Of a stretch of DNA of 64,000 nucleotides, positions 1 through 64,000 are shown piece after piece. The DNA lies in contig NC_019683.1 of NCBI RefSeq assembly GCF_000316605.1, positions 3,270,036-3,334,035 on the forward strand, written 5' to 3'. The notes under the pieces were generated by a model, which saw nothing but the letters and a program-made list of their open reading frames with translations, had not been told where the DNA came from and did no database searches. The first letter of the stretch is position 1; every line of letters starts with the position of its first letter. Both the position numbers and the translations under genes were made by a program. The DNA comes from [Leptolyngbya] sp. PCC 7376. GTDB taxonomy: Bacteria; Cyanobacteriota; Cyanobacteriia; Cyanobacteriales; MRBY01.

Positions 1-115
1 CAGTGACGGGCTCTGCGGTCACGATTGATTGATCGAGGGCGGTTTCAACGATCGCCTTTTTTTCCTTGAGATACCGTTCCAGAGAAAATCCCTGTGCCTT
101 AGCGTCTACTACCAT
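1..115 (-). CDS. crtE: Geranylgeranyl diphosphate synthase, N-terminal fragment
   Basis: Only the first 38 codons are in the window; the gene runs off the left edge. The ATG lies at 115-113 on the minus strand. The translated start (motif [16 protein letters not shown], then [10 protein letters not shown]) matches the beginning of cyanobacterial CrtE/GGPP synthases as I remember them. These condense isopentenyl units into the C20 precursor of carotenoids, phytol and quinone tails. The DDxxD metal-binding motifs lie beyond the edge and cannot be checked. The gene diverges from thrS across about 240 bases, which should hold both promoters. The call rests on a short piece, so it is likely but not certain. 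Confidence 0.7.
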
Positions 116-356
116 TTCTACGTTGTGGGACTGATGATTTTTTCAAGAACATTCTACAGTCCTTTGGTCGCAGTCTCGGCGTTAGGTCTTTCTCGTCTCA
201 ATCGGATTCGTTGGCGAATCTTGGGACACTAATCATTAGAGCTTCAGTCAATACTTGGAAAAACAGCAACGATCTTGGGTAGAGAGCACACCGAGCAGAT
301 ACCATGGATAAGTTGCAAAACAATATTGACCCAATATCCAAGGAGTGAAAGCGAGC

Positions 357-2171
357 ATGGCTGAAGCGAATGGTGATCAACATGAACCCATGAAACTTCC
401 GAAAACCAGTGAGTCGGAGAATCTTAAGCGTATTCGTCACACAGCATCCCACGTGATGGCTATGGCGGTACAGACGATTTTTCCTGATGCGCAGGTGACC
501 ATTGGTCCTTGGACAGAGAACGGTTTTTACTACGACTTTGATAAAGAGGAACCCTTTACGGACAAAGATCTCAAAACCATCAAGAAAGAGATGGTCAAGA
601 TCATTAAGAAGAAATATCCTGTGGTGCGCGAAGAGGTTTCCCGTGAGGAAGCGGAAAAGCGTATCAAAGCAATTAATGAGCCGTACAAACTAGAAATTCT
701 TGAGGGTTTGGAAGCGCCAATTACGCTTTATCATCTCGAAGATAAGTGGTGGGATCTTTGTGCTGGCCCCCACGTAGAAACGACTGGTGAGCTAAATCCT
801 AAGGCGATCGCCCTAGAGTCTGTGGCGGGTGCATACTGGCGTGGTGATGAAAATAATCAACAGCTGCAGCGCATCTATGGCACAGCTTGGGAAACCCCTG
901 AACAGCTCAAAGAATATAAACGCCGTAAGGAGGAAGCCCTCAAGCGTGATCACCGCAAACTAGGTAAAGATCTCGGTCTGTTTGTTTTTTCTGATCAAGT
1001 TGGCCCGGGTCTTCCTCTTTGGACTCCGAAAGGAACCTTAATTCGTTCTACTCTGGAAAATTTCCTCAAGGGCGAGCAAACTAAGCGCGGTTATCAAGGG
1101 GTTGTCACGCCTCATATTGCACGGGTTGATCTCTTTAAAGTGTCTGGTCACTGGCAAAACTATCGCGAAGATATGTTCCCTATGATGGCGGAAGACGATG
1201 AAGCGCGGGCAATGGAACAGGGCTTTGTGATGAAGCCTATGAACTGTCCTTTCCACATCCAAATCTATAAGGATCAATTGCGTTCCTACCGTGATTTGCC
1301 GATGCGTTTGGCGGAATTTGGCACGGTTTATCGGTATGAACAATCCGGTGAATTGGGTGGTCTAACGCGGGTGCGCGGTTTTACAGTGGATGATTCGCAC
1401 TTGTTTGTGACACCCGACCAGCTCGAAAAAGAATTTTTTAATGTTGTCGATTTGATTTTGACAGTCTTTAAGAGTCTGCAACTCAAGAATTTCAAAGCGC
1501 GTTTGAGTTTCCGTGACCCCAACTCTGACAAATATATTGGTTCGGATGAGGTTTGGGAAAAGGCTCAGAGCGCAATCCGTAATGCGGTGACTAGTCTTGA
1601 TATGGAGCATTTTGAGGCTGAGGGAGAGGCCGCATTCTATGGTCCGAAACTCGACTTTATTTTCCAGGATGTCCTAGAGCGGGAATGGCAACTCGGGACG
1701 GTGCAGGTTGACTATAATCTCCCCGAACGGTTCGAGCTGGAATATGTCTCTGAGGATGGCGATCGCCAACGTCCTGTGATGATTCACCGTGCGCCCTTTG
1801 GCTCTTTGGAGCGTCTCATCGGTATTCTCATCGAGGAATATGCAGGAGATTTCCCACTGTGGCTCGCACCGGAGCAAGTTCGAATCTTAGCGGTAGGTGA
1901 CGATTTCCTTCCCTATGCCAAAGAAAAAGCAGCTGAACTTCAAGCCCTCGGTATTCGTGCGATGGCTGATACATCTGGCGATCGCCTCGGCAAATTAGTC
2001 CGTAATGCTGAGAAACAGAAGATTCCTGTCATGGCAGTAGCTGGGGCAAAAGAATTAGAAGCGAATAGCTTGAGTATTCGTACTCGTGCATCGGGAGAAC
2101 TTGGTGCATTACCGATGGCTGAAGTGACCCAGCGTTTAGTAGAAGCTAACACCAACCATACCAATTTCTAA
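357..2171 (+). CDS. thrS: Threonyl-tRNA synthetase (no TGS domain)
   Basis: This class II synthetase charges tRNA-Thr. It is 604 residues long from the ATG at 357, chosen because AAGGAG (340-345) sits 11 bases upstream; an in-frame GTG at 345 overlaps that site and is less likely. The editing domain is present, with HTASH near residue 29 and CAGPH near residue 139. The catalytic core follows with MNCPFH, the motif 2 region (TVYRYEQSGE), DDSH and motif 3 (IHRAPFGSLERL), which supply the Cys/His/His zinc site. A C-terminal anticodon-binding domain ends the protein. The N-terminal TGS domain of the 642-residue E. coli enzyme is missing, which I believe is usual for cyanobacterial ThrRS. A strong terminator follows. 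Confidence 0.97.
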   Translation: MAEANGDQHEPMKLPKTSESENLKRIRHTASHVMAMAVQTIFPDAQVTIGPWTENGFYYDFDKEEPFTDKDLKTIKKEMVKIIKKKYPVVREEVSREEAEKRIKAINEPYKLEILEGLEAPITLYHLEDKWWDLCAGPHVETTGELNPKAIALESVAGAYWRGDENNQQLQRIYGTAWETPEQLKEYKRRKEEALKRDHRKLGKDLGLFVFSDQVGPGLPLWTPKGTLIRSTLENFLKGEQTKRGYQGVVTPHIARVDLFKVSGHWQNYREDMFPMMAEDDEARAMEQGFVMKPMNCPFHIQIYKDQLRSYRDLPMRLAEFGTVYRYEQSGELGGLTRVRGFTVDDSHLFVTPDQLEKEFFNVVDLILTVFKSLQLKNFKARLSFRDPNSDKYIGSDEVWEKAQSAIRNAVTSLDMEHFEAEGEAAFYGPKLDFIFQDVLEREWQLGTVQVDYNLPERFELEYVSEDGDRQRPVMIHRAPFGSLERLIGILIEEYAGDFPLWLAPEQVRILAVGDDFLPYAKEKAAELQALGIRAMADTSGDRLGKLVRNAEKQKIPVMAVAGAKELEANSLSIRTRASGELGALPMAEVTQRLVEANTNHTNF

Positions 2172-2203
2172 AAGATTGGCATCACAGATAAAATCAATCA
2201 TTT

Positions 2204-2242
2204 AAAAGCTCTCTGGAAGTTTGATTCCAGAGAGCTTTTTTT
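2204..2242 (+). terminator. Rho-independent terminator of thrS
   Basis: A perfect stem (AGCTCTCTGGAA paired with TTCCAGAGAGCT) around a short GTTTGA loop is followed by a run of T. It starts 32 bases after the thrS stop. Confidence 0.9.
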
Positions 2243-2281
2243 GAAAAATAGACTATTAATCTTGAATTAATTTTTACTTTT

Positions 2282-2848
2282 TTAATCTAAATCTCTATGT
2301 GTCAGAATTTTATGTTGCAATCGAATTTCAGCTAATCTTTCTTCTTGATTAGTTCGAGCCCCTAAGGTAAATTCTCCAACTAAAGAATAATAAACCATGC
2401 GAGCACGTGTGGTTGCTTCAAAGGGAGTAAAATCAAGTTCTAAGAAAAGATTTTTTGTGTAATCAAAACGCCGTTGATCGACATCCTTAAGAACCACAGC
2501 CACTTGTGGTTCATTCCTTGCCCAAGCCCGTATTGCATTTTCTACCTGACCGTCATCTTGGACAGCCAATTCAAATAGGCGTAATAGCTTGGCAGAAGCA
2601 TCACCTTTTTCTCGCTCAACCTGTTCAATAATTCCATCCGTATCATTCGCAATCCAAGCATCAATAAGCGCATCCAGAAGCTCTGCACGATTTTTGAAAT
2701 GCCAGTAGAAACTCCCTTTCGTTACCTCTAGTAACTTCGCAAGGGGTTCAACTCGCACGGCAGCAACTCCACTTTCGGATAGAACCTTCAATCCCAAGTT
2801 AATCCAGTCTTGCTTACCAAGTTTAGAATTCTCTTTTTTTTTGACCAT
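2282..2848 (-). CDS. TetR/AcrR family transcriptional repressor
   Basis: The N-terminal third is a TetR-type helix-turn-helix: VEPLAKLLEVTKGSFYWHFKNRAELLDAL is typical of the DNA-recognition helix and the one after it. The rest is an all-helical ligand-binding and dimer domain without a recognisable effector class. I place the start at the ATG at 2848 (MVKKKENSKL), giving 188 residues; an upstream in-frame ATG at 2866 would add MSIRCR. Neither has a clear ribosome-binding site. A 14-base palindrome overlaps the start region and a near-identical copy lies 48 bases away before the divergent SnoaL-like gene. This layout is typical of a self-regulating local repressor, so the neighbour is the likely target. 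Confidence 0.85.
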   Translation of the reverse strand: MVKKKENSKLGKQDWINLGLKVLSESGVAAVRVEPLAKLLEVTKGSFYWHFKNRAELLDALIDAWIANDTDGIIEQVEREKGDASAKLLRLFELAVQDDGQVENAIRAWARNEPQVAVVLKDVDQRRFDYTKNLFLELDFTPFEATTRARMVYYSLVGEFTLGARTNQEERLAEIRLQHKILTHRDLD

Positions 2849-2860
2849 ACGGCAGCGTAT
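2847..2860. promoter_or_regulatory. Palindromic operator 1 (probable TetR site)
   Basis: ATACGGCAGCGTAT is an inverted repeat with ATACG/CGTAT arms. It overlaps the tetR start codon at 2848 and touches the -35 element of the divergent promoter. A second copy differing at one central base lies at 2895-2908. Confidence 0.7.
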
Positions 2861-2888
2861 TGACATTCGTCGACAGAGCTATTAGTCT
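2860..2888 (+). promoter_or_regulatory. Candidate sigma-70 promoter for the SnoaL-like gene
   Basis: TTGACA at 2860-2865 is followed, after 17 bases, by TAGTCT at 2883-2888, a fair -10 match. Operators 1 and 2 flank this promoter, so a bound repressor would block RNA polymerase from both sides. Confidence 0.45.
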
Positions 2889-2894
2889 ATAGCC

Positions 2895-2908
2895 ATACGG
2901 TAGCGTAT
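2895..2908. promoter_or_regulatory. Palindromic operator 2 (probable TetR site)
   Basis: ATACGGTAGCGTAT repeats operator 1 with one central change, and its centre is 48 bases away. It sits near the expected transcription start of the SnoaL-like gene, 13 bases before the upstream ATG at 2922. Confidence 0.7.
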
Positions 2909-2921
2909 TGAGAAAGCAGGC

Positions 2922-3557
2922 ATGAATATTTTTAGTCAAAAACATTGGATTTACAGGCTTTATAGTGCTCTAAAAGCGCATTTCAGAAATATAGGTTTTA
3001 TTAGTTTTGCTTACGCAATATGTGTCGCTTTTGTCTGCAGCTGGAGTGTGCCAGCGATCGCCAGCCCTATTCCTAATCATCAGCTCGTATCAATCAACGT
3101 TAATCATCAAGGAGAGAATGCTATGTCTATCGAACAAAATCGGATGATCGCCCTTCGATTTGCAACAGAGGGTTGGGGGACAAGTCCTAACTGGCGAGAA
3201 GTTTGGGATGAGCTAATGGCAGATGATGTGGTGTATCACTTCAATAGTTCAGCAGAGCCAATTGTTGGTTTGGAAGCGAATAAAGAATTTAATACTGATT
3301 TATTCCAAGGTTTTCCAGATCTCCATAATGCTATTCACGATGTGATTGTGGAAGGCAATAAGGTTGTTTATCACTCAACTTTAAAAGGCACAAATACAGG
3401 TTCTTTTTTAGGTGTGCCACCGACAGGAAAAGTTGTGGAAATCCATGACTTTACACTACTCAGTCTTTCTGGTGGGAAAATTTCAGAATGGTGGTATGAC
3501 TGTAATTTACTGGAAGTGATGCAGCAACTGGGTTTAGTGCCAGATGAGTCGGCATAA
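2922..3557 (+). CDS. SnoaL-like ester-cyclase-fold protein, possible leader peptide
   Basis: The C-terminal 144 residues have the look of the SnoaL-like polyketide/ester cyclase family (NTF2-like fold): NRMIALRFATEGWG, an EVWDELMADDVVYHF segment and GVPPTGKVVEIHDFTLL. The biochemical substrate is unknown. The open frame begins at 2922 with a hydrophobic stretch (residues 25-47, ending SVPAIAS) that looks like a signal peptide. However, an ATG at 3123 has a much better ribosome-binding site (AAGGAG, 8 bases upstream) and would give the usual cytosolic family length. Both products may be real. The gene diverges from tetR and is flanked by its operators, suggesting a stress- or compound-induced role. 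Confidence 0.8.
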   Translation: MNIFSQKHWIYRLYSALKAHFRNIGFISFAYAICVAFVCSWSVPAIASPIPNHQLVSINVNHQGENAMSIEQNRMIALRFATEGWGTSPNWREVWDELMADDVVYHFNSSAEPIVGLEANKEFNTDLFQGFPDLHNAIHDVIVEGNKVVYHSTLKGTNTGSFLGVPPTGKVVEIHDFTLLSLSGGKISEWWYDCNLLEVMQQLGLVPDESA

Positions 3558-3588
3558 ACTTTTCTTTAATACAGCAAATTAATCAGGA

Positions 3589-4029
3589 TCAGGTGAAATT
3601 TATAGCTGGGCGACGATAGTTCAGTTCAATGATTTTTGTCACTTGTCCTGTTTCTTCGTAGATATAGTCATCCACTAGAAACACTTGTCCATTTTCAAAA
3701 AGTAAAGAATAAAATACATTTCGTTCTTTTAAAACTACTCTTGAAGCATCACAAACAGTAGAACAATAAAAATGGCGTGATATGTCTGCAGCTAAGTTTT
3801 CAATTAGTGGTAATAAAGGTTCGATTTTGACATATATGCTCAGACAGTATTTTAAGCCTTGATCTAAATCAGTATTTTCAGAATATTGAAAAATACTTTG
3901 TTCTACTGCTGCATCATCCCAATCATTCAAACCTTCATATAGAAGAAAAAAATTCAAAGTAGGAAATTTGTTTCTGAGAAAAAGCTCTAGTTCTTGGTAT
4001 TCAAGATGTTTGTCTATCACGATATCCAT
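3589..4029 (-). CDS. Hypothetical protein, 146 aa
   Basis: I do not recognise this family. The product is acidic, soluble and without signal peptide or membrane helix. It has two cysteines close together (HFYCSTVCDAS, around residue 92) and ends with a strand-rich section (FLVDDYIYEETGQVTKIIELNYRRPA). It is convergent with the SnoaL-like gene and diverges from the MscS gene. The frame is intact, but coding status rests on length and a plausible amino-acid composition only. Confidence 0.55.
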   Translation of the reverse strand: MDIVIDKHLEYQELELFLRNKFPTLNFFLLYEGLNDWDDAAVEQSIFQYSENTDLDQGLKYCLSIYVKIEPLLPLIENLAADISRHFYCSTVCDASRVVLKERNVFYSLLFENGQVFLVDDYIYEETGQVTKIIELNYRRPAINFT

Positions 4030-4163
4030 AGCTTATTTATAGCTGAGGGCGATCGCCACCTAGATTTTAGGACATCTACTATATGATTAGTCCTGCAAAT
4101 AATATTTTCGCTATGCTCTGGTCATTCCCGTAAAATCTAGGGACGACCTATTGTCTGACTACC

Positions 4164-4994
4164 GTGGAAAAATATCTTGATATAGCCATCAAATATGGTA
4201 TGGATTTCGGCATTCGCTTTCTCGTTGCCCTAATTGTCTTAGCCATTGGCTTACTGGTTGCCAAAGTACTACGCAATCTCATTAAAGCAATCATGTCGAA
4301 GGCAAAAGTTGACATGACGATTACCAACTTTGTTGGAAATCTGACCTATATTGCCTGCATTGCTTTACTTGTCGTCGTCGTTCTAGAACAAATTGGCATT
4401 GCAACCACCTCCTTTGTCGCTGTTTTGGGTGCTGCTGGTCTAGCGCTCGGTTTGGCGATGCAGGGTTCCCTCAGTAATTTCGCCTCTGGATTTTTGCTAG
4501 TAATCTTTCGTCCCTTTAAGATTGGCGATCGCATTGAAGCCGGAGGAGTAGAAGGAGAAGTTGAAGAAATATCTTTATTAACGACCTCATTAACGGCCTC
4601 AGATAATCGCAAAATTATCATTCCAAATAGCAAGATTTATAACGACAATATTATTAATTTCTCTGCTTATCCCACGAGTCGTATCGATTTTAAATTTACG
4701 ATTAGCTACGACGATAGTATCGATAAGGCTAAACAAATTTTTGCGGATGTAATTGCAAAAGAGAATCGAATTTTAAAAGAGCCTAAATCAAAATGCGTTG
4801 TTACAGAATTATCCAATCGCGGCGTGGAATTTAAAGTAAAAGTCTGGGTGGACAACTATAACTATGGTAAAGTTCGTGCTGAGATTAATGAACAGGTGAA
4901 AAAGGAATTTGATCGTAAAGGTTTAACGATTCCCTATTCTCATCCTGATGCCTACATGTATTCATTACAGAAGCTACGCAAAATGTTTTTCTAG
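4164..4994 (+). CDS. Small-conductance mechanosensitive channel, MscS family
   Basis: The 276-residue length is that of a minimal MscS channel, which opens on membrane tension to release solutes during osmotic downshock. Three hydrophobic segments lie near residues 15-40, 55-80 and 85-115. The third has the Gly/Ala-rich pore-lining pattern (VLGAAGLALGLAMQGSLSNFASGFLL). The conserved beta domain follows (RPFKIGDRIEAGGVEGEVEEISL, then IIIPNSKIYNDNIINFS). The start is the GTG at 4164; no ribosome-binding site is evident. The lipid-kinase fusion gene follows after 21 bases on the same strand, so the two may be cotranscribed. Confidence 0.92.
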   Translation: MEKYLDIAIKYGMDFGIRFLVALIVLAIGLLVAKVLRNLIKAIMSKAKVDMTITNFVGNLTYIACIALLVVVVLEQIGIATTSFVAVLGAAGLALGLAMQGSLSNFASGFLLVIFRPFKIGDRIEAGGVEGEVEEISLLTTSLTASDNRKIIIPNSKIYNDNIINFSAYPTSRIDFKFTISYDDSIDKAKQIFADVIAKENRILKEPKSKCVVTELSNRGVEFKVKVWVDNYNYGKVRAEINEQVKKEFDRKGLTIPYSHPDAYMYSLQKLRKMFF

Positions 4995-5015
4995 GGAGAA
5001 TTCAGGAGAGCATTT

Positions 5016-6308
5016 ATGTCGATATGTGTTGCGCTAATTGCCCATGACAGCAAGAAAAATGACATGGTGGGACTGGCGAAAAAGTATGAGTCTATTCTTG
5101 GGCGTTACAGACTTGTTGCCACGGGTAATACTGGGGAACAGATTCTCAATGCCACAGGTTTAGAAGTTGAATGTTTAGCCACTGCGGTCAATGGTGGTGT
5201 GTTGCAGATTGCGGCCAAGGTGGTTTCTGGGGAAATTGCGGGCGTTATTTTTCTGATGGATGCGCTTACGCCGCAGCCCTATGAGCCGGATCTCCAAGCT
5301 TTGATTCGGGTTTGCAATCTCTATGACATTCCCCTCGCCACAAACCTTTCTATTGCGGAATTATCGATTCAGGCGATCGCCAAACGTCGGGAAGCATATT
5401 TGATTTTCAATCCAGTGGCAGGACAGGGCAATCCAGATCAAGATTTGGCACAGATTCGCAATATTTTGGAGCCTCAAGTTAATCTCCATGTGATTTTCAC
5501 AAAGCCTGATATTGATCCTGTTGACCAGGCAAAGGAAGCGGTTGCAGCTATCCAAAAACTTCAAGCCAATAATGATCAAGGTTGCATTATTGCCTCCGGT
5601 GGTGATGGGACTGTATCGGCGATCGCCGGGGTGACCATAGAGACAGACATTCCTTTGGGAGTGATACCGCGCGGGACGGCTAATGCTTTTGCTGTGGCGT
5701 TGGGTTTACCCACAAATCTAAAGCGCGCCTGTGAAACCATTGCTGCCGGAAATACACGCAAGGTGGATGCGGCTTATTGTAATGACATTCCGATGGTGTT
5801 GTTGGCAGGCGTGGGATTTGAGGCAGGGATGGTGAATAATGCCAACCGCGAACTCAAAAATCGTTTGGGTAGTCTCGCCTATATTTTGTCGGGAGCACAG
5901 CAATTTTTCACGCAGGAAGATTTCAATGCAACTATCGAATTAGACGGTGAAGTTTTAGATATTAAAACTGGGGCAGTGACCGTGGCAAATGCGGCTCCAT
6001 CCACATCGGTAATGGCGCAAGGATTTGGGAGCGTAATTCCGGATGATGGCCTGCTGGAAGTCACAATCCCGGCTTCCAATAACCTCTTACAAGGTCTCAA
6101 CTCATCTCTAACGCTATTAGCTTCAGCTCTCGTAAAGACTAAAGTTGAAGATGAAGCTTTGATTTGTATCCGCACAGATCGCGTCAAAGTTACGACTGAT
6201 CCACCACAGCAACTTGTCGTCGATGGGGAAATCTTAGAAGCAAACCCCATCGAATTCACTTGTGTCCCAAAAGGATTAACCGTATTTACTCCTCTCCAAA
6301 CTGTTTAA
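5016..6308 (+). CDS. Methylglyoxal-synthase-like domain fused to a diacylglycerol-kinase-type lipid kinase
   Basis: Residues 1-125 resemble methylglyoxal synthase (IAHDSKKNDM, VATGNTGEQI, MDALTPQPYEPD). Residues 130-430 are a YegS/DAGK-type lipid kinase, with FNPVAGQGNP, the ATP-binding GGDGTVSAIAG and IPRGTANAFAVALGLP. Compared with E. coli MgsA as I remember it, the catalytic Asp71 position is Val62 and the His98 position is Tyr89, while His10 and Asp92 remain. The first domain is therefore probably not a working synthase and may bind a phosphorylated metabolite. The kinase would phosphorylate a lipid at the membrane; its substrate is unknown. It follows the MscS gene closely, with a GGAG site before the ATG. 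Confidence 0.88.
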   Translation: MSICVALIAHDSKKNDMVGLAKKYESILGRYRLVATGNTGEQILNATGLEVECLATAVNGGVLQIAAKVVSGEIAGVIFLMDALTPQPYEPDLQALIRVCNLYDIPLATNLSIAELSIQAIAKRREAYLIFNPVAGQGNPDQDLAQIRNILEPQVNLHVIFTKPDIDPVDQAKEAVAAIQKLQANNDQGCIIASGGDGTVSAIAGVTIETDIPLGVIPRGTANAFAVALGLPTNLKRACETIAAGNTRKVDAAYCNDIPMVLLAGVGFEAGMVNNANRELKNRLGSLAYILSGAQQFFTQEDFNATIELDGEVLDIKTGAVTVANAAPSTSVMAQGFGSVIPDDGLLEVTIPASNNLLQGLNSSLTLLASALVKTKVEDEALICIRTDRVKVTTDPPQQLVVDGEILEANPIEFTCVPKGLTVFTPLQTV

Positions 6309-6522
6309 TGACTTAACCCAACACATCATATGCAAAGTAAAAAGCCTAGAGATAATATGTTCCATCTCTAGACTCAACAAAAGATTATTCAACTGATTCC
6401 CTATGCTAACTTATGGAGCGATTTCTTAAATAGCAAAGATATAAATGATCAGTTCCATTAATTTCATATGTAATCCAATTCGTATGGAAGCAGAACTAAA
6501 ATATTAAGCATCTCGAATTAAA

Positions 6523-6921
6523 CTAAACGCGAATCTGTATAGTCATTGTACAGTTAGTGAATTCTCCAACATAGTCATAGCCATCTTGATACTCTTTATA
6601 GTCACAAATCCATTCTTGATTTGTCGCATACATTCCAAAATCAGGAATATGAAGATCTCCATTACCTTCTAACTTGCGAGTAACAGCCAGCCTTTCCTTA
6701 TTCCCCACTTGAGCGGTTTTGGTTTGATCCTTTTTATTAGAAGAAGACGTGAGACGAACTCGCTGCTGACCCTGTGGACCATCATCTATCCGAGTAACAG
6801 TGTAGTTATTAGCTACACCCACTTTCTGGGCAAAAGAAACATCTGGAAAGATAGACAGAATAAGAACCATGGTTGCGGCTAATAAACCAACGACTATAAA
6901 ATGCAGCTTTTTCCCTTGCAT
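6523..6921 (-). CDS. Secreted hypothetical protein, about 132 aa
   Basis: I do not recognise the family. The ATG at 6921 is chosen because a signal peptide starts there (MQGKKLHFIVVGLLAATM, cleavage expected after SFAQ) and a GAAGTGAG site precedes it; the frame stays open upstream to 7017. The mature part of about 100 residues is polar and ends with a likely disulfide pair (WICDYKEYQDG and FTNCTMTIQIRV). It should be exported to the thylakoid lumen or periplasm. It stands alone between convergent neighbours and an IS-scarred gap. Confidence 0.6.
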   Translation of the reverse strand: MQGKKLHFIVVGLLAATMVLILSIFPDVSFAQKVGVANNYTVTRIDDGPQGQQRVRLTSSSNKKDQTKTAQVGNKERLAVTRKLEGNGDLHIPDFGMYATNQEWICDYKEYQDGYDYVGEFTNCTMTIQIRV

Positions 6922-7501
6922 AACACTCACTTCAATAAATACATAATTGACGTAGAAATCATATGTTTTCTGTCGATCATGAGATGCAAAGATCTCGGAA
7001 AAATTTAGATTTATCAATAAATCTTTGTCAAATGCTCTCCCATTTCCTTTTGGCGCATTGGTATGGAGTCAATTTCAGAAAAGATAGGATTTAGATTAAT
7101 TAGAGTAGAGCTGCGTAGTTTTGTGCCACCATCTTTGCCAATTAATACAACAGCACAATCACTATCACTGGAATTGTAGCGATATAAATTTCTGGCAGAT
7201 AAGGCGATCGCCTGATGCTTCTTTGGCGTGACAAAGTTCTGGCTCGTACCTGAAGAATATTTCTCAGATTGAGCATTCCCGCCAATTTTTGTGTCAATCT
7301 ACTTTGTGGTCTCATTGCCTATTGTCATCAGCCCAAGAAACCTTCTCTAAAACTTGATTAGAACCTTGATTCCTTATCCCGAACTCACGTGTTCTTACGG
7401 ATATGAGTAGATTGACATTCCGGACATTTCATTGGGTTAGCATCCTCAATTCATACTTCTATTCTGCAATGCTCCCAAGACAATCTTTGATCAGCAACCA
7501 A
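6922..7501. other. Gene-poor gap with insertion-sequence scraps
   Basis: No intact gene is visible. The stretch has one HIP1 site, then AT-rich sequence. Around 7378-7432 a piece of an IS982-type end abuts a short IS1-type transposase start, described separately. The remainder has no structure I can name. Confidence 0.6.
7378..7432 (-). mobile_element. IS remnants: IS1-type transposase start joined to an IS982-type end
   Basis: On the minus strand from 7432 the reading MKCPECQSTHIRKN matches the zinc-finger start of IS1-family InsA proteins in cyanobacteria. It stops after 15 codons where the sequence turns into ACGTGAGTTCGGG (7390-7378). The same 13 bases, read inward, form the outer ends of the two IS982-type copies at 22562 (one mismatch) and 23237. 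The likeliest reading is an old IS982-type insertion into an IS1-type element, then decay of both. Confidence 0.5.
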
Positions 7502-7963
7502 TTACAGAGAGAGAGATTCAGACTGAACATCCACTTGTTCGAGATACTCTCTAAATCTTTCGAGATCAGCCTGAATTGTTGACTCAACAACTTTTCCGAG
7601 AAACAAATTATCCATCACCTGTCCTAAAACACCAGGGATATCGTAAGCAATACTCAGTCGAACAATGCTACTGGCTTTACGGTCATAAAAACGTACAGCA
7701 CCGCGATTCGGCAGGCCATCGATAGATTCCCACTGAATAATTTGATTTGGCACTACCTTGAGAGTTTTGGAGAGCCATTTAAACTCAAACGAGCCACTCG
7801 CTAATTTCCAGCGGGATAACTCTGAATTCTCATCCAAAATCTCAACTGACTCAATCCATTTCATCCATTTTGGCATCTGCTCAAGGTCAGACCAAAGTCC
7901 CCAAACCGTTTCGATGGGGGCATTTACTTCGATCTGTACACTGTGTTCGAGCCAGCTAGACAT
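7502..7963 (-). CDS. SRPBCC (START-like) family protein
   Basis: The 153-residue protein has the pattern of the polyketide cyclase/dehydrase branch of the SRPBCC fold. It shows an N-terminal strand with VQIEVNAPIETVWGLWSDLEQMPKWMKWIESV, the central FEFKWLSKTLKVVPNQIIQWESIDG, and a C-terminal helix FLGKVVESTIQADLERFREYL. Such proteins form a deep hydrophobic pocket; in cyanobacteria related ones are often found near carotenoid genes. No such neighbour is present here, so the ligand is unknown. It lies upstream of nothing co-oriented except after lepA, 133 bases away on the same strand. Confidence 0.85.
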   Translation of the reverse strand: MSSWLEHSVQIEVNAPIETVWGLWSDLEQMPKWMKWIESVEILDENSELSRWKLASGSFEFKWLSKTLKVVPNQIIQWESIDGLPNRGAVRFYDRKASSIVRLSIAYDIPGVLGQVMDNLFLGKVVESTIQADLERFREYLEQVDVQSESLSL

Positions 7964-8096
7964 AAAACTTCATATTGAAAATCGCTTCACTACTCTAACA
8001 GAATTATTTCGATACTTGGGATGCACTATAGATATTAAAAAGAGGCGATCGCCGCCCCCTTTTCTTATCGAACTACCAATAATGATTGTGTGGTTT

Positions 8097-9905
8097 TTAC
8101 TGGTCGAGTTTGAGTACAGCCATAAACGCTTCTTGAGGTACATCAACCGTACCAATTGCCTTCATCCGTTTCTTACCCTTTGCCTGCTTCTGGAGCAGTT
8201 TTTTCTTACGGGAAATATCACCGCCATAACATTTAGCGAGAACGTCTTTGCGCAACGCTGGAATATGTTCACTCGCAATAATTTTGGAACCGATCGCCGC
8301 CTGAATAGGAATCTTAAATTGGTGACGAGGAATAAGTTCTTTAAGCTTTTCAGCCATTGCCCGACCCACATAATATGCCTTATCACGGTGGACAATCATC
8401 GCAAGCGAATCGACAGGATCCTTATTCACCATCAGATCAAGACGCACTAGCTCACCCTTACGATACCCAATCAATTGGTATTCCATACTTGCGTAGCCAC
8501 GGGTTCTGGATTTGAGCTGATCAAAGAAATCTGTTACCACTTCCGCTAAAGGCAACTCGTAAATAATATTAGTGCGACTCTCTGTAAAGTACTTCATATC
8601 CTTGAAGACACCACGACGAGTTTGGCAAAGATCCATGATTGTCCCGACGAATTCTTCCGGCGTAATCACATCAACTTTGATGTAAGGCTCTTCAATTTGT
8701 TCGCGCTTCTGAGGGTCAGGCAATTGGCTAGGATTATCAATTTCAACCACCTGCCCATCAGTGGTCGTTACCCGATAAATTACCGATGGCGCTGTCGTAA
8801 TCAGATCGAGATTGTATTCACGCTCCAAACGCTCTTGCACAATTTCGAGGTGGAGTAAGCCCAAAAAGCCACATCTAAAACCGAAGCCCATTGCAGTCGA
8901 TGTTTCCGGTTCAAAAGATAATGCCGCGTCGTTCAATTTGAGTTTGTCGAGAGCGTCGCGCAGGTCAGGATATTGATCCGCATCCGTGGGGAATAGCCCA
9001 CAAAAAACCATGGGTTTCGCTTCCGTATAACCTGGCAAAGGCTCCTCTGCTTTTTCAACAGCGGCGGTGATTGTGTCACCAACACGGGCATCTTCTACAG
9101 ATTTAATTGAGGCAGCAAAATAACCTACTTCTCCGGCGTGAAGGCTATCGACGTGAATTTCATTCGGGGCTAAAATACCTAGTTCGTCAATTTCATATTC
9201 TTTTTTTGACGCCATCAAAAGGACTTTGTCGCCTTTTTTGATTTCACCGTCCATCACTCGGAAATAGACAATTACACCGCGATAGGGATCGTAATAACTA
9301 TCGAAAATAAGTGCTCGGAGCGGTTTGTCGATGGTGTCTTCTGGCGGCGGCACTTGTTGCACCACAGATTCGAGAATGTCCTCAATCCCAATCCCAGCTT
9401 TCGCAGAGGCTTGAATAATATCTGTGCAATCAAGGCCAACAACTTCTTCAATTTCTTCGGAAACACGATCCGGTTCAGCACCGGGAAGGTCAATCTTGTT
9501 GAGAACCGGAATAATTTCGAGATCATTGTCGAGGGCAAGGTAAACATTCGCAAGGGTCTGGGCTTCAACGCCTTGGGAAGCATCTACTACCAATAATGCG
9601 CCTTCACAAGCAGCGAGCGATCGCGATACCTCGTAGGAAAAATCGACGTGACCGGGGGTGTCAATCAAGTTGAGAATATATTCGTTGCCGTCTCTAGCGG
9701 TGTATTGCATCCGAGCAGCTTGGAGTTTGATGGTAATACCCCGCTCCCGCTCTAGCTCCATATTGTCTAGAAACTGCTCTTTCATGTCCCGCACAGCAAC
9801 GGTACGCGTATCCTGCAACATCCGATCCGCAAGGGTCGATTTACCGTGGTCGATGTGGGCAATGATTGAAAAATTTCGGATGCGAGAGACAGCAACGTCA
9901 GTCAT
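8097..9905 (-). CDS. lepA: Elongation factor 4 (LepA), ribosomal back-translocation GTPase
   Basis: The 602-residue length is standard for LepA. The GTPase motifs are intact: [14 protein letters not shown] (G1), RERGITI (G2), [14 protein letters not shown] (G3), NKIDLPGA (G4) and SAKAGIG (G5). The C-terminal LepA-specific domain is complete ([23 protein letters not shown]). The protein acts on stalled or stressed ribosomes. The start at 9905 ([21 protein letters not shown]) fits family length. It is read away from pstB, with a 414-base gap between them. Confidence 0.97.
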
Positions 9906-10319
9906 GAAACGTCCATTAATTTCTAGAAACTATATTTATTTTAATATTCTTCGCCTACCCTCTGACAGAAAGATATGGCGATCGCCCTTTTCTTCCACTC
10001 TCTATCGAGATGAAAGGCGATCGTCAACCAACTGATTAACAAAGAATAAAAAAAGAGTTAGTTTCAAAGGTACATTTACCTATTCTTAAAGTCTGTAGTG
10101 CTTCATCACTGTTAGGATACATGTGCTGAAAATTTATACACCTAATAGTGTAAATTTCTCGTATATTGCTTTCATTTGTTCTGAATCTAAACGGGAGAGT
10201 AACACTCAACATATCTGTGGCAACTCGTTTCATTCCCCGCATTCAATTGCTAGTAATCCAGGCACCGTCATCTTGATCTATTCTTTCGCTCTAGATTTTA
10301 CGACCCAAAATCCTTCCTA
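9906..10319. other. Intergenic region between lepA and pstB
   Basis: No convincing gene is present; a 68-codon minus-strand frame at 10036-10242 lacks any family look or ribosome-binding site. It holds HIP1 (9977-9986) and a weak array of three 8-base words spaced by 3 bases (10063-10092: TTCAAAGG, ATTTACCT, CTTAAAGT) that loosely resembles a cyanobacterial Pho box. Promoters for both divergent genes must lie here. Confidence 0.4.
9977..9986. repeat. HIP1 palindrome, example copy
   Basis: GGCGATCGCC contains the octamer GCGATCGC, the highly iterated palindrome of many cyanobacterial genomes. Many copies occur in this window, in coding and noncoding DNA, on no particular strand. This copy is intergenic. 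Confidence 0.9.
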
Positions 10320-11123
10320 ATGACTAATACAAATCAGCAAAACGATACAGATTATATTCTACAAACCCAGAATGTAAGCGTCTATTATGGTAATTTTCTG
10401 GCTATTAAAGGTGTCTATCTAGACATACCCAAAAACCAAGTTACAGCTTTTATTGGTCCTTCTGGTTGCGGTAAGAGTACCCTATTACGTTGCTATAACC
10501 GCCTCAATGATTTGATTTCGTCTTTCAAAATAGATGGCGACATTGCTTACCATGGCAGCAGCCTCTACTCCGCAGATGTTGATCCAGTTGAAGTTCGCCG
10601 TCGTATCGGAATGGTTTTCCAGAAACCTAATCCCTTCCCAAAATCGATCTATGACAACATTGCCTACGGCGCTAGGATTAATGGCTATAAAGGCAATATG
10701 GATGAGCTTGTTGAGCAATCTCTCCGTCAAGCTGCTCTCTGGGATGAAGTCAAAGATAAACTCCGCCAAAGTGGTTTAGCCCTCTCCGGCGGTCAACAAC
10801 AGCGCCTTTGTATCGCCCGTACCATTGCGATTCAACCAGAAGTTGTCCTAATGGACGAACCTTGTTCGGCATTAGATCCTATTTCAACATTAAAAATTGA
10901 AGAACTGATTCATCAGTTGAAGGAAAAATACACTATCGTAATCGTGACGCACAATATGCAGCAGGCATCACGCGTTGCTGATATTACGGCATTCTTTAAC
11001 GTGAAGACCAATGAGGATGGCACTCGCCAAGGTTATCTCGGTGAATGCGATCGCACAGAGGTGATTTTCCAGAATCCTCGCGAACAAGCCACACAAGAAT
11101 ACGTTAGCGGTCGTTTTGGATAG
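10320..11123 (+). CDS. pstB: Phosphate ABC transporter ATP-binding protein
   Basis: This is the ATPase of the high-affinity phosphate importer PstSCAB on the cytoplasmic face of the plasma membrane. The 267 residues carry Walker A (GPSGCGKST), the Q-loop ([17 protein letters not shown], a PstB hallmark), the ABC signature (LSGGQQQR), Walker B (VVLMDEP) and the H-loop ([10 protein letters not shown]). No pstS, pstC or pstA gene lies beside it: the neighbours are the divergent lepA and the FHA gene. It is therefore a monocistronic pstB that must partner with a permease encoded elsewhere. A terminator follows at 11181. Confidence 0.96.
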
Positions 11124-11180
11124 GGATCACTTCAAGTATTGTTAGTTGGTCAGATATTGAATATTTATGTAATGACCTAG

Positions 11181-11218
11181 TCTGCAATGTTGATTTATCA
11201 GTACGTTGCAGATTTTTT
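11181..11218 (+). terminator. Rho-independent terminator of pstB
   Basis: TCTGCAA (11181-11187) pairs with TTGCAGA (11206-11212), followed by six T. The rest of the 312-base gap to the FHA gene (11124-11435) holds no recognisable gene; the FHA gene promoter should lie there. Confidence 0.8.
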
Positions 11219-11435
11219 GTGTATTTAGAGGCTTAGGGTAACTGGCGGGATATTAACTGCGATCACCCTTTATTTGCTGTGATATTGCGGGTAGGACCCT
11301 AAAGATCCGGTAAGATTAAACCTAATAACATCTGAAAATTTATTTGATTCGTGGTCGAATACAATTTAAGTTGGCTGCTATAGTCAGCTTTTTCAGACAA
11401 GACAACTTTTTTTCTTCCTTCTCGCAATTTGACCT

Positions 11436-11975
11436 ATGGTCGTAGCCTCAAACTCACGGAAATATAACCACTACCTCATTGTTAATGATGATCAAGGTGA
11501 GCGGGAATATACTTTGACCGAATCAAAATACACCTTGGGGCGAAAGAGTGACTGCAGTATTGCTCTTGATTCTCATTTTGTTTCGCGTTTGCATGCGACA
11601 CTCCTGCGTTGTCTCCACAATGATGGTCAATCTTACTACCGTTTACTAGATGGCGATGGGTACCAGCAGACCAGTGCAAATGGCATTATCGTCAATGGTA
11701 AGAAAGTGACTGCTTATGAACTAAAGCACGACGATAAGATCATTTTTGGCCCCCAAGTTTATGCCGTTTATCGTTACCGTGAGGTTGGTGAGATGGCCTC
11801 CTACGGAAAAATAGCGAAGGAAGAAGATCCTTTTGATATCACGCTCATCGACCCAGCGATGATTGATGAAGATATGACTTTAGGAGGAGCCATTGGGGAT
11901 GTTGACACGGGGAATGATAATGATGATGTTTCCACTCAGCTCCTAGATACTTCGCCAGGGTCTGAAGAAGAATAG
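11436..11975 (+). CDS. Stand-alone FHA-domain protein
   Basis: Residues 20-115 form a forkhead-associated domain, a phosphothreonine-binding module: YTLGRKSDCSIALDSHFVSRLHATL contains the Gly-Arg and Ser/Arg-x-His binding residues, and SANGIIVNGKKV the Asn-Gly turn. The tail (residues 125-179) is acidic and threonine-rich, ending LLDTSPGSEEE, and could itself be phosphorylated. Such proteins act as adaptors for Ser/Thr kinases. The next gene, convergent and only 44 bases away, encodes an FHA-headed penicillin-binding protein, so both may serve one phospho-dependent cell-wall pathway. That link is inference. No kinase gene is nearby. Confidence 0.88.
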   Translation: MVVASNSRKYNHYLIVNDDQGEREYTLTESKYTLGRKSDCSIALDSHFVSRLHATLLRCLHNDGQSYYRLLDGDGYQQTSANGIIVNGKKVTAYELKHDDKIIFGPQVYAVYRYREVGEMASYGKIAKEEDPFDITLIDPAMIDEDMTLGGAIGDVDTGNDNDDVSTQLLDTSPGSEEE

Positions 11976-12019
11976 ATTTCACAGGTAAACGCTAACTCTC
12001 TTTAAATTGAGTGAAACAT

Positions 12020-14254
12020 TCAAAACGAGGCGTTTGTATAGGCTCCCCATAGTTTTGCAGCATAGTAGCTACTGCCTTGGGTTGGCGTGTTATCGTCATT
12101 GCCGAGCCAAACTGCGGTAACGAGTTTCTGTGACGGAACATAGCCGACAAACCACATATCGACATTGCGATTGGTGGTGCCTGTTTTTCCTGCCTCATCA
12201 AGTCCAAGACGTGCGACTTTAGCTGTGCCGCTCTGGATAACCCCCTGCATCATTTGGGTCATGGTTTGGGCTGTGCTCTGGGAAATTACTTGTTCGCGCC
12301 GAAAGTCAGAACGTTTGCTGAAGTCATAGAGCAGGTAGCAGCTGTCGATAGTTGCTCCTTTGCAGTCACTGCTGTCATAAATTTTGCGAATGGCATGGGG
12401 CTTATGCCATGTGCCACCATTGGCGAAGGTGGCGTAGGCACCGCTCATTTCTAGGACGGTAACTTCGCTTTCTCCTAGAACCAGACCGGGTGCAGCGTTT
12501 AGGTCTGATTCGATACCTAGTTGTTGAGCAAAGCTGATTACATTTTTTAAGCCGACTTCTTTAGCTACTCGGAGGGCGATCGCATTTTCAGATTGGGCAA
12601 TACCTCGAAACATATCAGTTGTTCCTGTGCTAGTCCGTTCACAGCCACGATATTGTTGTCCCTGCCAATTGAGAGGGCTACAGGAGAAGGATGTGAATGG
12701 GGAAATGCCTTCAGCGATCGCCGCCCCATAGCCAAACACTTTAAAGGTAGAACCGGGTTGGCGTTTAGCTTGCACTGCCCGATTAAATTGGCTTTCGGCA
12801 TAATTTTTACCGCCGACCATTGCAAGTAATTCACCTGTGTCACTATTGAGGGTGGCGATCGCCCCTTGGGAATACCCGACTTTTGCCCCGTCTGTGTCAA
12901 TGGAATCTTCAAGTGCTTTTGCCGCTGTGCGCTGCATCTGCAAATCTAGGCCTGTCTCGATGTAGAGATTGCCCATTTTGAGGGCATCTTCTCCAAGCAA
13001 TTCCGTTAGTTCTTGTTGCACATAACTGTAAAAGTAGGGGGCGGCATTATTCGACAACGCACGGCGAGCATCCTCACTGAGGCGATCTTCGATAGGCGTT
13101 AACTTTGCTTGGCGTTGCTCTTGATCTGTGATCATCCCAAGTTTATGCATCCGGTCGATTACGAGATTACGTTGTTCACGGGATTTTTCGGGGTTCACAA
13201 TCGGATTAAAGGCATTGGGAGCAGGCAGCATAGCGATCAAGGTTGCCGACTCAACCAAATCAATATTGCGAGCAGATTTATCGAAATAAAATTGTGCTGC
13301 GTCTTCAAAACCCGATTGGCCAACGCCCAGATAAACCTTATTCAGATAGAGCGATAAAATCTCATTTTTACTGAAAAAGGTTTCCATCTTGAGGGCAACA
13401 ATCATTTCCCGGAGCTTGCGACTGGCCGTTTTCTCTGTACCCACTGCAGGAAATAAACTACGGGCAACTTGCTGGGTAATCGTACTTGCGCCTTGGGAAA
13501 CATTCCCTTTGCTGAGGGCAACTTTGACGGCTCTGGCAATGCCAATCGGATCAACGCCCACATGCCAATAAAAACGGGCATCCTCGGAAGCTAAAACGCC
13601 TTGGCGCAGATAGGGGGAAAAATCTTTCAGTCGTTGAATTTCGCGATGGCTATCGGTGGTGACTGGATTAATGGCTGTCTCACCATCGTTGGCAAAAATC
13701 ACAACGGGACCAGTCACGCCAGCGGGCAGAGGGTTGAGCGGAAATTTTGACCATTGCCATGCCAACAGCAGACAGATAAAACCGATAAAACCGCCTGTGC
13801 CCATCAGCCCGTAACGAATCAGTTGTACCCAAATGGGTGGTTTATAGCGATAGGTCAGTTTAATGGCCTGGGCGAGTTCTGGAGGAGCTAGGTAAACGAC
13901 ATCGCCATTGCGGAGGGGATAGCTGCGGGTTTTACGTTTGTTGATGTAGAGGCCATTGGATGACTTCTCGTCTTGAATGATGTAATGGCGCGGATGGTTG
14001 GGGTCTTTGCTCAGGGAAAAATGGGTGGCGCTAACGGTATCGTTTTTGATTGGAATATCGTTTTTTCGGCTGCGTCCTCCGGTATGGCGATCGCCGACGA
14101 GAGGATAGGGTTTAGTATGGCCTTCGACATGAATTTCAGGAACTCGGGCATCCGGCTTGAGGGTTTGCTGTCCAAAGCTCACCATTGTATTGATGGCTTG
14201 GGTAACCATTTGTCCAATCTGAGTCTTGGGAGGTTGTTGATTGGGTTGAGTCAT
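12020..14254 (-). CDS. FHA-domain class A penicillin-binding protein (glycosyltransferase/transpeptidase)
   Basis: The protein has 744 residues in four parts. Residues 45-135 are an FHA domain (VGDRHTGGRSRKNDIPIKNDTVSATHFSL, SSNGLYINKR). A single membrane helix follows near 148-168. The GT51 glycosyltransferase comes next (SEDARFYWHVGVDP with the catalytic Glu, then GASTITQQVARSLF). The penicillin-binding transpeptidase ends the protein, with RQPGSTFKVF (SxxK), SEN and KTGTT. It polymerises and cross-links peptidoglycan in the periplasm, while the FHA domain stays in the cytoplasm and could sense phosphorylation. The start at 14254 fits. Its adjacent convergent gene encodes another FHA protein. 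Confidence 0.95.
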   Translation of the reverse strand: MTQPNQQPPKTQIGQMVTQAINTMVSFGQQTLKPDARVPEIHVEGHTKPYPLVGDRHTGGRSRKNDIPIKNDTVSATHFSLSKDPNHPRHYIIQDEKSSNGLYINKRKTRSYPLRNGDVVYLAPPELAQAIKLTYRYKPPIWVQLIRYGLMGTGGFIGFICLLLAWQWSKFPLNPLPAGVTGPVVIFANDGETAINPVTTDSHREIQRLKDFSPYLRQGVLASEDARFYWHVGVDPIGIARAVKVALSKGNVSQGASTITQQVARSLFPAVGTEKTASRKLREMIVALKMETFFSKNEILSLYLNKVYLGVGQSGFEDAAQFYFDKSARNIDLVESATLIAMLPAPNAFNPIVNPEKSREQRNLVIDRMHKLGMITDQEQRQAKLTPIEDRLSEDARRALSNNAAPYFYSYVQQELTELLGEDALKMGNLYIETGLDLQMQRTAAKALEDSIDTDGAKVGYSQGAIATLNSDTGELLAMVGGKNYAESQFNRAVQAKRQPGSTFKVFGYGAAIAEGISPFTSFSCSPLNWQGQQYRGCERTSTGTTDMFRGIAQSENAIALRVAKEVGLKNVISFAQQLGIESDLNAAPGLVLGESEVTVLEMSGAYATFANGGTWHKPHAIRKIYDSSDCKGATIDSCYLLYDFSKRSDFRREQVISQSTAQTMTQMMQGVIQSGTAKVARLGLDEAGKTGTTNRNVDMWFVGYVPSQKLVTAVWLGNDDNTPTQGSSYYAAKLWGAYTNASF

Positions 14255-14442
14255 CGATTACACTACCGGACGGCAAACACCATAAACGTACAGGATCTAG
14301 AATAGTCAATTTTTCTACCCTTGAAAGGGCTGTTACAGATTTTGCACTTCTCAAACTTTACTGAAAGTTCTCCGACGAAGCTTTGATGATCTTGTAGTCT
14401 TAGGGAAATTTGATTAAAGTTTTGGATTCTTCCTGCCGCGCT

Positions 14443-16971
14443 ATGTTCATCCTCAAGCAATCGTCAGTTCTCCTCCCATGCCTTATTTTTACGACTTTGG
14501 GTAGTGTATCCACGGCGATCGCCCAAACGACTCCTTCAGAAATTGCCCAGACGGAAACTACGACGGAATTATTTGTAAAACCGCAGTACGGCGTGAATTT
14601 TACGACGGGGCCAGGTTCAGGTTATGAAAGCTCCTATGGATCATTTTATGGCTGGTTTCCCTTTGCACAGGATGGCACTAGCCAGCTGCTATTTACAGAA
14701 GCACGCGGGAATATCGATACGGATAACGGTAATTGGGGCGGCAATGTGGCTCTGGGTTACCGGAATTTTTCAGGCAAAACGATTTTAGGTGGCTATATTG
14801 GCTACGATGTGCGCGGCTTAGAAGACTGGACAACCCACCAAATTGGCTTGGGGGTCGAAGCTCTTAATCCAGGATGGGAAGCGCGAGTTAATGGTTATAT
14901 CCCAGTGGGCGATCGCCGCGAAACGATCAGGAATTCTACCCTCAGCTCAAGCACGACAAGCAACACCACGACAAATACTGTCGTTTCAGACCCGACGTTC
15001 AGCAGCAATAATTTGGTGGTGACAGCTGATACCCTCACAACAATCACCACGACCACACGCACTATTCGAGAACTAATTTCCGAAGAATCCCTTGGCGGTT
15101 TGGATATCGAGACAGGCGCAAAACTAACCACTTGGCAAAATGGTTTTCTCAAAGGATTTTTAGGCTCTTATCTTTACAGTGGCGATCGCACCGAAACCTT
15201 TTTGGGTATCCGAGGTCGTCTTGAAGCAAAATTTTCCAACTTGAATTTAGGTCTAGGTTTAGAAAGCGATGGTGAATTCGGCACTAATTTAATTTTCTCG
15301 ATCGGCGCAAATTTTGGTGGTCAGCCATCCAAGGCTTCTGATTCAAAAACTGACAACCTTGTCTTACCGCTCCAACGTCAACGAAATATTGCACTAAATC
15401 AGTTTAGAGAGTTCACTGAGCAAACAGAAACGAGCACTGTCACAAATACAACGACTTCAGACCCTGTCGTGCTGAATAATCCTGTCACAGGTCAACCTTG
15501 GTTCTTTAGTCATGTCAATCTTGAGTCGATGAGTGATGGTAGTGGTACTGAAGAAGATCCTAACAACCTAATCGCAACGGCTTTAGGAATTGTGCCGCAG
15601 GATGGCAACGGCATTGTCTATGTCGAAGGCACAGGGACTTCTTCTCCTGGTTTTACAGTGCCCGCGAATGTCAAAGTTGTTTCTAGTGCGCCACTCTTAC
15701 CTCAAGTGCTTAATAGCGTTCCCGCTCTGCCTTCAGTTGATGTTACTAGCAGTGTTTTAACTGGTAATGTTACTTTGCCCCGCGCGGGGACAGGCGATCG
15801 CCCCGAAATCACTTCTGATGTTGGGTTTAGCAATGGTGGCGGCGAGCTGAACGGTTTTGAATTTAATAATGGTAGTCGTATTACATTTGCAGATATTGGC
15901 GGGACAGTGACCGTTGCCAATAACGTTATCAATAACAGTACTGGCGATGCCATTGAAGCAAATATTAGTAACGGCTCTACTACGACAATTAATGTCCTCA
16001 ATAATCAAATTGATAATCCGCAATTAACAGGTGGAATGACAGTCCCTTCAGCCGATGGAATTGATATTGAGGTGTCAGGTAACTCAAATGTGACTCTCCT
16101 TGCTGAAGGTAATACAATCACAAACTCACAAAATTCTGGTATTGAACTAGAAACGAATCCCAATAGCGATGCCCCTAATTCCAGCCTCAATAGCACAATC
16201 ACCAATAATCAAATTACAAATTCAGGTGGCGATGGTATTCTCTTTCTCCACAACAGCAATGTTGCTATGACAATGACTGTGGATAACAACGCTATTGATC
16301 AGGCAGGACTTCTCGGTAACGGGATTACGCGGACACCGGGACCACCTGCTGTTGATATTGGTGCAGGTGGTTTTGGCGTTGGTGTGATTACTTTAGGTGA
16401 TGGTAATTTAGCTTTGGCAATTACGAATAATCAAATTAGTAATACCCAAGACGCAAAAATAGGTATCGCAGTAAATCCGGCCTTTGTTTATCTCGACTCT
16501 GCGGCATCCACTGTATTGGGTGGTAGTGGTAGCGGTAATATCACACCAGATAATCCATTAGTCACTGTATTTTTACAAACTGAATTTGCTGGTAGCTCTC
16601 GTATTGATGCCGATATTTCTGGTAATAATCTGACGGGTAGCGGTGCAGGAATTGATGATTTATCCAGTCTAGTGGGAATGAATGGTGTCGGTTATAACTT
16701 ATCGAATTACAACAATGGTAGTTTTACGGCGATCGCAGGGAATAACGGTACAGTTTGCCTCAATCTTGAAAATAATATGGCGGATAGTATCGGCGGCTCA
16801 GGTTTCCAGTTTGTTAGGAATAACAGCAGCCAAATTACCAATTTTTCCCCAATGAGTGGCTCTTTCTTCTTCGGTCCATCCAATCCACAACTAATTATTG
16901 GCACAAATACTGGAAATACTGGTTCAGTTAATACACCTGATTTACCGACGACTTCTGGTGTATGTAACTAG
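14443..16971 (+). CDS. Inverse-autotransporter-like outer-membrane protein with beta-helix passenger
   Basis: The start is the ATG at 14443, giving a clear signal peptide (MFILKQSSVLLPCLIF, cleavage after TAIAQ); an in-frame TTG at 14410 would only add residues before it. The mature N-terminal part resembles the intimin/invasin inverse-autotransporter barrel: GYRNFSGKTILGGYIGYD, HQIGLGVEALNPGWEARVNGYIPVG. A Ser/Thr-rich stretch at about residues 175-225 interrupts the barrel and may be a surface loop. After about residue 360 the sequence turns into Asn-rich repeats of the NNxIxNS kind with FxFVRNNSSQ near the end, typical of right-handed parallel beta-helices. Such a protein would display a fibre on the cell surface. 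The target is unknown. Confidence 0.75.
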   Translation: MFILKQSSVLLPCLIFTTLGSVSTAIAQTTPSEIAQTETTTELFVKPQYGVNFTTGPGSGYESSYGSFYGWFPFAQDGTSQLLFTEARGNIDTDNGNWGGNVALGYRNFSGKTILGGYIGYDVRGLEDWTTHQIGLGVEALNPGWEARVNGYIPVGDRRETIRNSTLSSSTTSNTTTNTVVSDPTFSSNNLVVTADTLTTITTTTRTIRELISEESLGGLDIETGAKLTTWQNGFLKGFLGSYLYSGDRTETFLGIRGRLEAKFSNLNLGLGLESDGEFGTNLIFSIGANFGGQPSKASDSKTDNLVLPLQRQRNIALNQFREFTEQTETSTVTNTTTSDPVVLNNPVTGQPWFFSHVNLESMSDGSGTEEDPNNLIATALGIVPQDGNGIVYVEGTGTSSPGFTVPANVKVVSSAPLLPQVLNSVPALPSVDVTSSVLTGNVTLPRAGTGDRPEITSDVGFSNGGGELNGFEFNNGSRITFADIGGTVTVANNVINNSTGDAIEANISNGSTTTINVLNNQIDNPQLTGGMTVPSADGIDIEVSGNSNVTLLAEGNTITNSQNSGIELETNPNSDAPNSSLNSTITNNQITNSGGDGILFLHNSNVAMTMTVDNNAIDQAGLLGNGITRTPGPPAVDIGAGGFGVGVITLGDGNLALAITNNQISNTQDAKIGIAVNPAFVYLDSAASTVLGGSGSGNITPDNPLVTVFLQTEFAGSSRIDADISGNNLTGSGAGIDDLSSLVGMNGVGYNLSNYNNGSFTAIAGNNGTVCLNLENNMADSIGGSGFQFVRNNSSQITNFSPMSGSFFFGPSNPQLIIGTNTGNTGSVNTPDLPTTSGVCN

Positions 16972-17005
16972 CATTTTCGAGGGTCTGAGGTGATTCTCTA
17001 ACAGA

Positions 17006-17590
17006 TTAGGCGATCGCCTCGTAAGCTCCTAAGACGATTAGACCAAAGCCAGTCAACCAACCCATAATGCGATTATCAGAGCCCATGTTTAATGCGGCCT
17101 TGCCGAGCATTGTTCCACCGCCAATCATGATGATAGAAGTCGCAATGCTTAGGGTGGTGACAAGACCAATTTCGATGTGAGCCATCCCTGCACCAATCCC
17201 TGTGCCCAGGTTGCTAACAGTTAAGCCAAGGCCAAGTAGCAATGAATCCTGTGCTGAAAGCGTACCTGTTTGGTCAAGACTAATATCTGTCGCTGCGGAA
17301 CCAACAAGCTGCGGTTGGAGGTAGTGTTTGAGCTGTTCCCAAATGCTGAAGCAACCGATTGCAATTAATAGACAACTGCCAAACCATTGCGAGAAAAACG
17401 TCGGGAGATATTGGCAAATTAGGTCGCCTAGGAACATTGATGCCCAGGTACTGAGTCCTGACAAGAGTGCAATAATGAGATTGCCTGAGAGGGGAATGCT
17501 ACGAGACTTAGTGCTGTACGCGACTCCAACTGCAAAATTGTCGAGATTTGTGGAGAAGGCGAGGGCGATCGCAATGGGCAATGTATCCAT
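17006..17590 (-). CDS. MntP/YtaF-like membrane transporter (DUF204)
   Basis: The 194-residue protein has six hydrophobic segments in two halves, as in manganese exporters of the MntP family. The first half has the acidic motif (AFSTNLDNFAVGVAY). In the second half the matching motif reads LTVSNLGTGIGAGMA, with Asn where E. coli MntP has the second essential Asp. That pattern fits the related YtaF branch better. A cation-export role in the plasma membrane is plausible but unproven. It is convergent with the surface-protein gene and divergent from the gene at 17711. Confidence 0.7.
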   Translation of the reverse strand: MDTLPIAIALAFSTNLDNFAVGVAYSTKSRSIPLSGNLIIALLSGLSTWASMFLGDLICQYLPTFFSQWFGSCLLIAIGCFSIWEQLKHYLQPQLVGSAATDISLDQTGTLSAQDSLLLGLGLTVSNLGTGIGAGMAHIEIGLVTTLSIATSIIMIGGGTMLGKAALNMGSDNRIMGWLTGFGLIVLGAYEAIA

Positions 17591-17710
17591 GTAATATTTG
17601 ATCTAGGTGGCTCCGTGCCAGCCAATGTCAAGAAGTGTAACACCTATTGTTCACATTTTTTTACAAATATCTTTCCTTTGACAGATTGTTTTTGAGAAGA
17701 ACTTATTTTT

Positions 17711-18502
17711 ATGGCTAAATCTGCATCTCCACGCCGAAAAAAGAACTGGTCGCCCTGGTTGGATAGTTTGGCGTTGGTGCTCTGGGGCAGTTTATTGCTG
17801 AAGTATGGGATTACTGGGCAGCTCGCGTTACTGATCCACCCAAATTATTTTGGGCTCTGTATGGGAGCAGGGGTTATATTGCTTTTGTTGGGTCTCGGTA
17901 AGCTTTGGCAAACGATTAATCCAAGTCTCGATCCGAGTGAATCTGTACAACACGTGGCGCTGTTGCCCCAAAATGTGGCGAGCTTTTTAATGATTGTGGT
18001 GGCGATCGCCGGATTTATCATTTCGCCATCGGTTTTAGCGAGCCAAACAGCAATTCAGCGGGGCTTAACGGAAGAGTTACCTTTAACACGCAGTCAGCCG
18101 GAAAGTTTTCGGGCAGGGTCGAATCCAGAAGAACGGACGTTATTAGATTGGATTCGAACATTGAATGCTTATCCTGAGCCTGACGCTTACACCGGTGATC
18201 CAGTTACAGTGAAGGGTTTTGTGACATCATTGCCGCAGCTTCCTGAAAATTACGTGATGGTATCGCGATTTGTATTGACCTGCTGTGCTGTTGATGCTTA
18301 TCCGGTAGGTTTACCTGTGAAGTTTGAGGAGAAACCCACTTTTGCAAATGATCAGTGGATCGAGGTGCAAGGGGAGATGATTACGGAAGATCTTGAGTTG
18401 GGAGATGAGGATGGTGAGGTGGGTTTACCTCAGCGCCAATTGGTGATTAGTGCTGCCGAAGCCAAGGAAATTCCGACGCCCCGAAATCCTTACGACTATT
18501 AA
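17711..18502 (+). CDS. TIGR03943/YcgQ-type membrane protein
   Basis: The 263-residue protein has three or four hydrophobic segments in its first half (residues 20-60 and 95-115). A soluble domain follows with the diagnostic SRFVLTCCAVDAYPVG motif and a beta-rich DPVTVKGFV...WIEVQGEM fold. This is the pattern of the TIGR03943 family, usually encoded next to a permease (YcgR/DUF318) and linked to metal regulation or transport. That permease partner is absent here. The stop codon is directly followed by the ATG of the phospholipase-D-type lipoprotein gene, so the two are translationally coupled. Confidence 0.8.
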   Translation: MAKSASPRRKKNWSPWLDSLALVLWGSLLLKYGITGQLALLIHPNYFGLCMGAGVILLLLGLGKLWQTINPSLDPSESVQHVALLPQNVASFLMIVVAIAGFIISPSVLASQTAIQRGLTEELPLTRSQPESFRAGSNPEERTLLDWIRTLNAYPEPDAYTGDPVTVKGFVTSLPQLPENYVMVSRFVLTCCAVDAYPVGLPVKFEEKPTFANDQWIEVQGEMITEDLELGDEDGEVGLPQRQLVISAAEAKEIPTPRNPYDY

Positions 18503-20086
18503 ATGTTTTTGTCTAAAACGAGCTGGGGCGATCGCCTCCGAAAATGCGTCAGTTTTTTTGCTGGTGCAGCATTACTGGTGGGTTGCTCATCAAAAGATCA
18601 GCGTCCAGATGCATTATCCCAAGATGAGTTTATTCAGGTTTACTTCAATCATCTTGAGGCCAAAGGCGTTGACTATAAGGAGCCTTATCGAGACATTTTT
18701 CGGGCTGGGGATAATCTGGAGGCGGTTTTAGTTGCAGAAATTACCGCTGCCACCCAAAGCATTGACATTGCAATACAAGAAATAAATTTGCCACTAGTAG
18801 CGGAGGCGATCGCCCAAAAAAAGGCTGAAGGTTTAAATGTACGGGTCATTGTCGAAAATAATTACCGTCGTCCCTGGGTAGCTATTGACGAGAACGAATT
18901 ATTGAAATTTGATGAGCAAGAGCAGCGTAAATATCAGGAATTTGTTGCCCTTGCCGATGATGATAAGGATGGATTTCTGAGTGATGAAGAAAAGGAAAAA
19001 TATGATGCGATCGCCATTCTAGAGAATGCAGGTGTGCCAATCCTCGATGACACAGCAGACGGCACCAAAGGCAGTGGTTTAATGCACCACAAATTTATGG
19101 TGATCGATGGCCGCAAAATAGTCACAGGTTCCGCGAACTGGACATTGAGTGGTATTCACGGCGATTTCGCGAATCTCGATACCCGAGGCAATTTAAATCA
19201 TTTATTGGTGATTGAAGATGGGGCGATCGCCGCAGAATTCACTAAAGAATTTGAAGAGATGTGGACAAACCGAAATTTTGGCGTCCAAAAAATTCAAGAC
19301 TCCCCCAAAACTTTTACTGTTGGAAACAGCCAAGTCACCTTACAATTTTCACCATTTTCCAGTTCACAACCCTGGGAAAACACCAGCAATGGTTTAATCG
19401 GCCAAACTTTATCCCAAGCCGATAAATCCATTAATTTAGCCCTTTTTGTTTTTGCAGAACAAGACATCGCCAATATCCTCGAAACAGAATCACAGGAAGG
19501 CACAACGATTCAGGCTTTAATCGACTCAAGCTTTGCCTTTCGAGACTATAGCGATGGCTTAGATATGCTCGGAGTGAACATCAAAGAAAAATGTGATCCC
19601 TTTAACCGTCCATGGCGATCGCCGATTCAATCCGTTGGCACACCCAAACTCCCTCAGGGCGATAAGCTCCACCATAAATTTGCTGTTTTAGATGAATACA
19701 CCGTAATCACTGGTTCCCATAACTGGTCAGCTTCCGCCAATTCTCAAAACGACGAAACGCTATTAGTGGTTCAAAATCCTCAAATTGCCCAGCATTTCCA
19801 GCGGGAGTTCGATCGTTTATACAGTGATTCCTATTTAGGAATACCACCATTTATTGCAGAGAAACAAAAATCAATTCCTGCTGACTGCATTCCTGCGTCT
19901 TCCCGCGGCATTGTAAACATCAACACTGCGACAGCTGTTGAACTCGAAACTCTACCTGGTATTGGAGAAAGCCTTGCTCAAAAGATTATTGAGAATCGTC
20001 CTTACAAAAATTCAAATGACTTACAGCGAGTCCCCGGGATTGGTGAAAAGAAAGTGGCAACTCTCGAAGGAAAAATTACTTGGTAA
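18503..20086 (+). CDS. Lipoprotein with two phospholipase-D (HKD) motifs and a C-terminal HhH domain
   Basis: The N-terminus is a lipoprotein signal (ALLVGCSSKD, Cys29 expected to be lipidated), so the protein should be anchored outside the cytoplasm. Two HKD motifs of the phospholipase D/nuclease superfamily follow: MHHKFMVIDGRKIVTGSANWT and LHHKFAVLDEYTVITGSHNWS. Between the first domain's strands lies an EF-hand-like loop (DDDKDGFLSDEEK, about residue 152). The last 60 residues are a ComEA-type helix-hairpin-helix pair (NINTATAVELETLPGIGE, VPGIGEKKVATL), which binds DNA in other proteins. This suggests an envelope nuclease acting on DNA, perhaps with calcium. It abuts the upstream gene with no spacer. 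Confidence 0.88.
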   Translation: MFLSKTSWGDRLRKCVSFFAGAALLVGCSSKDQRPDALSQDEFIQVYFNHLEAKGVDYKEPYRDIFRAGDNLEAVLVAEITAATQSIDIAIQEINLPLVAEAIAQKKAEGLNVRVIVENNYRRPWVAIDENELLKFDEQEQRKYQEFVALADDDKDGFLSDEEKEKYDAIAILENAGVPILDDTADGTKGSGLMHHKFMVIDGRKIVTGSANWTLSGIHGDFANLDTRGNLNHLLVIEDGAIAAEFTKEFEEMWTNRNFGVQKIQDSPKTFTVGNSQVTLQFSPFSSSQPWENTSNGLIGQTLSQADKSINLALFVFAEQDIANILETESQEGTTIQALIDSSFAFRDYSDGLDMLGVNIKEKCDPFNRPWRSPIQSVGTPKLPQGDKLHHKFAVLDEYTVITGSHNWSASANSQNDETLLVVQNPQIAQHFQREFDRLYSDSYLGIPPFIAEKQKSIPADCIPASSRGIVNINTATAVELETLPGIGESLAQKIIENRPYKNSNDLQRVPGIGEKKVATLEGKITW

Positions 20087-20168
20087 ATCTTTTCTCTACC
20101 CATCAACTCCAACAGAATATGGCACAATAAGCAGGTCAAAATCCTTGTTTAGCGTAATTCTGTAAAGT

Positions 20169-21344
20169 ATGTCTGCGAATCCTGAATGGTTAGCCCGTGG
20201 CACCAGCGAAATTTTTCCTGATAACCCCGATGATAATCTCGCAAAGGCGATCGCCGAAATTGACAGACCATTACGGGTGAAGTTGGGCATTGACCCCACA
20301 GGTTCTGATTTGCACTTGGGTCATAGCATTCCGTTTCGGAAGCTACGGGATTTTCAGGATGCTGGCCATACTGCAGTAGTAATTATTGGCGACTTCACAG
20401 CACAGATTGGGGACCCTACAGGTAAATCTGATGTACGTAAGCAGCTTACAGCTGAACAGGTCAAAGAAAATGCTCAGACTTATTTGGAGCAGCTGCGTCC
20501 GATTTTAGATTTTGATACTCCTGGACGTTTAGAGATTCGCTACAACTCGGAATGGCTCAAGGATCTTGACCTCGCTAAAACCCAAGAATTATTGGCGACC
20601 ATGACTGTGCAGCAAATGTTGGCTAAGGAAGGCTTTGCAAAGCGTTATGACAGCGAAAATCCCATTTATATTCATGAGTTTCTCTATCCCTTAATGCAGG
20701 GTTATGACTCTGTGATGGTCGAGGCTGATGTTGAGCTGGGTGGCACTGACCAAAAATTCAATGTTGCGGTAGGTCGTGATCTGCTGCGATACTTTGGTAA
20801 AAAGCCCCAGTTTGGTTTACTCCTCCCGATTTTGGTTGGAACAGATGGCAAGGAAAAAATGTCGAAGAGCCTTAATAATTATGTAGGTCTCAAAGATAAT
20901 CACCATACGATGTATCAAAAATTGCAAAATACCCTTGATACATTGTTACCCGACTATTTCGAGCTACTTACAAAAATTGATTTAGGAACTCTACCTGAAA
21001 ATCCTCGTGAACAGCAGAAGTTATTGGCGCGAGAAATCGTCACCCAATTTCATGGTGCGGATGCCGCGACAGATGCAGAAAAAGCGGTTCAAAATGTAGC
21101 TGCGGCGAATATCCCTGAATTCTCTTTAGTAGAAATCGAGTTCCCCTCACCTCTTTTCTATATTCTTGGGGCAAGCGGTTTATGTTCCAGCAGTGGTGAT
21201 GGTCGCCGTCAGATTAAAGGTGGTGCAGTCCGTCTTGATGATGAGCGAATGACTGATATAAATACGAAGTTTGAGTCAGCGGAGCAATTAATAGATAAAG
21301 TGTTGCGGGTCGGGAAAAAGAAGTTTATTCGTCTAATTCCTTAA
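20169..21344 (+). CDS. tyrS: Tyrosyl-tRNA synthetase
   Basis: This class I synthetase charges tRNA-Tyr. The HIGH motif is HLGHSIP near residue 50, and the KMSKS loop is present intact near residue 236 ([13 protein letters not shown]). The tyrosine pocket region ([26 protein letters not shown]) is complete. A short S4-like RNA-binding segment ([19 protein letters not shown]) ends the 391-residue chain, which fits the TyrZ-like branch with a longer catalytic part. The ATG at 20169 has no strong ribosome-binding site. It follows the lipoprotein gene by 82 bases. Downstream lies the IS nest. Confidence 0.97.
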
Positions 21345-21510
21345 GTCTGAAATAACGTTCAAAGGATTACTTGCGGTAAAAGTGTTGATCCTTTTACAGT
21401 TCAGCACCATATCTTTATGAGCTTAGGGGATGACAAGCAGGATAAAAAGATGGTGGAGAGTGAGTTTGAGGAAATGAAGGCAGAAAAAAAGTAGGGTGAA
21501 AATATCCTCC

Positions 21511-21900
21511 CTACTCCGACAAAAATGTTGCCTGAATTCTACCAGGGGTAATGCAAGCGTAGCTGTCACGAAGTACCATAAGCTGAAATCGGATGTCATA
21601 TATAGCAGCGGATGCATCACTAATAGACTCTGGCCATTTCTCCGCCATTTCCTTCTGGGTTAGATGCCCATATTCCTCTGCAAAAGCACGAAAAGCATCT
21701 AGATCATTAATCTTCGGTTGAGGGCCTCGACGGTAATCTGTCTTCGGAGCGACTGAACCGATTTTCTCTCGTCGTTTCAGCCACAGGTCTAGCGTATTTC
21801 GGCTAATACCAAAGAAGCGACAGATATCACTTTTTCGTTCACCTTTATCGAAGGCGGCAACAGCTTTTAGGCGTAAATCAAGACTATGGGGAGCAGGCAT
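21511..21900 (-). pseudogene. IS630-family transposase, N-terminal part with foreign tail
   Basis: The first 99 codons are the helix-turn-helix half of an IS630 transposase (MPAPHSLDLRLKAVAAFDKG, GISRNTLDLWLKRREKIG, LTQKEMAEKWPESISDASAA). At about 21604 the similarity to the family stops and 30 unrelated codons (from YDIRFQLMVL) run to a stop at 21511. The catalytic DDE half is missing, so it cannot act as a transposase. The stop lies inside a hairpin (21490-21515). Confidence 0.75.
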
Positions 21901-21957
21901 GGCATCTATGTTTATTGCTTCTATCCTATTCTGTCTTAACCCACTCCTTGCCTGCTA
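21604..21957 (-). mobile_element. IS630 fragment i (left end), inserted in IS982 copy A
   Basis: Its outer end reads TAGCAGGCAAGGAGTGG on the minus strand and is flanked by TA, the target duplicated by IS630 elements. It interrupts the IS982-type reading frame after the residues DDRQP. The inner side is lost. An end with similar bases (TAGCAG...GTTAAGAC) closes IS630 fragment ii. Confidence 0.65.
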
Positions 21958-22562
21958 TAGGTTGGCGGTCATCGGTATTTCCGGGCGTCACTTGGACGTT
22001 GAGTAATTCTCCTCGCTCATTGATGACCAGGTGTAGTTTGAAGCCGAAGAACCATCCCACCGAAGTCTTGCCCCTTGCCGCGCAACCTTCAAAAACACGG
22101 TGTTGAGAGATACGGCGATTATGGCAAACCTTGATGCTGTTGGCATCAATGAAGCTAATACCAGTGCATTATCCGAAGCATCGTCGCAGATATGTACAGA
22201 GAGGAATCAAGCTCGAAGGTATCCATGTCACAAAGCGTTGATAGCTCACAGCTAGAGGAAACTCTTGTTGCCAATCGCATTTCACCTTGATGAGATAGAA
22301 ATGCTTGAAATTTCGATAGTGAGATTGATGGAAAGCAATGAGAATAGTCATCACCTCACTCAGACTGAGGCTTCTCTGACGGCGACGGTATTTTTTGCCA
22401 GAGCTGAGTAACGCTTGATGCCATAAGGGTTCAAAGACTTGGCAGAAATCATCAACATGGCAAAACAGAGCCTCTAGACTGGACATGGGAGAAAGCCGTG
22501 GATTCGTTACAACTTCCACGATATGGGCTTTCTCCTTTTCTTTCCTTATCCAGAACTCACGT
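21958..22562 (-). mobile_element. IS982-family element, copy A (3' part lost)
   Basis: The upstream end is ACGTGAGTTCTGGATAAGG, read inward from 22562, shared in near form with copy B and the scrap at 7390. This end lies inside the IS630 fragment ii reading frame. The other end was destroyed by IS630 fragment i. Confidence 0.65.
21959..22486 (-). pseudogene. IS982-family transposase copy A, broken
   Basis: From ATG 22486 the frame reads MSSLEALFCHVDDFCQVFEP, like copy B. A stop codon at 22171-22169 follows YLRRCFG; beyond it the same frame continues [22 protein letters not shown] through GWFFGFKL to DDRQP, where the IS630 fragment begins. The gene thus carries one nonsense change and a truncation. 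Confidence 0.8.
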
Positions 22563-22709
22563 TATTTACCAGATTTGAACAAGATTGAGCGGTGCTGGTC
22601 TTGGTTGAAAAGCCGCATTCGAAAACAACTCAAACACTTTCCATCTCTGAGAGATGCGATGGATATGACTCTTCGTTCTGCTACGTCTTAACTCTTTTGA
22701 CCACTGCTA
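22563..22709 (+). mobile_element. IS630 fragment ii (right end), inserted in IS982 copy B
   Basis: The plus strand encodes the C-terminal piece of an IS630 DDE transposase (LPDLNKIERCWSWLKSRIRK, ending MDMTLRSATS). The right end (GTCTTAACTCTTTTGACCACTGCTA) is followed by a TA target copy and then IS982 copy B. The upstream half of this element is missing beyond IS982 copy A. Confidence 0.65.
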
Positions 22710-23159
22710 TAGTTTGAAGCCAAAGAACCAACCCACAGAGGTTTTCCCTCGAGCAGCATGACCATCAAAAACGTGATGTTGAGAGATACGGCGATTGTGA
22801 CAAACCTTGATACTGGTGGCATCAATAAAGCTGATTCCTGTGCATTGACCATAACAGTGACGCAAATAGACACACAGCGGTACTAATGTTGAAGGCATCC
22901 ACTCCACAAAACGTTGATAACTTACTGCTCTGGGAAAAGCTCCTCGCCAGTGATGACGCACATTGATGAGATAGAAATATTGGAAATTACGATAGTGAGA
23001 TTGATGAAATGTAATCAATATCGTCATTATCTCGCTGAGACTAAGGCTTCTGGGGCGACGCCGCCGTTGTTTCGAGGCCAGTAATTGTTGTTGCCATTGA
23101 GGTTCAAAGACTGGGCAGAAATCATCAACGGCACAAAACAAAGGCTCTAGACTGGTCAT
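22707..23159 (-). pseudogene. IS982-family transposase copy B, truncated
   Basis: The 150-codon frame ([58 protein letters not shown]) is the first half of an IS982 transposase. It ends after GWFFGFKL at a TAG supplied by the inserted IS630 end. The catalytic part beyond is absent. Confidence 0.8.
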
Positions 23160-23237
23160 GGGAGAAAGTGGTGGGATTGCTTATCAACTTCCACAATATG
23201 CACTTTCTCCTTTTTCTTTCTTCTCCCGAACTCACGT
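22710..23237 (-). mobile_element. IS982-family element, copy B (3' part lost)
   Basis: The intact upstream end is ACGTGAGTTCGGGAGAAG, read inward from 23237. It is the oldest layer of the nest, since IS630 fragment ii broke it. Confidence 0.65.
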
Positions 23238-23403
23238 TGGTTAGGCAAATCTCCCTTGGCTGCATTGCAACTATTTTTTATAAAAATAGAAGATAAGAGA
23301 GTTGAATTATCAGTCTCATGAATGTTTTCTCAACCCTCTCCTAGGAGAAATTATTGTGTCTATGAAAGATGTTATTGATGGAAATTAAAGGATATTTAGA
23401 CAA

Positions 23404-23436
23404 CAAAAAAGGCATAGAACTAGATGATTCCATACC
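23404..23436 (-). terminator. Rho-independent terminator of psaF-psaJ
   Basis: On the minus strand GGTATGGAA pairs with TTCTATGCC (two G-U pairs) and a run of T follows, 40 bases after the psaJ stop. The rest of 23238-23476 has no gene I can support. Confidence 0.75.
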
Positions 23437-23476
23437 TTCGATTTATCTGTTTTATTTTTTAGTAAAAAACCGAATC

Positions 23477-23596
23477 TTATCCCAATGGGTGGAACAAAAG
23501 ATCAGGGAAAAAACGATTAAACTCGATTAAAAGACCAGCAGTGAAAACCATCATTGCAGTTAGCAGTACTGGTGCAGAAGATAAAAATTTACCCAT
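23477..23596 (-). CDS. psaJ: Photosystem I subunit IX (PsaJ)
   Basis: This 39-residue membrane subunit is easy to miss because of its size. It reads [20 protein letters not shown], then [19 protein letters not shown], a single hydrophobic helix with the family's usual polar end. PsaJ sits beside PsaF at the edge of photosystem I in the thylakoid. It follows psaF after 44 bases on the same strand, the normal cyanobacterial order psaF-psaJ. A terminator follows. AAAGTAATGACTAAAC-type sequence before the ATG gives a weak ribosome-binding site (GGAG at 23602-23605). Confidence 0.95.
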
Positions 23597-23640
23597 GTGT
23601 TTTACTCCAGAAAGTAATGACTAAACCTAACTAAAATGCT

Positions 23641-24153
23641 CTAGCGAGGAGAAATGGGGACTTCCCCGTCTTTGACAATAAGTTCGCCAGAGGTGAACTC
23701 CTTCAGAGCTAGTAGAGGCCAAGAGAAGCCAGTTAGCATCACTTTAACTGCTAAAGGAACGTCGATGATGACTTCCTTCATAGCAGCGGTTTTGGGATCC
23801 TTGCGGACGGCGATTAGGTAGGCACGGCCAACCCAACCAATCCAACCGGTGATGAACAGGAATAAAATACTGGGGATTAAGAAATCACCAGCATGGTCAA
23901 GGCGACCATCAACAATGAGGCGGGGTAGACCCTCAGGGCCGCAGAGCGCGTCAGAATAAGCATCTGCGCGATTTTGGCCAGAGTTGGGGTCTGCGGTGGT
24001 GTTGCGGAAAGTCTTCGCTCTGTTTTGGAATGCGGCGGACTCACTACAAGGAGTAAGGTGAGATAGCGTGTCAGCTTTTACAGGAGTTGCAAAGCCGAGC
24101 CACAATGTTAAAGAAAGAGCAAAGGCGCAAACAACAGCTACGAAACGTTGCAT
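23641..24153 (-). CDS. psaF: Photosystem I subunit III (PsaF)
   Basis: PsaF is the lumen-exposed subunit involved in docking of plastocyanin or cytochrome c6 in some organisms. The ATG at 24153 is chosen because AAGGA precedes it and a signal peptide starts there ([20 protein letters not shown], cleavage after PVKA). The mature chain has [19 protein letters not shown], a second Cys ([16 protein letters not shown]) and the membrane helix ([20 protein letters not shown]). Length 170 residues is near normal. The frame stays open upstream to 24210, but the extra residues are not expected. It diverges from tsaD across 155 bases holding the light-regulated promoter. Confidence 0.97.
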
Positions 24154-24308
24154 AAGTTTGTTTCCTTTTGTTACAAAATAATTAAGTTTTTTGTACAAAA
24201 GATACGCCAATCCATTTGTACTTCGGAAGCAATATTAATGGGAATAGCGTATCCAGTAAAGGCAAAAAAGGTTAAAGTTATTAACTTAAATCTAAGTTAT
24301 ACCGATAT

Positions 24309-25364
24309 ATGGGTATTGTTTTAGCAATCGAAACAAGTTGTGACGAAACAGCGGTTGCAATTGTTAATAATCGTAAAGTTCTTGGCCATATTGTCGCTTC
24401 ACAAATTGACATTCATCGAGAGTTTGGTGGGGTGGTTCCTGAGGTTGCTTCTCGTCATCATTTAGAAAGTATTAATAGTTGCATTGCTGAGGCGTTTGAG
24501 CAGGCTAATCTCAGCTGGGATGAGATTGAGGCGATCGCCGCGACTTGTGCGCCGGGATTGGTCGGTGCTTTGTTTGTCGGGGTATCAGCTGCAAAGACTT
24601 TGGCGATGCTGAGAAATAAGCCCTTTGTTGGGGTACATCACTTAGAAGGTCATATTTATGCAAGTTATCTGAGTCAACCGGAATTAGAGCCTCCCTTTCT
24701 CTGTTTGTTGGTTTCAGGGGGACATACAAGCTTTATTGAGGTGCAGGGTTGCGGAGAGTATGAATTGCTTGGCCAAACTCGTGATGATGCCGCTGGAGAA
24801 GCCTTTGATAAAGTGGCGCGGCTTTTAGGTGTCGGTTATCCAGGAGGCCCAATCATCGATCGATTGGCAAAGGAAGGTAATCCTAAAGCATTTCCCTTGC
24901 CCGAAGGTCGGATTTCTTTGCCTGAGGGTGGTTATCATCCCTATGACTGTAGTTTTAGTGGTTTAAAAACAGCGGTACTGTATCTTGTTCAAAAATTAGA
25001 GAAAGCTGGCAACGAGATTCCTGTTAATGACATTGCAGCAAGTTTTCAGCATACGGTTGCGAAAGCCCTCACAAAACGAGCGGTTAGATGTGCTGGCGAT
25101 CGCCAACTCAAGACGATTGTGGTGGGTGGTGGTGTTGCCGCAAATAGCGGTTTACGAGAGATGTTGACAGCAGCAGCGGCAGAAAAAGGCATTGCTGTAC
25201 ATTTTCCGCCTTTAAAGTTCTGTACAGATAATGCCGCGATGATTGCCTGTGCAGCAGCAGAACATTTCGATCGGGGCGATCGCAGCCCATTAAATTTATC
25301 TGTACAATCTCGTCTTCCGATTACTGAAGTTGCATCTTTATATCCTTCTACTTCACTAGGATAG
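24309..25364 (+). CDS. tsaD: tRNA N6-threonylcarbamoyladenosine synthase subunit TsaD
   Basis: TsaD transfers the threonylcarbamoyl group to A37 of ANN-decoding tRNAs, with TsaB and TsaE. The 351 residues carry the ASKHA-fold motifs: IETSCDETAVAIV at the start, the metal-binding HHLEGHIYAS, LVSGGHTSF, and DDAAGEAFDKVARLLG. The C-terminal region (VGGGVAANSGLREML, FCTDNAAMIA) is intact. The start at 24309 fits the family. It diverges from psaF. No tsaB or tsaE is near, which is normal for cyanobacteria. Confidence 0.97.
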   Translation: MGIVLAIETSCDETAVAIVNNRKVLGHIVASQIDIHREFGGVVPEVASRHHLESINSCIAEAFEQANLSWDEIEAIAATCAPGLVGALFVGVSAAKTLAMLRNKPFVGVHHLEGHIYASYLSQPELEPPFLCLLVSGGHTSFIEVQGCGEYELLGQTRDDAAGEAFDKVARLLGVGYPGGPIIDRLAKEGNPKAFPLPEGRISLPEGGYHPYDCSFSGLKTAVLYLVQKLEKAGNEIPVNDIAASFQHTVAKALTKRAVRCAGDRQLKTIVVGGGVAANSGLREMLTAAAAEKGIAVHFPPLKFCTDNAAMIACAAAEHFDRGDRSPLNLSVQSRLPITEVASLYPSTSLG

Positions 25365-25518
25365 TGTTATTCATCTCATAAGGTTGACTTGAAAAATTGG
25401 CTCATTATTTTATTGATCACTGCTGATTCACTGAAAAAAAGACTGTAGAAAATGTCTGTGAGTACTAGTGATATCTCTGGCAACCCAGAGTAAAACTAAA
25501 TAATTAATAGCCCAACCT

Positions 25519-26454
25519 ATGCGTCACTTTGTCTGTTCTGGTGTAATTATCTGTTCGCTACTGCTGTATAGTTGCGCTGCTCCAAACCCTGCGACACCTG
25601 ATGCGACGCCTTCAGAAAATACTGGAACGATTCCAAGTAGTGAGACAGCGGAACAGGAAGATGATTCGCTACAAGAACTAAAAATCACTATTCTGCCCGA
25701 TAACTCTAATGCTGAACGTGATGAGAGAATCGAAGAATTAAAGGCTTATTTAACGACTACTTTAAATATTCCCGTAGAATTCGATGCGGCGAGTAGCTAC
25801 GAAGATGCTGTCGAAAAAATTGTGAATGGCTCAGTAGACGTAGCCTATCTTGGCCCTTTTACTTATATCAAGGCCAAAGAGCAAAATCCCAGTATTGAAC
25901 CCATTGCTGCTCCCATTGATCAAAATACTGGTAGGCCTTGGTATACCAGCGTCATTATAGGCACAATCGATATTCAGTCTCTTGAAGAGATTAAAGGTCG
26001 ACATTTTAGTTTTGTCAGTGATTCGTCTACATCGGGTTTTCTGGTTCCTAGTTATGAATTTAAGACTCTAGGCATCGATCCTGAAACGGATTTTGCATCA
26101 GTTCGTTATGGTGGTGCCCATGATAAAAATTTACAATTATTGCTTGATGCTGAAGTCGAGGCGATCGCCGTTGATCGTAATACCTATGGCCATGCTCTAG
26201 AGGCGGAACAACTTAATCCTGAAAAATTTCATCTAATCTGGGAGTCTGACCCCATTACTAACTCACCCATTGTTGTGTCTGGTGCAGTGCCAGAAGAGGT
26301 TAAATTGGCTCTCCAAAGAGCGTTTATCGATGCACCTAGTGGCCTTGTCACTGTTGGTGTTGCAGAAACCGAAGGCTATACCATCGTTGAAGATAGTGAC
26401 TATGGACTCATCCGTAAGCTGCATGAAGAATTGGCGCATCCTCCAGAATCCTAA
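25519..26454 (+). CDS. PhnD-like periplasmic phosphonate/phosphite-binding lipoprotein
   Basis: The 311-residue protein starts with a lipobox (LLLYSCAAP, Cys19), so it should be a lipid-anchored periplasmic protein. After a Thr/Ser/Glu linker (residues 22-50) it reads as a PhnD/SsuA-type binding protein: ITILPDNSNAERDERIEELKAYL, then IVNGSVDVAYLGPFTYIKAKEQ and FSFVSDSSTSGFLVPSYEF. In this family the Ser/Thr loop binds phosphate-like anions. No permease or ATPase follows; instead a sensor kinase begins 131 bases downstream. It may thus present a ligand to the kinase instead of feeding a transporter. That is inference. Confidence 0.85.
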   Translation: MRHFVCSGVIICSLLLYSCAAPNPATPDATPSENTGTIPSSETAEQEDDSLQELKITILPDNSNAERDERIEELKAYLTTTLNIPVEFDAASSYEDAVEKIVNGSVDVAYLGPFTYIKAKEQNPSIEPIAAPIDQNTGRPWYTSVIIGTIDIQSLEEIKGRHFSFVSDSSTSGFLVPSYEFKTLGIDPETDFASVRYGGAHDKNLQLLLDAEVEAIAVDRNTYGHALEAEQLNPEKFHLIWESDPITNSPIVVSGAVPEEVKLALQRAFIDAPSGLVTVGVAETEGYTIVEDSDYGLIRKLHEELAHPPES

Positions 26455-26585
26455 AAAGCAGCACGATCAGGCAAGGTTAAACTATTGTGGATGATGGCCG
26501 CTATTAACTTATCCATAGGTTAGAAAAAAGAGTTGAAATATCCCGGCGACAGGGTTTAGCATCATCGTTCGGCTGACCCCACTTT

Positions 26586-28793
26586 ATGAAAATATCTACC
26601 AAATTTTTCAGTTCATCCCTTAGTCTTGGCGCTTTGATTATCGCCTTAGTCGGTGGCACCAATCTCTGGGTGCAGGTGCAGGAATGGCGGATTGAGACAG
26701 AAGAAAATGCGATTAGAAAGCAGCAAGAACAATATACGAATTTACAGCTGTTTCTTGATAAACAAGCGATTAGCCTAAAAGATTTTTTAGTACTCGATCG
26801 TGATCCAGGCGAGATGGATGATTATCAGCAGGCGAAATCTAATTTCCTACTGACGCTTGTAGAGCTCCGAGATAATAATCCAGATAATCAAACTCTTGCT
26901 TCCTTAGAAGAGCGTTATCAAAATCTATTGACGATTGCAGATAGTCTGACTGGTGTATTCCAGAGTGAGGTAATCCAACAGCAGGATATTCGGAGTGTTC
27001 GGTTTTTTCGCCGTGATATTGAACTGTACCTTGAAGAATTACAGAAGGAAATACAATCTGACCTTGATCAGGTGATCGCTGACAAAAAGACTATTAATCA
27101 ACGCTTTATTCAAGTGGTCTGGATTGTTGTATTGTTGATTGCGCTTCTGATGTTGCTGCAGTATCGTGCCATTGTGATTCCAGTGCTTGACTCACTAGAA
27201 CGTCTTTCCATTGGGGCACAGCGGCTTAGTGAAGGAGATTTTGAGTATCATCTCAATATTCAAGGGAAAGACGAAATTGCTCGTGTTGCTCAAACCTTTG
27301 ACCAGATGACAGATGCGATCGCCACATCTTATGAAAATCTAGAGCGTAAGGTGTCAGAGCGTACCAATCAAATTGCGCAAAAAAATACAATTCTTCGAGA
27401 TGAAATCCTGAAGCGCCAAGTGATTGAGGAAGAACTCAGACGTATTTTTGAAAATACTCAGCAGTCGCAACAGCTCCTCTCTAGCATTATTAATGCAACA
27501 CCTGACTGGATTTTCGTTAAAGACACGAACTTGAAATTTGTTCTTGTAAACAATAGTTTTGTCAGCCACTTCGACTTAACAGAAGAAGATATTGTTGGTC
27601 GGTCGATATTTGAGCTTGAGGAGATGGATATCCTTGATGTTGGCACTGGGGTGAAGAGTGCTGAAATAATTCGACAAGAAGATGAATTGGTTTTAAAAGG
27701 GCAAAGTGTTCATAATCCGAGTGATTATGTCACGGATGTCCATGGTATTAGCTATGTGCTGGATACGCAGAAGCTGCCTTTACTGGATGAGGATGGCAAA
27801 GTTGTTGGCATTTTAGGCGTGTCGCGGGACATCACTGAACGGCATTTAGCTCAAGAAGCCCTTGAGCAATCGGAATCAGAGCTACGCCAGAAAGCGGATG
27901 AATTAGAAATTACGCTTCAGCGACTCCAACAAACTCAATCGCAGATCGTTCAGAGTGAAAAGATGTCGAGTCTTGGGCAAATGGTGGCGGGTGTTGCCCA
28001 TGAGATTAATAATCCAGTGAATTTTATTTTCGGCAATATTAATCATGCACGGGAATATATTGGGGATTTAATAGGCTTAATCGAGCTCTATCGTGCTGAA
28101 TATCCTGAACCGAATGAAGCGATCCAGGCACAAGAGAATTTGATTGAATTAGATTATTTGTTGCAGGATATTCCGAAGCTGTTATCGTCTATGACTGTCG
28201 GTGCAGAGCGGATTCGTGAAATTGTGAAATCGTTACGGGTTTTTTCACGGGTAGATGAGTCGGCGATGAAAAGGGTCGATATTCACGCTGGTATTGATAG
28301 TACATTAATGATTTTGCATAATCGCCTGAAAGAGAAGCAAGGTCACGCGGCGATCGCCGTCAAAAAAGACTATGGGAAATTGCCATTAGTGGAATGTTAT
28401 GCAGGACAACTCAATCAGGTTTTTATGAATATTCTCAGTAATGCTATTGATGCATTGAATGATCATAATGCTGGGCGATCGCCAGCGGAGAATGAAGCAA
28501 ATCCGAGCCAGATTACGATTCGAACCGAAATGCTCAAGACAACTCCTGAAGAACCAGAGGCGATCACCATTCGAATTCGTGACAACGGTAAAGGGATTCC
28601 AGAAGCGGTTCAAAAGAAATTATTTGAACCCTTTTTTACGACCAAAGATGTAGGTAAAGGTACAGGTCTGGGATTATCAATTTCCCACTCGATTATTGTC
28701 GAAAAACATGGGGGGCAATTGTCCTGTGTCTCTACTCCAAATCAAGGAGCTGAGTTTGTTATTCAAATTCCCATTAAAGCGAAAACTACTTAG
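26586..28793 (+). CDS. Membrane sensor histidine kinase with HAMP and PAS domains
   Basis: The 735-residue protein has a membrane helix near residues 10-30 and a helical periplasmic sensor region to about 172. A second helix follows at 173-193, then a HAMP linker (LSIGAQRLSEGDFEYHLN), a coiled coil, a PAS domain (about 295-420, ending GILGVSRDITERH) and the kinase core. The phospho-accepting residue is His472 in SLGQMVAGVAHEINNP. The ATP-binding lid is present ([23 protein letters not shown]). The kinase core strongly resembles that of the Amt fusion at 60129. It follows a PhnD-like lipoprotein and has no response regulator nearby. Its stop overlaps the convergent purU stop by four bases. Confidence 0.93.
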   Translation: MKISTKFFSSSLSLGALIIALVGGTNLWVQVQEWRIETEENAIRKQQEQYTNLQLFLDKQAISLKDFLVLDRDPGEMDDYQQAKSNFLLTLVELRDNNPDNQTLASLEERYQNLLTIADSLTGVFQSEVIQQQDIRSVRFFRRDIELYLEELQKEIQSDLDQVIADKKTINQRFIQVVWIVVLLIALLMLLQYRAIVIPVLDSLERLSIGAQRLSEGDFEYHLNIQGKDEIARVAQTFDQMTDAIATSYENLERKVSERTNQIAQKNTILRDEILKRQVIEEELRRIFENTQQSQQLLSSIINATPDWIFVKDTNLKFVLVNNSFVSHFDLTEEDIVGRSIFELEEMDILDVGTGVKSAEIIRQEDELVLKGQSVHNPSDYVTDVHGISYVLDTQKLPLLDEDGKVVGILGVSRDITERHLAQEALEQSESELRQKADELEITLQRLQQTQSQIVQSEKMSSLGQMVAGVAHEINNPVNFIFGNINHAREYIGDLIGLIELYRAEYPEPNEAIQAQENLIELDYLLQDIPKLLSSMTVGAERIREIVKSLRVFSRVDESAMKRVDIHAGIDSTLMILHNRLKEKQGHAAIAVKKDYGKLPLVECYAGQLNQVFMNILSNAIDALNDHNAGRSPAENEANPSQITIRTEMLKTTPEEPEAITIRIRDNGKGIPEAVQKKLFEPFFTTKDVGKGTGLGLSISHSIIVEKHGGQLSCVSTPNQGAEFVIQIPIKAKTT

Positions 28794-29638
28794 GCAAAGA
28801 CAACGGTTCGATTGCCATAAACTAAAATTCGGTGTTGTAGATGTAAGCGGACGGCACGAGATAAAACCATCCGTTCTAAATCCTTACCTTTACGGATGAG
28901 ATCTTTGACATCGTCTCTATGACTAACCCGTGCAACATCCTGTTCAATAATTGGCCCTTCGTCAAGATCTTGGGTGACGTAATGGGCTGTGGCACCAATG
29001 ATTTTGACACCACGGGCATGGGCACGATGATATGGTTTTGCACCAGCAAAGGCTGGCAAAAAGGAATGGTGAATATTAATCACACGATTAAATTTCTGTA
29101 AAAATGTCGGGCTCAGCACTTGCATATATTTCGCCAGAATTACCAAGTCAATATTGTATTTTTCGAGCAGTTCTAGCTGTTTTTGTTCTTGTTCCACCTT
29201 TGTTTCTTTTGTGATGGGAATATGGTGAAAGTCAATGCCAAATTGTGCGGCGATCGCCCCTAATTTTGCATGGTTACTCATAATGAGTGGGATTTCAGCG
29301 GGGAGTTCTTTTGCTTGTTGTCGCCAGAGAAGATCGAGTAGACAATGATCTTGCTTGGTGACCCATATGGCAATGCGTGGCAGCTGATCCGAAAAATGTA
29401 ATGTCCACGTTGCATCCCATGGTTTGGCGATCGCTCCAAAAGCAGGATCTATCACTTCTCTGGGTAAATTAAACCCCTCTAGCTCCCATTCAATGCGGTT
29501 TAAAAACAAACCAGCACTCAGATCCGTATGTTGGTCTGCGTGAATAATATTGCCGCCATTGGAATAAATGAAATTTGCGATTTTGGCGACGAGACCTTGT
29601 TGATCAGGACAAGAAACGAGAAGGGTAGCTGTGGACAT
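28790..29638 (-). CDS. purU: Formyltetrahydrofolate deformylase
   Basis: PurU hydrolyses 10-formyl-THF to formate and THF, balancing one-carbon pools. The N-terminal 80 residues are an ACT domain (LLVSCPDQQGLVAKIANFIY). The formyltransferase fold follows with the catalytic NxxHSFLP region (INIHHSFLPAFAGAKPYHRA) and the GATAHYVTQDLDEGPII motif. Length of 282 residues is standard. It is convergent with the sensor kinase, overlapping it by four bases, and diverges from recQ by about 98 bases. Confidence 0.96.
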   Translation of the reverse strand: MSTATLLVSCPDQQGLVAKIANFIYSNGGNIIHADQHTDLSAGLFLNRIEWELEGFNLPREVIDPAFGAIAKPWDATWTLHFSDQLPRIAIWVTKQDHCLLDLLWRQQAKELPAEIPLIMSNHAKLGAIAAQFGIDFHHIPITKETKVEQEQKQLELLEKYNIDLVILAKYMQVLSPTFLQKFNRVINIHHSFLPAFAGAKPYHRAHARGVKIIGATAHYVTQDLDEGPIIEQDVARVSHRDDVKDLIRKGKDLERMVLSRAVRLHLQHRILVYGNRTVVFA

Positions 29639-29736
29639 AAAAATCGCTAAGTAATTGGTGTTGCTCGCAAAACTTCCTTATTCTAAAGGCTCAAGTCAAA
29701 AATTCTGTTTGTCGCGATCTGTGGTTAGAAAAATTC

Positions 29737-31185
29737 ATGCAGGAATGGTCGCAAATTGAACGCTTCTTTCAAGAAACTTGGGGCTACCAATCATTTCGTC
29801 CGCCACAGGATCAGATTATTCGCAGCTTACTATCGAGCCAGGATGCTTTGATTGTCATGCCGACGGGGAGCGGCAAATCGATTTGTTTTCAGTTGCCTGC
29901 ATTGTTGCAAGAAGGATTAACGCTGATTGTCTCGCCTTTGATTGCGCTAATGGAAAATCAGGTGCTTGAACTACGGCAAAAACGTCTCTCTGCGGCGGTT
30001 CTCCATAGTCAAGTGTCGCGACAATATCGCCATCAAACTCTGACTCAATTTGAACAAAATAAGCTACGTCTTTTGTATCTTTCGCCGGAAACTCTTCTAT
30101 CGCCACAGGTTTGGGAAAAGCTAATTCAACCAACGATCAAAATTAACGGTTTGATTATTGATGAAGCTCATTGTCTGGCGCAATGGGGAGATACGTTTCG
30201 TCCTGCTTATCTCCGTCTCGGTGCAGTGCGTTCTGCTTTATTACGCCATAAACCCAAGAGCACAAAAATGGCGATCGCCGCCTTTACTGCCACAGCTGAT
30301 CCCACAACTCAATCAGAAATTATTCGAATACTAGGTTTAAAAAGTCCGAAAAAATTTCTGCAAAATCCCTATCGCTCGAATTTACGTATCCGCAGCAAAA
30401 CGATTTGGACACCCAAAGGTAAACGCCAAGCATTACAAGAGTTTCTGGTGCAGCACAAAAATCAGTCCGGCTTAATTTATGGGCGATCGCGAAAAGATAC
30501 TGAAAAATTAGCAAAGGAGTTAAAGCAACAGGGTTACAAAACTGCTGCTTATCATGGGGGACTGAGTCCGGGCGATCGCCGCCAACGAGAAAAAGATTGG
30601 CTCACAAATAAATTGCAGTTTGTGGTCTGTACAAATGCCTTTGGAATGGGCATCAATAAGGCCGATGTGCGCTGGATTCTGCATTACCATCCACCATCAC
30701 TACTCGCTGAATATGTCCAAGAAATTGGTAGGGCTGGACGCGATGGGCAACCGAGTGATGTCTTAAGTCTTATCAGTGAACCCACAGGCTTATTGAACCC
30801 CGAGGACAAACAACGACGAACGTTCTTTCAACAAAAATTACAGCGTCAGATTCAAGAGGCTCAAAAGCTCAGTTCGCGTTTGCCTACTCAAGGTAACCTG
30901 AATGAATCAAGTATAAAAAATGCTGAGTTGAGTTTAGCAATTCTCCATCGCATTGGCCAATTACAATGGCTTGATCCATTTACGTTTCAGAAATCTGCTA
31001 AGCCCAGTAAAAAAGCATTTAATTTGCTCGTTCAATCCCACACGAAACAAGCTCAGCAAATTAATGATTTTTGGAAGGACAAAAATTGTCGGTGGCAATA
31101 TTTACTCAATGCTTTTGGGTTTGCCACACATGCGCGAAATTTTCGCTGTGGTCAGTGCGATCTCTGCCAAAAATCCAAGGCATAA
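29737..31185 (+). CDS. recQ: RecQ-type ATP-dependent DNA helicase (short form)
   Basis: The protein unwinds branched DNA in repair. All superfamily 2 motifs are visible: PTGSGKSICFQLP (Walker A), IIDEAHCLAQWG (DEAH), AFTATADP, and FGMGINKADVRWILHY with QEIGRAGRDGQ in the second lobe. The zinc-binding region is at the end (CRWQYLLNAFGFATHARNFRCGQCDLC), with four cysteines. No HRDC domain follows, and the 482-residue chain is shorter than the 600-residue E. coli RecQ. The winged-helix domain is hard to recognise. The ATG at 29737 fits; it diverges from purU. Confidence 0.93.
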   Translation: MQEWSQIERFFQETWGYQSFRPPQDQIIRSLLSSQDALIVMPTGSGKSICFQLPALLQEGLTLIVSPLIALMENQVLELRQKRLSAAVLHSQVSRQYRHQTLTQFEQNKLRLLYLSPETLLSPQVWEKLIQPTIKINGLIIDEAHCLAQWGDTFRPAYLRLGAVRSALLRHKPKSTKMAIAAFTATADPTTQSEIIRILGLKSPKKFLQNPYRSNLRIRSKTIWTPKGKRQALQEFLVQHKNQSGLIYGRSRKDTEKLAKELKQQGYKTAAYHGGLSPGDRRQREKDWLTNKLQFVVCTNAFGMGINKADVRWILHYHPPSLLAEYVQEIGRAGRDGQPSDVLSLISEPTGLLNPEDKQRRTFFQQKLQRQIQEAQKLSSRLPTQGNLNESSIKNAELSLAILHRIGQLQWLDPFTFQKSAKPSKKAFNLLVQSHTKQAQQINDFWKDKNCRWQYLLNAFGFATHARNFRCGQCDLCQKSKA

Positions 31186-31253
31186 CGGTTTTAGATTTAG
31201 GATATAGGCTGTAAATTTTCACCCTTTCCATCTATGCAACGCAACCATAAGCT

Positions 31254-32168
31254 ATGAACGCCTTAAAGAATTTTCAATCGGAATTGCCAGATTTTATCGG
31301 AGACGAAGTTTATAGCTCCTATGAGTCTGCCAAAGTTGTGATTTTACCGATTCCCTATGAGGTGACAACGAGCTATCGCAAAGGCTGCGAGCATGGTCCC
31401 GCCGAACTTTTAGATGCATCTTATCAGTTGGAATATTATGATGATGAATTGCGTTGCGAACCTTGTTTTGACCTCGGGATTTTTACATATCAGGCGATCG
31501 CCGACACTCGCAAGAATCCTGATTTAACGCCGGAAATGATGTTGCGGGAGACTCGCGCAACAGTAAAAGAACTTCTGGACGATAATAAATTTGTGATTGC
31601 TCTCGGTGGAGAACATGCCATTACAACGGGTGTAGTACAGGGATTTCTGGATTTTGATAATGAGCCGTTTACTGTAGTACAGATTGATGCCCACACGGAT
31701 TTGCGTCAGACATTTGAAGGCTCTGAACATAATCATGCCTGTGTGATGCGCCGCATTATGGATTTGGGGTTGCCAAGTTTGCCTGTGGCGATTCGTTGTC
31801 TCTGTAAAGAAGAAGCTGATTTAGTTGCCGAAAAAAATATTCCGGTGGTTTGGGCTTGGGATATTCATCAAAATCCCAATTGGATATCAGAGGCGATCGC
31901 CAACATTTCTACCGAAAAAGTCTTTCTCACCATTGATCTTGATGGCATTGACCCAAGTTTAATTGGTGGCGTGGGAACCCCGGAGCCCGGCGGCTTAGAT
32001 TGGTATAGCACCTTGAAATTTTTGCGCCAATTATTCCAACAGAAAACCGTAATTGGCTGTGATGTGATGGAACTTGCTCCCATCCAAGGCACAGTCGTCT
32101 CCGAATATACGGCTGCGAAACTTGTCTACAAACTCATCGGTTATTGGCACGAAAAAAATTTTAGTTAG
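31254..32168 (+). CDS. speB: Agmatinase/arginase (ureohydrolase) family enzyme
   Basis: The 304 residues carry the binuclear manganese motifs of ureohydrolases: GGEHAIT, QIDAHTDLR (DxHxD) and TIDLDGIDPSLIGGVGTPEPGG (DxDxxDP). This family includes agmatinase for polyamine synthesis, arginase and guanidine hydrolase. The length fits the Synechocystis Sll0228-like branch; the exact substrate cannot be told from sequence alone. The stop overlaps the 3' end of the convergent tetR gene by a few bases. The start at 31254 has no strong ribosome-binding site but matches the family. Confidence 0.85.
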   Translation: MNALKNFQSELPDFIGDEVYSSYESAKVVILPIPYEVTTSYRKGCEHGPAELLDASYQLEYYDDELRCEPCFDLGIFTYQAIADTRKNPDLTPEMMLRETRATVKELLDDNKFVIALGGEHAITTGVVQGFLDFDNEPFTVVQIDAHTDLRQTFEGSEHNHACVMRRIMDLGLPSLPVAIRCLCKEEADLVAEKNIPVVWAWDIHQNPNWISEAIANISTEKVFLTIDLDGIDPSLIGGVGTPEPGGLDWYSTLKFLRQLFQQKTVIGCDVMELAPIQGTVVSEYTAAKLVYKLIGYWHEKNFS

Positions 32169-32751
32169 GGTCCGGTGCGTGAACGTCGATTAGAACTTGA
32201 GCAGCCTGTTTTGCCGATATCATGGCTTCGGAATTTTTATGCATCATGGCTACCACAATCGAACCCTCGATCAATATCATGAGTTGTTGCGCCAAGGGTT
32301 CCGGCTGAGATAAATTCGCTTGAGTCGCTAAATCTTGCAGAAAAGCAAGGGTCATTTTTTTCTGCTCGACTGCAATCTGAAAACCCGGATGCTCAGGATT
32401 TGCCAATTCCACACTGGAGTTGATAAAAGCACAGCCTCGAAAATTTGGTTTCGCCGCCCATTTTGCCAACACATCAAAGATCGCCAAAATCTTGGCTTGA
32501 GGTTCTGAAGCCAATTCATCCAAACGTTTCGCGAGAAAAGCGCTCCATTCAGCTCCACGTTGTTCGATATAGGCGGCAATCAAATCATCCTTTGATTTGA
32601 AATTGTTGTAGAGGGACATTTTCGCCACACCAGATTCGGCGATGATGCGGTCAATTCCCACATTTTGCACGCCTTCTTGGTAAAACAAATCTGATGCCGC
32701 TTCTAAAATTCTTTCACGCGCCGATCGCCTCGGCGCTTTTTTTGTAGCCAT
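32161..32751 (-). CDS. TetR family repressor of the glutathione-transferase operon
   Basis: The N-terminal helix-turn-helix is typical (ERILEAASDLFYQEGVQNVGIDRIIAESGVAKMSLYNNFKSKDDLI). A C-terminal ligand domain of the NemR/AcuR-like kind holds a single conserved-looking Cys (FRGCAFINSSVELANPEHP), often where electrophiles react in such repressors. The ATG at 32751 is preferred; an in-frame TTG at 32763 precedes it. Three copies of a 16-base site (consensus TAGACAnnTCTGTATA) surround the divergent promoter, one just upstream of this gene. The repressor likely controls itself and the GST genes in answer to reactive compounds. Redox control through the Cys is inference. Confidence 0.85.
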   Translation of the reverse strand: MATKKAPRRSARERILEAASDLFYQEGVQNVGIDRIIAESGVAKMSLYNNFKSKDDLIAAYIEQRGAEWSAFLAKRLDELASEPQAKILAIFDVLAKWAAKPNFRGCAFINSSVELANPEHPGFQIAVEQKKMTLAFLQDLATQANLSQPEPLAQQLMILIEGSIVVAMMHKNSEAMISAKQAAQVLIDVHAPDPN

Positions 32752-32774
32752 TTCTCTGATCAAGCCTCATTAAG

Positions 32775-32790
32775 TAGACAAGTCTGTATA
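32775..32790. promoter_or_regulatory. Operator copy 1, TetR of GST operon
   Basis: TAGACAAGTCTGTATA lies 24 bases upstream of the tetR start and matches the two copies at the GST promoter in reverse orientation. Confidence 0.7.
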
Positions 32791-32875
32791 TTTATCTTAG
32801 GACCTCAAAACCTTATTTGACAAGTATTTAGGCGATCGCCACTTTGAAAAGACGAAATATTTTTCTAAAAAACGC

Positions 32876-32904
32876 TTGACACTATACAGAACTGTCTATA
32901 TAGT
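32876..32904 (+). promoter_or_regulatory. Sigma-70 promoter of the GST operon with operator in its spacer
   Basis: TTGACA (32876-32881) and TATAGT (32899-32904) are separated by exactly 17 bases. The spacer holds operator copy 2 (TATACAGAACTGTCTA, 32883-32898), so repressor and polymerase cannot bind together. The first GST start lies 57 bases downstream. Confidence 0.8.
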
Positions 32905-32920
32905 GATTGATATACATAAG

Positions 32921-32936
32921 TATACAGACCTTTCTA
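32921..32936. promoter_or_regulatory. Operator copy 3, TetR of GST operon
   Basis: TATACAGACCTTTCTA is the most degenerate copy of the site and lies downstream of the -10 element, 38 bases from copy 2, in the untranslated leader. Confidence 0.55.
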
Positions 32937-32960
32937 CTTAGGCAGTTGGAGGAAAACAAG

Positions 32961-33614
32961 ATGATTGATTTATATGCCTACGCGACGCCAAACGGTCGTA
33001 AGCCCGCAATTCTCCTTGAAGAGCTAGGCTTGCCCTATGAAATTCATAAAGTTGATATTGGTAAAGGCGATCAGTTTTCGAAAGCGTTTTTAGCGATTAG
33101 TCCTAATAACAAAATTCCGGCGATTGTTGACCGCGATAATGGTCTTTCTGTGTTTGAGTCGGGCGCAATCTTGATGTATCTGGCGGAAAAGTATGGCCAG
33201 TTTTTGCCGACTGATCTTGCCGCGAAAACAAAGGTTGTTGAGTGGTTGATGTTTCAGATGGCGAGTGTTGGCCCGATGTTCGGTCAGCTCGGTCACTTTA
33301 GAAATTCAGCGCCCGAAAAGATTAATTATGCGATCGCCCGTTATGAGAAAGAAGATTTGCGGTTATTGGGTGTTTTAAATCGTCAGCTTGAAAATAATGA
33401 GTTTGTGGTTGGGGATTATTCCATCGCAGATATGGCGCTTTATCCCTGGATTGCGGCGGCGGCAAGCTCGTATTTACAACTGCCGCTCGATGATTTCCCT
33501 AGTGTGCAGCGGTGGCTCAATACGGTCGGCAATCGCCCCGCGGTAAAGATAGGGATGAAAATTTTTGCCCCTGATTTCAGCAGTCAATACGCCAACGTTT
33601 TGCAAACTGCCTGA
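32961..33614 (+). CDS. Glutathione S-transferase-like protein, YfcG/Nu-class type
   Basis: The 217-residue protein is close in pattern to E. coli YfcG, a Nu-class transferase with disulfide-reductase activity. It has a thioredoxin-like N-terminal half (YATPNGRKPAILLEELGLPYE, ISPNNKIPAIVD, FESGAILMYLAEKYG) and an all-helical C-terminal half (VGPMFGQLGHF, GDYSIADMALYPW). The TPNG motif takes the place of the classical catalytic Tyr or Ser. The start is the ATG at 32961, with GGAGG eight bases upstream; the frame opens earlier at 32907. It is first in an operon under TetR control and should act on electrophiles or disulfides. Confidence 0.92.
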   Translation: MIDLYAYATPNGRKPAILLEELGLPYEIHKVDIGKGDQFSKAFLAISPNNKIPAIVDRDNGLSVFESGAILMYLAEKYGQFLPTDLAAKTKVVEWLMFQMASVGPMFGQLGHFRNSAPEKINYAIARYEKEDLRLLGVLNRQLENNEFVVGDYSIADMALYPWIAAAASSYLQLPLDDFPSVQRWLNTVGNRPAVKIGMKIFAPDFSSQYANVLQTA

Positions 33615-33673
33615 TGTTGCAAATTTCAAGTTTTTCAACTCACTCCACTGTTTATTTTTAGGAGAATATCCAA

Positions 33674-34291
33674 ATGATTACGCTTTATGGTCATGAGCTT
33701 TCCGGTAACGTTTACAAAGTTCGTCTCCTCTTAGAATTGCTCGGCACAGAATACGAATTTGTAAAAGTTGACCTGATGAAAGGTGAGCATAAAAAGCCCC
33801 CTTACCTGGCGATTAATCCTTTTGGTCAAGTGCCAGCCCTTGTTGATGGTGATGAAACGGTGCTTGATGCCCAGGCGATTTTGGTCTATCTCGCGAAAAA
33901 ATATGGCAGTGAAGATTGGCTACCTACTGACGCTGTTTCCCTCAGTAAAGTTGTCCGTTGGCTCTCGACGACAGCAGGTGAAGTGCGCCAAGGTGTCGAA
34001 AGTGCGCGACTCTATCATCTCTTTAAAATGAAGACCCTTAATATCGAGCGGACAGAAGAAAAAGCAAATCTGATTTTGAAGCAACTCGATGAGCATTTAG
34101 CTGACCAAGAGTGGCTTGAATTTGGTCGCCCAACCATTGCAGATATCGCTGTCTTTCCCTACGTTGCATTAGCGCCTGATGGCAATATTTCCCTTGATGC
34201 TTACCCGAATGTCTTGTCGTGGATTGACCGCATTAAGCATCTGCCCAATTTCGTCGGGATGCGCAGTATTGATGCACCCGTGAGTGCTTAG
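33674..34291 (+). CDS. Glutathione S-transferase family protein
   Basis: The 205-residue protein has the two-domain transferase fold: a thioredoxin-like N-terminus (MITLYGHELSGNVYKVRLLLELLG, INPFGQVPALVDGDE, LDAQAILVYLAKKYG) and a helical C-terminus (PTIADIAVFPYVALAPDGN). Ser near residue 10 (LSGN) could be the catalytic residue. It lies 59 bases after the first GST gene with GGAG before the ATG, and shares its regulated promoter. A terminator-like hairpin follows. Cofactor and substrate are unknown. Confidence 0.92.
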   Translation: MITLYGHELSGNVYKVRLLLELLGTEYEFVKVDLMKGEHKKPPYLAINPFGQVPALVDGDETVLDAQAILVYLAKKYGSEDWLPTDAVSLSKVVRWLSTTAGEVRQGVESARLYHLFKMKTLNIERTEEKANLILKQLDEHLADQEWLEFGRPTIADIAVFPYVALAPDGNISLDAYPNVLSWIDRIKHLPNFVGMRSIDAPVSA

Positions 34292-34304
34292 ACTTTTCCC
34301 ATGG

Positions 34305-34337
34305 AGCCTGGTGCTGTATTGGTGCTGGGCTTTTTTT
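34305..34337 (+). terminator. Terminator after the second GST gene
   Basis: AGCCTGGTGC can pair with GGTGCTGGGCT in RNA through several G-U pairs around a seven-base loop, followed by seven T. It lies before the PNPOx-like gene, so read-through may be partial. Confidence 0.6.
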
Positions 34338-34359
34338 GAAGCTTTGTGAGAACAAGATA

Positions 34360-35331
34360 ATGACTCAATTAGCTGGTTGGACACAGGATATTTCACCCTT
34401 TCATGATGGTGAACAAGCAGTGCAAGAACTCGCCGGAGTACGTGCAAAAGCAGAAAAAGTTGGGCGTCGGTTTATTCGAGATTTTATGCCGGATCAGCAC
34501 CGAGAATTTTACGCGCAGTTGCCGTTTATTTTGGTTGGCAGTCTTGATGATCAATCTCGTCCTTGGGCTTCAATTCTGACAAATAAATCATCTTTTATTA
34601 CTGCACTCGACAGCCAAACCCTTCAATTTCAGGCTTCTCCATTACTTGGCGATCGCCTCTCTGATAATCTCAAGCTCAACGCAAATTTAGGATTTCTGGG
34701 CATTGAACTTCATACTCGTCGCCGCAATCGAGTTAATGGAAAAGTTACGGTGATCGCCCCAAATAATTTCTCCGTTCATGTGACCCAATCCTTTGGCAAT
34801 TGCCCGCAATTTATCCACAAACGTAATTTAGTCTGGCTACCGGAGCGTTTCGAAAATCCGGTTAACCAAGCTCAAACTTTTGACCATTTCACCGCAGACA
34901 TCGCCAATATTATTCGTCAAGCCGACAGCTTTTATCTCGCGACTAGTTTTAATGGCAAATATGAAAAAGGGAATGAAGGCGTTGATATGTCCCACCGTGG
35001 CGGCAAACCAGGCTTTGTGAAATTAGAGGGCGATCGCACTTTTATTTTTCCGAATTTTGCAGGCAACAATTTTTACAATACTCTCGGTAATCTCCATCTC
35101 AACAATCATATTGGGGTATTGTTTGTCGATTTTGAAGCCGGGAATTTAGTATCTCTCACTGGTACTGCTGAAATTATTTGGGAAGATGAACAACTCGAAA
35201 ATTTTAAAGGGGCAGAACAATTAATTCGAGTCACGGCGGAAGAAATTATTTATTTGCCAGAAGCATTGCCCTTCCGCTGGGATTTTGATGAATATTCGCC
35301 AGCCAATGAATTCGTTGGAGATTGGCAATAA
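34360..35331 (+). CDS. Pyridoxamine-phosphate-oxidase-like (PNPOx) flavin-binding protein
   Basis: The 323 residues resemble PNPOx-fold flavin proteins, probably two split-barrel units. The first is at about 30-150 (LPFILVGSLDDQSRPWASILTNK, FLGIELHTRRRNRVNG). The second is at about 190-310 (IIRQADSFYLATSF, GKPGFVKLEGDRTFIFPNFAGNNFYNTLGNL, HIGVLFVDFEAGNLVSLTG). The second has the FMN-contact pattern of the family. The ATG at 34360 is used; the frame opens earlier at 34336. It follows the GST pair with a hairpin between, so it may belong to the same detoxification unit. The reaction is unknown. Confidence 0.85.
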   Translation: MTQLAGWTQDISPFHDGEQAVQELAGVRAKAEKVGRRFIRDFMPDQHREFYAQLPFILVGSLDDQSRPWASILTNKSSFITALDSQTLQFQASPLLGDRLSDNLKLNANLGFLGIELHTRRRNRVNGKVTVIAPNNFSVHVTQSFGNCPQFIHKRNLVWLPERFENPVNQAQTFDHFTADIANIIRQADSFYLATSFNGKYEKGNEGVDMSHRGGKPGFVKLEGDRTFIFPNFAGNNFYNTLGNLHLNNHIGVLFVDFEAGNLVSLTGTAEIIWEDEQLENFKGAEQLIRVTAEEIIYLPEALPFRWDFDEYSPANEFVGDWQ

Positions 35332-35333
35332 CG

Positions 35334-35720
35334 TCAACTCGAAACCTGTGACCATCCGGCGATCGCCAAACAAATCCAACCAATCAAAAACCCAACACCA
35401 CCCAATGGCGTAATGGCTCCAAGAATTTTTACGCCACTCAAACTGAGCGTATAGAGACTCCCAGAGAAAAGTACTGTTCCGACGATAAATCCAATCCCCG
35501 CAGCATTGAGCCAAGCTTGTGGCATTGATTCTTGGAGTGCTAACAAACCTACAAATAGCAAGGCGATCGCATGGTACATCTGGTATTTCGCACCAGTTTC
35601 CCAAATGTCTAGGGCATAGGTATCTAGTTTTGCTTTGAGAGCATGGCTCGCGAAAGCTCCGGCTGCGACAGAAATTGCTGCCAAAATGGGGGCGATCGTC
35701 AGAAAACATCTTGTCCACAT
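35334..35720 (-). CDS. DUF423 family membrane protein
   Basis: The start is the ATG at 35720 (MWTRCFLTIAPILAAISVAAG), giving 128 residues. Four hydrophobic helices and the family pattern AAGAFASHALK...WETGAKYQMYHAIALL are typical of DUF423 (YgdD/YwdK) proteins. The function is unknown. It is convergent with the PNPOx gene, almost touching it. Upstream on the same strand lies sigA with a terminator between. Confidence 0.88.
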   Translation of the reverse strand: MWTRCFLTIAPILAAISVAAGAFASHALKAKLDTYALDIWETGAKYQMYHAIALLFVGLLALQESMPQAWLNAAGIGFIVGTVLFSGSLYTLSLSGVKILGAITPLGGVGFLIGWICLAIAGWSQVSS

Positions 35721-35756
35721 AAAAATTTCATCTCCAAAATTTTGTTTAAACCTAAC

Positions 35757-35780
35757 AAAAAGCCCCACCATCGGCAGGGC
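35757..35780 (-). terminator. Rho-independent terminator of sigA
   Basis: On the minus strand GCCCTGCC pairs with GGTGGGGC over a three-base loop, followed by five T. It lies 41 bases after the sigA stop. Confidence 0.8.
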
Positions 35781-35820
35781 AAAAAATGTTACAAATAGCT
35801 AATTGAATTCGCGTCGCAAT

Positions 35821-36960
35821 CTAGCGGATATATTCTTTGAGAATGCTGTTGCGGTTGGGGTGGCGGAGCTTACGAAGTGCTTTTGCTTCGATTTGACGGA
35901 TACGCTCACGAGTCACGTTAAAGATTTGACCGATTTCTTCGAGGGTCTTCATGCGACCATCATCGAGGCCATAACGTAGGCGCAAAACATCACGCTCACG
36001 AGGGCTGAGGGTATCGAGAACATTCTCAAGATCTTCGCGAAGTAGGCTCTTAGAAACCTGATCTTCAGGTGTTTCACCATCGGCTTCGATAAAGTCACCG
36101 AGGCGAGAATCTTCTTCTTTACCAATGGGCGTTTCGAGAGAAATAGGTAGCTGAGCAGATTTTGCAATGAAGCGAAGTTTCTCGATGGTCATTTCCATAC
36201 GAGTTGCAATTTCTTCCTCAGTTGGCTTACGACCGAGTTCTTGGGACAAAATTTTGGTAGTCTTCTTAATCCGAGAGATAGTCTCGTAAAGGTGAACTGG
36301 GAGGCGGATAGTACGGGATTGGTCGGCGATCGCACGGGTAATAGCCTGACGAATCCACCACGTTGCATAAGTAGAGAATTTATAGCCTTTTTCGTGGTCA
36401 AACTTCTCAGCTGCACGAATCAAACCAAGGGAACCTTCTTGAATAAGGTCTTGGAAAGATAGACCACGGTTCATATACTTCTTCGCGATGGAAACCACAA
36501 GACGCAGGTTGGACTGCACCATTTTGTCTTTCGCGCGACGACCATGGAACAAACGACGACGGAAATCCTTAAGAGGCATACCCGCAGCTTCAGCCCACTC
36601 TTTATCAGTGGGAACGCGAGACTCGTGCTCTTCAAGTTGTTCACGCATCCGCTCTAGCTCTAGCAAATCTGCAATCTTACGAGCGAGTTCAATTTCTTCT
36701 TCAGCACGGAGGAGGCGAATACGACCGATTTCCTGAAGATAAATCCGAATTGAATCTTCAGTGTAGGGTTTCTTTTTGGTGGCAGACTCCTTGCGACGAC
36801 TGGTTTTAGCCTTACGAGTTTTTTTAGTGGTGAGTTTGATTTCGACGTATTCTTCTTTTACTGTCGTGACTTCCGCCTCGGCAAGGGCACTGTAATCAAT
36901 CTCAGCATTGTTCTGACTCGTTTTAGTGGTTAGTTCCAGTGCTGTCTTCGCTTGGGTCAT
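35821..36960 (-). CDS. sigA: Principal sigma factor of RNA polymerase (group 1)
   Basis: The 379-residue protein is the housekeeping sigma factor type of cyanobacteria. A Lys/Thr-rich N-terminal part (about 1-65) precedes region 1.2 ([16 protein letters not shown]). Region 2 contains [26 protein letters not shown] and the -10-reading [17 protein letters not shown]. Region 3 is complete. Region 4 ends the protein with the helix-turn-helix [27 protein letters not shown] and the tail [13 protein letters not shown]. It reads away from a gene-free stretch of about 800 bases that may be a long leader. Group 2 factors lack this exact tail, so group 1 is most likely. Confidence 0.95.
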
Positions 36961-37782
36961 GCCTGTTTTCCTCTTTCTATTAGCTATATATGACGGTGTA
37001 CAAAATTTGAGAATAATCAGTCTAACGGAATTCCTTGCGATAGCTCATTTGGTTGTGATGCTCCTGCAAAATATCCGGTCATGAAAAAAAGTTTTGGGTT
37101 TGATCCTGCTTTGAGGCAGATAAACACCAGTAGACAATCGTCTATACAGATTTATCCTGAATGGGTTAAATCCCTGAACCGAAACGGTTTAACTATTCAT
37201 TTCGGCTGAAATTGCTAGACATTCTAAAAAAAATATGTCTAATCGCCCACACGGTTATAACAAAAATCTTGCAAACTGGCACTTCTTAAATAAGATTTTT
37301 CTGAAATTAACGTTTGTCTTTGTCATTTGGGGATCGATTCTATACGAATGGCGATCGCCCGATGGCATGGACTTGGAAATTTCTACTTTTGGTTAGATGT
37401 GCAGTTTGCCAAGGGTCTTGGACAAACTTAATTGGTTATAGGTTAACTGATCTTTTTCAAAAATGTCCGGAATAATAAAAAAAAACTGAACAAATCCACT
37501 AATTTATTGGGAGAAAGCCCAATATAGCTGGCTTCTAGCGTTTTCGAGGATGGGATCAATTTTCTGCGCCTTTTAGTAATCTGCGGCTTTAGGATGATGA
37601 CTTATTTTTCATTGGGGTGGATCCCCACCAAATATGACAGATTAACGGGGAAAAAGACTAATTAATTTTTTGGCGATCGCCTGTGGTGAAATCATTAGAT
37701 TCTGCTATCTTATTAAACCAGTTTGATAAACAAAGTATTTCTATCAAACGCCATTCCTCCCCAGCCCCATAAAACGACCAGC
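36961..37782. other. Long gene-free region upstream of sigA
   Basis: No gene is supported over more than 800 bases. It has HIP1 copies near 37350 and 37672. Two small hairpins are visible: AACCG-AAA-CGGTT at 37177-37189 and TATTGGG/CCCAATA at 37505-37524. No known RNA motif is recognised. The sigA promoter and the amidase promoter must lie here. Confidence 0.4.
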
Positions 37783-38592
37783 ATGAAATCCTACCTTGCC
37801 GCCGCTGTCCAAATGAAGAGTAAGCCGCACCTTATTCATAACCTCGGAGAGGCAGAAGATCTAATCCAGTTGGCGGTCAACCAAGGTGCTGAGTTAGTCA
37901 CATTACCCGAGAATTTTTCGTATCTCGGCGATGAAGCAAGCAAAATGACCCAAGCTCAGGAAATTGCTGAGCAAAGTGAGAAATTTCTCAAAACGATGGC
38001 TCAGCGATTTCGCATTACATTGTTGGGTGGTGGATTTCCTGTGCCTGCCGGTGAAAATAAAGTCTGTAATACCGCGCTGCTCATTTCCCCAGAAGGGCAA
38101 GAACTCGCACGCTATAACAAAGTCCACTTATTCGATGTAGATTTGCCGGATGGCAACACCTACACTGAATCAAGCACTGTACAGGCAGGAAATAGCTTGC
38201 CACAGCTCTGTCGGACGCCACAGCTTGGCAATATTGGTTTATCTGTTTGCTATGACGTACGTTTCCCAGAACTGTACCGTCACCTTTCTAAGCAAGGGGC
38301 GGACATTCTTTGTATTCCTGCTGCATTCACTGCTTATACCGGTAAAGATCATTGGCAAACGTTGATCCAAGCGCGGGCAATTGAAAATACAGCTTATGTG
38401 GTTGCCCCTGCTCAAACTGGTAAGCACTACGGAATGCGCTATTCTCATGGCCACGCCATGATCGTTGATCCTTGGGGCACAATTTTAGATGATGTTGGGG
38501 TTCATCCCGGGGTGGCGATCGCCGAAATTAGCCCCATCCGCCTCAAGCAAGTCCGTCAGCAAATGCCCTGCTTACAGCACCGTGTATTTTAA
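37783..38592 (+). CDS. Carbon-nitrogen hydrolase, Nit1-type amidase
   Basis: The 269-residue protein carries the Glu-Lys-Cys triad of nitrilase-superfamily amidases: LPENFSYLG, YNKVHLFDVD and LSVCYDVRFPELYRHL. The pattern matches Nit1-like enzymes, which hydrolyse deaminated glutathione to alpha-ketoglutarate and Cys-Gly, a repair reaction. The start is the ATG at 37783 (MKSYLAAAVQM); the frame opens earlier at a TTG (37723) whose extra residues are not family-like. The convergent neighbour is the CpcS-type lyase gene. Confidence 0.9.
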   Translation: MKSYLAAAVQMKSKPHLIHNLGEAEDLIQLAVNQGAELVTLPENFSYLGDEASKMTQAQEIAEQSEKFLKTMAQRFRITLLGGGFPVPAGENKVCNTALLISPEGQELARYNKVHLFDVDLPDGNTYTESSTVQAGNSLPQLCRTPQLGNIGLSVCYDVRFPELYRHLSKQGADILCIPAAFTAYTGKDHWQTLIQARAIENTAYVVAPAQTGKHYGMRYSHGHAMIVDPWGTILDDVGVHPGVAIAEISPIRLKQVRQQMPCLQHRVF

Positions 38593-38631
38593 AAAATGGC
38601 CGAATAAAAACGGACGAAATTTAATTGCAGA

Positions 38632-39207
38632 TCAAGCAAATTGTTTTTGCATCATCTCTCGCAAAGATTCCGGTGACACACAGCGGCGTTCTGATGCATA
38701 AGTCATCAGATTCACTCCATTCATAATCTGAACCGTGCTGACCCGTACTCGGAAATCATCTGTGATAAACCAAGCGCGTTCACGACCTTGATTACGCTCA
38801 TATTCTGTGTCAATTGTCATGACACCATCCAGCGCAAAATTGTAAACACCGACCACAGGAATCCCTTCTACATAACCCTTGTTTCGCAGAAACTTACCTT
38901 CACAAGGATTATCAGGGTTTGGAATGTCGACTAAGATTGCTTCATAATTTGGGTCTGGTTCTTTCTCACTCAAATTTCCTTGCCATTGGAAACTAGCACC
39001 ACCACTAACAAGCGCTGGATCCGTATTTTGTACTTCACAAATTTCTAAAACCTTAGGATCATCTTTTGACAAAACAGAAATAATTAAATTCGATTCCCCC
39101 GACTCATCAGCCGCCGAATCAAAACGATGCACTGTCCGCTGGGAAAACCATGTCCCTTCACTCTTGCGGAAAAATGCCATCATACTCATGGGTGTTTCAA
39201 TAAGCAT
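38632..39207 (-). CDS. cpcS: CpcS/CpeS-type phycobiliprotein lyase
   Basis: The 191-residue protein has the CpcS/CpeS lipocalin-fold pattern ([62 protein letters not shown]). Such lyases attach phycocyanobilin to Cys residues (mainly Cys84) of phycobiliproteins. The exact subtype (S, U or another) cannot be told here, so the symbol is provisional. The start at 39207 is followed by a second ATG at 39189 (MSMMAFF). It is not next to any phycobiliprotein gene in this window. Confidence 0.85.
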   Translation of the reverse strand: MLIETPMSMMAFFRKSEGTWFSQRTVHRFDSAADESGESNLIISVLSKDDPKVLEICEVQNTDPALVSGGASFQWQGNLSEKEPDPNYEAILVDIPNPDNPCEGKFLRNKGYVEGIPVVGVYNFALDGVMTIDTEYERNQGRERAWFITDDFRVRVSTVQIMNGVNLMTYASERRCVSPESLREMMQKQFA

Positions 39208-39339
39208 CTTTTGTTTGCCCTCAGACCTTTTGTGAATGAAAATTTAACAAAGTTAACAAATAAATATTAAAAGTCAACTGAATGACTCACTGGATTTTAC
39301 AATCATTATGTTTTTTAATTTCACACCATTTTAAATTTC

Positions 39340-40170
39340 ATGAGTTCTCTCGCTAATCGCCTCAGTTTTAAGCATTATCTTCCTGCCGAAGTCAAAGAGA
39401 TATTAGAGAGAGGAAATAGCTTAGAGAATGCTAATTTAGAAGACCTTGATTTAGCGGGATATGATCTCAGTGATGCTAATTTACAAGGCGCAATTTTAAT
39501 TGGTGTGAATTTCACTGGGGCAACTTTAGCTGGTGCTCAGTTACAGAATGCAGACCTACGCCGTGCCAATTTAACCAATGCATCTCTGAAAGGAGCCACG
39601 CTTTCTGAAGCTTATTTACAACGCACTATTTTGAATGATTGTGATCTTGCAGGTGCAGTCCTTGATGGTGCCAATTTAACTCTGGCTTTCTATAATTCTC
39701 AGACAATCTGGCCAGACGATTTCAATTACCGCAATTCTGGTGCTGTAGGGCCCAAGGCAAATCTTTCTGGCGCTTATCTCAATACAGCCAATTTACGAGG
39801 TGCCGATTTACAGGGCGCAAATCTTCGTGGTGCCTACTTGAGTGGCACTGATTTTACTGGTGCTAATTTAACGGGTGTTGCGTTTAGTGGTGCCAATTTG
39901 AAGCGATCCTTTTTAACTGGTGCTTGTTTAAGGGAAGCTCGTCTCATCAATGTGGAATTGGAGATGGCTGATTTGCGAGGGGCAGATTTAACAGGGGCAA
40001 TGTTAGAGCAAATCGAAAGTTTAGCTGGGGCTGATTTTAGTGATGTGAGGGGTTTGAGTGATTCAGAGCGATCCTATCTTTGTAGCCGATCGCCCAAAGA
40101 ACTTGGCACCTGGAATTCCTTCACACGAAAAAATACCCGCGCAAGCTTAAATTGCCCGTCGCGTTCTTAA
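39340..40170 (+). CDS. Pentapeptide-repeat protein
   Basis: Almost all of residues 30-245 consists of A(D/N)Lxx pentapeptide repeats (NLQGAILIGVNFTGATLAGAQLQNADLRRANLTNASL and further blocks), which fold into a right-handed square helix. Residues 115-135 interrupt the array. There is no signal peptide or membrane helix, so the protein should be cytosolic. The function of most cyanobacterial members is unknown. It stands alone between the lyase and the hybrid kinase genes. Confidence 0.92.
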   Translation: MSSLANRLSFKHYLPAEVKEILERGNSLENANLEDLDLAGYDLSDANLQGAILIGVNFTGATLAGAQLQNADLRRANLTNASLKGATLSEAYLQRTILNDCDLAGAVLDGANLTLAFYNSQTIWPDDFNYRNSGAVGPKANLSGAYLNTANLRGADLQGANLRGAYLSGTDFTGANLTGVAFSGANLKRSFLTGACLREARLINVELEMADLRGADLTGAMLEQIESLAGADFSDVRGLSDSERSYLCSRSPKELGTWNSFTRKNTRASLNCPSRS

Positions 40171-40202
40171 ATCATTAAAAATTTTGATTGAAGCTTGATT
40201 TT

Positions 40203-42404
40203 TTAAGCTGTTTTTCTGCTGTTCTTTAAGTGGTAATTGATGGTGCTGAGTAATCGTTTGGGCTTAACTGGTTTGTAGATAATCTCGTCGCAGTTTAAGG
40301 ATAGGTCTTTATTTTCTTGAGCGTAAAAGACATCGGCTGTAATGACGATAATTTTAGGTTTTGTATATTCTGGGTTGTCGGCGATCGCCTGATCAATTTC
40401 CTGAATGACAGTGGAGCCATCCACCGAAGGCATACGCAGATCGAGCAGAATGATATTTGGTTGCCACCTGCGCCAACATTCGAGCCCATCGGCACCATCA
40501 GCAGTCACTTTCGTTTCGAATCCCATCTCAATGAGCTGGAGTTCTAATAACTCTCGCTGAATTGGATGATCTTCAATCACTAGAACCTTGGTCATAGTTT
40601 GGTCTTTGTCAGGCTGAATATCCTTGTCATTTATGGTGAATTGAGCTTGTTGTTCGGTAGACGCATATTCCTCTGTAAGAGGCAGATCAAACCAAAAACG
40701 AGAACCTTCTCCTGCTTCACTATCGACCTTTATTTTCCCTCCCATCTTCTGCACAAAGCTTTGACTAATAGCTAACCCTAAGCCCGTTCCTTGTTTTGAT
40801 TGGCGACCAGAAGTGGTTTGTTGAAAAGAGCGAAATAATGTCTTTTGCTCGACGGCTTTGATACCCAAACCCGTATCAATTACTTCAAAGCGAATAAAGT
40901 AAGATGACTTGCCTGTGGTGCGATAAGACACTTGGAGAATGACTTGACCAACGTCGGTGAATTTAATGGCGTTGTTTAATAGATTAATGAGTATCTGTTT
41001 AAGTTTTGCTTGGTCGAAATAGACATAGGGAGGCAAACTGCCATCAATATGAAAGGTAAGTTTGATATCCTTTTGTGTCGCCGCAATTTGGACAATATCT
41101 TTAATGGAATTTAAGCACTCAGTCAATTCAAAGATGTCTGGATTAAGGGTGATTTGACCTGCTTCGATTTGCGAAATGGATAGAACATCATTAATTAAAT
41201 CGAGGAGATGTTTGCCACTTTGGCTAATGCAGGTGATGGAGTCTAGCTGATCTTCGTTCAACGTTGGGTCTACACTCAGCAATTCAGCAAAACCGAGGAT
41301 TGAACTAAGGGGCGTTCTTAGTTCATGGCTCATCCTTGCAAGAAAGAGGCTTTTTGCTTTATTTGCGATGTCTGCTTTTTCTTTGGCGCTGCGGAGTTCT
41401 GTGATGAGCTCAGCTTGCTGGAGGGCAATACCGAGTTGGCTGGAAATTTGGAGGAGCATTTCTTTTTCTTCTGTTTGCCATTGTCGAGGAGCATCATTTT
41501 GGTAAATACCTAGTAAACCCCAGAGGCGATCGCCCAAGAAAATGGGCAGGACAACATAGGCTTTCGCTTGAAATGTTTCGAGCAGTTCGATGTAGCACTC
41601 AGAAAATCCTGCTTTATAAACATCATCTGCTACACGATAAGGTATCCCTTCTTTTTCATAGATACCTTTATTTTCTTGGAGGTAAGTATCTTCAATCCAA
41701 CTTTTTTTTGTGCCATCGAGAAGTTGGATGATACATTCACCCGAATCAGCCTGTTTTGCTGACGTGGATTTTATTTCTTCGACTGCAAGGTTGGGATCAT
41801 CGATGAGCGATCGCCATTGAGAAGAAACAGCTTCTGCGACAAAATTACCACTCCAATCTGGATTAAACCGATAAATAACAACCCGGTCACAATTTAGAGC
41901 ATAGTGAATTTCGCTGGCTGTACTCCAGAAAATACTTTCAAGATCGAGGCTACGGCGAATGCGTTGGATGACGACACTGAGAGCTTTTTGTTGTTTGACT
42001 GTTTGTTTTAATGATTGATTACGTTGCTGTTGGAGCTGTCGGAGTTTTACATTCGAGAGTTGCTGTTTCACTCTTTGGAAAAGTTCGAGGCGATCGCAGG
42101 GCTGAGTCACAACATCATTAGCACCTGACTGAAAGCCACGGGATTTCTCTACTGTCTCGTTGGGGACATTGATTAAAATTAGCGATGTATTAATGAGAGG
42201 ATACTGTTCCCTCAAATTGACACAAAGACGATAAACCGCATTTCCAAATAGCTCAGCATTTAGAATAATGAGTTGCGGTTTTAAAGCAATTGCTTGCTTA
42301 AAGATTTCCTTCTGACTCGTTTCAAAGCAAGTATCATTAGAGCTTTGTAAAATCTTTTTATAGAGGTCAGAACTCGATTCTGGATCGTCGCCAATTAAAA
42401 TCAT
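40203..42404 (-). CDS. Hybrid histidine kinase: pseudo-receiver, GAF, kinase, receiver
   Basis: The 733-residue protein has four domains. Residues 1-115 are a receiver-like fold whose phospho-acceptor Asp is replaced by Asn49 (PQLIILNAELFG), so it cannot be phosphorylated there. Residues 145-330 are a phytochrome-type GAF domain; Cys270 (AGFSECYIELLETFQ) sits where cyanobacteriochromes attach bilin, with Tyr instead of the usual His beside it. The kinase core has His360 (LARMSHELRTP) and an intact ATP site (GTGLGLAIS). The C-terminal receiver has its Asp in IILLDLRMP. It may be a light sensor, but bilin binding is not shown. No partner regulator is adjacent. Confidence 0.92.
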   Translation of the reverse strand: MILIGDDPESSSDLYKKILQSSNDTCFETSQKEIFKQAIALKPQLIILNAELFGNAVYRLCVNLREQYPLINTSLILINVPNETVEKSRGFQSGANDVVTQPCDRLELFQRVKQQLSNVKLRQLQQQRNQSLKQTVKQQKALSVVIQRIRRSLDLESIFWSTASEIHYALNCDRVVIYRFNPDWSGNFVAEAVSSQWRSLIDDPNLAVEEIKSTSAKQADSGECIIQLLDGTKKSWIEDTYLQENKGIYEKEGIPYRVADDVYKAGFSECYIELLETFQAKAYVVLPIFLGDRLWGLLGIYQNDAPRQWQTEEKEMLLQISSQLGIALQQAELITELRSAKEKADIANKAKSLFLARMSHELRTPLSSILGFAELLSVDPTLNEDQLDSITCISQSGKHLLDLINDVLSISQIEAGQITLNPDIFELTECLNSIKDIVQIAATQKDIKLTFHIDGSLPPYVYFDQAKLKQILINLLNNAIKFTDVGQVILQVSYRTTGKSSYFIRFEVIDTGLGIKAVEQKTLFRSFQQTTSGRQSKQGTGLGLAISQSFVQKMGGKIKVDSEAGEGSRFWFDLPLTEEYASTEQQAQFTINDKDIQPDKDQTMTKVLVIEDHPIQRELLELQLIEMGFETKVTADGADGLECWRRWQPNIILLDLRMPSVDGSTVIQEIDQAIADNPEYTKPKIIVITADVFYAQENKDLSLNCDEIIYKPVKPKRLLSTINYHLKNSRKTA

Positions 42405-42615
42405 AGTGTTGTATTAACATAGGAAATACGGAGAGTAGTGTATTAGAAACAATGAGTTTTTCTCGAGATGAAATTGAAGTGCTATTCAGCTATTTTTTGA
42501 GAACTAGCTGAACATTATCTGAAATTTTTATGAGGAAAGATATTTTGATCCTACAGAAAATAGAGATCAATTGCTTGGGGAAAAGTAATGAAAAAATGTA
42601 ATAAAAGCGTGAAGA

Positions 42616-44019
42616 TTATTTAGGTTGAGAATGACGAATTTGGGGATAGTATGCAGCAATCATCCCAACCATTAACCACCAGAGGGTATTTACTTGAGGG
42701 CGATACCAAACGGTGTCAAATAGTCCTTGGGTCATTAAACCAGCCATTGCGGCGATCGCCCCTACAAGCCAAAGCCCTTCCAGTTTTTTGTGGTCACGGC
42801 AATGTTTAACGATTTCGAGACCCTGTCCAAAGACATTGATAATGAGCCAACAGAAGATACTTAGGCCAATAAATCCAACTTCAACGGCAGTTTCGAGAAT
42901 GACAGAGTAGGCACTCAAGGCCGAGAAACGGCTTTCCATATAGCGTGGATACATCAGGTTAAAAGCATCATTGCCAGGGCCAATGCCAAAAAATGGGCGA
43001 TCGCCAATCATTCTAAATACGGCGTACCAAACATTAATCCGAAAATTATTACTACTGTCTCCTCGCCCTGCAAAAATGCTGAATAGACGAATACGGATCG
43101 AATCTACAGCCACCACCGCAACGGCAAGCAATCCTAAGCCAAAGGCGAAGCAAAGAGGCAATAGCCAGCGTCGCCAAAAAGGACTGAGGCGATCGCCGTA
43201 CCAGACATAAAGCATTAGCGCGCCAACAATCCCTGACGCTAACAGTGCTAACCAACCACCACGGCTATCGGTAAAAAAGACACAGGCCGTATTACTAAAA
43301 AAGGCTACTGCTGCCAAAATCTTCTGTGGAAATGTCCGCCATACCAAGAATGCGACTGCACTAAAGGCGATCGCCGGAATCAAATAACTGGCGAGAAGAT
43401 TGGGATTGCCGAGATAGCTATAAACCCTTGTGTCGTTGGCGAGTTCGGAGAGTGGATCATTCCATGTTGCAAGCTGTTCGACACCAAAATATTCTTGTCG
43501 AATGCCATAGCCACTGACCACCAGCGAGAGCATTAAATAAACCCAAATCACCCCTGCTAAAACTTTGGGCGATCGCAGCACCCTTGCACTCAGAAGAAAA
43601 AAGAATAGATATAGACAGAGTTTAATTAGGCCAGACAAGGCGGCCGATTTTACTGGAGATAATACTGTGGCGATCGCCGCAACACTAGCAAACAGAAAAA
43701 CCAACACATGAATTGATGTCAGATAATCCGCTGGTGGATCAGAAATGCTCAATAACGCCCAGTAGGCTGCTCCTGCAAGGAGGAAAAAACCAATCACTCC
43801 AGTCGAAACAAACGGCGCAAAAACTAGCAAAGCGCAGAGAATTAGGACACCGAGTGGCTCCGCCCATTGCAATAGCCAACTCCCTCCCCGCCATGATTGC
43901 AGCAGGCCGAAACCGCCATAAATATAGCTATTCCGTAGCCAAAGCTCAAAGGGAAATTGTAAAAATAGCCAGCGTTGCCAAGATGCCGTCATATATCGAT
44001 TGTCTGACTGGGTGTGCAA
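42616..44019 (-). CDS. ictB: IctB family membrane protein (O-antigen-ligase-like)
   Basis: The 467 residues form about ten to eleven membrane helices. The O-antigen ligase/IctB signature is visible (SYLGNPNLLASYLIP, FFTDSRGGWLALLASG, FRINVWYAVFRMIGDRPFFGIGPGNDAFNLMYPRY). IctB was first linked to inorganic carbon uptake in Synechococcus, but its fold is that of polysaccharide ligases and its true role is unsettled. The start at 44019 has a second ATG ten codons in. It lies between the kinase gene and rsgA on the same strand. Confidence 0.88.
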   Translation of the reverse strand: MHTQSDNRYMTASWQRWLFLQFPFELWLRNSYIYGGFGLLQSWRGGSWLLQWAEPLGVLILCALLVFAPFVSTGVIGFFLLAGAAYWALLSISDPPADYLTSIHVLVFLFASVAAIATVLSPVKSAALSGLIKLCLYLFFFLLSARVLRSPKVLAGVIWVYLMLSLVVSGYGIRQEYFGVEQLATWNDPLSELANDTRVYSYLGNPNLLASYLIPAIAFSAVAFLVWRTFPQKILAAVAFFSNTACVFFTDSRGGWLALLASGIVGALMLYVWYGDRLSPFWRRWLLPLCFAFGLGLLAVAVVAVDSIRIRLFSIFAGRGDSSNNFRINVWYAVFRMIGDRPFFGIGPGNDAFNLMYPRYMESRFSALSAYSVILETAVEVGFIGLSIFCWLIINVFGQGLEIVKHCRDHKKLEGLWLVGAIAAMAGLMTQGLFDTVWYRPQVNTLWWLMVGMIAAYYPQIRHSQPK

Positions 44020-44046
44020 CTCCTCATTTTAAAGGAGTCCTGTCGC

Positions 44047-45111
44047 CTACTCGTCAAGAAATAAATCATCGATAGACTGCTTTTCATAGAGATCTTTTAA
44101 ATTTTGGTGGCGTTCCCGTCTCGAAGTTCGGCGATATTTTTTTGTTGCTAATTTAGGTTCATGCTGTTTGCCGCCCGCCGTCATTTTTACTTTTTGCTGT
44201 GTTTCTTCGTCCCGCTGTTGTTGCTGATTTTCTTTGTAGGCGATCGCCTCATCGAGAAATTTTTGATAAATCTCGTATCGTTCCCAATCATCAGACACTG
44301 CACAATTCGGCTCTTGCAGATGGAGACAATCCTTAAATTGACAATTTTCTTGTGCTAATTGCTGACGAATTTCAGGAAAATAATTACCCAGAGCTTGCGG
44401 TAAAATTTGCCAATCCGGTTGATTAAATCCCGGACTATCTGCCAATAATCCCCCACATGGCAACTCAAAAAGCTCAACGTGGCGCGTTGTATGTCGTCCT
44501 CGCTGCAATTTGCCAGACACCTGCCCAACCCGCAATGTTGCTTCGGGAATTAAACAATTGATGAGACTGGATTTTCCGACCCCAGAAGGCCCTGCCACAA
44601 TCGAGATTTTTCCTGCCAATTTTTGCTGTAATTTCTCTAAACCGATCCGCTGTTCAATGCTCAAAAGCACTGCATCATAACCCCATTCACTCAGCCGTTT
44701 ATGCCAAGCGTGACATTCATGACTTTCCAGTAAATCTTGTTTGTTTAGCGCCAAAAGTAACGATAAGCCCGTTGATTCAGCCTTGACGAGAAAACGACTG
44801 AGTTGCCAAGGATCAAGGGCCGGTTCCGCCAGCGCAAACACCAGCAATAATTGATTTGCATTCGCCACAGGGGGGCGATCTAGTTCGGTTTTCCTTGGTA
44901 AAACTGCGGCGATCGCCCCCCGCTTATCCTGACGATCGATCTCCTCGACCACAACCTGATCACCAACCATGACCTGCTGCCCAATTTTCTTTAATCGAGT
45001 GCGTCGCGTACATAATAAATCTGCCGACCCGTTATTAGGTTGGACATGATAAAAATTTGCTTGTACCGCTGTTACTGTGCCTTCTACCGAAATAATTTCA
45101 GTTTGAGTCAC
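44047..45111 (-). CDS. rsgA: Small ribosomal subunit biogenesis GTPase RsgA
   Basis: RsgA is a circularly permuted GTPase that helps mature the 30S subunit. An OB-fold N-terminus is followed by NKQDLLE (G4), the P-loop GPSGVGKSSLINCL, and DSPGFN (G3), in the permuted order. The C-terminal zinc motif (CQFKDCLHLQEPNC) is present. The GTG at 45111 is preferred: it lies five bases after the tusA-like stop and GGGGAG of that gene end lies eight bases upstream. A TTG at 45135 would overlap the neighbour. Length is then 354 residues. It is the last gene of the grpE-dnaK-dnaJ cluster. Confidence 0.93.
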   Translation of the reverse strand: MTQTEIISVEGTVTAVQANFYHVQPNNGSADLLCTRRTRLKKIGQQVMVGDQVVVEEIDRQDKRGAIAAVLPRKTELDRPPVANANQLLLVFALAEPALDPWQLSRFLVKAESTGLSLLLALNKQDLLESHECHAWHKRLSEWGYDAVLLSIEQRIGLEKLQQKLAGKISIVAGPSGVGKSSLINCLIPEATLRVGQVSGKLQRGRHTTRHVELFELPCGGLLADSPGFNQPDWQILPQALGNYFPEIRQQLAQENCQFKDCLHLQEPNCAVSDDWERYEIYQKFLDEAIAYKENQQQQRDEETQQKVKMTAGGKQHEPKLATKKYRRTSRRERHQNLKDLYEKQSIDDLFLDE

Positions 45112-45116
45112 TACTG

Positions 45117-45377
45117 TTACTCCCCAGCAGGACAACGAACCCAGAGCGAATAATATTCACCATCTTCTTGGGCGATCGCCTGTTCAACGAGATAACCTTC
45201 CATGACTAAACTATCCGGAACCTGTTCCATGGGCTCACCTGCATCAAGCCATACTTCCAACAGTGTATTCGCGGCCATTTTTTTTAACTGTAACTTTGTC
45301 CGCACAAAATTAATCGGGCAAGGCGTTCCCCGTAAATCTAGCTGAGCATCAGCAACCAATGACTTAGAATCACCCAT
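45117..45377 (-). CDS. TusA/SirA-like sulfur-transfer protein
   Basis: The 86 residues show the TusA-fold signature CPxN near the N-terminus (LRGTPCPINFVRTKLQLKKM, catalytic Cys20), then VWLDAGEPMEQVPDSLVMEGY. TusA proteins relay persulfide sulfur for thio-modification. In a dnaJ-linked cyanobacterial setting the partner is unknown. Its ATG overlaps the dnaJ stop by one base and its stop provides the ribosome-binding site of rsgA, so all three are translationally coupled. Confidence 0.88.
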   Translation of the reverse strand: MGDSKSLVADAQLDLRGTPCPINFVRTKLQLKKMAANTLLEVWLDAGEPMEQVPDSLVMEGYLVEQAIAQEDGEYYSLWVRCPAGE

Positions 45378-46516
45378 TATTTATTAAAAATATTGCCTAA
45401 AATTCCTTCAAAGCCACCCTTACCAGTACCAGCACCTTTTAATTGTGCTAACTGGTGCAATAGCTCTCGCTCTTCGCGTCCCAGCTTCGTCGGAATCACA
45501 ACTTTAATTGTAATTAAATGATCACCACGACTCACTGGATTCCCTAATTTCGGGACACCTTGATTTTCCAAAGTCAGAACCTTATTCGGTTGTAAACCTG
45601 CTGGAATATCAAGCTCCTCAGTACCATCGACTGTTTCAACAGTAATTCTGGCTCCAAGAATTGCTTGAAGGTAGCTCACCTCAACATCTGAGTGGATATT
45701 AATGCCTTCACGACGGAATTTCTTGTCCGAATTAACCGCGAGATAAACATAAAGATCACCTGGAGGACCTCCCTTTAAACCAGCATCACCTTCGCGAGAT
45801 ACCCGCAAACGTGTCCCTGTATCGACTCCTGGTGGAATTGTGATTTTTAACTTCTTTGTTTCCTGTTTTCTGCCAACACCACCACAGGATTCACATTTTT
45901 CTGCAATAACTTGACCATCACCATTACAAGTGGGGCAGACAGATACCTGTGCAAAACTCCCAAAAGGAGTTCGGGTTGCTCGGCGGACTTGACCAGAGCC
46001 ACTACAAGTTCCACAGGTATCAGACGATGTACCCGCCTTCGCACCAGAGCCACTACAAGTTGTACAAGTCTCTAAATGCGGAATGCGGATTTCCTTCTCG
46101 CCACCAAAAATAGCTTCCTTAAAATCAAGCTTTAGGTCTAGCCGTAAATCATCACCACGGGTTGGTCCACTACGACGACGTGTCCCTCCAGCTGACCCAC
46201 CAGGGCCACCCATACCACCAAAACCGCTAAATATTGTCTCAAAGATATCGGCAAAGCCACCCATATCTCCATATTCAGCACCACTGGCACCAGCACCAGA
46301 AACTCCCGCTTCCCCGAAACGATCATAACGAGCACGAGTTTCAGGCTCAGATAGCACCTCGTAAGCGCGATTAATTTCTTTAAACTTATCCTCAGCTCCC
46401 GCTTCTTTATTTACATCTGGGTGATATTGACGAGCTAAACGACGATAAGCCCGCTTTAGCTCATCCTTCCCGCAATCACGGGACACACCAAGGATTTCGT
46501 AATAATCACCAGCCAT
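45377..46516 (-). CDS. dnaJ: Chaperone DnaJ, full-length type I
   Basis: The 379 residues hold the J domain with HPD at residues 32-34 ([13 protein letters not shown]), a Gly-rich linker (about 80-120), four CxxCxGxG zinc repeats ([47 protein letters not shown]) and the C-terminal substrate domain. It delivers unfolded proteins to DnaK. It follows dnaK by 118 bases on the same strand, and its last base is shared with the next ATG. Confidence 0.97.
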
Positions 46517-46634
46517 AAATTTAGTTCTGAATGAATGAGCAAAAAAAGCGTTTACTAATCTTAACTTGAAGAGGGGAAAGCTGCGAACTCTAGACCATTA
46601 CTATCAGCAATAGAGTTGTTTTAGTTCAGCGACC

Positions 46635-48590
46635 TTAATCGATTGCCTCATAGTCACCTGTAATATTGCCTTCGCCGTTCTCAACCATCCCTTCATTTCC
46701 GGAAGGAATAACCATTGTTTCGTGATCAGAATCAAATGCAGGATTTGCATCGGCGGAGGACTGGGCAGACCCTGCATTCTGATTCCCATCGTAGATCTGA
46801 GAACCAATTGCTAGTAGAGAATCCCGAAAATCATCGAGAAGTGCTTGAACAGCTTCCGTTGTGACAGATTTATCGCTAAAAGCTCGTTCAAGGGCATGGC
46901 GCTTTTCTGTTAACTCTGTCTCTTTTTCTTCATTGAGGAGTGAGCTATTCTCACGCAGAGTTGTTTCGAAGCTATAGAACAAGCTATCGGCTTGGTTCTG
47001 TAATTCCACAATTTTGAGGCGACGACGATCTTGCTCTTCAAATTGAGCTGCTTCCGCACGCATTTTATCGACTTCGGCAGGACTCAAACCACCTGTATTC
47101 GTGATTTTGATGCTTTGCGCTTTGCCTGTGCCTTTATCTTGCGCTGACACTTGCAAAATACCATTGACATCAATTTCAAAGCTCACTTCGATTTGAGGTA
47201 AGCCTCTTGGTGCTGGTGGTATGCCAGTCAGTAGAAAACGACCTAAACTTTTATTATCTTTTGCCAAGGCTCGTTCACCTTGTAAGACATGAATTTCGAC
47301 AGATGTTTGACCATCCGTCGCTGTCGAAAAGGTTTGGGACTTACTGGTTGGAACTGTTGTATTGCGGTCAATAACCTTTGTGAATACTTCGCCAAGGGTT
47401 TCGATGCCCAGAGAAATGGGAGTGACATCAAGGAGAAGAACATCTTCTACTTCTCCGCCTAAAACACCCGCTTGGATGGCAGCTCCTAAGGCGACAGCCT
47501 CATCGGGATTAATTGAACGATCTGCCTGTTTGCCATCAAAAAAAGCTTGAATAGCTTTTTGAACTGCTGGGATTCGGGTTGAGCCACCAACTAGAATAAT
47601 GCGATCAATTCGGTCAGCGGTAAGTTCTGAGTCCTTTAGAGCTTGTTGGACAGGTTTTAGAGTTCCCTCAATGTATTTCTGGGCTAACTTTTCAAACTGG
47701 GCACGGGTCAGATCAACTTCGAGATGCTTGGGTCCAGTTTCATCAGCAGTGATAAAGGGTAAGTTAATGGAAGTGGTTAAAGTTCCAGACAACTCGATTT
47801 GTGCTTTCTCTGCAGCTTCTCGGAGTCGTTGCAATGCCATTTTGTCGGTACTAAGGTCAATCCCTTCATTTTTGTGGAAGGTTTTTGCCATCCACCGAAC
47901 AATGACATTATCGAAATCGTCGCCACCAAGGTGATTATTGCCAGAGGTTGCTTTCACCTCAAAGACCCCATCTCCCAGTTGCAAAACAGAAACGTCAAAC
48001 GTTCCACCACCAAGGTCAAATACAAGAATAAATTGTTCTTGATCTTGTTTGTCGAGTCCATAAGCTAAGGCTGCTGCTGTCGGCTCATTGATGATTCTAA
48101 GTACTTCTAGTCCGGCGATCGTGCCAGCATCTTTTGTTGCTTGGCGCTGGGCATCAGTAAAGTAAGCAGGAACAGTAATAACAGCTTGTGAAACTTTTTC
48201 TCCGAGGAATGCTTCTGCATCTGTTTTCAGCTTTTGCAAAACCATTGCAGAGATTTCTTGAGGTGTAAAGCTCCGGCGGCGAATCTCTACATCGACGGTA
48301 TCATCACGGCCTTTTACACAGTTGTAAGGTACGCGAGAACGTTCCCGTTCAGTGTCATCCCAGCGGCGGCCAATAAAACGCTTGATACTATACACTGTAT
48401 TTTCTGCATTTGTCACGCTCTGTCGTTTTGCTAGTTGACCAACCAACCTTTCATTACCTTTACCAAAGCCCACTATACTTGGGGTCGTTCTACCGCCTTC
48501 TGCATTTGTGACGACCATTGGCTTGCCTGCTTCAAGGATAGAAACGCAGCTATTGGTTGTGCCTAAGTCAATGCCAATTACTTTACCCAT
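46635..48590 (-). CDS. dnaK: Chaperone DnaK (Hsp70)
   Basis: The 651 residues contain the Hsp70 ATPase signatures [27 protein letters not shown] and [12 protein letters not shown]. The substrate-binding domain follows ([44 protein letters not shown]), with a helical lid. The C-terminus GDYEAID is acidic. The protein works with the flanking grpE and dnaJ products. Cyanobacteria carry several DnaK paralogs; the order grpE-dnaK-dnaJ marks this as one of the main heat-shock copies, but I cannot number it. No CIRCE inverted repeat was seen before the cluster. Confidence 0.97.
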
Positions 48591-48732
48591 GGTTTAGTGA
48601 TAGAAAGAGTTGTTGTTTGGAAGTTATATTTAAAGTTGGTTTTAAGCAGACGAGGATGTCTAAAGGATCTAGTCGAAATATAAGATGACATGAAAAACTT
48701 TAGATAGAACTGCATCAGCATTTAATGCTTCT

Positions 48733-49476
48733 TTAGGTCTCAGCATCAGTGTTTTCACTAGATGCTTCTTCTGCAGGAGCTGCGGCAACTTTCACCATTG
48801 CATGACGTAAGACTTTGTCGCCCAATAAATATCCACGCACAACCTGTTCGATCACTGTACCTTCTGGATATTCGCTTGTGGGCTCTTGGAAAACAGCTTC
48901 ATGAAAGTTGGGATCAAATTCTTCGCCTTCTGGTCGCATAGCGGAGACGCCGATTTTCTTCAGGCCTTCGACAAGCTGTTTATAGACCCCTTGATAGCTC
49001 TTATGGATAGTCATTTCACCGTCATTGGCAGGTTTGATTTGTAATCTTGCTCGTTCAAAATTATCCACTGCACCAAGCATGTCATTGACGGTATTGCACT
49101 TGATCCGCATTTCCATGTCTTCTTTTTCTTTGCTGCTGCGCTTCCGAAAATTTTCAAAATCAGCAGCAATGCGCATGTACTGTGCTTTGAAATTATCTGC
49201 TTGTTGACCTTGGGTTGTGAGCTGTTGACGTAAGGTTGTGATTTCTTGCTGTAGAGCAGTGATCACAGCTTCAAGTTCAGCGCTATCTAAGGGCGTGTCA
49301 TCTAGTTCACTTTCCCCAAATTCAAGATCTGTTTCAGAGTTTGCCTCAGCTTCAGAAGTTGTCTGGTTATCCACGTCAGCACTATTTTGTTGATCCAGAG
49401 TTTCCTCAGATGCTGCTTCTGATGTTTGATTTAGGTCTTCTGTTGAGGTCTCTAAGTTTTGTGCGTCTTCTGCCAT
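48733..49476 (-). CDS. grpE: Nucleotide exchange factor GrpE
   Basis: GrpE opens DnaK to release ADP. The first 75 residues are acidic, Gln/Thr-rich and disordered. A long coiled coil follows (ELEAVITALQQEITTLRQQLTTQGQQADNF), then the conserved YMRIAADFENFRKRSSKEKED. The beta domain contains FDPNFHEAVFQEPTSEYPEGTVIEQVVRGY. At 247 residues it is longer than E. coli GrpE, as usual in cyanobacteria. It heads the minus-strand cluster that continues through dnaK, dnaJ, the tusA-like gene and rsgA. Confidence 0.97.
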   Translation of the reverse strand: MAEDAQNLETSTEDLNQTSEAASEETLDQQNSADVDNQTTSEAEANSETDLEFGESELDDTPLDSAELEAVITALQQEITTLRQQLTTQGQQADNFKAQYMRIAADFENFRKRSSKEKEDMEMRIKCNTVNDMLGAVDNFERARLQIKPANDGEMTIHKSYQGVYKQLVEGLKKIGVSAMRPEGEEFDPNFHEAVFQEPTSEYPEGTVIEQVVRGYLLGDKVLRHAMVKVAAAPAEEASSENTDAET

Positions 49477-49885
49477 GGTCGTCTAAGTGAATTGATTCGG
49501 TTAAGAAACGAGATGAGCTTTATTAAATACAACTTTCCCTTTCTTGCTTTGTATCCTAGCGGCGATCGCCTGAAAAAGAATAACGAAGATAGGAGAGTTT
49601 GGATATTAACATTACTAAATGTAACATCGTCCTCAAAAAATCTCGATCCTTGCGGAGGGAAAAGGAACAAAAATTCAAGCAACCGCTATATTGGAATGAT
49701 AGAAGCTTAAGCTTTGCTCACTAAAGATTCTAAGCCTTAAATTAATTATCACTAAATCTGAAATCATGATTTCTCAAAATATCGCTTTTTGTAGACATTT
49801 TGAGGGAACAATTAGGATCTCAGGACTGTTGTACTGAAGTGCAACTAGATAAATAGATACTTGCTGTCCTGCCCGGTAACAATTT
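49477..49885. other. Divergent intergenic region grpE/pilB
   Basis: No gene is supported in these 409 bases. It should hold the heat-shock cluster promoter and the pil promoter. I searched by eye for a CIRCE repeat (TTAGCACTC/GAGTGCTAA) and saw none. One HIP1 copy lies near 49562. Confidence 0.45.
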
Positions 49886-51916
49886 ATGACTCAATCGCCT
49901 CTCTCAAAACGGAAGAAAGCCTTAGCGCTCCGTAATGATTTTTCTCCGTTTGGCAACAAACTCATCCAATCTGGCGTTGTTGACCACCAACAGATGGAAA
50001 AGGCTTTAGTTGAGACCCGTAAGAGCGGTCGACCCCTGACATCTGTGATTGAGGAGCTTACTGGCAAGGCACTCTCCCCCGAATTAGTTCGACAATACAA
50101 AAAGCACCATCTTTTCGAACTTAAGATTCTTTATGGTGTTGATTCTATTGACCCTGAAATCCAGGATATCGATAGCAGTCAAATGGGAGAGCTGATCAAT
50201 AGCCTTATCCCTATTGAGCTTTGTCGCCGTCACAAAATTTTGCCTTTACGCCGTATTGAGATCGACGAAGCAATCGAAGTCATTGTGGCAATGGTTGATC
50301 CGGATAATCTGGCTGCACAAGATGATATCAATCGTCTCTTCCGGCTGCAAAACATCAAAATGCAGCGCATTGTAATTACAGATGAAGATTATCGGCGCAT
50401 TCTCGACGAATATTTAGAAGTACAAGTTCAACAACAAGCCGACGAGAAGGAAGAAGCAGAAAGAGCAGCCGAAGCAGACGAGATGCGTAAGGCTGTTGAG
50501 CTTGATGATCTTGACCTCGGTGATGATGAGGGACTAGATGAAGCTGCCGATGAAAGCGCTGATCTGATGAGTGAAAACCAGGCGAGTTCTGCGCCTGTGA
50601 TTAAGCTCGTTAACAAGGTTTTGCTCAAAGCTTTGCAGGAAGGAGTTTCTGATATTCACATAGAACCTCAAGAAAAAGATTTGCGTATTCGATTCCGTAA
50701 GGATGGTGTATTGCAATATGCTTTTGAGCCCTTACCAAAGAAGATTATTCCGGCTGTATCTGCCCGTTTCAAGATTATGGCAGAGCTTGATATTGCGGAG
50801 CGACGATTGCCGCAGGATGGTCGGATTCGTCGAGTCTTTAAAGGTCGTAAAGTTGATTTTCGTGTGAACAGTCTTCCAAGTCGTTATGGCGAAAAGATTT
50901 GTCTCCGGATCTTGGATAACTCTTCGACACAGCTAGGCTTAGATATTTTGATTACCAATCCAGATATTTTGGAGCAGGTGCGAGAAATGGCCCAGCGTCC
51001 ATTTGGTCTGATTTTGGTGACGGGACCCACGGGTTCTGGTAAATCGACGACACTGTATTCGATTCTCGCTGAACGAAATCATCCAGGTGTCAACATTAGT
51101 ACAGCGGAAGACCCGATTGAATATTCGCTTCCTGGTATCACGCAAGTTCAGGTAATTCGCGAAAAAGGGATGGATTTTGCCTCGATTCTCCGCGCGTTTA
51201 TGCGACAGGATCCAGATGTGATTCTGGTGGGTGAGACTCGCGATAAAGAAACAGCAAAAACAGCGATTGAGGCAGCATTAACCGGTCACTTGGTTTTGAC
51301 AACGCTTCATACGAACGACGCACCAAGGGCGATCGCCCGATTGGATGAAATGGGTGTAGAGCCCTTTATGATTTCTGGATCATTGCTGGGTGTCCTAGCC
51401 CAACGTCTTATGAGGCGGGTTTGTAGCGAATGTCGTGTGCCCTATCAACCGACCGCTGATGAACTAGGTCGCTTCGGTTTGGCAGCTTCCCAAGATGGTG
51501 AACTTACAATTTATAAAGCCAATACTCTCAGTGCCGATCAAATCCAAACAGCACGCTCTAAAGGCACCCTATGTCCGAAGTGTAATGGTGGCGGCTATAA
51601 GGGTCGTGTTGGTGTGTATGAGTTTATGCGCAATACGGAGGAGATCGAAGCACTGATTAACAGCGGTGCCACTACTGATCTGATTAAAGAGGTTGCTGTG
51701 CAAGAAGGTATGCTCAGTATCTTGGCCTACAGTCTTGATTTGGTAAAAGAGGGCTATACGACCTTTGATGAAGTCGAACGTGTAACCTTCTCCGATTCGG
51801 GCCTTGAGGCAGAACTCAAAGCAAAACGGAAAACCGGGTTGACCTGTGGTACCTGTGCAGCTGAGCTAAAACCAGAATGGGTGGATTGCCCCTACTGTAT
51901 GACGCCGCGTTTTTAG
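49886..51916 (+). CDS. pilB: Type IV pilus extension ATPase PilB
   Basis: PilB powers pilus assembly at the inner membrane. The N-terminal MshEN/GSPII_E domain (FGNKLIQSGVVDHQQMEKAL, LIPIELCRRHKILPLRR) is followed by an acidic linker. The ATPase core has Walker A GPTGSGKST near residue 380, an Asp box, Walker B-like ILVGETRDKETAKTAIEAALTGHLV, and the His box. Two zinc features occur: CSECRVPY...CPKCNGGGYKGR and the C-terminal CGTCAAELKPEWVDCPYC. It heads pilB-pilT-pilC, the usual cyanobacterial order for motility and DNA uptake. Confidence 0.97.
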   Translation: MTQSPLSKRKKALALRNDFSPFGNKLIQSGVVDHQQMEKALVETRKSGRPLTSVIEELTGKALSPELVRQYKKHHLFELKILYGVDSIDPEIQDIDSSQMGELINSLIPIELCRRHKILPLRRIEIDEAIEVIVAMVDPDNLAAQDDINRLFRLQNIKMQRIVITDEDYRRILDEYLEVQVQQQADEKEEAERAAEADEMRKAVELDDLDLGDDEGLDEAADESADLMSENQASSAPVIKLVNKVLLKALQEGVSDIHIEPQEKDLRIRFRKDGVLQYAFEPLPKKIIPAVSARFKIMAELDIAERRLPQDGRIRRVFKGRKVDFRVNSLPSRYGEKICLRILDNSSTQLGLDILITNPDILEQVREMAQRPFGLILVTGPTGSGKSTTLYSILAERNHPGVNISTAEDPIEYSLPGITQVQVIREKGMDFASILRAFMRQDPDVILVGETRDKETAKTAIEAALTGHLVLTTLHTNDAPRAIARLDEMGVEPFMISGSLLGVLAQRLMRRVCSECRVPYQPTADELGRFGLAASQDGELTIYKANTLSADQIQTARSKGTLCPKCNGGGYKGRVGVYEFMRNTEEIEALINSGATTDLIKEVAVQEGMLSILAYSLDLVKEGYTTFDEVERVTFSDSGLEAELKAKRKTGLTCGTCAAELKPEWVDCPYCMTPRF

Positions 51917-52062
51917 CTTGGGAGGACTTGGTTGACCTTTATTTCTGTAGGGTGGCGATCGCCTTCTGGGAATGATTAAAAGAGGATAGCAAAACATTTA
52001 AACCCCAACTTTTACTTCAATACTTTTTTTGAATATCACGATACTTGAGGAGCGATAGATTC

Positions 52063-53169
52063 ATGGATGTAATGATCGAAGATTTGATGGAGCAACTCGT
52101 TGAAATGGGCGGCTCAGACATGCATATTCAAGCTGGAGCACCAGTCTATTTCCGAGTTAGTGGTAAACTTGCCCCTATCGATGATGAACCGCTATCGCCC
52201 CAAGAAGCGCAAAAGCTGATTTTCAGTATGCTCAATGGTACTCAGCGCAAAGACCTTGAGAAGAATTGGGAATTGGACTGCTCTTATGGCGTAAAAGGAT
52301 TGGCTCGTTTCCGTGTAAATGTTTATCGCGAGCGTGGTTGTTACGCTGCTTGTTTGCGAGCATTATCCTCGAAAATTCCGAATTTTGATATGTTGGGGCT
52401 GCCTGATATTGTGCGGGAGATGGCAGAACGTCCCCGTGGTTTAGTTTTGGTGACGGGTCAAACAGGTTCTGGTAAAACCACAACGATGGCGGCGATGTTG
52501 GATCTGATCAACCGCACCCGTGCTGAACATATTTTGACGGTAGAAGACCCAATCGAATATGTTTTTCCCAATAATAAAAGTCTTTTCCACCAACGCCAAA
52601 AAGGTGAAGATACAAAGAGTTTTGCGAATGCCCTAAAGGCTGCACTTCGGGAAGACCCAGATATTATTCTTGTGGGTGAGATGCGGGACTTGGAGACGAT
52701 CTCCCTTGCCATCTCCGCCGCTGAAACAGGGCACCTTGTTTTTGGCACGCTCCACACAAACTCCGCTGCTGGAACGATTGACCGGATGCTCGATGTATTC
52801 CCACCAATTCAACAGCCTCAAATTCGAGCGATGCTTTCTAATTCGCTTTTGGCAGTATTTAGTCAATGTCTCGTCCAAAAATCTAATCCGAAACCAGGTG
52901 AGTTTGGTCGGGCAATGGCTCAGGAAATCATGGTTGTCACCCCGGCGATCGCCAACCTAATCCGCGAAGGAAAATCGGCCCAAGTGTATTCCGCGATTCA
53001 AACTGGTATGAAATTGGGGATGCAAACGATGGAGCAAGCCCTTGCGGGGCTAGTTTCTGCCGGATCGATTACATTTGAAGAGGGACTGGCTAAGAGCGGC
53101 AAACCTGATGAACTCCAAAGACTTGTTGGTGGTGCTCTTGGTGGCGGTGCAAAGATGAAGCGGCGCTAA
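52063..53169 (+). CDS. pilT: Type IV pilus retraction ATPase PilT
   Basis: PilT depolymerises pilin for retraction and twitching. The ATG at 52063 is used with GAGGAG ten bases upstream; the frame opens earlier at a TTG (52045). The 368 residues have SDMHIQAGAPVYFRVSGKL, Walker A TGQTGSGKTT near residue 130, the Asp box, ILVGEMRDLETISLAISAAETGHLVFGTLHTNSA and the C-terminal AIRE-like region. It lies 146 bases after pilB and 95 before pilC. Confidence 0.96.
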   Translation: MDVMIEDLMEQLVEMGGSDMHIQAGAPVYFRVSGKLAPIDDEPLSPQEAQKLIFSMLNGTQRKDLEKNWELDCSYGVKGLARFRVNVYRERGCYAACLRALSSKIPNFDMLGLPDIVREMAERPRGLVLVTGQTGSGKTTTMAAMLDLINRTRAEHILTVEDPIEYVFPNNKSLFHQRQKGEDTKSFANALKAALREDPDIILVGEMRDLETISLAISAAETGHLVFGTLHTNSAAGTIDRMLDVFPPIQQPQIRAMLSNSLLAVFSQCLVQKSNPKPGEFGRAMAQEIMVVTPAIANLIREGKSAQVYSAIQTGMKLGMQTMEQALAGLVSAGSITFEEGLAKSGKPDELQRLVGGALGGGAKMKRR

Positions 53170-53264
53170 CCCTGTTGTCCCATTAAGGAAAGTATTCTAC
53201 ACATCAAAATTTCTCTTAGAATAATTAACGTTTTACCCATAGATCATCACCGCAAATTAGAAAA

Positions 53265-54503
53265 ATGGCTGTATACACTGCTCAGGTAGTTGACCGTAGT
53301 GGTCAAAAAGTAAAACAAAAAATAGAGGCTAACTCTGCTGAGCAAGCCCGAACAATGCTTGAAGCCCAATATGGAGATGTGGGCAAAGTCCTGAAGCAAG
53401 GGGAGATTGATCTTGGCTTTATTGAGGAGGCTCTCTCAAAAGTAACAGTCAAAGATAAAGCTGTTTTTTCGCGACAGTTTGCGGTGATGATCAATGCTGG
53501 TGTGGCGATCGTTCGTTGCCTGAGCATTCTGGGAGAAAACCACAGTAATTACAAGATGCGAAAAGCCTTGGGTGCCATCAAAACTGAGGTACAACAAGGT
53601 GTGAATCTCTCTGACGCGATGCGTCCCCATGAGGAATGTTTTGATACCCTTTACGTGAGTATGGTTGAAGCTGGTGAGATAGGTGGTGTGCTTGATGAAG
53701 TCCTTAACCGTCTGGCAAAAGTGCTAGAGGATATGGCGAAGTTGGAAAACCAAATTAAGTCAGCAATGACTTATCCATTAGCTGTGGCATTTTTGGCGAT
53801 CGCCGTATTTTTCGGGATGACGGTTTTTCTGATTCCTGTTTTTGCCGACATTTTTGCAAGTATCGGTACTGAGCTTCCTGGTTTGACCCTTGTAATGATG
53901 GCCATCAGTCAATTTTTGCGCACTAACGAAGGCTTAATTCCAATTCCCTTCGGTAATGTCATCGTGATGTTTATTGGTTTAAACATTCTTTTCTTTGCTG
54001 TCCGTCAATACTACAAAACCCCCGCAGGCCACTGGCAAATTGACGCCCTCATGCTCAAGATTCCTTTAGTCGGTGACTTGCTTCAGAAGAATGCCGTGGC
54101 GAGATTTTGTCGGATTTTTGGTACCTTGACTCGTTCCGGTGTCCCAATTTTGAGCTCATTTGATATCGTCGGTGCGACAGCAGGTAATGTTGTGATCGCG
54201 AATTCGATTAATAGAGCAAAGGCTGAAATCCAAGAAGGTGGCATGTTAAGTGTTGCCTTGGATCGAGATAAGGTTTTTCCAATTTTGTCGATTCAGATGA
54301 TGACCATTGGTGAAGAAACGGGTGAACTTGACAGCATGATGATGAAAGTTGCTGACTTTTATGAGGATGAGGTTGAGCAAACAGTGAAAGCAATGACAAG
54401 TATTCTTGAGCCTGTGATGATGGTGGTCATCGCAGGGATGGTTGGTGTAATTTTGCTCTCGATGTATCTGCCAATGTTTAAGGTCTTCGAGACATTAGGT
54501 TAA
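53265..54503 (+). CDS. pilC: Type IV pilus inner-membrane platform protein PilC
   Basis: PilC couples the ATPases to the pilin base. It has 412 residues with two homologous GSPII_F halves (KAVFSRQFAVMINAGVAIVRCL and NAVARFCRIFGTLTRSGVPILSSF), each followed by hydrophobic segments. The typical VSMVEAGEIGGVLDEVLNRLA and IGEETGELDSMMMKVADFYEDEV motifs are present. The C-terminal membrane helix is VVIAGMVGVILLSMYLPMF. It ends the pilBTC cluster. Confidence 0.97.
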   Translation: MAVYTAQVVDRSGQKVKQKIEANSAEQARTMLEAQYGDVGKVLKQGEIDLGFIEEALSKVTVKDKAVFSRQFAVMINAGVAIVRCLSILGENHSNYKMRKALGAIKTEVQQGVNLSDAMRPHEECFDTLYVSMVEAGEIGGVLDEVLNRLAKVLEDMAKLENQIKSAMTYPLAVAFLAIAVFFGMTVFLIPVFADIFASIGTELPGLTLVMMAISQFLRTNEGLIPIPFGNVIVMFIGLNILFFAVRQYYKTPAGHWQIDALMLKIPLVGDLLQKNAVARFCRIFGTLTRSGVPILSSFDIVGATAGNVVIANSINRAKAEIQEGGMLSVALDRDKVFPILSIQMMTIGEETGELDSMMMKVADFYEDEVEQTVKAMTSILEPVMMVVIAGMVGVILLSMYLPMFKVFETLG

Positions 54504-54566
54504 AAAAGTAAGTGTCGGCCTCATGGCGGCAATTGTAGTTGTTTATTCTGAACCAGTTTGTTTTTT

Positions 54567-55148
54567 ATGGCAGTTAAGCAGTCCCAATATGAGGCTTTGT
54601 TGGCACAATATTCTGAGCGGTCGGCGGCGATCACCCTGCTTAAGCAACATCGTCCTTATTTGTCACTGATTCCGAGTATGCGTCGTCCAGAAAAGAGTTT
54701 GGTGACGATTCCTTTACCTGTAGCCAGACTCAAGACAGAGGACTCTCAGAGCCATCTTCAACTCCACACTTCAAAAAAGATTACAAAAACCCAGATTTTG
54801 CCCTGCGACCTTGCAATCTTAATGTGTGACCCAGAATGGAAAGTCAAACTTGGCGTTGAAATTATGGTGTTTATCCATCGACCTGACGAGGATTTTTCCG
54901 AGTTGTTGCTGCGTTGGCGGCATACGCAGGTTTATCTTGATCAAGATTATGAATGGCTAATGCCCAATGATGAGAGCCACATGTTTAGTGAAATGGCGGA
55001 ACAAGTCTGTCCGTTGTTCGTCATTTTTCCTGAGACACCAGAAAGAATTTCTAGGGGACTACAGGGTGCAAATTTACCTTATATTGTCGCGGCGCATGTG
55101 TTACCAGAATCTGATCTTTACGTGACTGCTGTATCTTCCGATAGCTAA
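54567..55148 (+). CDS. Hypothetical protein downstream of pilC, 193 aa
   Basis: I do not recognise this family. The ATG at 54567 (MAVKQSQYEALLAQYSERSAAITLLKQ) is preferred over a TTG at 54558. The product is soluble and lacks a signal peptide. A middle section (LPCDLAILMCDPEWKVKLGVEIMVFIHRP) and a Trp/Asp-rich section (LLLRWRHTQVYLDQDYEWLMPNDE) look structured. It follows pilC by 63 bases on the same strand, so it may be part of the pilus transcription unit, but no pilus motif is visible. Confidence 0.6.
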   Translation: MAVKQSQYEALLAQYSERSAAITLLKQHRPYLSLIPSMRRPEKSLVTIPLPVARLKTEDSQSHLQLHTSKKITKTQILPCDLAILMCDPEWKVKLGVEIMVFIHRPDEDFSELLLRWRHTQVYLDQDYEWLMPNDESHMFSEMAEQVCPLFVIFPETPERISRGLQGANLPYIVAAHVLPESDLYVTAVSSDS

Positions 55149-55261
55149 TCTCTACATTGATTTTTAGCTTTTATTGAAGGGCAATGTCGTCCACGCTTCA
55201 TTAATTTTATTGTGATATTTTTCAAGGGTTTTGTTCGTTTGGCGGACATTTATGAGGAACT

Positions 55262-56290
55262 ATGAGTAAGCTCAATTTTTCGTTGCAATCATTCTTGATC
55301 TTTATGGGGTTAGGGGTTGGTCTCAATCCAGTGATCGCCGCTGCTCCTCATCAGGCTGAGACAAGCGTTTCGATCGGAACACAACTTAGCCTCAATCTTC
55401 CGGATACCGATCGTGGTCAACCTGGCAGTACTCTCGGCGGCGGTAAGCGCGGTGGTTGTATTAACCGTGAAACGAAAGTTCTTTTCCGTCCTGTACTCCC
55501 CGTTAATAATGAAGGTGAGGCGATCGCCACAACAGTTTCTACAGACCTCAATTTCTGGTGGTATATGCCAGAGAACGATGCTGTCAGAGCGGAATTCAGC
55601 GTCTTTGCTCAAAATAATGATGCTGATGCCCTTGTGCATTATCAAGTGATTAATGACATCAATCAAAAATCTGGTCTACTCCAAGTTGAGTTACCAGACA
55701 ATACTCTCAAGCCAGGCCAGTCCTATTGGTGGGATCTCACCCTTGCCTGTGATGAGATTGATCGCAGTGCTGATATTTATCTCTTTGGTTCTGTTGAGCG
55801 TCAAAATCTTGCTCAGATGGTGCTTCCCAATGACGCAGCTTTATTAGATAAATTGACGGCAACTCTGAAGGGTTCTAACTCTTATCTATCGCTCTCCAGC
55901 ACTGAAGCTCAGGAGTTAGCATCGGCTCTAGACACAAACCGTAGCTCTGCAACAGTCAAGATGGTTAGCGATCGCCTCCTAACCCACTTCACTGCATTGC
56001 GCAGCGACTATGCCAAACTTAACCAGTCCTTGGCGAAAGCACAGCAAAACCCTGGCATTAACCGAGCAGAGATTCAATCCTTGGAAATGCAGCGAGGGGA
56101 AATGGTTCTGGAGTTAGCCCAACTGTCTGCGTTTTATGGCGTTTGGGGCGATACAGTCGATTTTCTCGCAGAATATCGCGCTGACTATCCTAACGATTGG
56201 CAATCTTTGCTGAAGGCTCTTTTCCCTGCGGATGATCCGAGCACGGTAGAAGAAGAAGACTTGATTATTCGTTTACTCAGCCAGTCTTAA
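55262..56290 (+). CDS. DUF928 family secreted protein, copy 1
   Basis: This 342-residue protein begins with a signal peptide (FSLQSFLIFMGLGVGLNPVIAAA) and should act in the periplasm or lumen. The DUF928 pattern is clear: DRGQPGSTLGGGKRGGCIN, NFWWYMPENDAVRAEFSVF, QSYWWDLTLACDEIDRSADIYLFGSVER. The C-terminal third is helical. The function of the family is unknown. It has a paralog 193 bases downstream, and a terminator lies between them. Confidence 0.88.
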   Translation: MSKLNFSLQSFLIFMGLGVGLNPVIAAAPHQAETSVSIGTQLSLNLPDTDRGQPGSTLGGGKRGGCINRETKVLFRPVLPVNNEGEAIATTVSTDLNFWWYMPENDAVRAEFSVFAQNNDADALVHYQVINDINQKSGLLQVELPDNTLKPGQSYWWDLTLACDEIDRSADIYLFGSVERQNLAQMVLPNDAALLDKLTATLKGSNSYLSLSSTEAQELASALDTNRSSATVKMVSDRLLTHFTALRSDYAKLNQSLAKAQQNPGINRAEIQSLEMQRGEMVLELAQLSAFYGVWGDTVDFLAEYRADYPNDWQSLLKALFPADDPSTVEEEDLIIRLLSQS

Positions 56291-56326
56291 TCGACAATTT
56301 AATGCCTAATGGCAATTTTTTGATAG

Positions 56327-56356
56327 GGCGTGGCACTAGATTGCTACGCCTTTTTT
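56327..56356 (+). terminator. Terminator between the two DUF928 genes
   Basis: GGCGTGGCA pairs with TGCTACGCC (one G-U) and six T follow. A smaller hairpin with T-run (TGCC/GGCA, near 56303-56320) lies just upstream. The downstream copy probably has its own promoter. Confidence 0.85.
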
Positions 56357-56483
56357 GTGATTGAGATTGGCCCTAGAGCTTCATCAAATCTTTAACAAAG
56401 AGCGTAATTTTACTGAACTTCATGCGATCAAACAGAAGTTATTAGTATTGAACATTTCTTTCCGTGGAATCTGAAGGTGATTT

Positions 56484-57614
56484 ATGTGGACTCACTCCAT
56501 GAACAAATACAATGTTGGCTTGAAATTTGTACTTGTGGGCATTGGTCTTGGCTATGCTCAGAAGTCAGCGATCGCCAACGGTCTATTGCCGCCAGAGATT
56601 ACGCAGTCCCCACCTCAGGATCATCTTGGCCAATTGGGTAATGTTTTGACGCTTTTCCCAGAGCAGTCGGATATTGGTCAGCCAAAGGATAGCGGCACGG
56701 TGGGAGCAGGCTCTCAGCTCTACTTACCCATTCCGGATTCTGGTATGCCACCAACGCCGAATCCGACCCAAAGAGGTTACTGCATTAATAAAAAAGCGGT
56801 GCCGTTATTTCGAGGGGTTATCCCTGTGGTGGGAGATGAGGTTATCGCTGACACTGCGGCATCAGAAATTAGCCTTTGGTTCTATATTCCCGAAAATGAT
56901 GCAATCCGTGCAGAATTTAGCATTCTGAGTGATGGTGATGATTTCAGCGTTTTGGGTGTCGAGAACAAAACAGACTTTTTAGAGCATTACGAAGAAATTT
57001 ACGATATCAGTAGTCGTCAAGGCTTTGTCCAAATTAAACTACCGAAAAATGCCTTAGAGGTTGGCAAGCAATATTGGTGGGATCTGACATTGGTTTGTGA
57101 TGAAAAAGATAACAGCGCCAATGTTTATATTTATGGTTCAGTTCGTCGCCAGGCTAGTTCACAGCTGAGATTAGATACCCAAGCTACAACGCTGGCTGCT
57201 TTAAAGGATGCCTTATTACGTAGCGATTCAGCTCTGACGTTGTCCGATAGACAGGCATTAGGAGCTGCTCTCTCTGATGGAGGTCAACCCCAAACTTTGA
57301 TCTGGGTGGAAGATAGACTGAAGGCTCACTATCAAGTCTTATGGCAACGTTATAACCAGTTGGGGCAGGAGATGGATGCGATCTTGGCAACTCCTGTCAA
57401 CTTAGACAGAGTGAAGCTTCATCGACTTAACCAAGAGCGGAGTCGCATTGCTTTTGAACTTGCTCAGCTTTCACCTTTCTTTGGGTTATGGGGTGATGCG
57501 GTAGATCTTTTGGCAACCTACCGTGCGGATTATCCTCAGGCTTGGCAGCAGTTACTGAACACGATCTTTCAAGATGACCAATTTTGGTTAGAGGAGAACC
57601 AAGGTCATGAGTAA
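56484..57614 (+). CDS. DUF928 family secreted protein, copy 2
   Basis: This 376-residue paralog of the previous protein has an N-terminal hydrophobic stretch (VGLKFVLVGIGLGYAQKSAIA) and the same core motifs (RGYCINKKAVPLFRG, LWFYIPENDAIRAEFSIL, KQYWWDLTLVCDEKDNSANVYIYGSVRR). A longer proline-rich N-terminal region separates it from copy 1. GAAGG before the ATG at 56484 supports the start; a second ATG follows five codons in. The two copies likely arose by tandem duplication and diverged. Confidence 0.88.
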   Translation: MWTHSMNKYNVGLKFVLVGIGLGYAQKSAIANGLLPPEITQSPPQDHLGQLGNVLTLFPEQSDIGQPKDSGTVGAGSQLYLPIPDSGMPPTPNPTQRGYCINKKAVPLFRGVIPVVGDEVIADTAASEISLWFYIPENDAIRAEFSILSDGDDFSVLGVENKTDFLEHYEEIYDISSRQGFVQIKLPKNALEVGKQYWWDLTLVCDEKDNSANVYIYGSVRRQASSQLRLDTQATTLAALKDALLRSDSALTLSDRQALGAALSDGGQPQTLIWVEDRLKAHYQVLWQRYNQLGQEMDAILATPVNLDRVKLHRLNQERSRIAFELAQLSPFFGLWGDAVDLLATYRADYPQAWQQLLNTIFQDDQFWLEENQGHE

Positions 57615-57633
57615 TCAAACATGGTGTGGTTAA

Positions 57634-58710
57634 TTATTGACTGAGGTAATTCACAATTTCTTGGGCGATCGCCGTTACGCCGGTTTTATTGATAGGGCGA
57701 TCGCCAATGGGAGCAGTAGGTGTTTCCCGAATAAATTCCCAATTGCCTTGACGAAAAGCAATTGGATCAAGAATTTGATGATGACTAAATTGCTGGAGGT
57801 TTGCCAACATAATGGCTCCTTCCGCAAAATCCTCTCGAGGCAGCGTGGCGATCGAAGTACCTTGGCGCATCGCTTCGGCAAATGTCCCAAACCCTGGCTT
57901 CGATACAATACGGTCACACAGCGGGAAAAAGTCTACGGGTCGGTAAATTGTATCTGTAATTTTGCAAAGATTCTCCAAGTCTGGCGCTTGGCGATCGAAA
58001 GTAATGAACTGATAATCCTCAAATTGCCTGAGAGCATCGTAAGGTATACCCTCTAAACCCATGCCTCCAAAGGTCAATAAGATTGTTTTTTCTTTGGGTG
58101 TTGTGAGGTTAAATGTTTTTCGGAGTTGATTAATATCTTGACTAGGGTCGCCACCAATTAAACCAACATCGGTGATATTAGAAAATTGTGTCATTGGTTC
58201 GTTTAGCGGCAAACGAAAGAGGCGATCGCCTGTCTGGTAATGCTTTGTAATCCAGTCTGACTCTTCGATAAAATCACCACCCCAATCCCGATAAATAAAA
58301 TCCCAACCAAAATTTCCCATAAACCAACAAGGAAGATCTGCTCCATGGGCGATCGGTGCTGCCAGTGGAGGAATATCAGCTAAGACGAGCCCAGCACGAT
58401 TTTGTCGTAAAAAACTCACCTCATCTGCAATAATCCGGCTCGCTCGCTCCCGAATATCTTGCAATTTTGCCAGAGTTGCTGCTTGATCCATCGAAAAGCT
58501 ATCCGACTGGATTACCCCAACATCTAGTTTTTTAGCCCGCTGGATGTAGTCGCCTTTGATATAGCTTGCCAACAACCAATTCGGTACCGTCGTCACGAAA
58601 ATTAGCAGTGTTTCGGGTAATAATTCTTGTACCTTTGCAGCTACCGATGCTGTACGTACTGCATGACCAAATCCGTGGCTTGTAATCGCAAGGTATAAAA
58701 TGGGACGCAT
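57634..58710 (-). CDS. GT-B glycosyltransferase-like protein
   Basis: The ATG at 58710 (MRPILYLAITSHGFGHAVRTASVA) is favoured over one at 58734. The 358 residues have the two-lobed GT-B look, with SHGFGHAVR near the N-terminus and, in the second half, TILLTFGGMGLEGIPYDALRQ and DRIVSKPGFGTFAEAMRQGTSI, a nucleotide-sugar-binding pattern like MurG and the N-terminal half of L-arabinokinase. No kinase domain follows. Donor and acceptor are unknown. It is convergent with the second DUF928 gene and 48 bases after the MidA-like gene on the same strand. Confidence 0.78.
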   Translation of the reverse strand: MRPILYLAITSHGFGHAVRTASVAAKVQELLPETLLIFVTTVPNWLLASYIKGDYIQRAKKLDVGVIQSDSFSMDQAATLAKLQDIRERASRIIADEVSFLRQNRAGLVLADIPPLAAPIAHGADLPCWFMGNFGWDFIYRDWGGDFIEESDWITKHYQTGDRLFRLPLNEPMTQFSNITDVGLIGGDPSQDINQLRKTFNLTTPKEKTILLTFGGMGLEGIPYDALRQFEDYQFITFDRQAPDLENLCKITDTIYRPVDFFPLCDRIVSKPGFGTFAEAMRQGTSIATLPREDFAEGAIMLANLQQFSHHQILDPIAFRQGNWEFIRETPTAPIGDRPINKTGVTAIAQEIVNYLSQ

Positions 58711-58758
58711 AGGCACAAAATTTTCCGCAATCATTTCGCTCTCTAGGTTAGGGCAAAA

Positions 58759-59922
58759 TTAGATAGGATGCGCAAACCCTGTTGGTGTTGACTGTAATTG
58801 TTTCTCTGTTAAGGTTTTTCCCTGGAGTAAGACATAGAATTTCCCTAAACCCATCGGATCCATCAATTGGTGGAGGGCATCGCGGCGGCGTAAAACAGTC
58901 ATCACATCTTGAGGATTTGTGGCCAACTCATTTAGGCGATCGCCTAACCCTAATGCCATTAAAAATAAACCTTGTTGAGTCAAGCCCAAAGTCTCTAACC
59001 CTAAGGTTTCACCACATCTTTGTAAGGTTGTGAAATCCACATGAGCGGTTAAATCTTGCTGACCTAAATTGACATAAAAATCACTATGATGGCGATGTTG
59101 AAAATAAGCTTGTAATGTCCCTTGAGAGCGTTGGGGATGGTAATATTTTGCCGCTGGATAACCATAGTCAATCGTTAAAATATAGCCAGATTTTAGTTTT
59201 GACTCGACCTGTTTCAGCCAATCAAACATCTGTAAATTAACTTCTGTCTGAAAACCATCTGGATAGTCGGTGATCGCCAACTCTAAATTTTGAAAATATG
59301 TCGTTAGGGCTGGCTGAGATAATTCTTCTATTGTCTCGGTGAAACTAGTCTCGGAATTTGGGTCTAGAGCGACGTAAATTTCCTGTAACTGAGATTCTTT
59401 CACCACCACACGATGGACTGGAAAGGCATCTAAAAGCTCATTGCTAAAGACACAACCCTGAATACTCTCTGGGGCGATCGCCGACCAGTCAGACCAAGTA
59501 ACGTTAATCTCCTCAGTAAATGCTTCTAATTTTTCCTGTTGCTGTTGAATTAATGCTGGAGATTTTTCGATGATAATATATTTGATTTTTTTGAATATTT
59601 TGAGGTGATGAGATTGCAAATAGCTCAAAATATCTTTAGCTAATTCCCCTTTCCCTGCACCGACTTCAACGATTTGAAATGGATCGCAATCGAGTATTTG
59701 GTGTAGTTCAACAATTTGCTCTGCTAGTAGTTCTCCAAAGTCAGAACCTAAGGAAGATGCGGTAAAGAAATCTCCTTGTTTCCCAATATCAACGTTGCCA
59801 CCACTGTAATAACCATGTTGTGAATCGTAGAGCACAATCTCCATATATTCAGCGAAAGGAATCGCCTGTTTTTTTGAGGCTTTAATCCGGTCTTGTAGGG
59901 TTAAAAAAAGCGCAGAAGTCAT
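58759..59922 (-). CDS. SAM-dependent methyltransferase, MidA/NDUFAF7 family
   Basis: The 387-residue protein fits the MidA/NDUFAF7 family. It has the SAM-binding EVGAGKGELAKDIL, the region CVFSNELLDAFPVHRVVV and the family motif TIDYGYPAAKYYHPQRSQGTLQAYFQH. In mitochondria the homolog methylates an arginine of complex I subunit NDUFS2. In cyanobacteria the NDH-1 complex could be the target, which is inference. The N-terminus has the IPFAEYMEIVLYDSQHGYYSG motif. The start at 59922 fits. Confidence 0.9.
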   Translation of the reverse strand: MTSALFLTLQDRIKASKKQAIPFAEYMEIVLYDSQHGYYSGGNVDIGKQGDFFTASSLGSDFGELLAEQIVELHQILDCDPFQIVEVGAGKGELAKDILSYLQSHHLKIFKKIKYIIIEKSPALIQQQQEKLEAFTEEINVTWSDWSAIAPESIQGCVFSNELLDAFPVHRVVVKESQLQEIYVALDPNSETSFTETIEELSQPALTTYFQNLELAITDYPDGFQTEVNLQMFDWLKQVESKLKSGYILTIDYGYPAAKYYHPQRSQGTLQAYFQHRHHSDFYVNLGQQDLTAHVDFTTLQRCGETLGLETLGLTQQGLFLMALGLGDRLNELATNPQDVMTVLRRRDALHQLMDPMGLGKFYVLLQGKTLTEKQLQSTPTGFAHPI

Positions 59923-60128
59923 AGATTATGGTTAAAGTTTCAGATCGCTGATATGGCAGAAAAGCTCAAAGGAAGATGTATTAAACTTTACTTAAAGCTG
60001 TCGAGAAAAATCGTTAAATCTTTCCTGTCTCATTGATTTTCTCTTCGAAAGAGATAGGACAAGACTCTGAGATAGTCCAGGTCGCGCGGGAGCGTTGGTA
60101 TTGTGCGTAACGAATCGAAGGCATTTAC

Positions 60129-62471
60129 ATGGTAGATAGTCTGTGGGTTTTGATTTGTGCCTGCTTGGTTTTTCTAATGCAGCCAGGCTTTATGTGCCTC
60201 GAATCTGGCCTAACACGATCGAAAAATAATATTAATGTTGCGGTTAAGAATTTAGCAGATTTTGCGGTCTCGACGTTTTGCTTTTGGGTTGTCGGCTATG
60301 GGCTGATGTTTGGGCTTTCAGCTACTGGTTGGTGGGGCCAAAATTATTTTTTGCATGATTGGCAAGATCCCCAAGAGATTGCATTTTTCTTATTTCAGAT
60401 AATGTTTTGCGGTACGGCAACGACGATTGTCTCTGGGGCGATCGCCGAACGCACGAGATTTACGGCCTATTTGGCGATCGCCATGATGATTTCTTGTGTG
60501 GTCTACCCTTTGTTTGGCCATTGGGCTTGGAACGGTTTAAATACGCCTGAGATACAAGGATGGCTCGGCATACGAGGCTTTATTGATTTTGCGGGGTCAA
60601 CCGTTGTTCATAGTATTGGCGCATGGGTGGCTCTCGCTGTATTACTTCATTTAGGGAGTCGTACGGGTGTCTATGAAAAGGGTAGAAAACATAAAATCCA
60701 TGGCTCGAACCTGATCATTTCTGTCTTAGGAACCATGCTGCTGTGGTTCGGCTGGTTTGGGTTTAATGCGGGCAGTACCTTAGCCTTTAACGACGACGTG
60801 CCCCACATTTTGCTGAATACCCTCATGGCTGCTGTGACGGGCTTGCTGGGAGCCGGTAGTATCCGGGCTATTCAGACGCGTAATATCGATGTCGAAGCTT
60901 TGATTAATGGTTCTCTCGCAGGCTTAGTTTCAATTACTGCCTGTTGTCATATTGTCAGTACGCCGATGGCTGTGATTATTGGGGCTACTGGTGGTGCTGT
61001 TATGTTGATCGGCCAATATTGTCTCGATTGCTGGGAAATCGATGATGCGATCGCCGCGATTCCGGTACATGGTTTTGCTGGCGCTTGGGGAACACTCTGT
61101 GTCGCATTATTTGGTCAGGTGGAGTTGCTCCCGACGAGTCGTCTCTCTCAACTATTTATTCAAGCTGCCGGTGTGGCGATCGCCTTTATCTGGTCATTTG
61201 GCCTCAGCTATTTGTTAGTTGGCCTCTGGAAAAAATTCTTCCCCCTCCGTGTTACCGCCGAAGCAGAACGACTTGGGCTCAATATTACTGAGCACCATGC
61301 CCATACCGAAATCTATGACCTTATGCAGGTCATGGAGCAACAAGCCCAAACCAAAGATTTGAGTCTTCGTGCTCCTGTTGAACCCTTCACGGAAGTGGGC
61401 GTTATTGCCGAGCGATATAACCGCGTGATGGAGCGCCTTCAAGTGGCTCTCGAACACAGTGAAACCCTTGCGGCTGAGCTGGAATTCAAGGTAATTGAAC
61501 GGACTCGTGCCCTAACGATTACCAACAAAAATTTAGAGATAGAGATTAATGAGCATCGCAAAACAGAAGATGCTTTGCGCCAGTCCCAAGTGGGATTACA
61601 GGAATTTGCGAATACCCTTGCCTTTACACTCAATGAACTGAAAAGTACCCAGGCACAATTAATCCAATCCGAAAAAATGTCATCCCTTGGAGAAATGGTG
61701 GCTAGCATTGCCCATGAAATTAATAACCCGATTAATTACGTTTACGGCAATCTAAAATATATCGATGAATACACCGATAGTCTGATTGAGTTAATTCACG
61801 TTTACCAATCATATTTAGCGCCAGTTCCCAAAGAAGTGCATGACCAGCTCGAAGAGTTGGAAATGGATTTTATTATGGAAGACTTACCAAAAATTTTGGA
61901 CTCAATGCGGGATGGGAGTGAGCGTATTCAGAATTTAGTGCTATCGCTTCGTAATTTCTCTCGGCTAGATGAAGCCTCCCAAAAACGCGTGGATATCCAT
62001 GAGGGCATTGAGAGTACGTTGCTGTTGCTACAGCGTCGAATGGAACGGTATCCAGGTCAAGAACCCATCGAGGTGATCTCTGATTTTGGGTCATTACCAA
62101 TGATTGAATGCCATCCGAGTCAGCTCAATCAAGTGTTTATGAATTTGTTATCGAATTCGATGGATGTGCTGGATGAATGTTATGAGGAAAATCCCGAGCA
62201 CTTTGGCAAAATCTGGGTGACGACCCGTCAAGTGGAATCTAATACGGTGCAGGTGACAATTGCGGATGATGGCAAAGGTATTCCGGAAGAGATTCGGGCG
62301 AAATTATTTGATCCGTTTTTTACGACGAAACCGGTAGGAAAAGGTACAGGGTTAGGGTTATCAATTTGTTATCAGATCATCGTTGAAAAACATAGCGGTA
62401 AGATTTGGTGTGAACCTAATTTTCCCGAAGGTGCCAAGTTTGTCTGTGAATTCCCCATCTCTCCGAAATAA
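60129..62471 (+). CDS. Ammonium-transporter (Amt) fused to histidine kinase
   Basis: Residues 1-395 are a full Amt/Rh channel of eleven helices. The twin His of the pore are present (AGSTVVH161 and IPVH314GFAGAWGT), with GHWAWN and GWFGFNAGS. The typical Amt tail ([17 protein letters not shown]) is followed by a helical linker and coiled coil (about 405-515). A histidine kinase comes next, with His529 in [16 protein letters not shown] and [20 protein letters not shown]-type ATP motifs. A comparable Amt-kinase from Kuenenia has been described as an ammonium sensor. Here it probably senses or gates on ammonium in the plasma membrane. The kinase core resembles that of the protein at 26586. No response regulator is adjacent. 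Confidence 0.95.
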
Positions 62472-63366
62472 GCCTTTTTGGCGATCGCTCTGGCAATTTT
62501 CTCGCCCCCACACCATCATCGGTACGAGCTTAAGTGTGTGGGCTTTAGCATTCCTCGCGACTTCTCCGGAAAAGCTATTTGGTCTTTATGGCTGGGGTGT
62601 GCTCACAGCCTGGATTGCTTGTCTTGGTGGCAATGTCTTTATTGTGGGTTTAAATCAGCTCACGGACATCGAGATCGACAAAATTAATAAACCTCATCTG
62701 CCTGTGGCGGCGGGAGAGTTCTCCGCGAAAACAGGTTGGGGTATCGTTGCTCTGGCTGGGGCGATCGCCCTTATTTTGAGCATATTTAGTGGATTATGGC
62801 TAACGGTGACGGTGTGTAGCAGTCTAATGATTGGCACGCTCTACTCATTGCCACCTGTACGCTTGAAACGATTTCCACTGCTCGCAGCGATGTGTATTTT
62901 TACAGTGCGGGGTGTGGTGGTAAACCTTGGACTTTTTGCCCATTTCCAGCAAATCTTGCAGCAATCTGTGGTGATTACACCAACGGTTTGGCTATTGACG
63001 GCTTTTATTATTGTCTTCACTGTGGCGATCGCCATCTTTAAGGATGTTCCGGATATGGAAGGAGACCAGCAATATCGTATTCGCACCTTTACGTTACTGC
63101 TGGGCAAACAAAAGATTTTTCAACTATCCCTCGGAATTATTGGTGCTTGTTATGCGGGAATGATTGGTGGTGTGTGGTTATTGGATACGAATCTTAATTC
63201 ATTCGTGTTTACCGTTCTCCATATTCTTTTGGCTGCCGTTTTAATCATTCGTAGCCAAGCGGTAAACCTTGACCTTAAACCCGAAATCACTTCTTTCTAC
63301 CAATTTATTTGGAAACTTTTTTTCTTGGAATATATTCTGTTTATTGTTGTGAATTTGTTGTCTTAA
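62446..63366 (+). CDS. hpt: Homogentisate phytyltransferase
   Basis: The enzyme joins homogentisate and phytyl diphosphate in tocopherol synthesis at membranes. The chain matches Synechocystis Slr1736 in my memory: FSRPHTIIGTSLSVWA, VGLNQLTDIEIDKINKPHLPVAAGEF (prenyl-diphosphate site), LYSLPPVRLKRFPLLAAMCI, AIFKDVPDMEGDQQYRIRT (second Asp motif) and ITSFYQFIWKLFFLEY. About nine hydrophobic helices are visible. The GTG at 62446 gives 306 residues and overlaps the Amt-kinase gene by 26 bases; the frame opens earlier at 62383, but those residues are not family-like. Translational coupling to the sensor gene is likely. Confidence 0.93.
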   Translation: MNSPSLRNKPFWRSLWQFSRPHTIIGTSLSVWALAFLATSPEKLFGLYGWGVLTAWIACLGGNVFIVGLNQLTDIEIDKINKPHLPVAAGEFSAKTGWGIVALAGAIALILSIFSGLWLTVTVCSSLMIGTLYSLPPVRLKRFPLLAAMCIFTVRGVVVNLGLFAHFQQILQQSVVITPTVWLLTAFIIVFTVAIAIFKDVPDMEGDQQYRIRTFTLLLGKQKIFQLSLGIIGACYAGMIGGVWLLDTNLNSFVFTVLHILLAAVLIIRSQAVNLDLKPEITSFYQFIWKLFFLEYILFIVVNLLS

Positions 63367-63444
63367 CGTTTCGACGTGATTTCTGTTCCAATGGAGTTCT
63401 ATAATCTTCAACCCGTCTCTTTTTTTGAAAAAGCTTGAGGAAAT

Positions 63445-64000
63445 ATGCAACGGTTGTCAGTTGTTGTGGTCCACGGCAGTTATAGCGATATTTATCGCCA
63501 AGAATTTAATCTCTTGCTGGAACGAGTCCGTGCAAGGGTTGAAAATCCAGTGTGCGGGGTCTACCTCGAATGCACCGATAAATCAATGGCAGCGGCGATC
63601 GCCGAATTTCTACAGTCCTATCTAGAGCAACCAGATCTACAGCTCCAGATTTTGCCGTTATTTCTATCGCCCGGTGTCCATGTTCGAGAAGATATTCCTG
63701 AGGCGATCGCCCAACTGCGCGAACAATTTCCTAATATAACGGTGCAAACTCTGCCTTATCTCGGACAAGATGGCTTACTGGCTCCTTTCCTAGAGCGCCA
63801 ATTTGAAAAACGACCAGAAGCTAAACGTATCCTTCTCGCCCACGGTAGTAGTCGTTCAGGCGCGAATCCGCAGATTGAGACCCTTGCAGCTTCGCTTAAT
63901 GCCAATACTGCTTACTGGTCTACAGAACCAGCTCTACAGGAAACGGTGGCTTTACTGACGAAGGAACCTTTAAATACAATTTTTGTTGTGCCGTATTTTT
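63445..64000 (+). CDS. CbiX/SirB-type sirohydrochlorin chelatase, partial
   Basis: The gene begins with ATG at 63445, with GAGG just upstream, and runs off the right edge after 185 codons. It reads MQRLSVVVVHGSYSDIYRQEF, LQILPLFLSPGVHVREDIPEAI and RILLAHGSSRSGANPQIETLA, two matching halves each with the His-Gly-Ser metal-binding motif of the CbiX family. These insert iron or cobalt into sirohydrochlorin for siroheme or cobalamin. Its own metal and the C-terminus are unknown. Confidence 0.85.
   Translation, partial: MQRLSVVVVHGSYSDIYRQEFNLLLERVRARVENPVCGVYLECTDKSMAAAIAEFLQSYLEQPDLQLQILPLFLSPGVHVREDIPEAIAQLREQFPNITVQTLPYLGQDGLLAPFLERQFEKRPEAKRILLAHGSSRSGANPQIETLAASLNANTAYWSTEPALQETVALLTKEPLNTIFVVPYF

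Follow-up and report, generated by a model that had tools for sequence, protein, structure and literature searches.

A degenerate methylglyoxal synthase domain fused to a lipid-kinase-type domain in the cyanobacterium PCC 7376

The locus and its kinase half

The genome of [Leptolyngbya] sp. PCC 7376 is a single contig of 5,125,950 bases, and the window analysed here is a 64,000-nucleotide stretch of it (NC_019683.1, positions 3,270,036 to 3,334,035). Within it lies an open reading frame (ORF) that joins a methylglyoxal synthase (MGS, or MgsA-like) domain to a kinase domain of the YegS/DagK type. The ORF starts at an ATG behind a GGAGA-type ribosome site, and its product exceeds the cut-offs of three Pfam families: PF02142 MGS (residues 17-109, 36.8 bits, cut-off 24.1), PF00781 DAGK_cat (residues 127-253, 93.2 bits) and PF19279 YegS_C (residues 266-424, 48.4 bits). 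The features, in window positions, are as follows.

4164..4994, + strand: mscS-type mechanosensitive channel gene (Pfam MS_channel)
5016..6308, + strand: MgsA-like/DagK-type fusion ORF, 430 aa, intact (ORF list and profiles)
5016..5387, + strand: degenerate methylglyoxal synthase domain, residues about 1-124 (gapless alignment to 1wo8, model, TIGR00160)
5199..5201, + strand: codon GTG for Val62, in the place of catalytic Asp71 (alignment)
5280..5282, + strand: codon TAT for Tyr89, in the place of His98 (alignment)
5382..6302, + strand: YegS/DagK-type lipid kinase domain, residues 123-429 (NF002033, TIGR00147, fold match)
5598..5612, + strand: GGDGT nucleotide-binding motif, residues 195-199 (present in 48/48 fusions)
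6222..6230, + strand: DGE motif, residues 403-405, presumed catalytic acid (DGE in 44/48 fusions, DGD in 4/48)

The mscS-type gene ends 21 bp upstream of the fusion ORF on the same strand, and the two are possibly co-transcribed. Among the searched loci, mscS stands beside the fusion only in PCC 7376 and G211, the two fusion-bearing species of the genus, and given this restriction we dropped the adjacency as a functional clue. Between thrS and mscS, PCC 7376 has ~2 kb (window 2282-4029) occupied by three genes, one tetR-type, one SnoaL-like and one of unknown function; thrS adjoins mscS in the sister genome (L009), so this segment is an insertion or a deletion. Elsewhere in the window, an ORF on the minus strand (12020-14254) resembles, by eye, a penicillin-binding protein of class A that carries an FHA-like segment at its N terminus.

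The kinase half passes the cut-offs of NF002033, which describes the cyanobacterial subfamily PRK00861 (462.6 bits against 293), and of TIGR00147 (130.6 bits against 118.65). An NAD kinase identity for this domain was rejected: PF01513 reaches 24.0 bits, below its cut-off of 25.5, against 93.2 for DAGK_cat, and the kinase part of the predicted model matches bacterial diacylglycerol kinases with Z of 28-30 and NAD kinases with Z of 14-16. The motif GTANA replaces GTxND, with Ala where DgkB and YegS have Asp. NA at this motif is shared by 47/48 fusions and 29/31 stand-alone relatives, and is therefore a feature of the subfamily. On these features the PCC 7376 protein, like its relatives with NA at this motif, is a putative kinase, presumably of lipids.

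No second DAGK gene over the Pfam cut-off and no second MgsA gene were found in the PCC 7376 genome, where TIGR00160 matches the fusion ORF alone. A first-pass genome search with PF02142, which missed the domain of the fusion itself, returned two ORFs of 520 and 1093 aa and nothing else; their lengths suit PurH and CarB. Given that the sole DAGK-type gene over cut-off and the sole MgsA-like gene are one and the same, it is probably the kinase half that keeps the gene in the genome.

The synthase pocket across the fusions

Residues 5-123 align without gaps to T. thermophilus MGS (1wo8; phmmer, E 1.8e-33, 50% identity), with V62 opposite the Asp of GGDxQ and Y89 opposite the His of PHEPD. Alignment to E. 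coli MgsA, whose reference sequence was confirmed by exact match to 1b93, equates V62 with D71 and Y89 with H98. Both alignments bear out an earlier note on this DNA, made from the sequence alone, that had placed Val62 and Tyr89 at these active-site positions. In MgsA, Asp71 is the base that takes a proton from dihydroxyacetone phosphate (DHAP), and His98 has an accessory, conformational role (PMC7843640; PMC1877815). The nearest acids to V62 are E52 and E73, with no Asp or Glu between, so the base is missing rather than displaced along the chain. A catalytic Asp that is displaced but present, which the earlier note had named as one case against its reading, is not found in the gapless alignment.

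The rest of the pocket is partly kept. Of 15 pocket positions, nine agree with the intact consensus (H19, D20, K23, T45, G46, T48, G49, D91 and D101, in E. coli numbering), which upholds for these residues the claim that other pocket residues remain. Further changes at T47N, S65T, G66A and P67V (N38, T56, A57 and V58 of the protein itself) make the pocket more eroded than that claim implied; within the phosphate-binding set, K23, T45, G46, T48 and G49 are kept and T47, S65, G66 and P67 are replaced. The MGS half falls short of the MgsA equivalog profile TIGR00160 (136.7 bits, cut-off 146.9) and passes NF003559 (PRK05234; 126.1 bits, cut-off 84). In the predicted model of the fusion protein (mean pLDDT 86.9, with a weaker value of 68 for the stretch 81-90 that holds Y89), the degenerate domain still has the MgsA fold, matching 1wo8 at 1.3 Å over 123 residues (Z 24.6). 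Sequence and model together support the proposed joining of a degenerate MgsA domain to a kinase with GGDGT and DGE motifs, and we infer from the active-site residues that synthase activity has been lost in the PCC 7376 protein.

The clade of this protein also includes a same-genus sister species, at 82% identity, together with an Acaryochloris MAG, a contig deposited as Calothrix rhizosoleniae, Leptolyngbya sp. PCC 7375 and Adonisia turfae, the last with a partly masked copy, which leaves five readable members. Positions 71 and 98 read Val/Tyr in PCC 7376, Ile/Asn in the sister, Glu/His in Acaryochloris, Ile/Pro in Calothrix and Glu/Asn in Leptolyngbya. The sister protein and the three other members rule out a sequencing slip at V62 or Y89, and aligning the fusions, as the earlier note had suggested, shows a fixed loss of Asp71, which is absent from 5/5 readable clade members. 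Six pocket residues (D20, T45, T48, G49, D91 and D101) are invariant in the clade, and the phosphate-loop positions T47, S65, G66 and P67 vary within it. By its residues, the Acaryochloris copy (Glu71, His98) looks like an early stage.

A search with the PCC 7376 protein, with the loci then read, finds the MGS-DagK fusion in 42 of the 386 Cyanobacteriota genomes sampled; five further fusion loci were added from public contigs. Of 47 readable fusions, 18 keep H19, D71, H98 and D101 and 29 do not. In a kinase-domain tree the fusions form a single clade (100/100) against stand-alone kinases. With 20 additional stand-alone kinases, one MGS-less kinase on a long branch (L112) falls within the fusion clade, reflecting either whole-domain loss or tree error. 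The intact/degenerate label requires 8 changes on the kinase tree, and branches with good support impose 6 of these; the four catalytic residues alone require 7 changes, or 6 without one borderline row. The tree gives the number of changes rather than their direction, which we read as loss given the intact site of stand-alone MgsA in other bacteria. At least six to seven changes of catalytic residues indicate that the site can be lost without loss of the domain. Most other degenerate fusions retain Asp71 and have lost different residues, which points to separate decay. The fusions are graded from 15/15 down to 1/15 pocket residues retained, all on a single conserved scaffold, and in degenerate family f25 nearly the whole pocket is gone and the domain is retained. 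Truncated or frame-shifted copies are absent among the readable fusions, and there is at most one domain loss (L112). No full-length fusion on a plasmid occurs among the 10 matches listed, and one of 172 records matches at least 80% of the query at a single location.

Within the genus, four genomes (G058, G083, G386 and G387) encode a stand-alone DagK that is divergent (43-46% identical), and the fusion was not found in them; G211 has both the fusion and a stand-alone DagK, and PCC 7376 the fusion alone. Outside the genus, the closest fusions come from organisms assigned to other orders. Together with the distribution of fusion and DagK within the genus, this suggests horizontal transfer.

At moderate kinase divergence, the median ratio of MGS to kinase divergence is 0.79 for intact pairs and 1.65 for degenerate pairs (the pairs being non-independent), so that degenerate MGS parts diverge ~2x faster relative to the kinase than intact ones. 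The dN/dS of the MGS part is 0.06-0.39 in the computable pairs, indicating that the domain is still constrained; for PCC 7376 and its sister it is 0.145 at a dS of 1.7, a rough value, as pairs within the clade have high or saturated dS. Invariant pocket positions number 6/15 in the clade and at least 12/15 in each of 3003 choices of five intact proteins, sets that are slightly less diverged than the clade. In the rest of the domain, 38/101 positions are invariant in the clade, within the intact range of 34-53. As judged from these alignments, the pocket is released from constraint and the domain body is still held.

What the domain may be kept for

So, why is the domain retained? We lean, with moderate confidence, towards retention of the pseudo-MgsA domain for a structural or assembly role in the DagK/YegS-type kinase, or for control of it, the first being the likelier and any ligand control secondary. 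The ancestor would have been a bifunctional MgsA-kinase, probably from a single fusion event in cyanobacteria; the many homologues with an intact site make a bifunctional starting point probable. The lineage of PCC 7376 would have lost the catalytic base (Asp71 to Glu, Val or Ile) and usually His98 too, and the degenerate synthase should no longer make methylglyoxal. The folded domain persists under purifying selection, and the former synthase would be a folded platform carried by the lipid kinase. MgsA forms hexamers, and by analogy the platform may form oligomers or hold the kinase in position. The domain could still bind some phosphate, given that K23, T45, T48, D91 and D101 are among the nine of 15 pocket residues kept.

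The earlier note had favoured sensing of a triose or other phosphate. In its general form, the dead synthase would be an allosteric sensor in which DHAP, phosphoglycolate, inorganic phosphate or another anion occupies the pocket and switches the kinase, a reading that we consider possible though rather unlikely. It would account for the retention of H19, D20, K23, T45, T48, D91 and D101 in the PCC 7376 protein and for the six pocket residues invariant across the clade, and there are precedents: E. coli MgsA variants H98N and H98Q were crystallised with phosphoglycolate (structure titles), the allosteric domain of human CPS1 is an MGS-like domain (PMC4655335), and cyanobacterial MGS domains are also fused to cyclic-nucleotide-binding (cNMP-binding) and FHA domains. 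However, the clade pocket shows no excess conservation over the rest of the domain and its phosphate-loop positions vary. Such a relaxed pocket argues against strong selection for ligand binding, and other degenerate lineages lack nearly the entire pocket yet retain the domain. Triose-phosphate sensing in particular could occur, but gains no specific support from a pocket of this kind. A wider proposal, that cyanobacteria more than once converted a bifunctional synthase-kinase into a kinase whose pseudo-enzyme domain is regulatory and couples central carbon or phosphate status to membrane lipid turnover, with the PCC 7376 protein as a phosphate-binding intermediate, seems to us unlikely.

The twofold faster divergence of the MGS part relative to the kinase, and repeated losses with differing patterns, could also reflect passive decay of a useless synthase that is retained only because deletion from the fused frame harms kinase folding. 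This is distinctly improbable: dN/dS is well below 1 in every computable pair, conservation outside the pocket equals that of intact homologues, broken copies are absent among the readable fusions, and domain loss occurred at most once. Least probable by far is that the domain is still enzymatic, as a weak methylglyoxal synthase acting via other groups or as a lyase or isomerase with a new reaction. Although H19, D91, D101 and most phosphate ligands are present, and Glu71 in two clade members could serve as a poor base, Val62 is no base, the chain between E52 and E73 supplies no acid, and the constraint specific to the pocket is lost.

Related fusions and known systems

Other MGS layouts occur among the loci read. 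L049 (562-2481, genome G286) and L050 (508-2451, genome G170) each encode a degenerate MGS domain, a DAGK kinase and a C-terminal PAP2 phosphatase in one protein; in L049 the kinase and PAP2 are Pfam-confirmed. Such a protein would combine lipid kinase with lipid phosphatase. G170 has an additional fusion with an intact synthase site. In L100, L081-L086 and L088-L090, a mostly intact MgsA lies behind a cyclic-nucleotide-binding domain (Pfam-confirmed in L100 and judged by length and layout in the others), which suggests that cyclic nucleotides control methylglyoxal synthesis in them; L096-L098 appear to be degenerate counterparts of these fusions. L091-L095 (609-678 aa) have an N-terminal FHA domain, Pfam-confirmed in L091, and a C-terminal degenerate MGS-like domain with Tyr at position 71 and Gly at 98, making FHA a third partner for dead MGS domains.

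Among the open-licence papers searched we found no MGS-DagK fusion under that name, and no description of repeated loss of the synthase site. The graded series, with several separate losses, makes the change from enzyme to pseudo-enzyme or helper domain directly testable. It also suggests that, in many cyanobacteria, proteins carrying the annotation methylglyoxal synthase are not synthases.

The MGS-DagK fusion as such is already known. In the published account, Sll0036 of Synechocystis sp. PCC 6803 is a methylglyoxal synthase whose second motif, “NADK”, occurs in certain cyanobacteria; under mixotrophy a deletion strain contains less methylglyoxal, and the authors doubted the NAD kinase activity of the second domain (PMC11897720). 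The layout, MGS plus a GGDG-type kinase domain, is common to both proteins. The deletion phenotype implies that the Sll0036 synthase is apparently active, whereas the PCC 7376 site is degenerate. Two fusions, L016 and L018, look like close relatives of Sll0036, sharing the C-terminus NIFAPVENS with the Sll0036 end implied by the published reverse primer, and they keep H19, D71, H98 and D101. By profile and fold, the second domain of PCC 7376 belongs with diacylglycerol and lipid kinases, whereas that of Sll0036 had been named NADK; this suggests that the second half of Sll0036 is better read as a lipid-kinase-type domain and was apparently misnamed.

The PCC 7376 domain shares its fold, in gapless alignment, with stand-alone MgsA (E. 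coli 1b93, T. thermophilus 1wo8, B. subtilis 6f2c) but differs in lacking Asp71 and His98, in an altered S65-P67 loop and in fusion to a kinase. With the DgkB/BmrU/YegS lipid kinases (PF00781, TIGR00147, PRK00861) the protein shares a full kinase domain with GGDGT and DGE; unlike them, it has an extra N-terminal MGS domain and GTxNA for GTxND. Carbamoyl phosphate synthetase likewise carries a non-catalytic MGS-fold domain on an ATP-using enzyme (PMC4655335), although that domain is C-terminal and binds its own effector, whereas the PCC 7376 domain is N-terminal.
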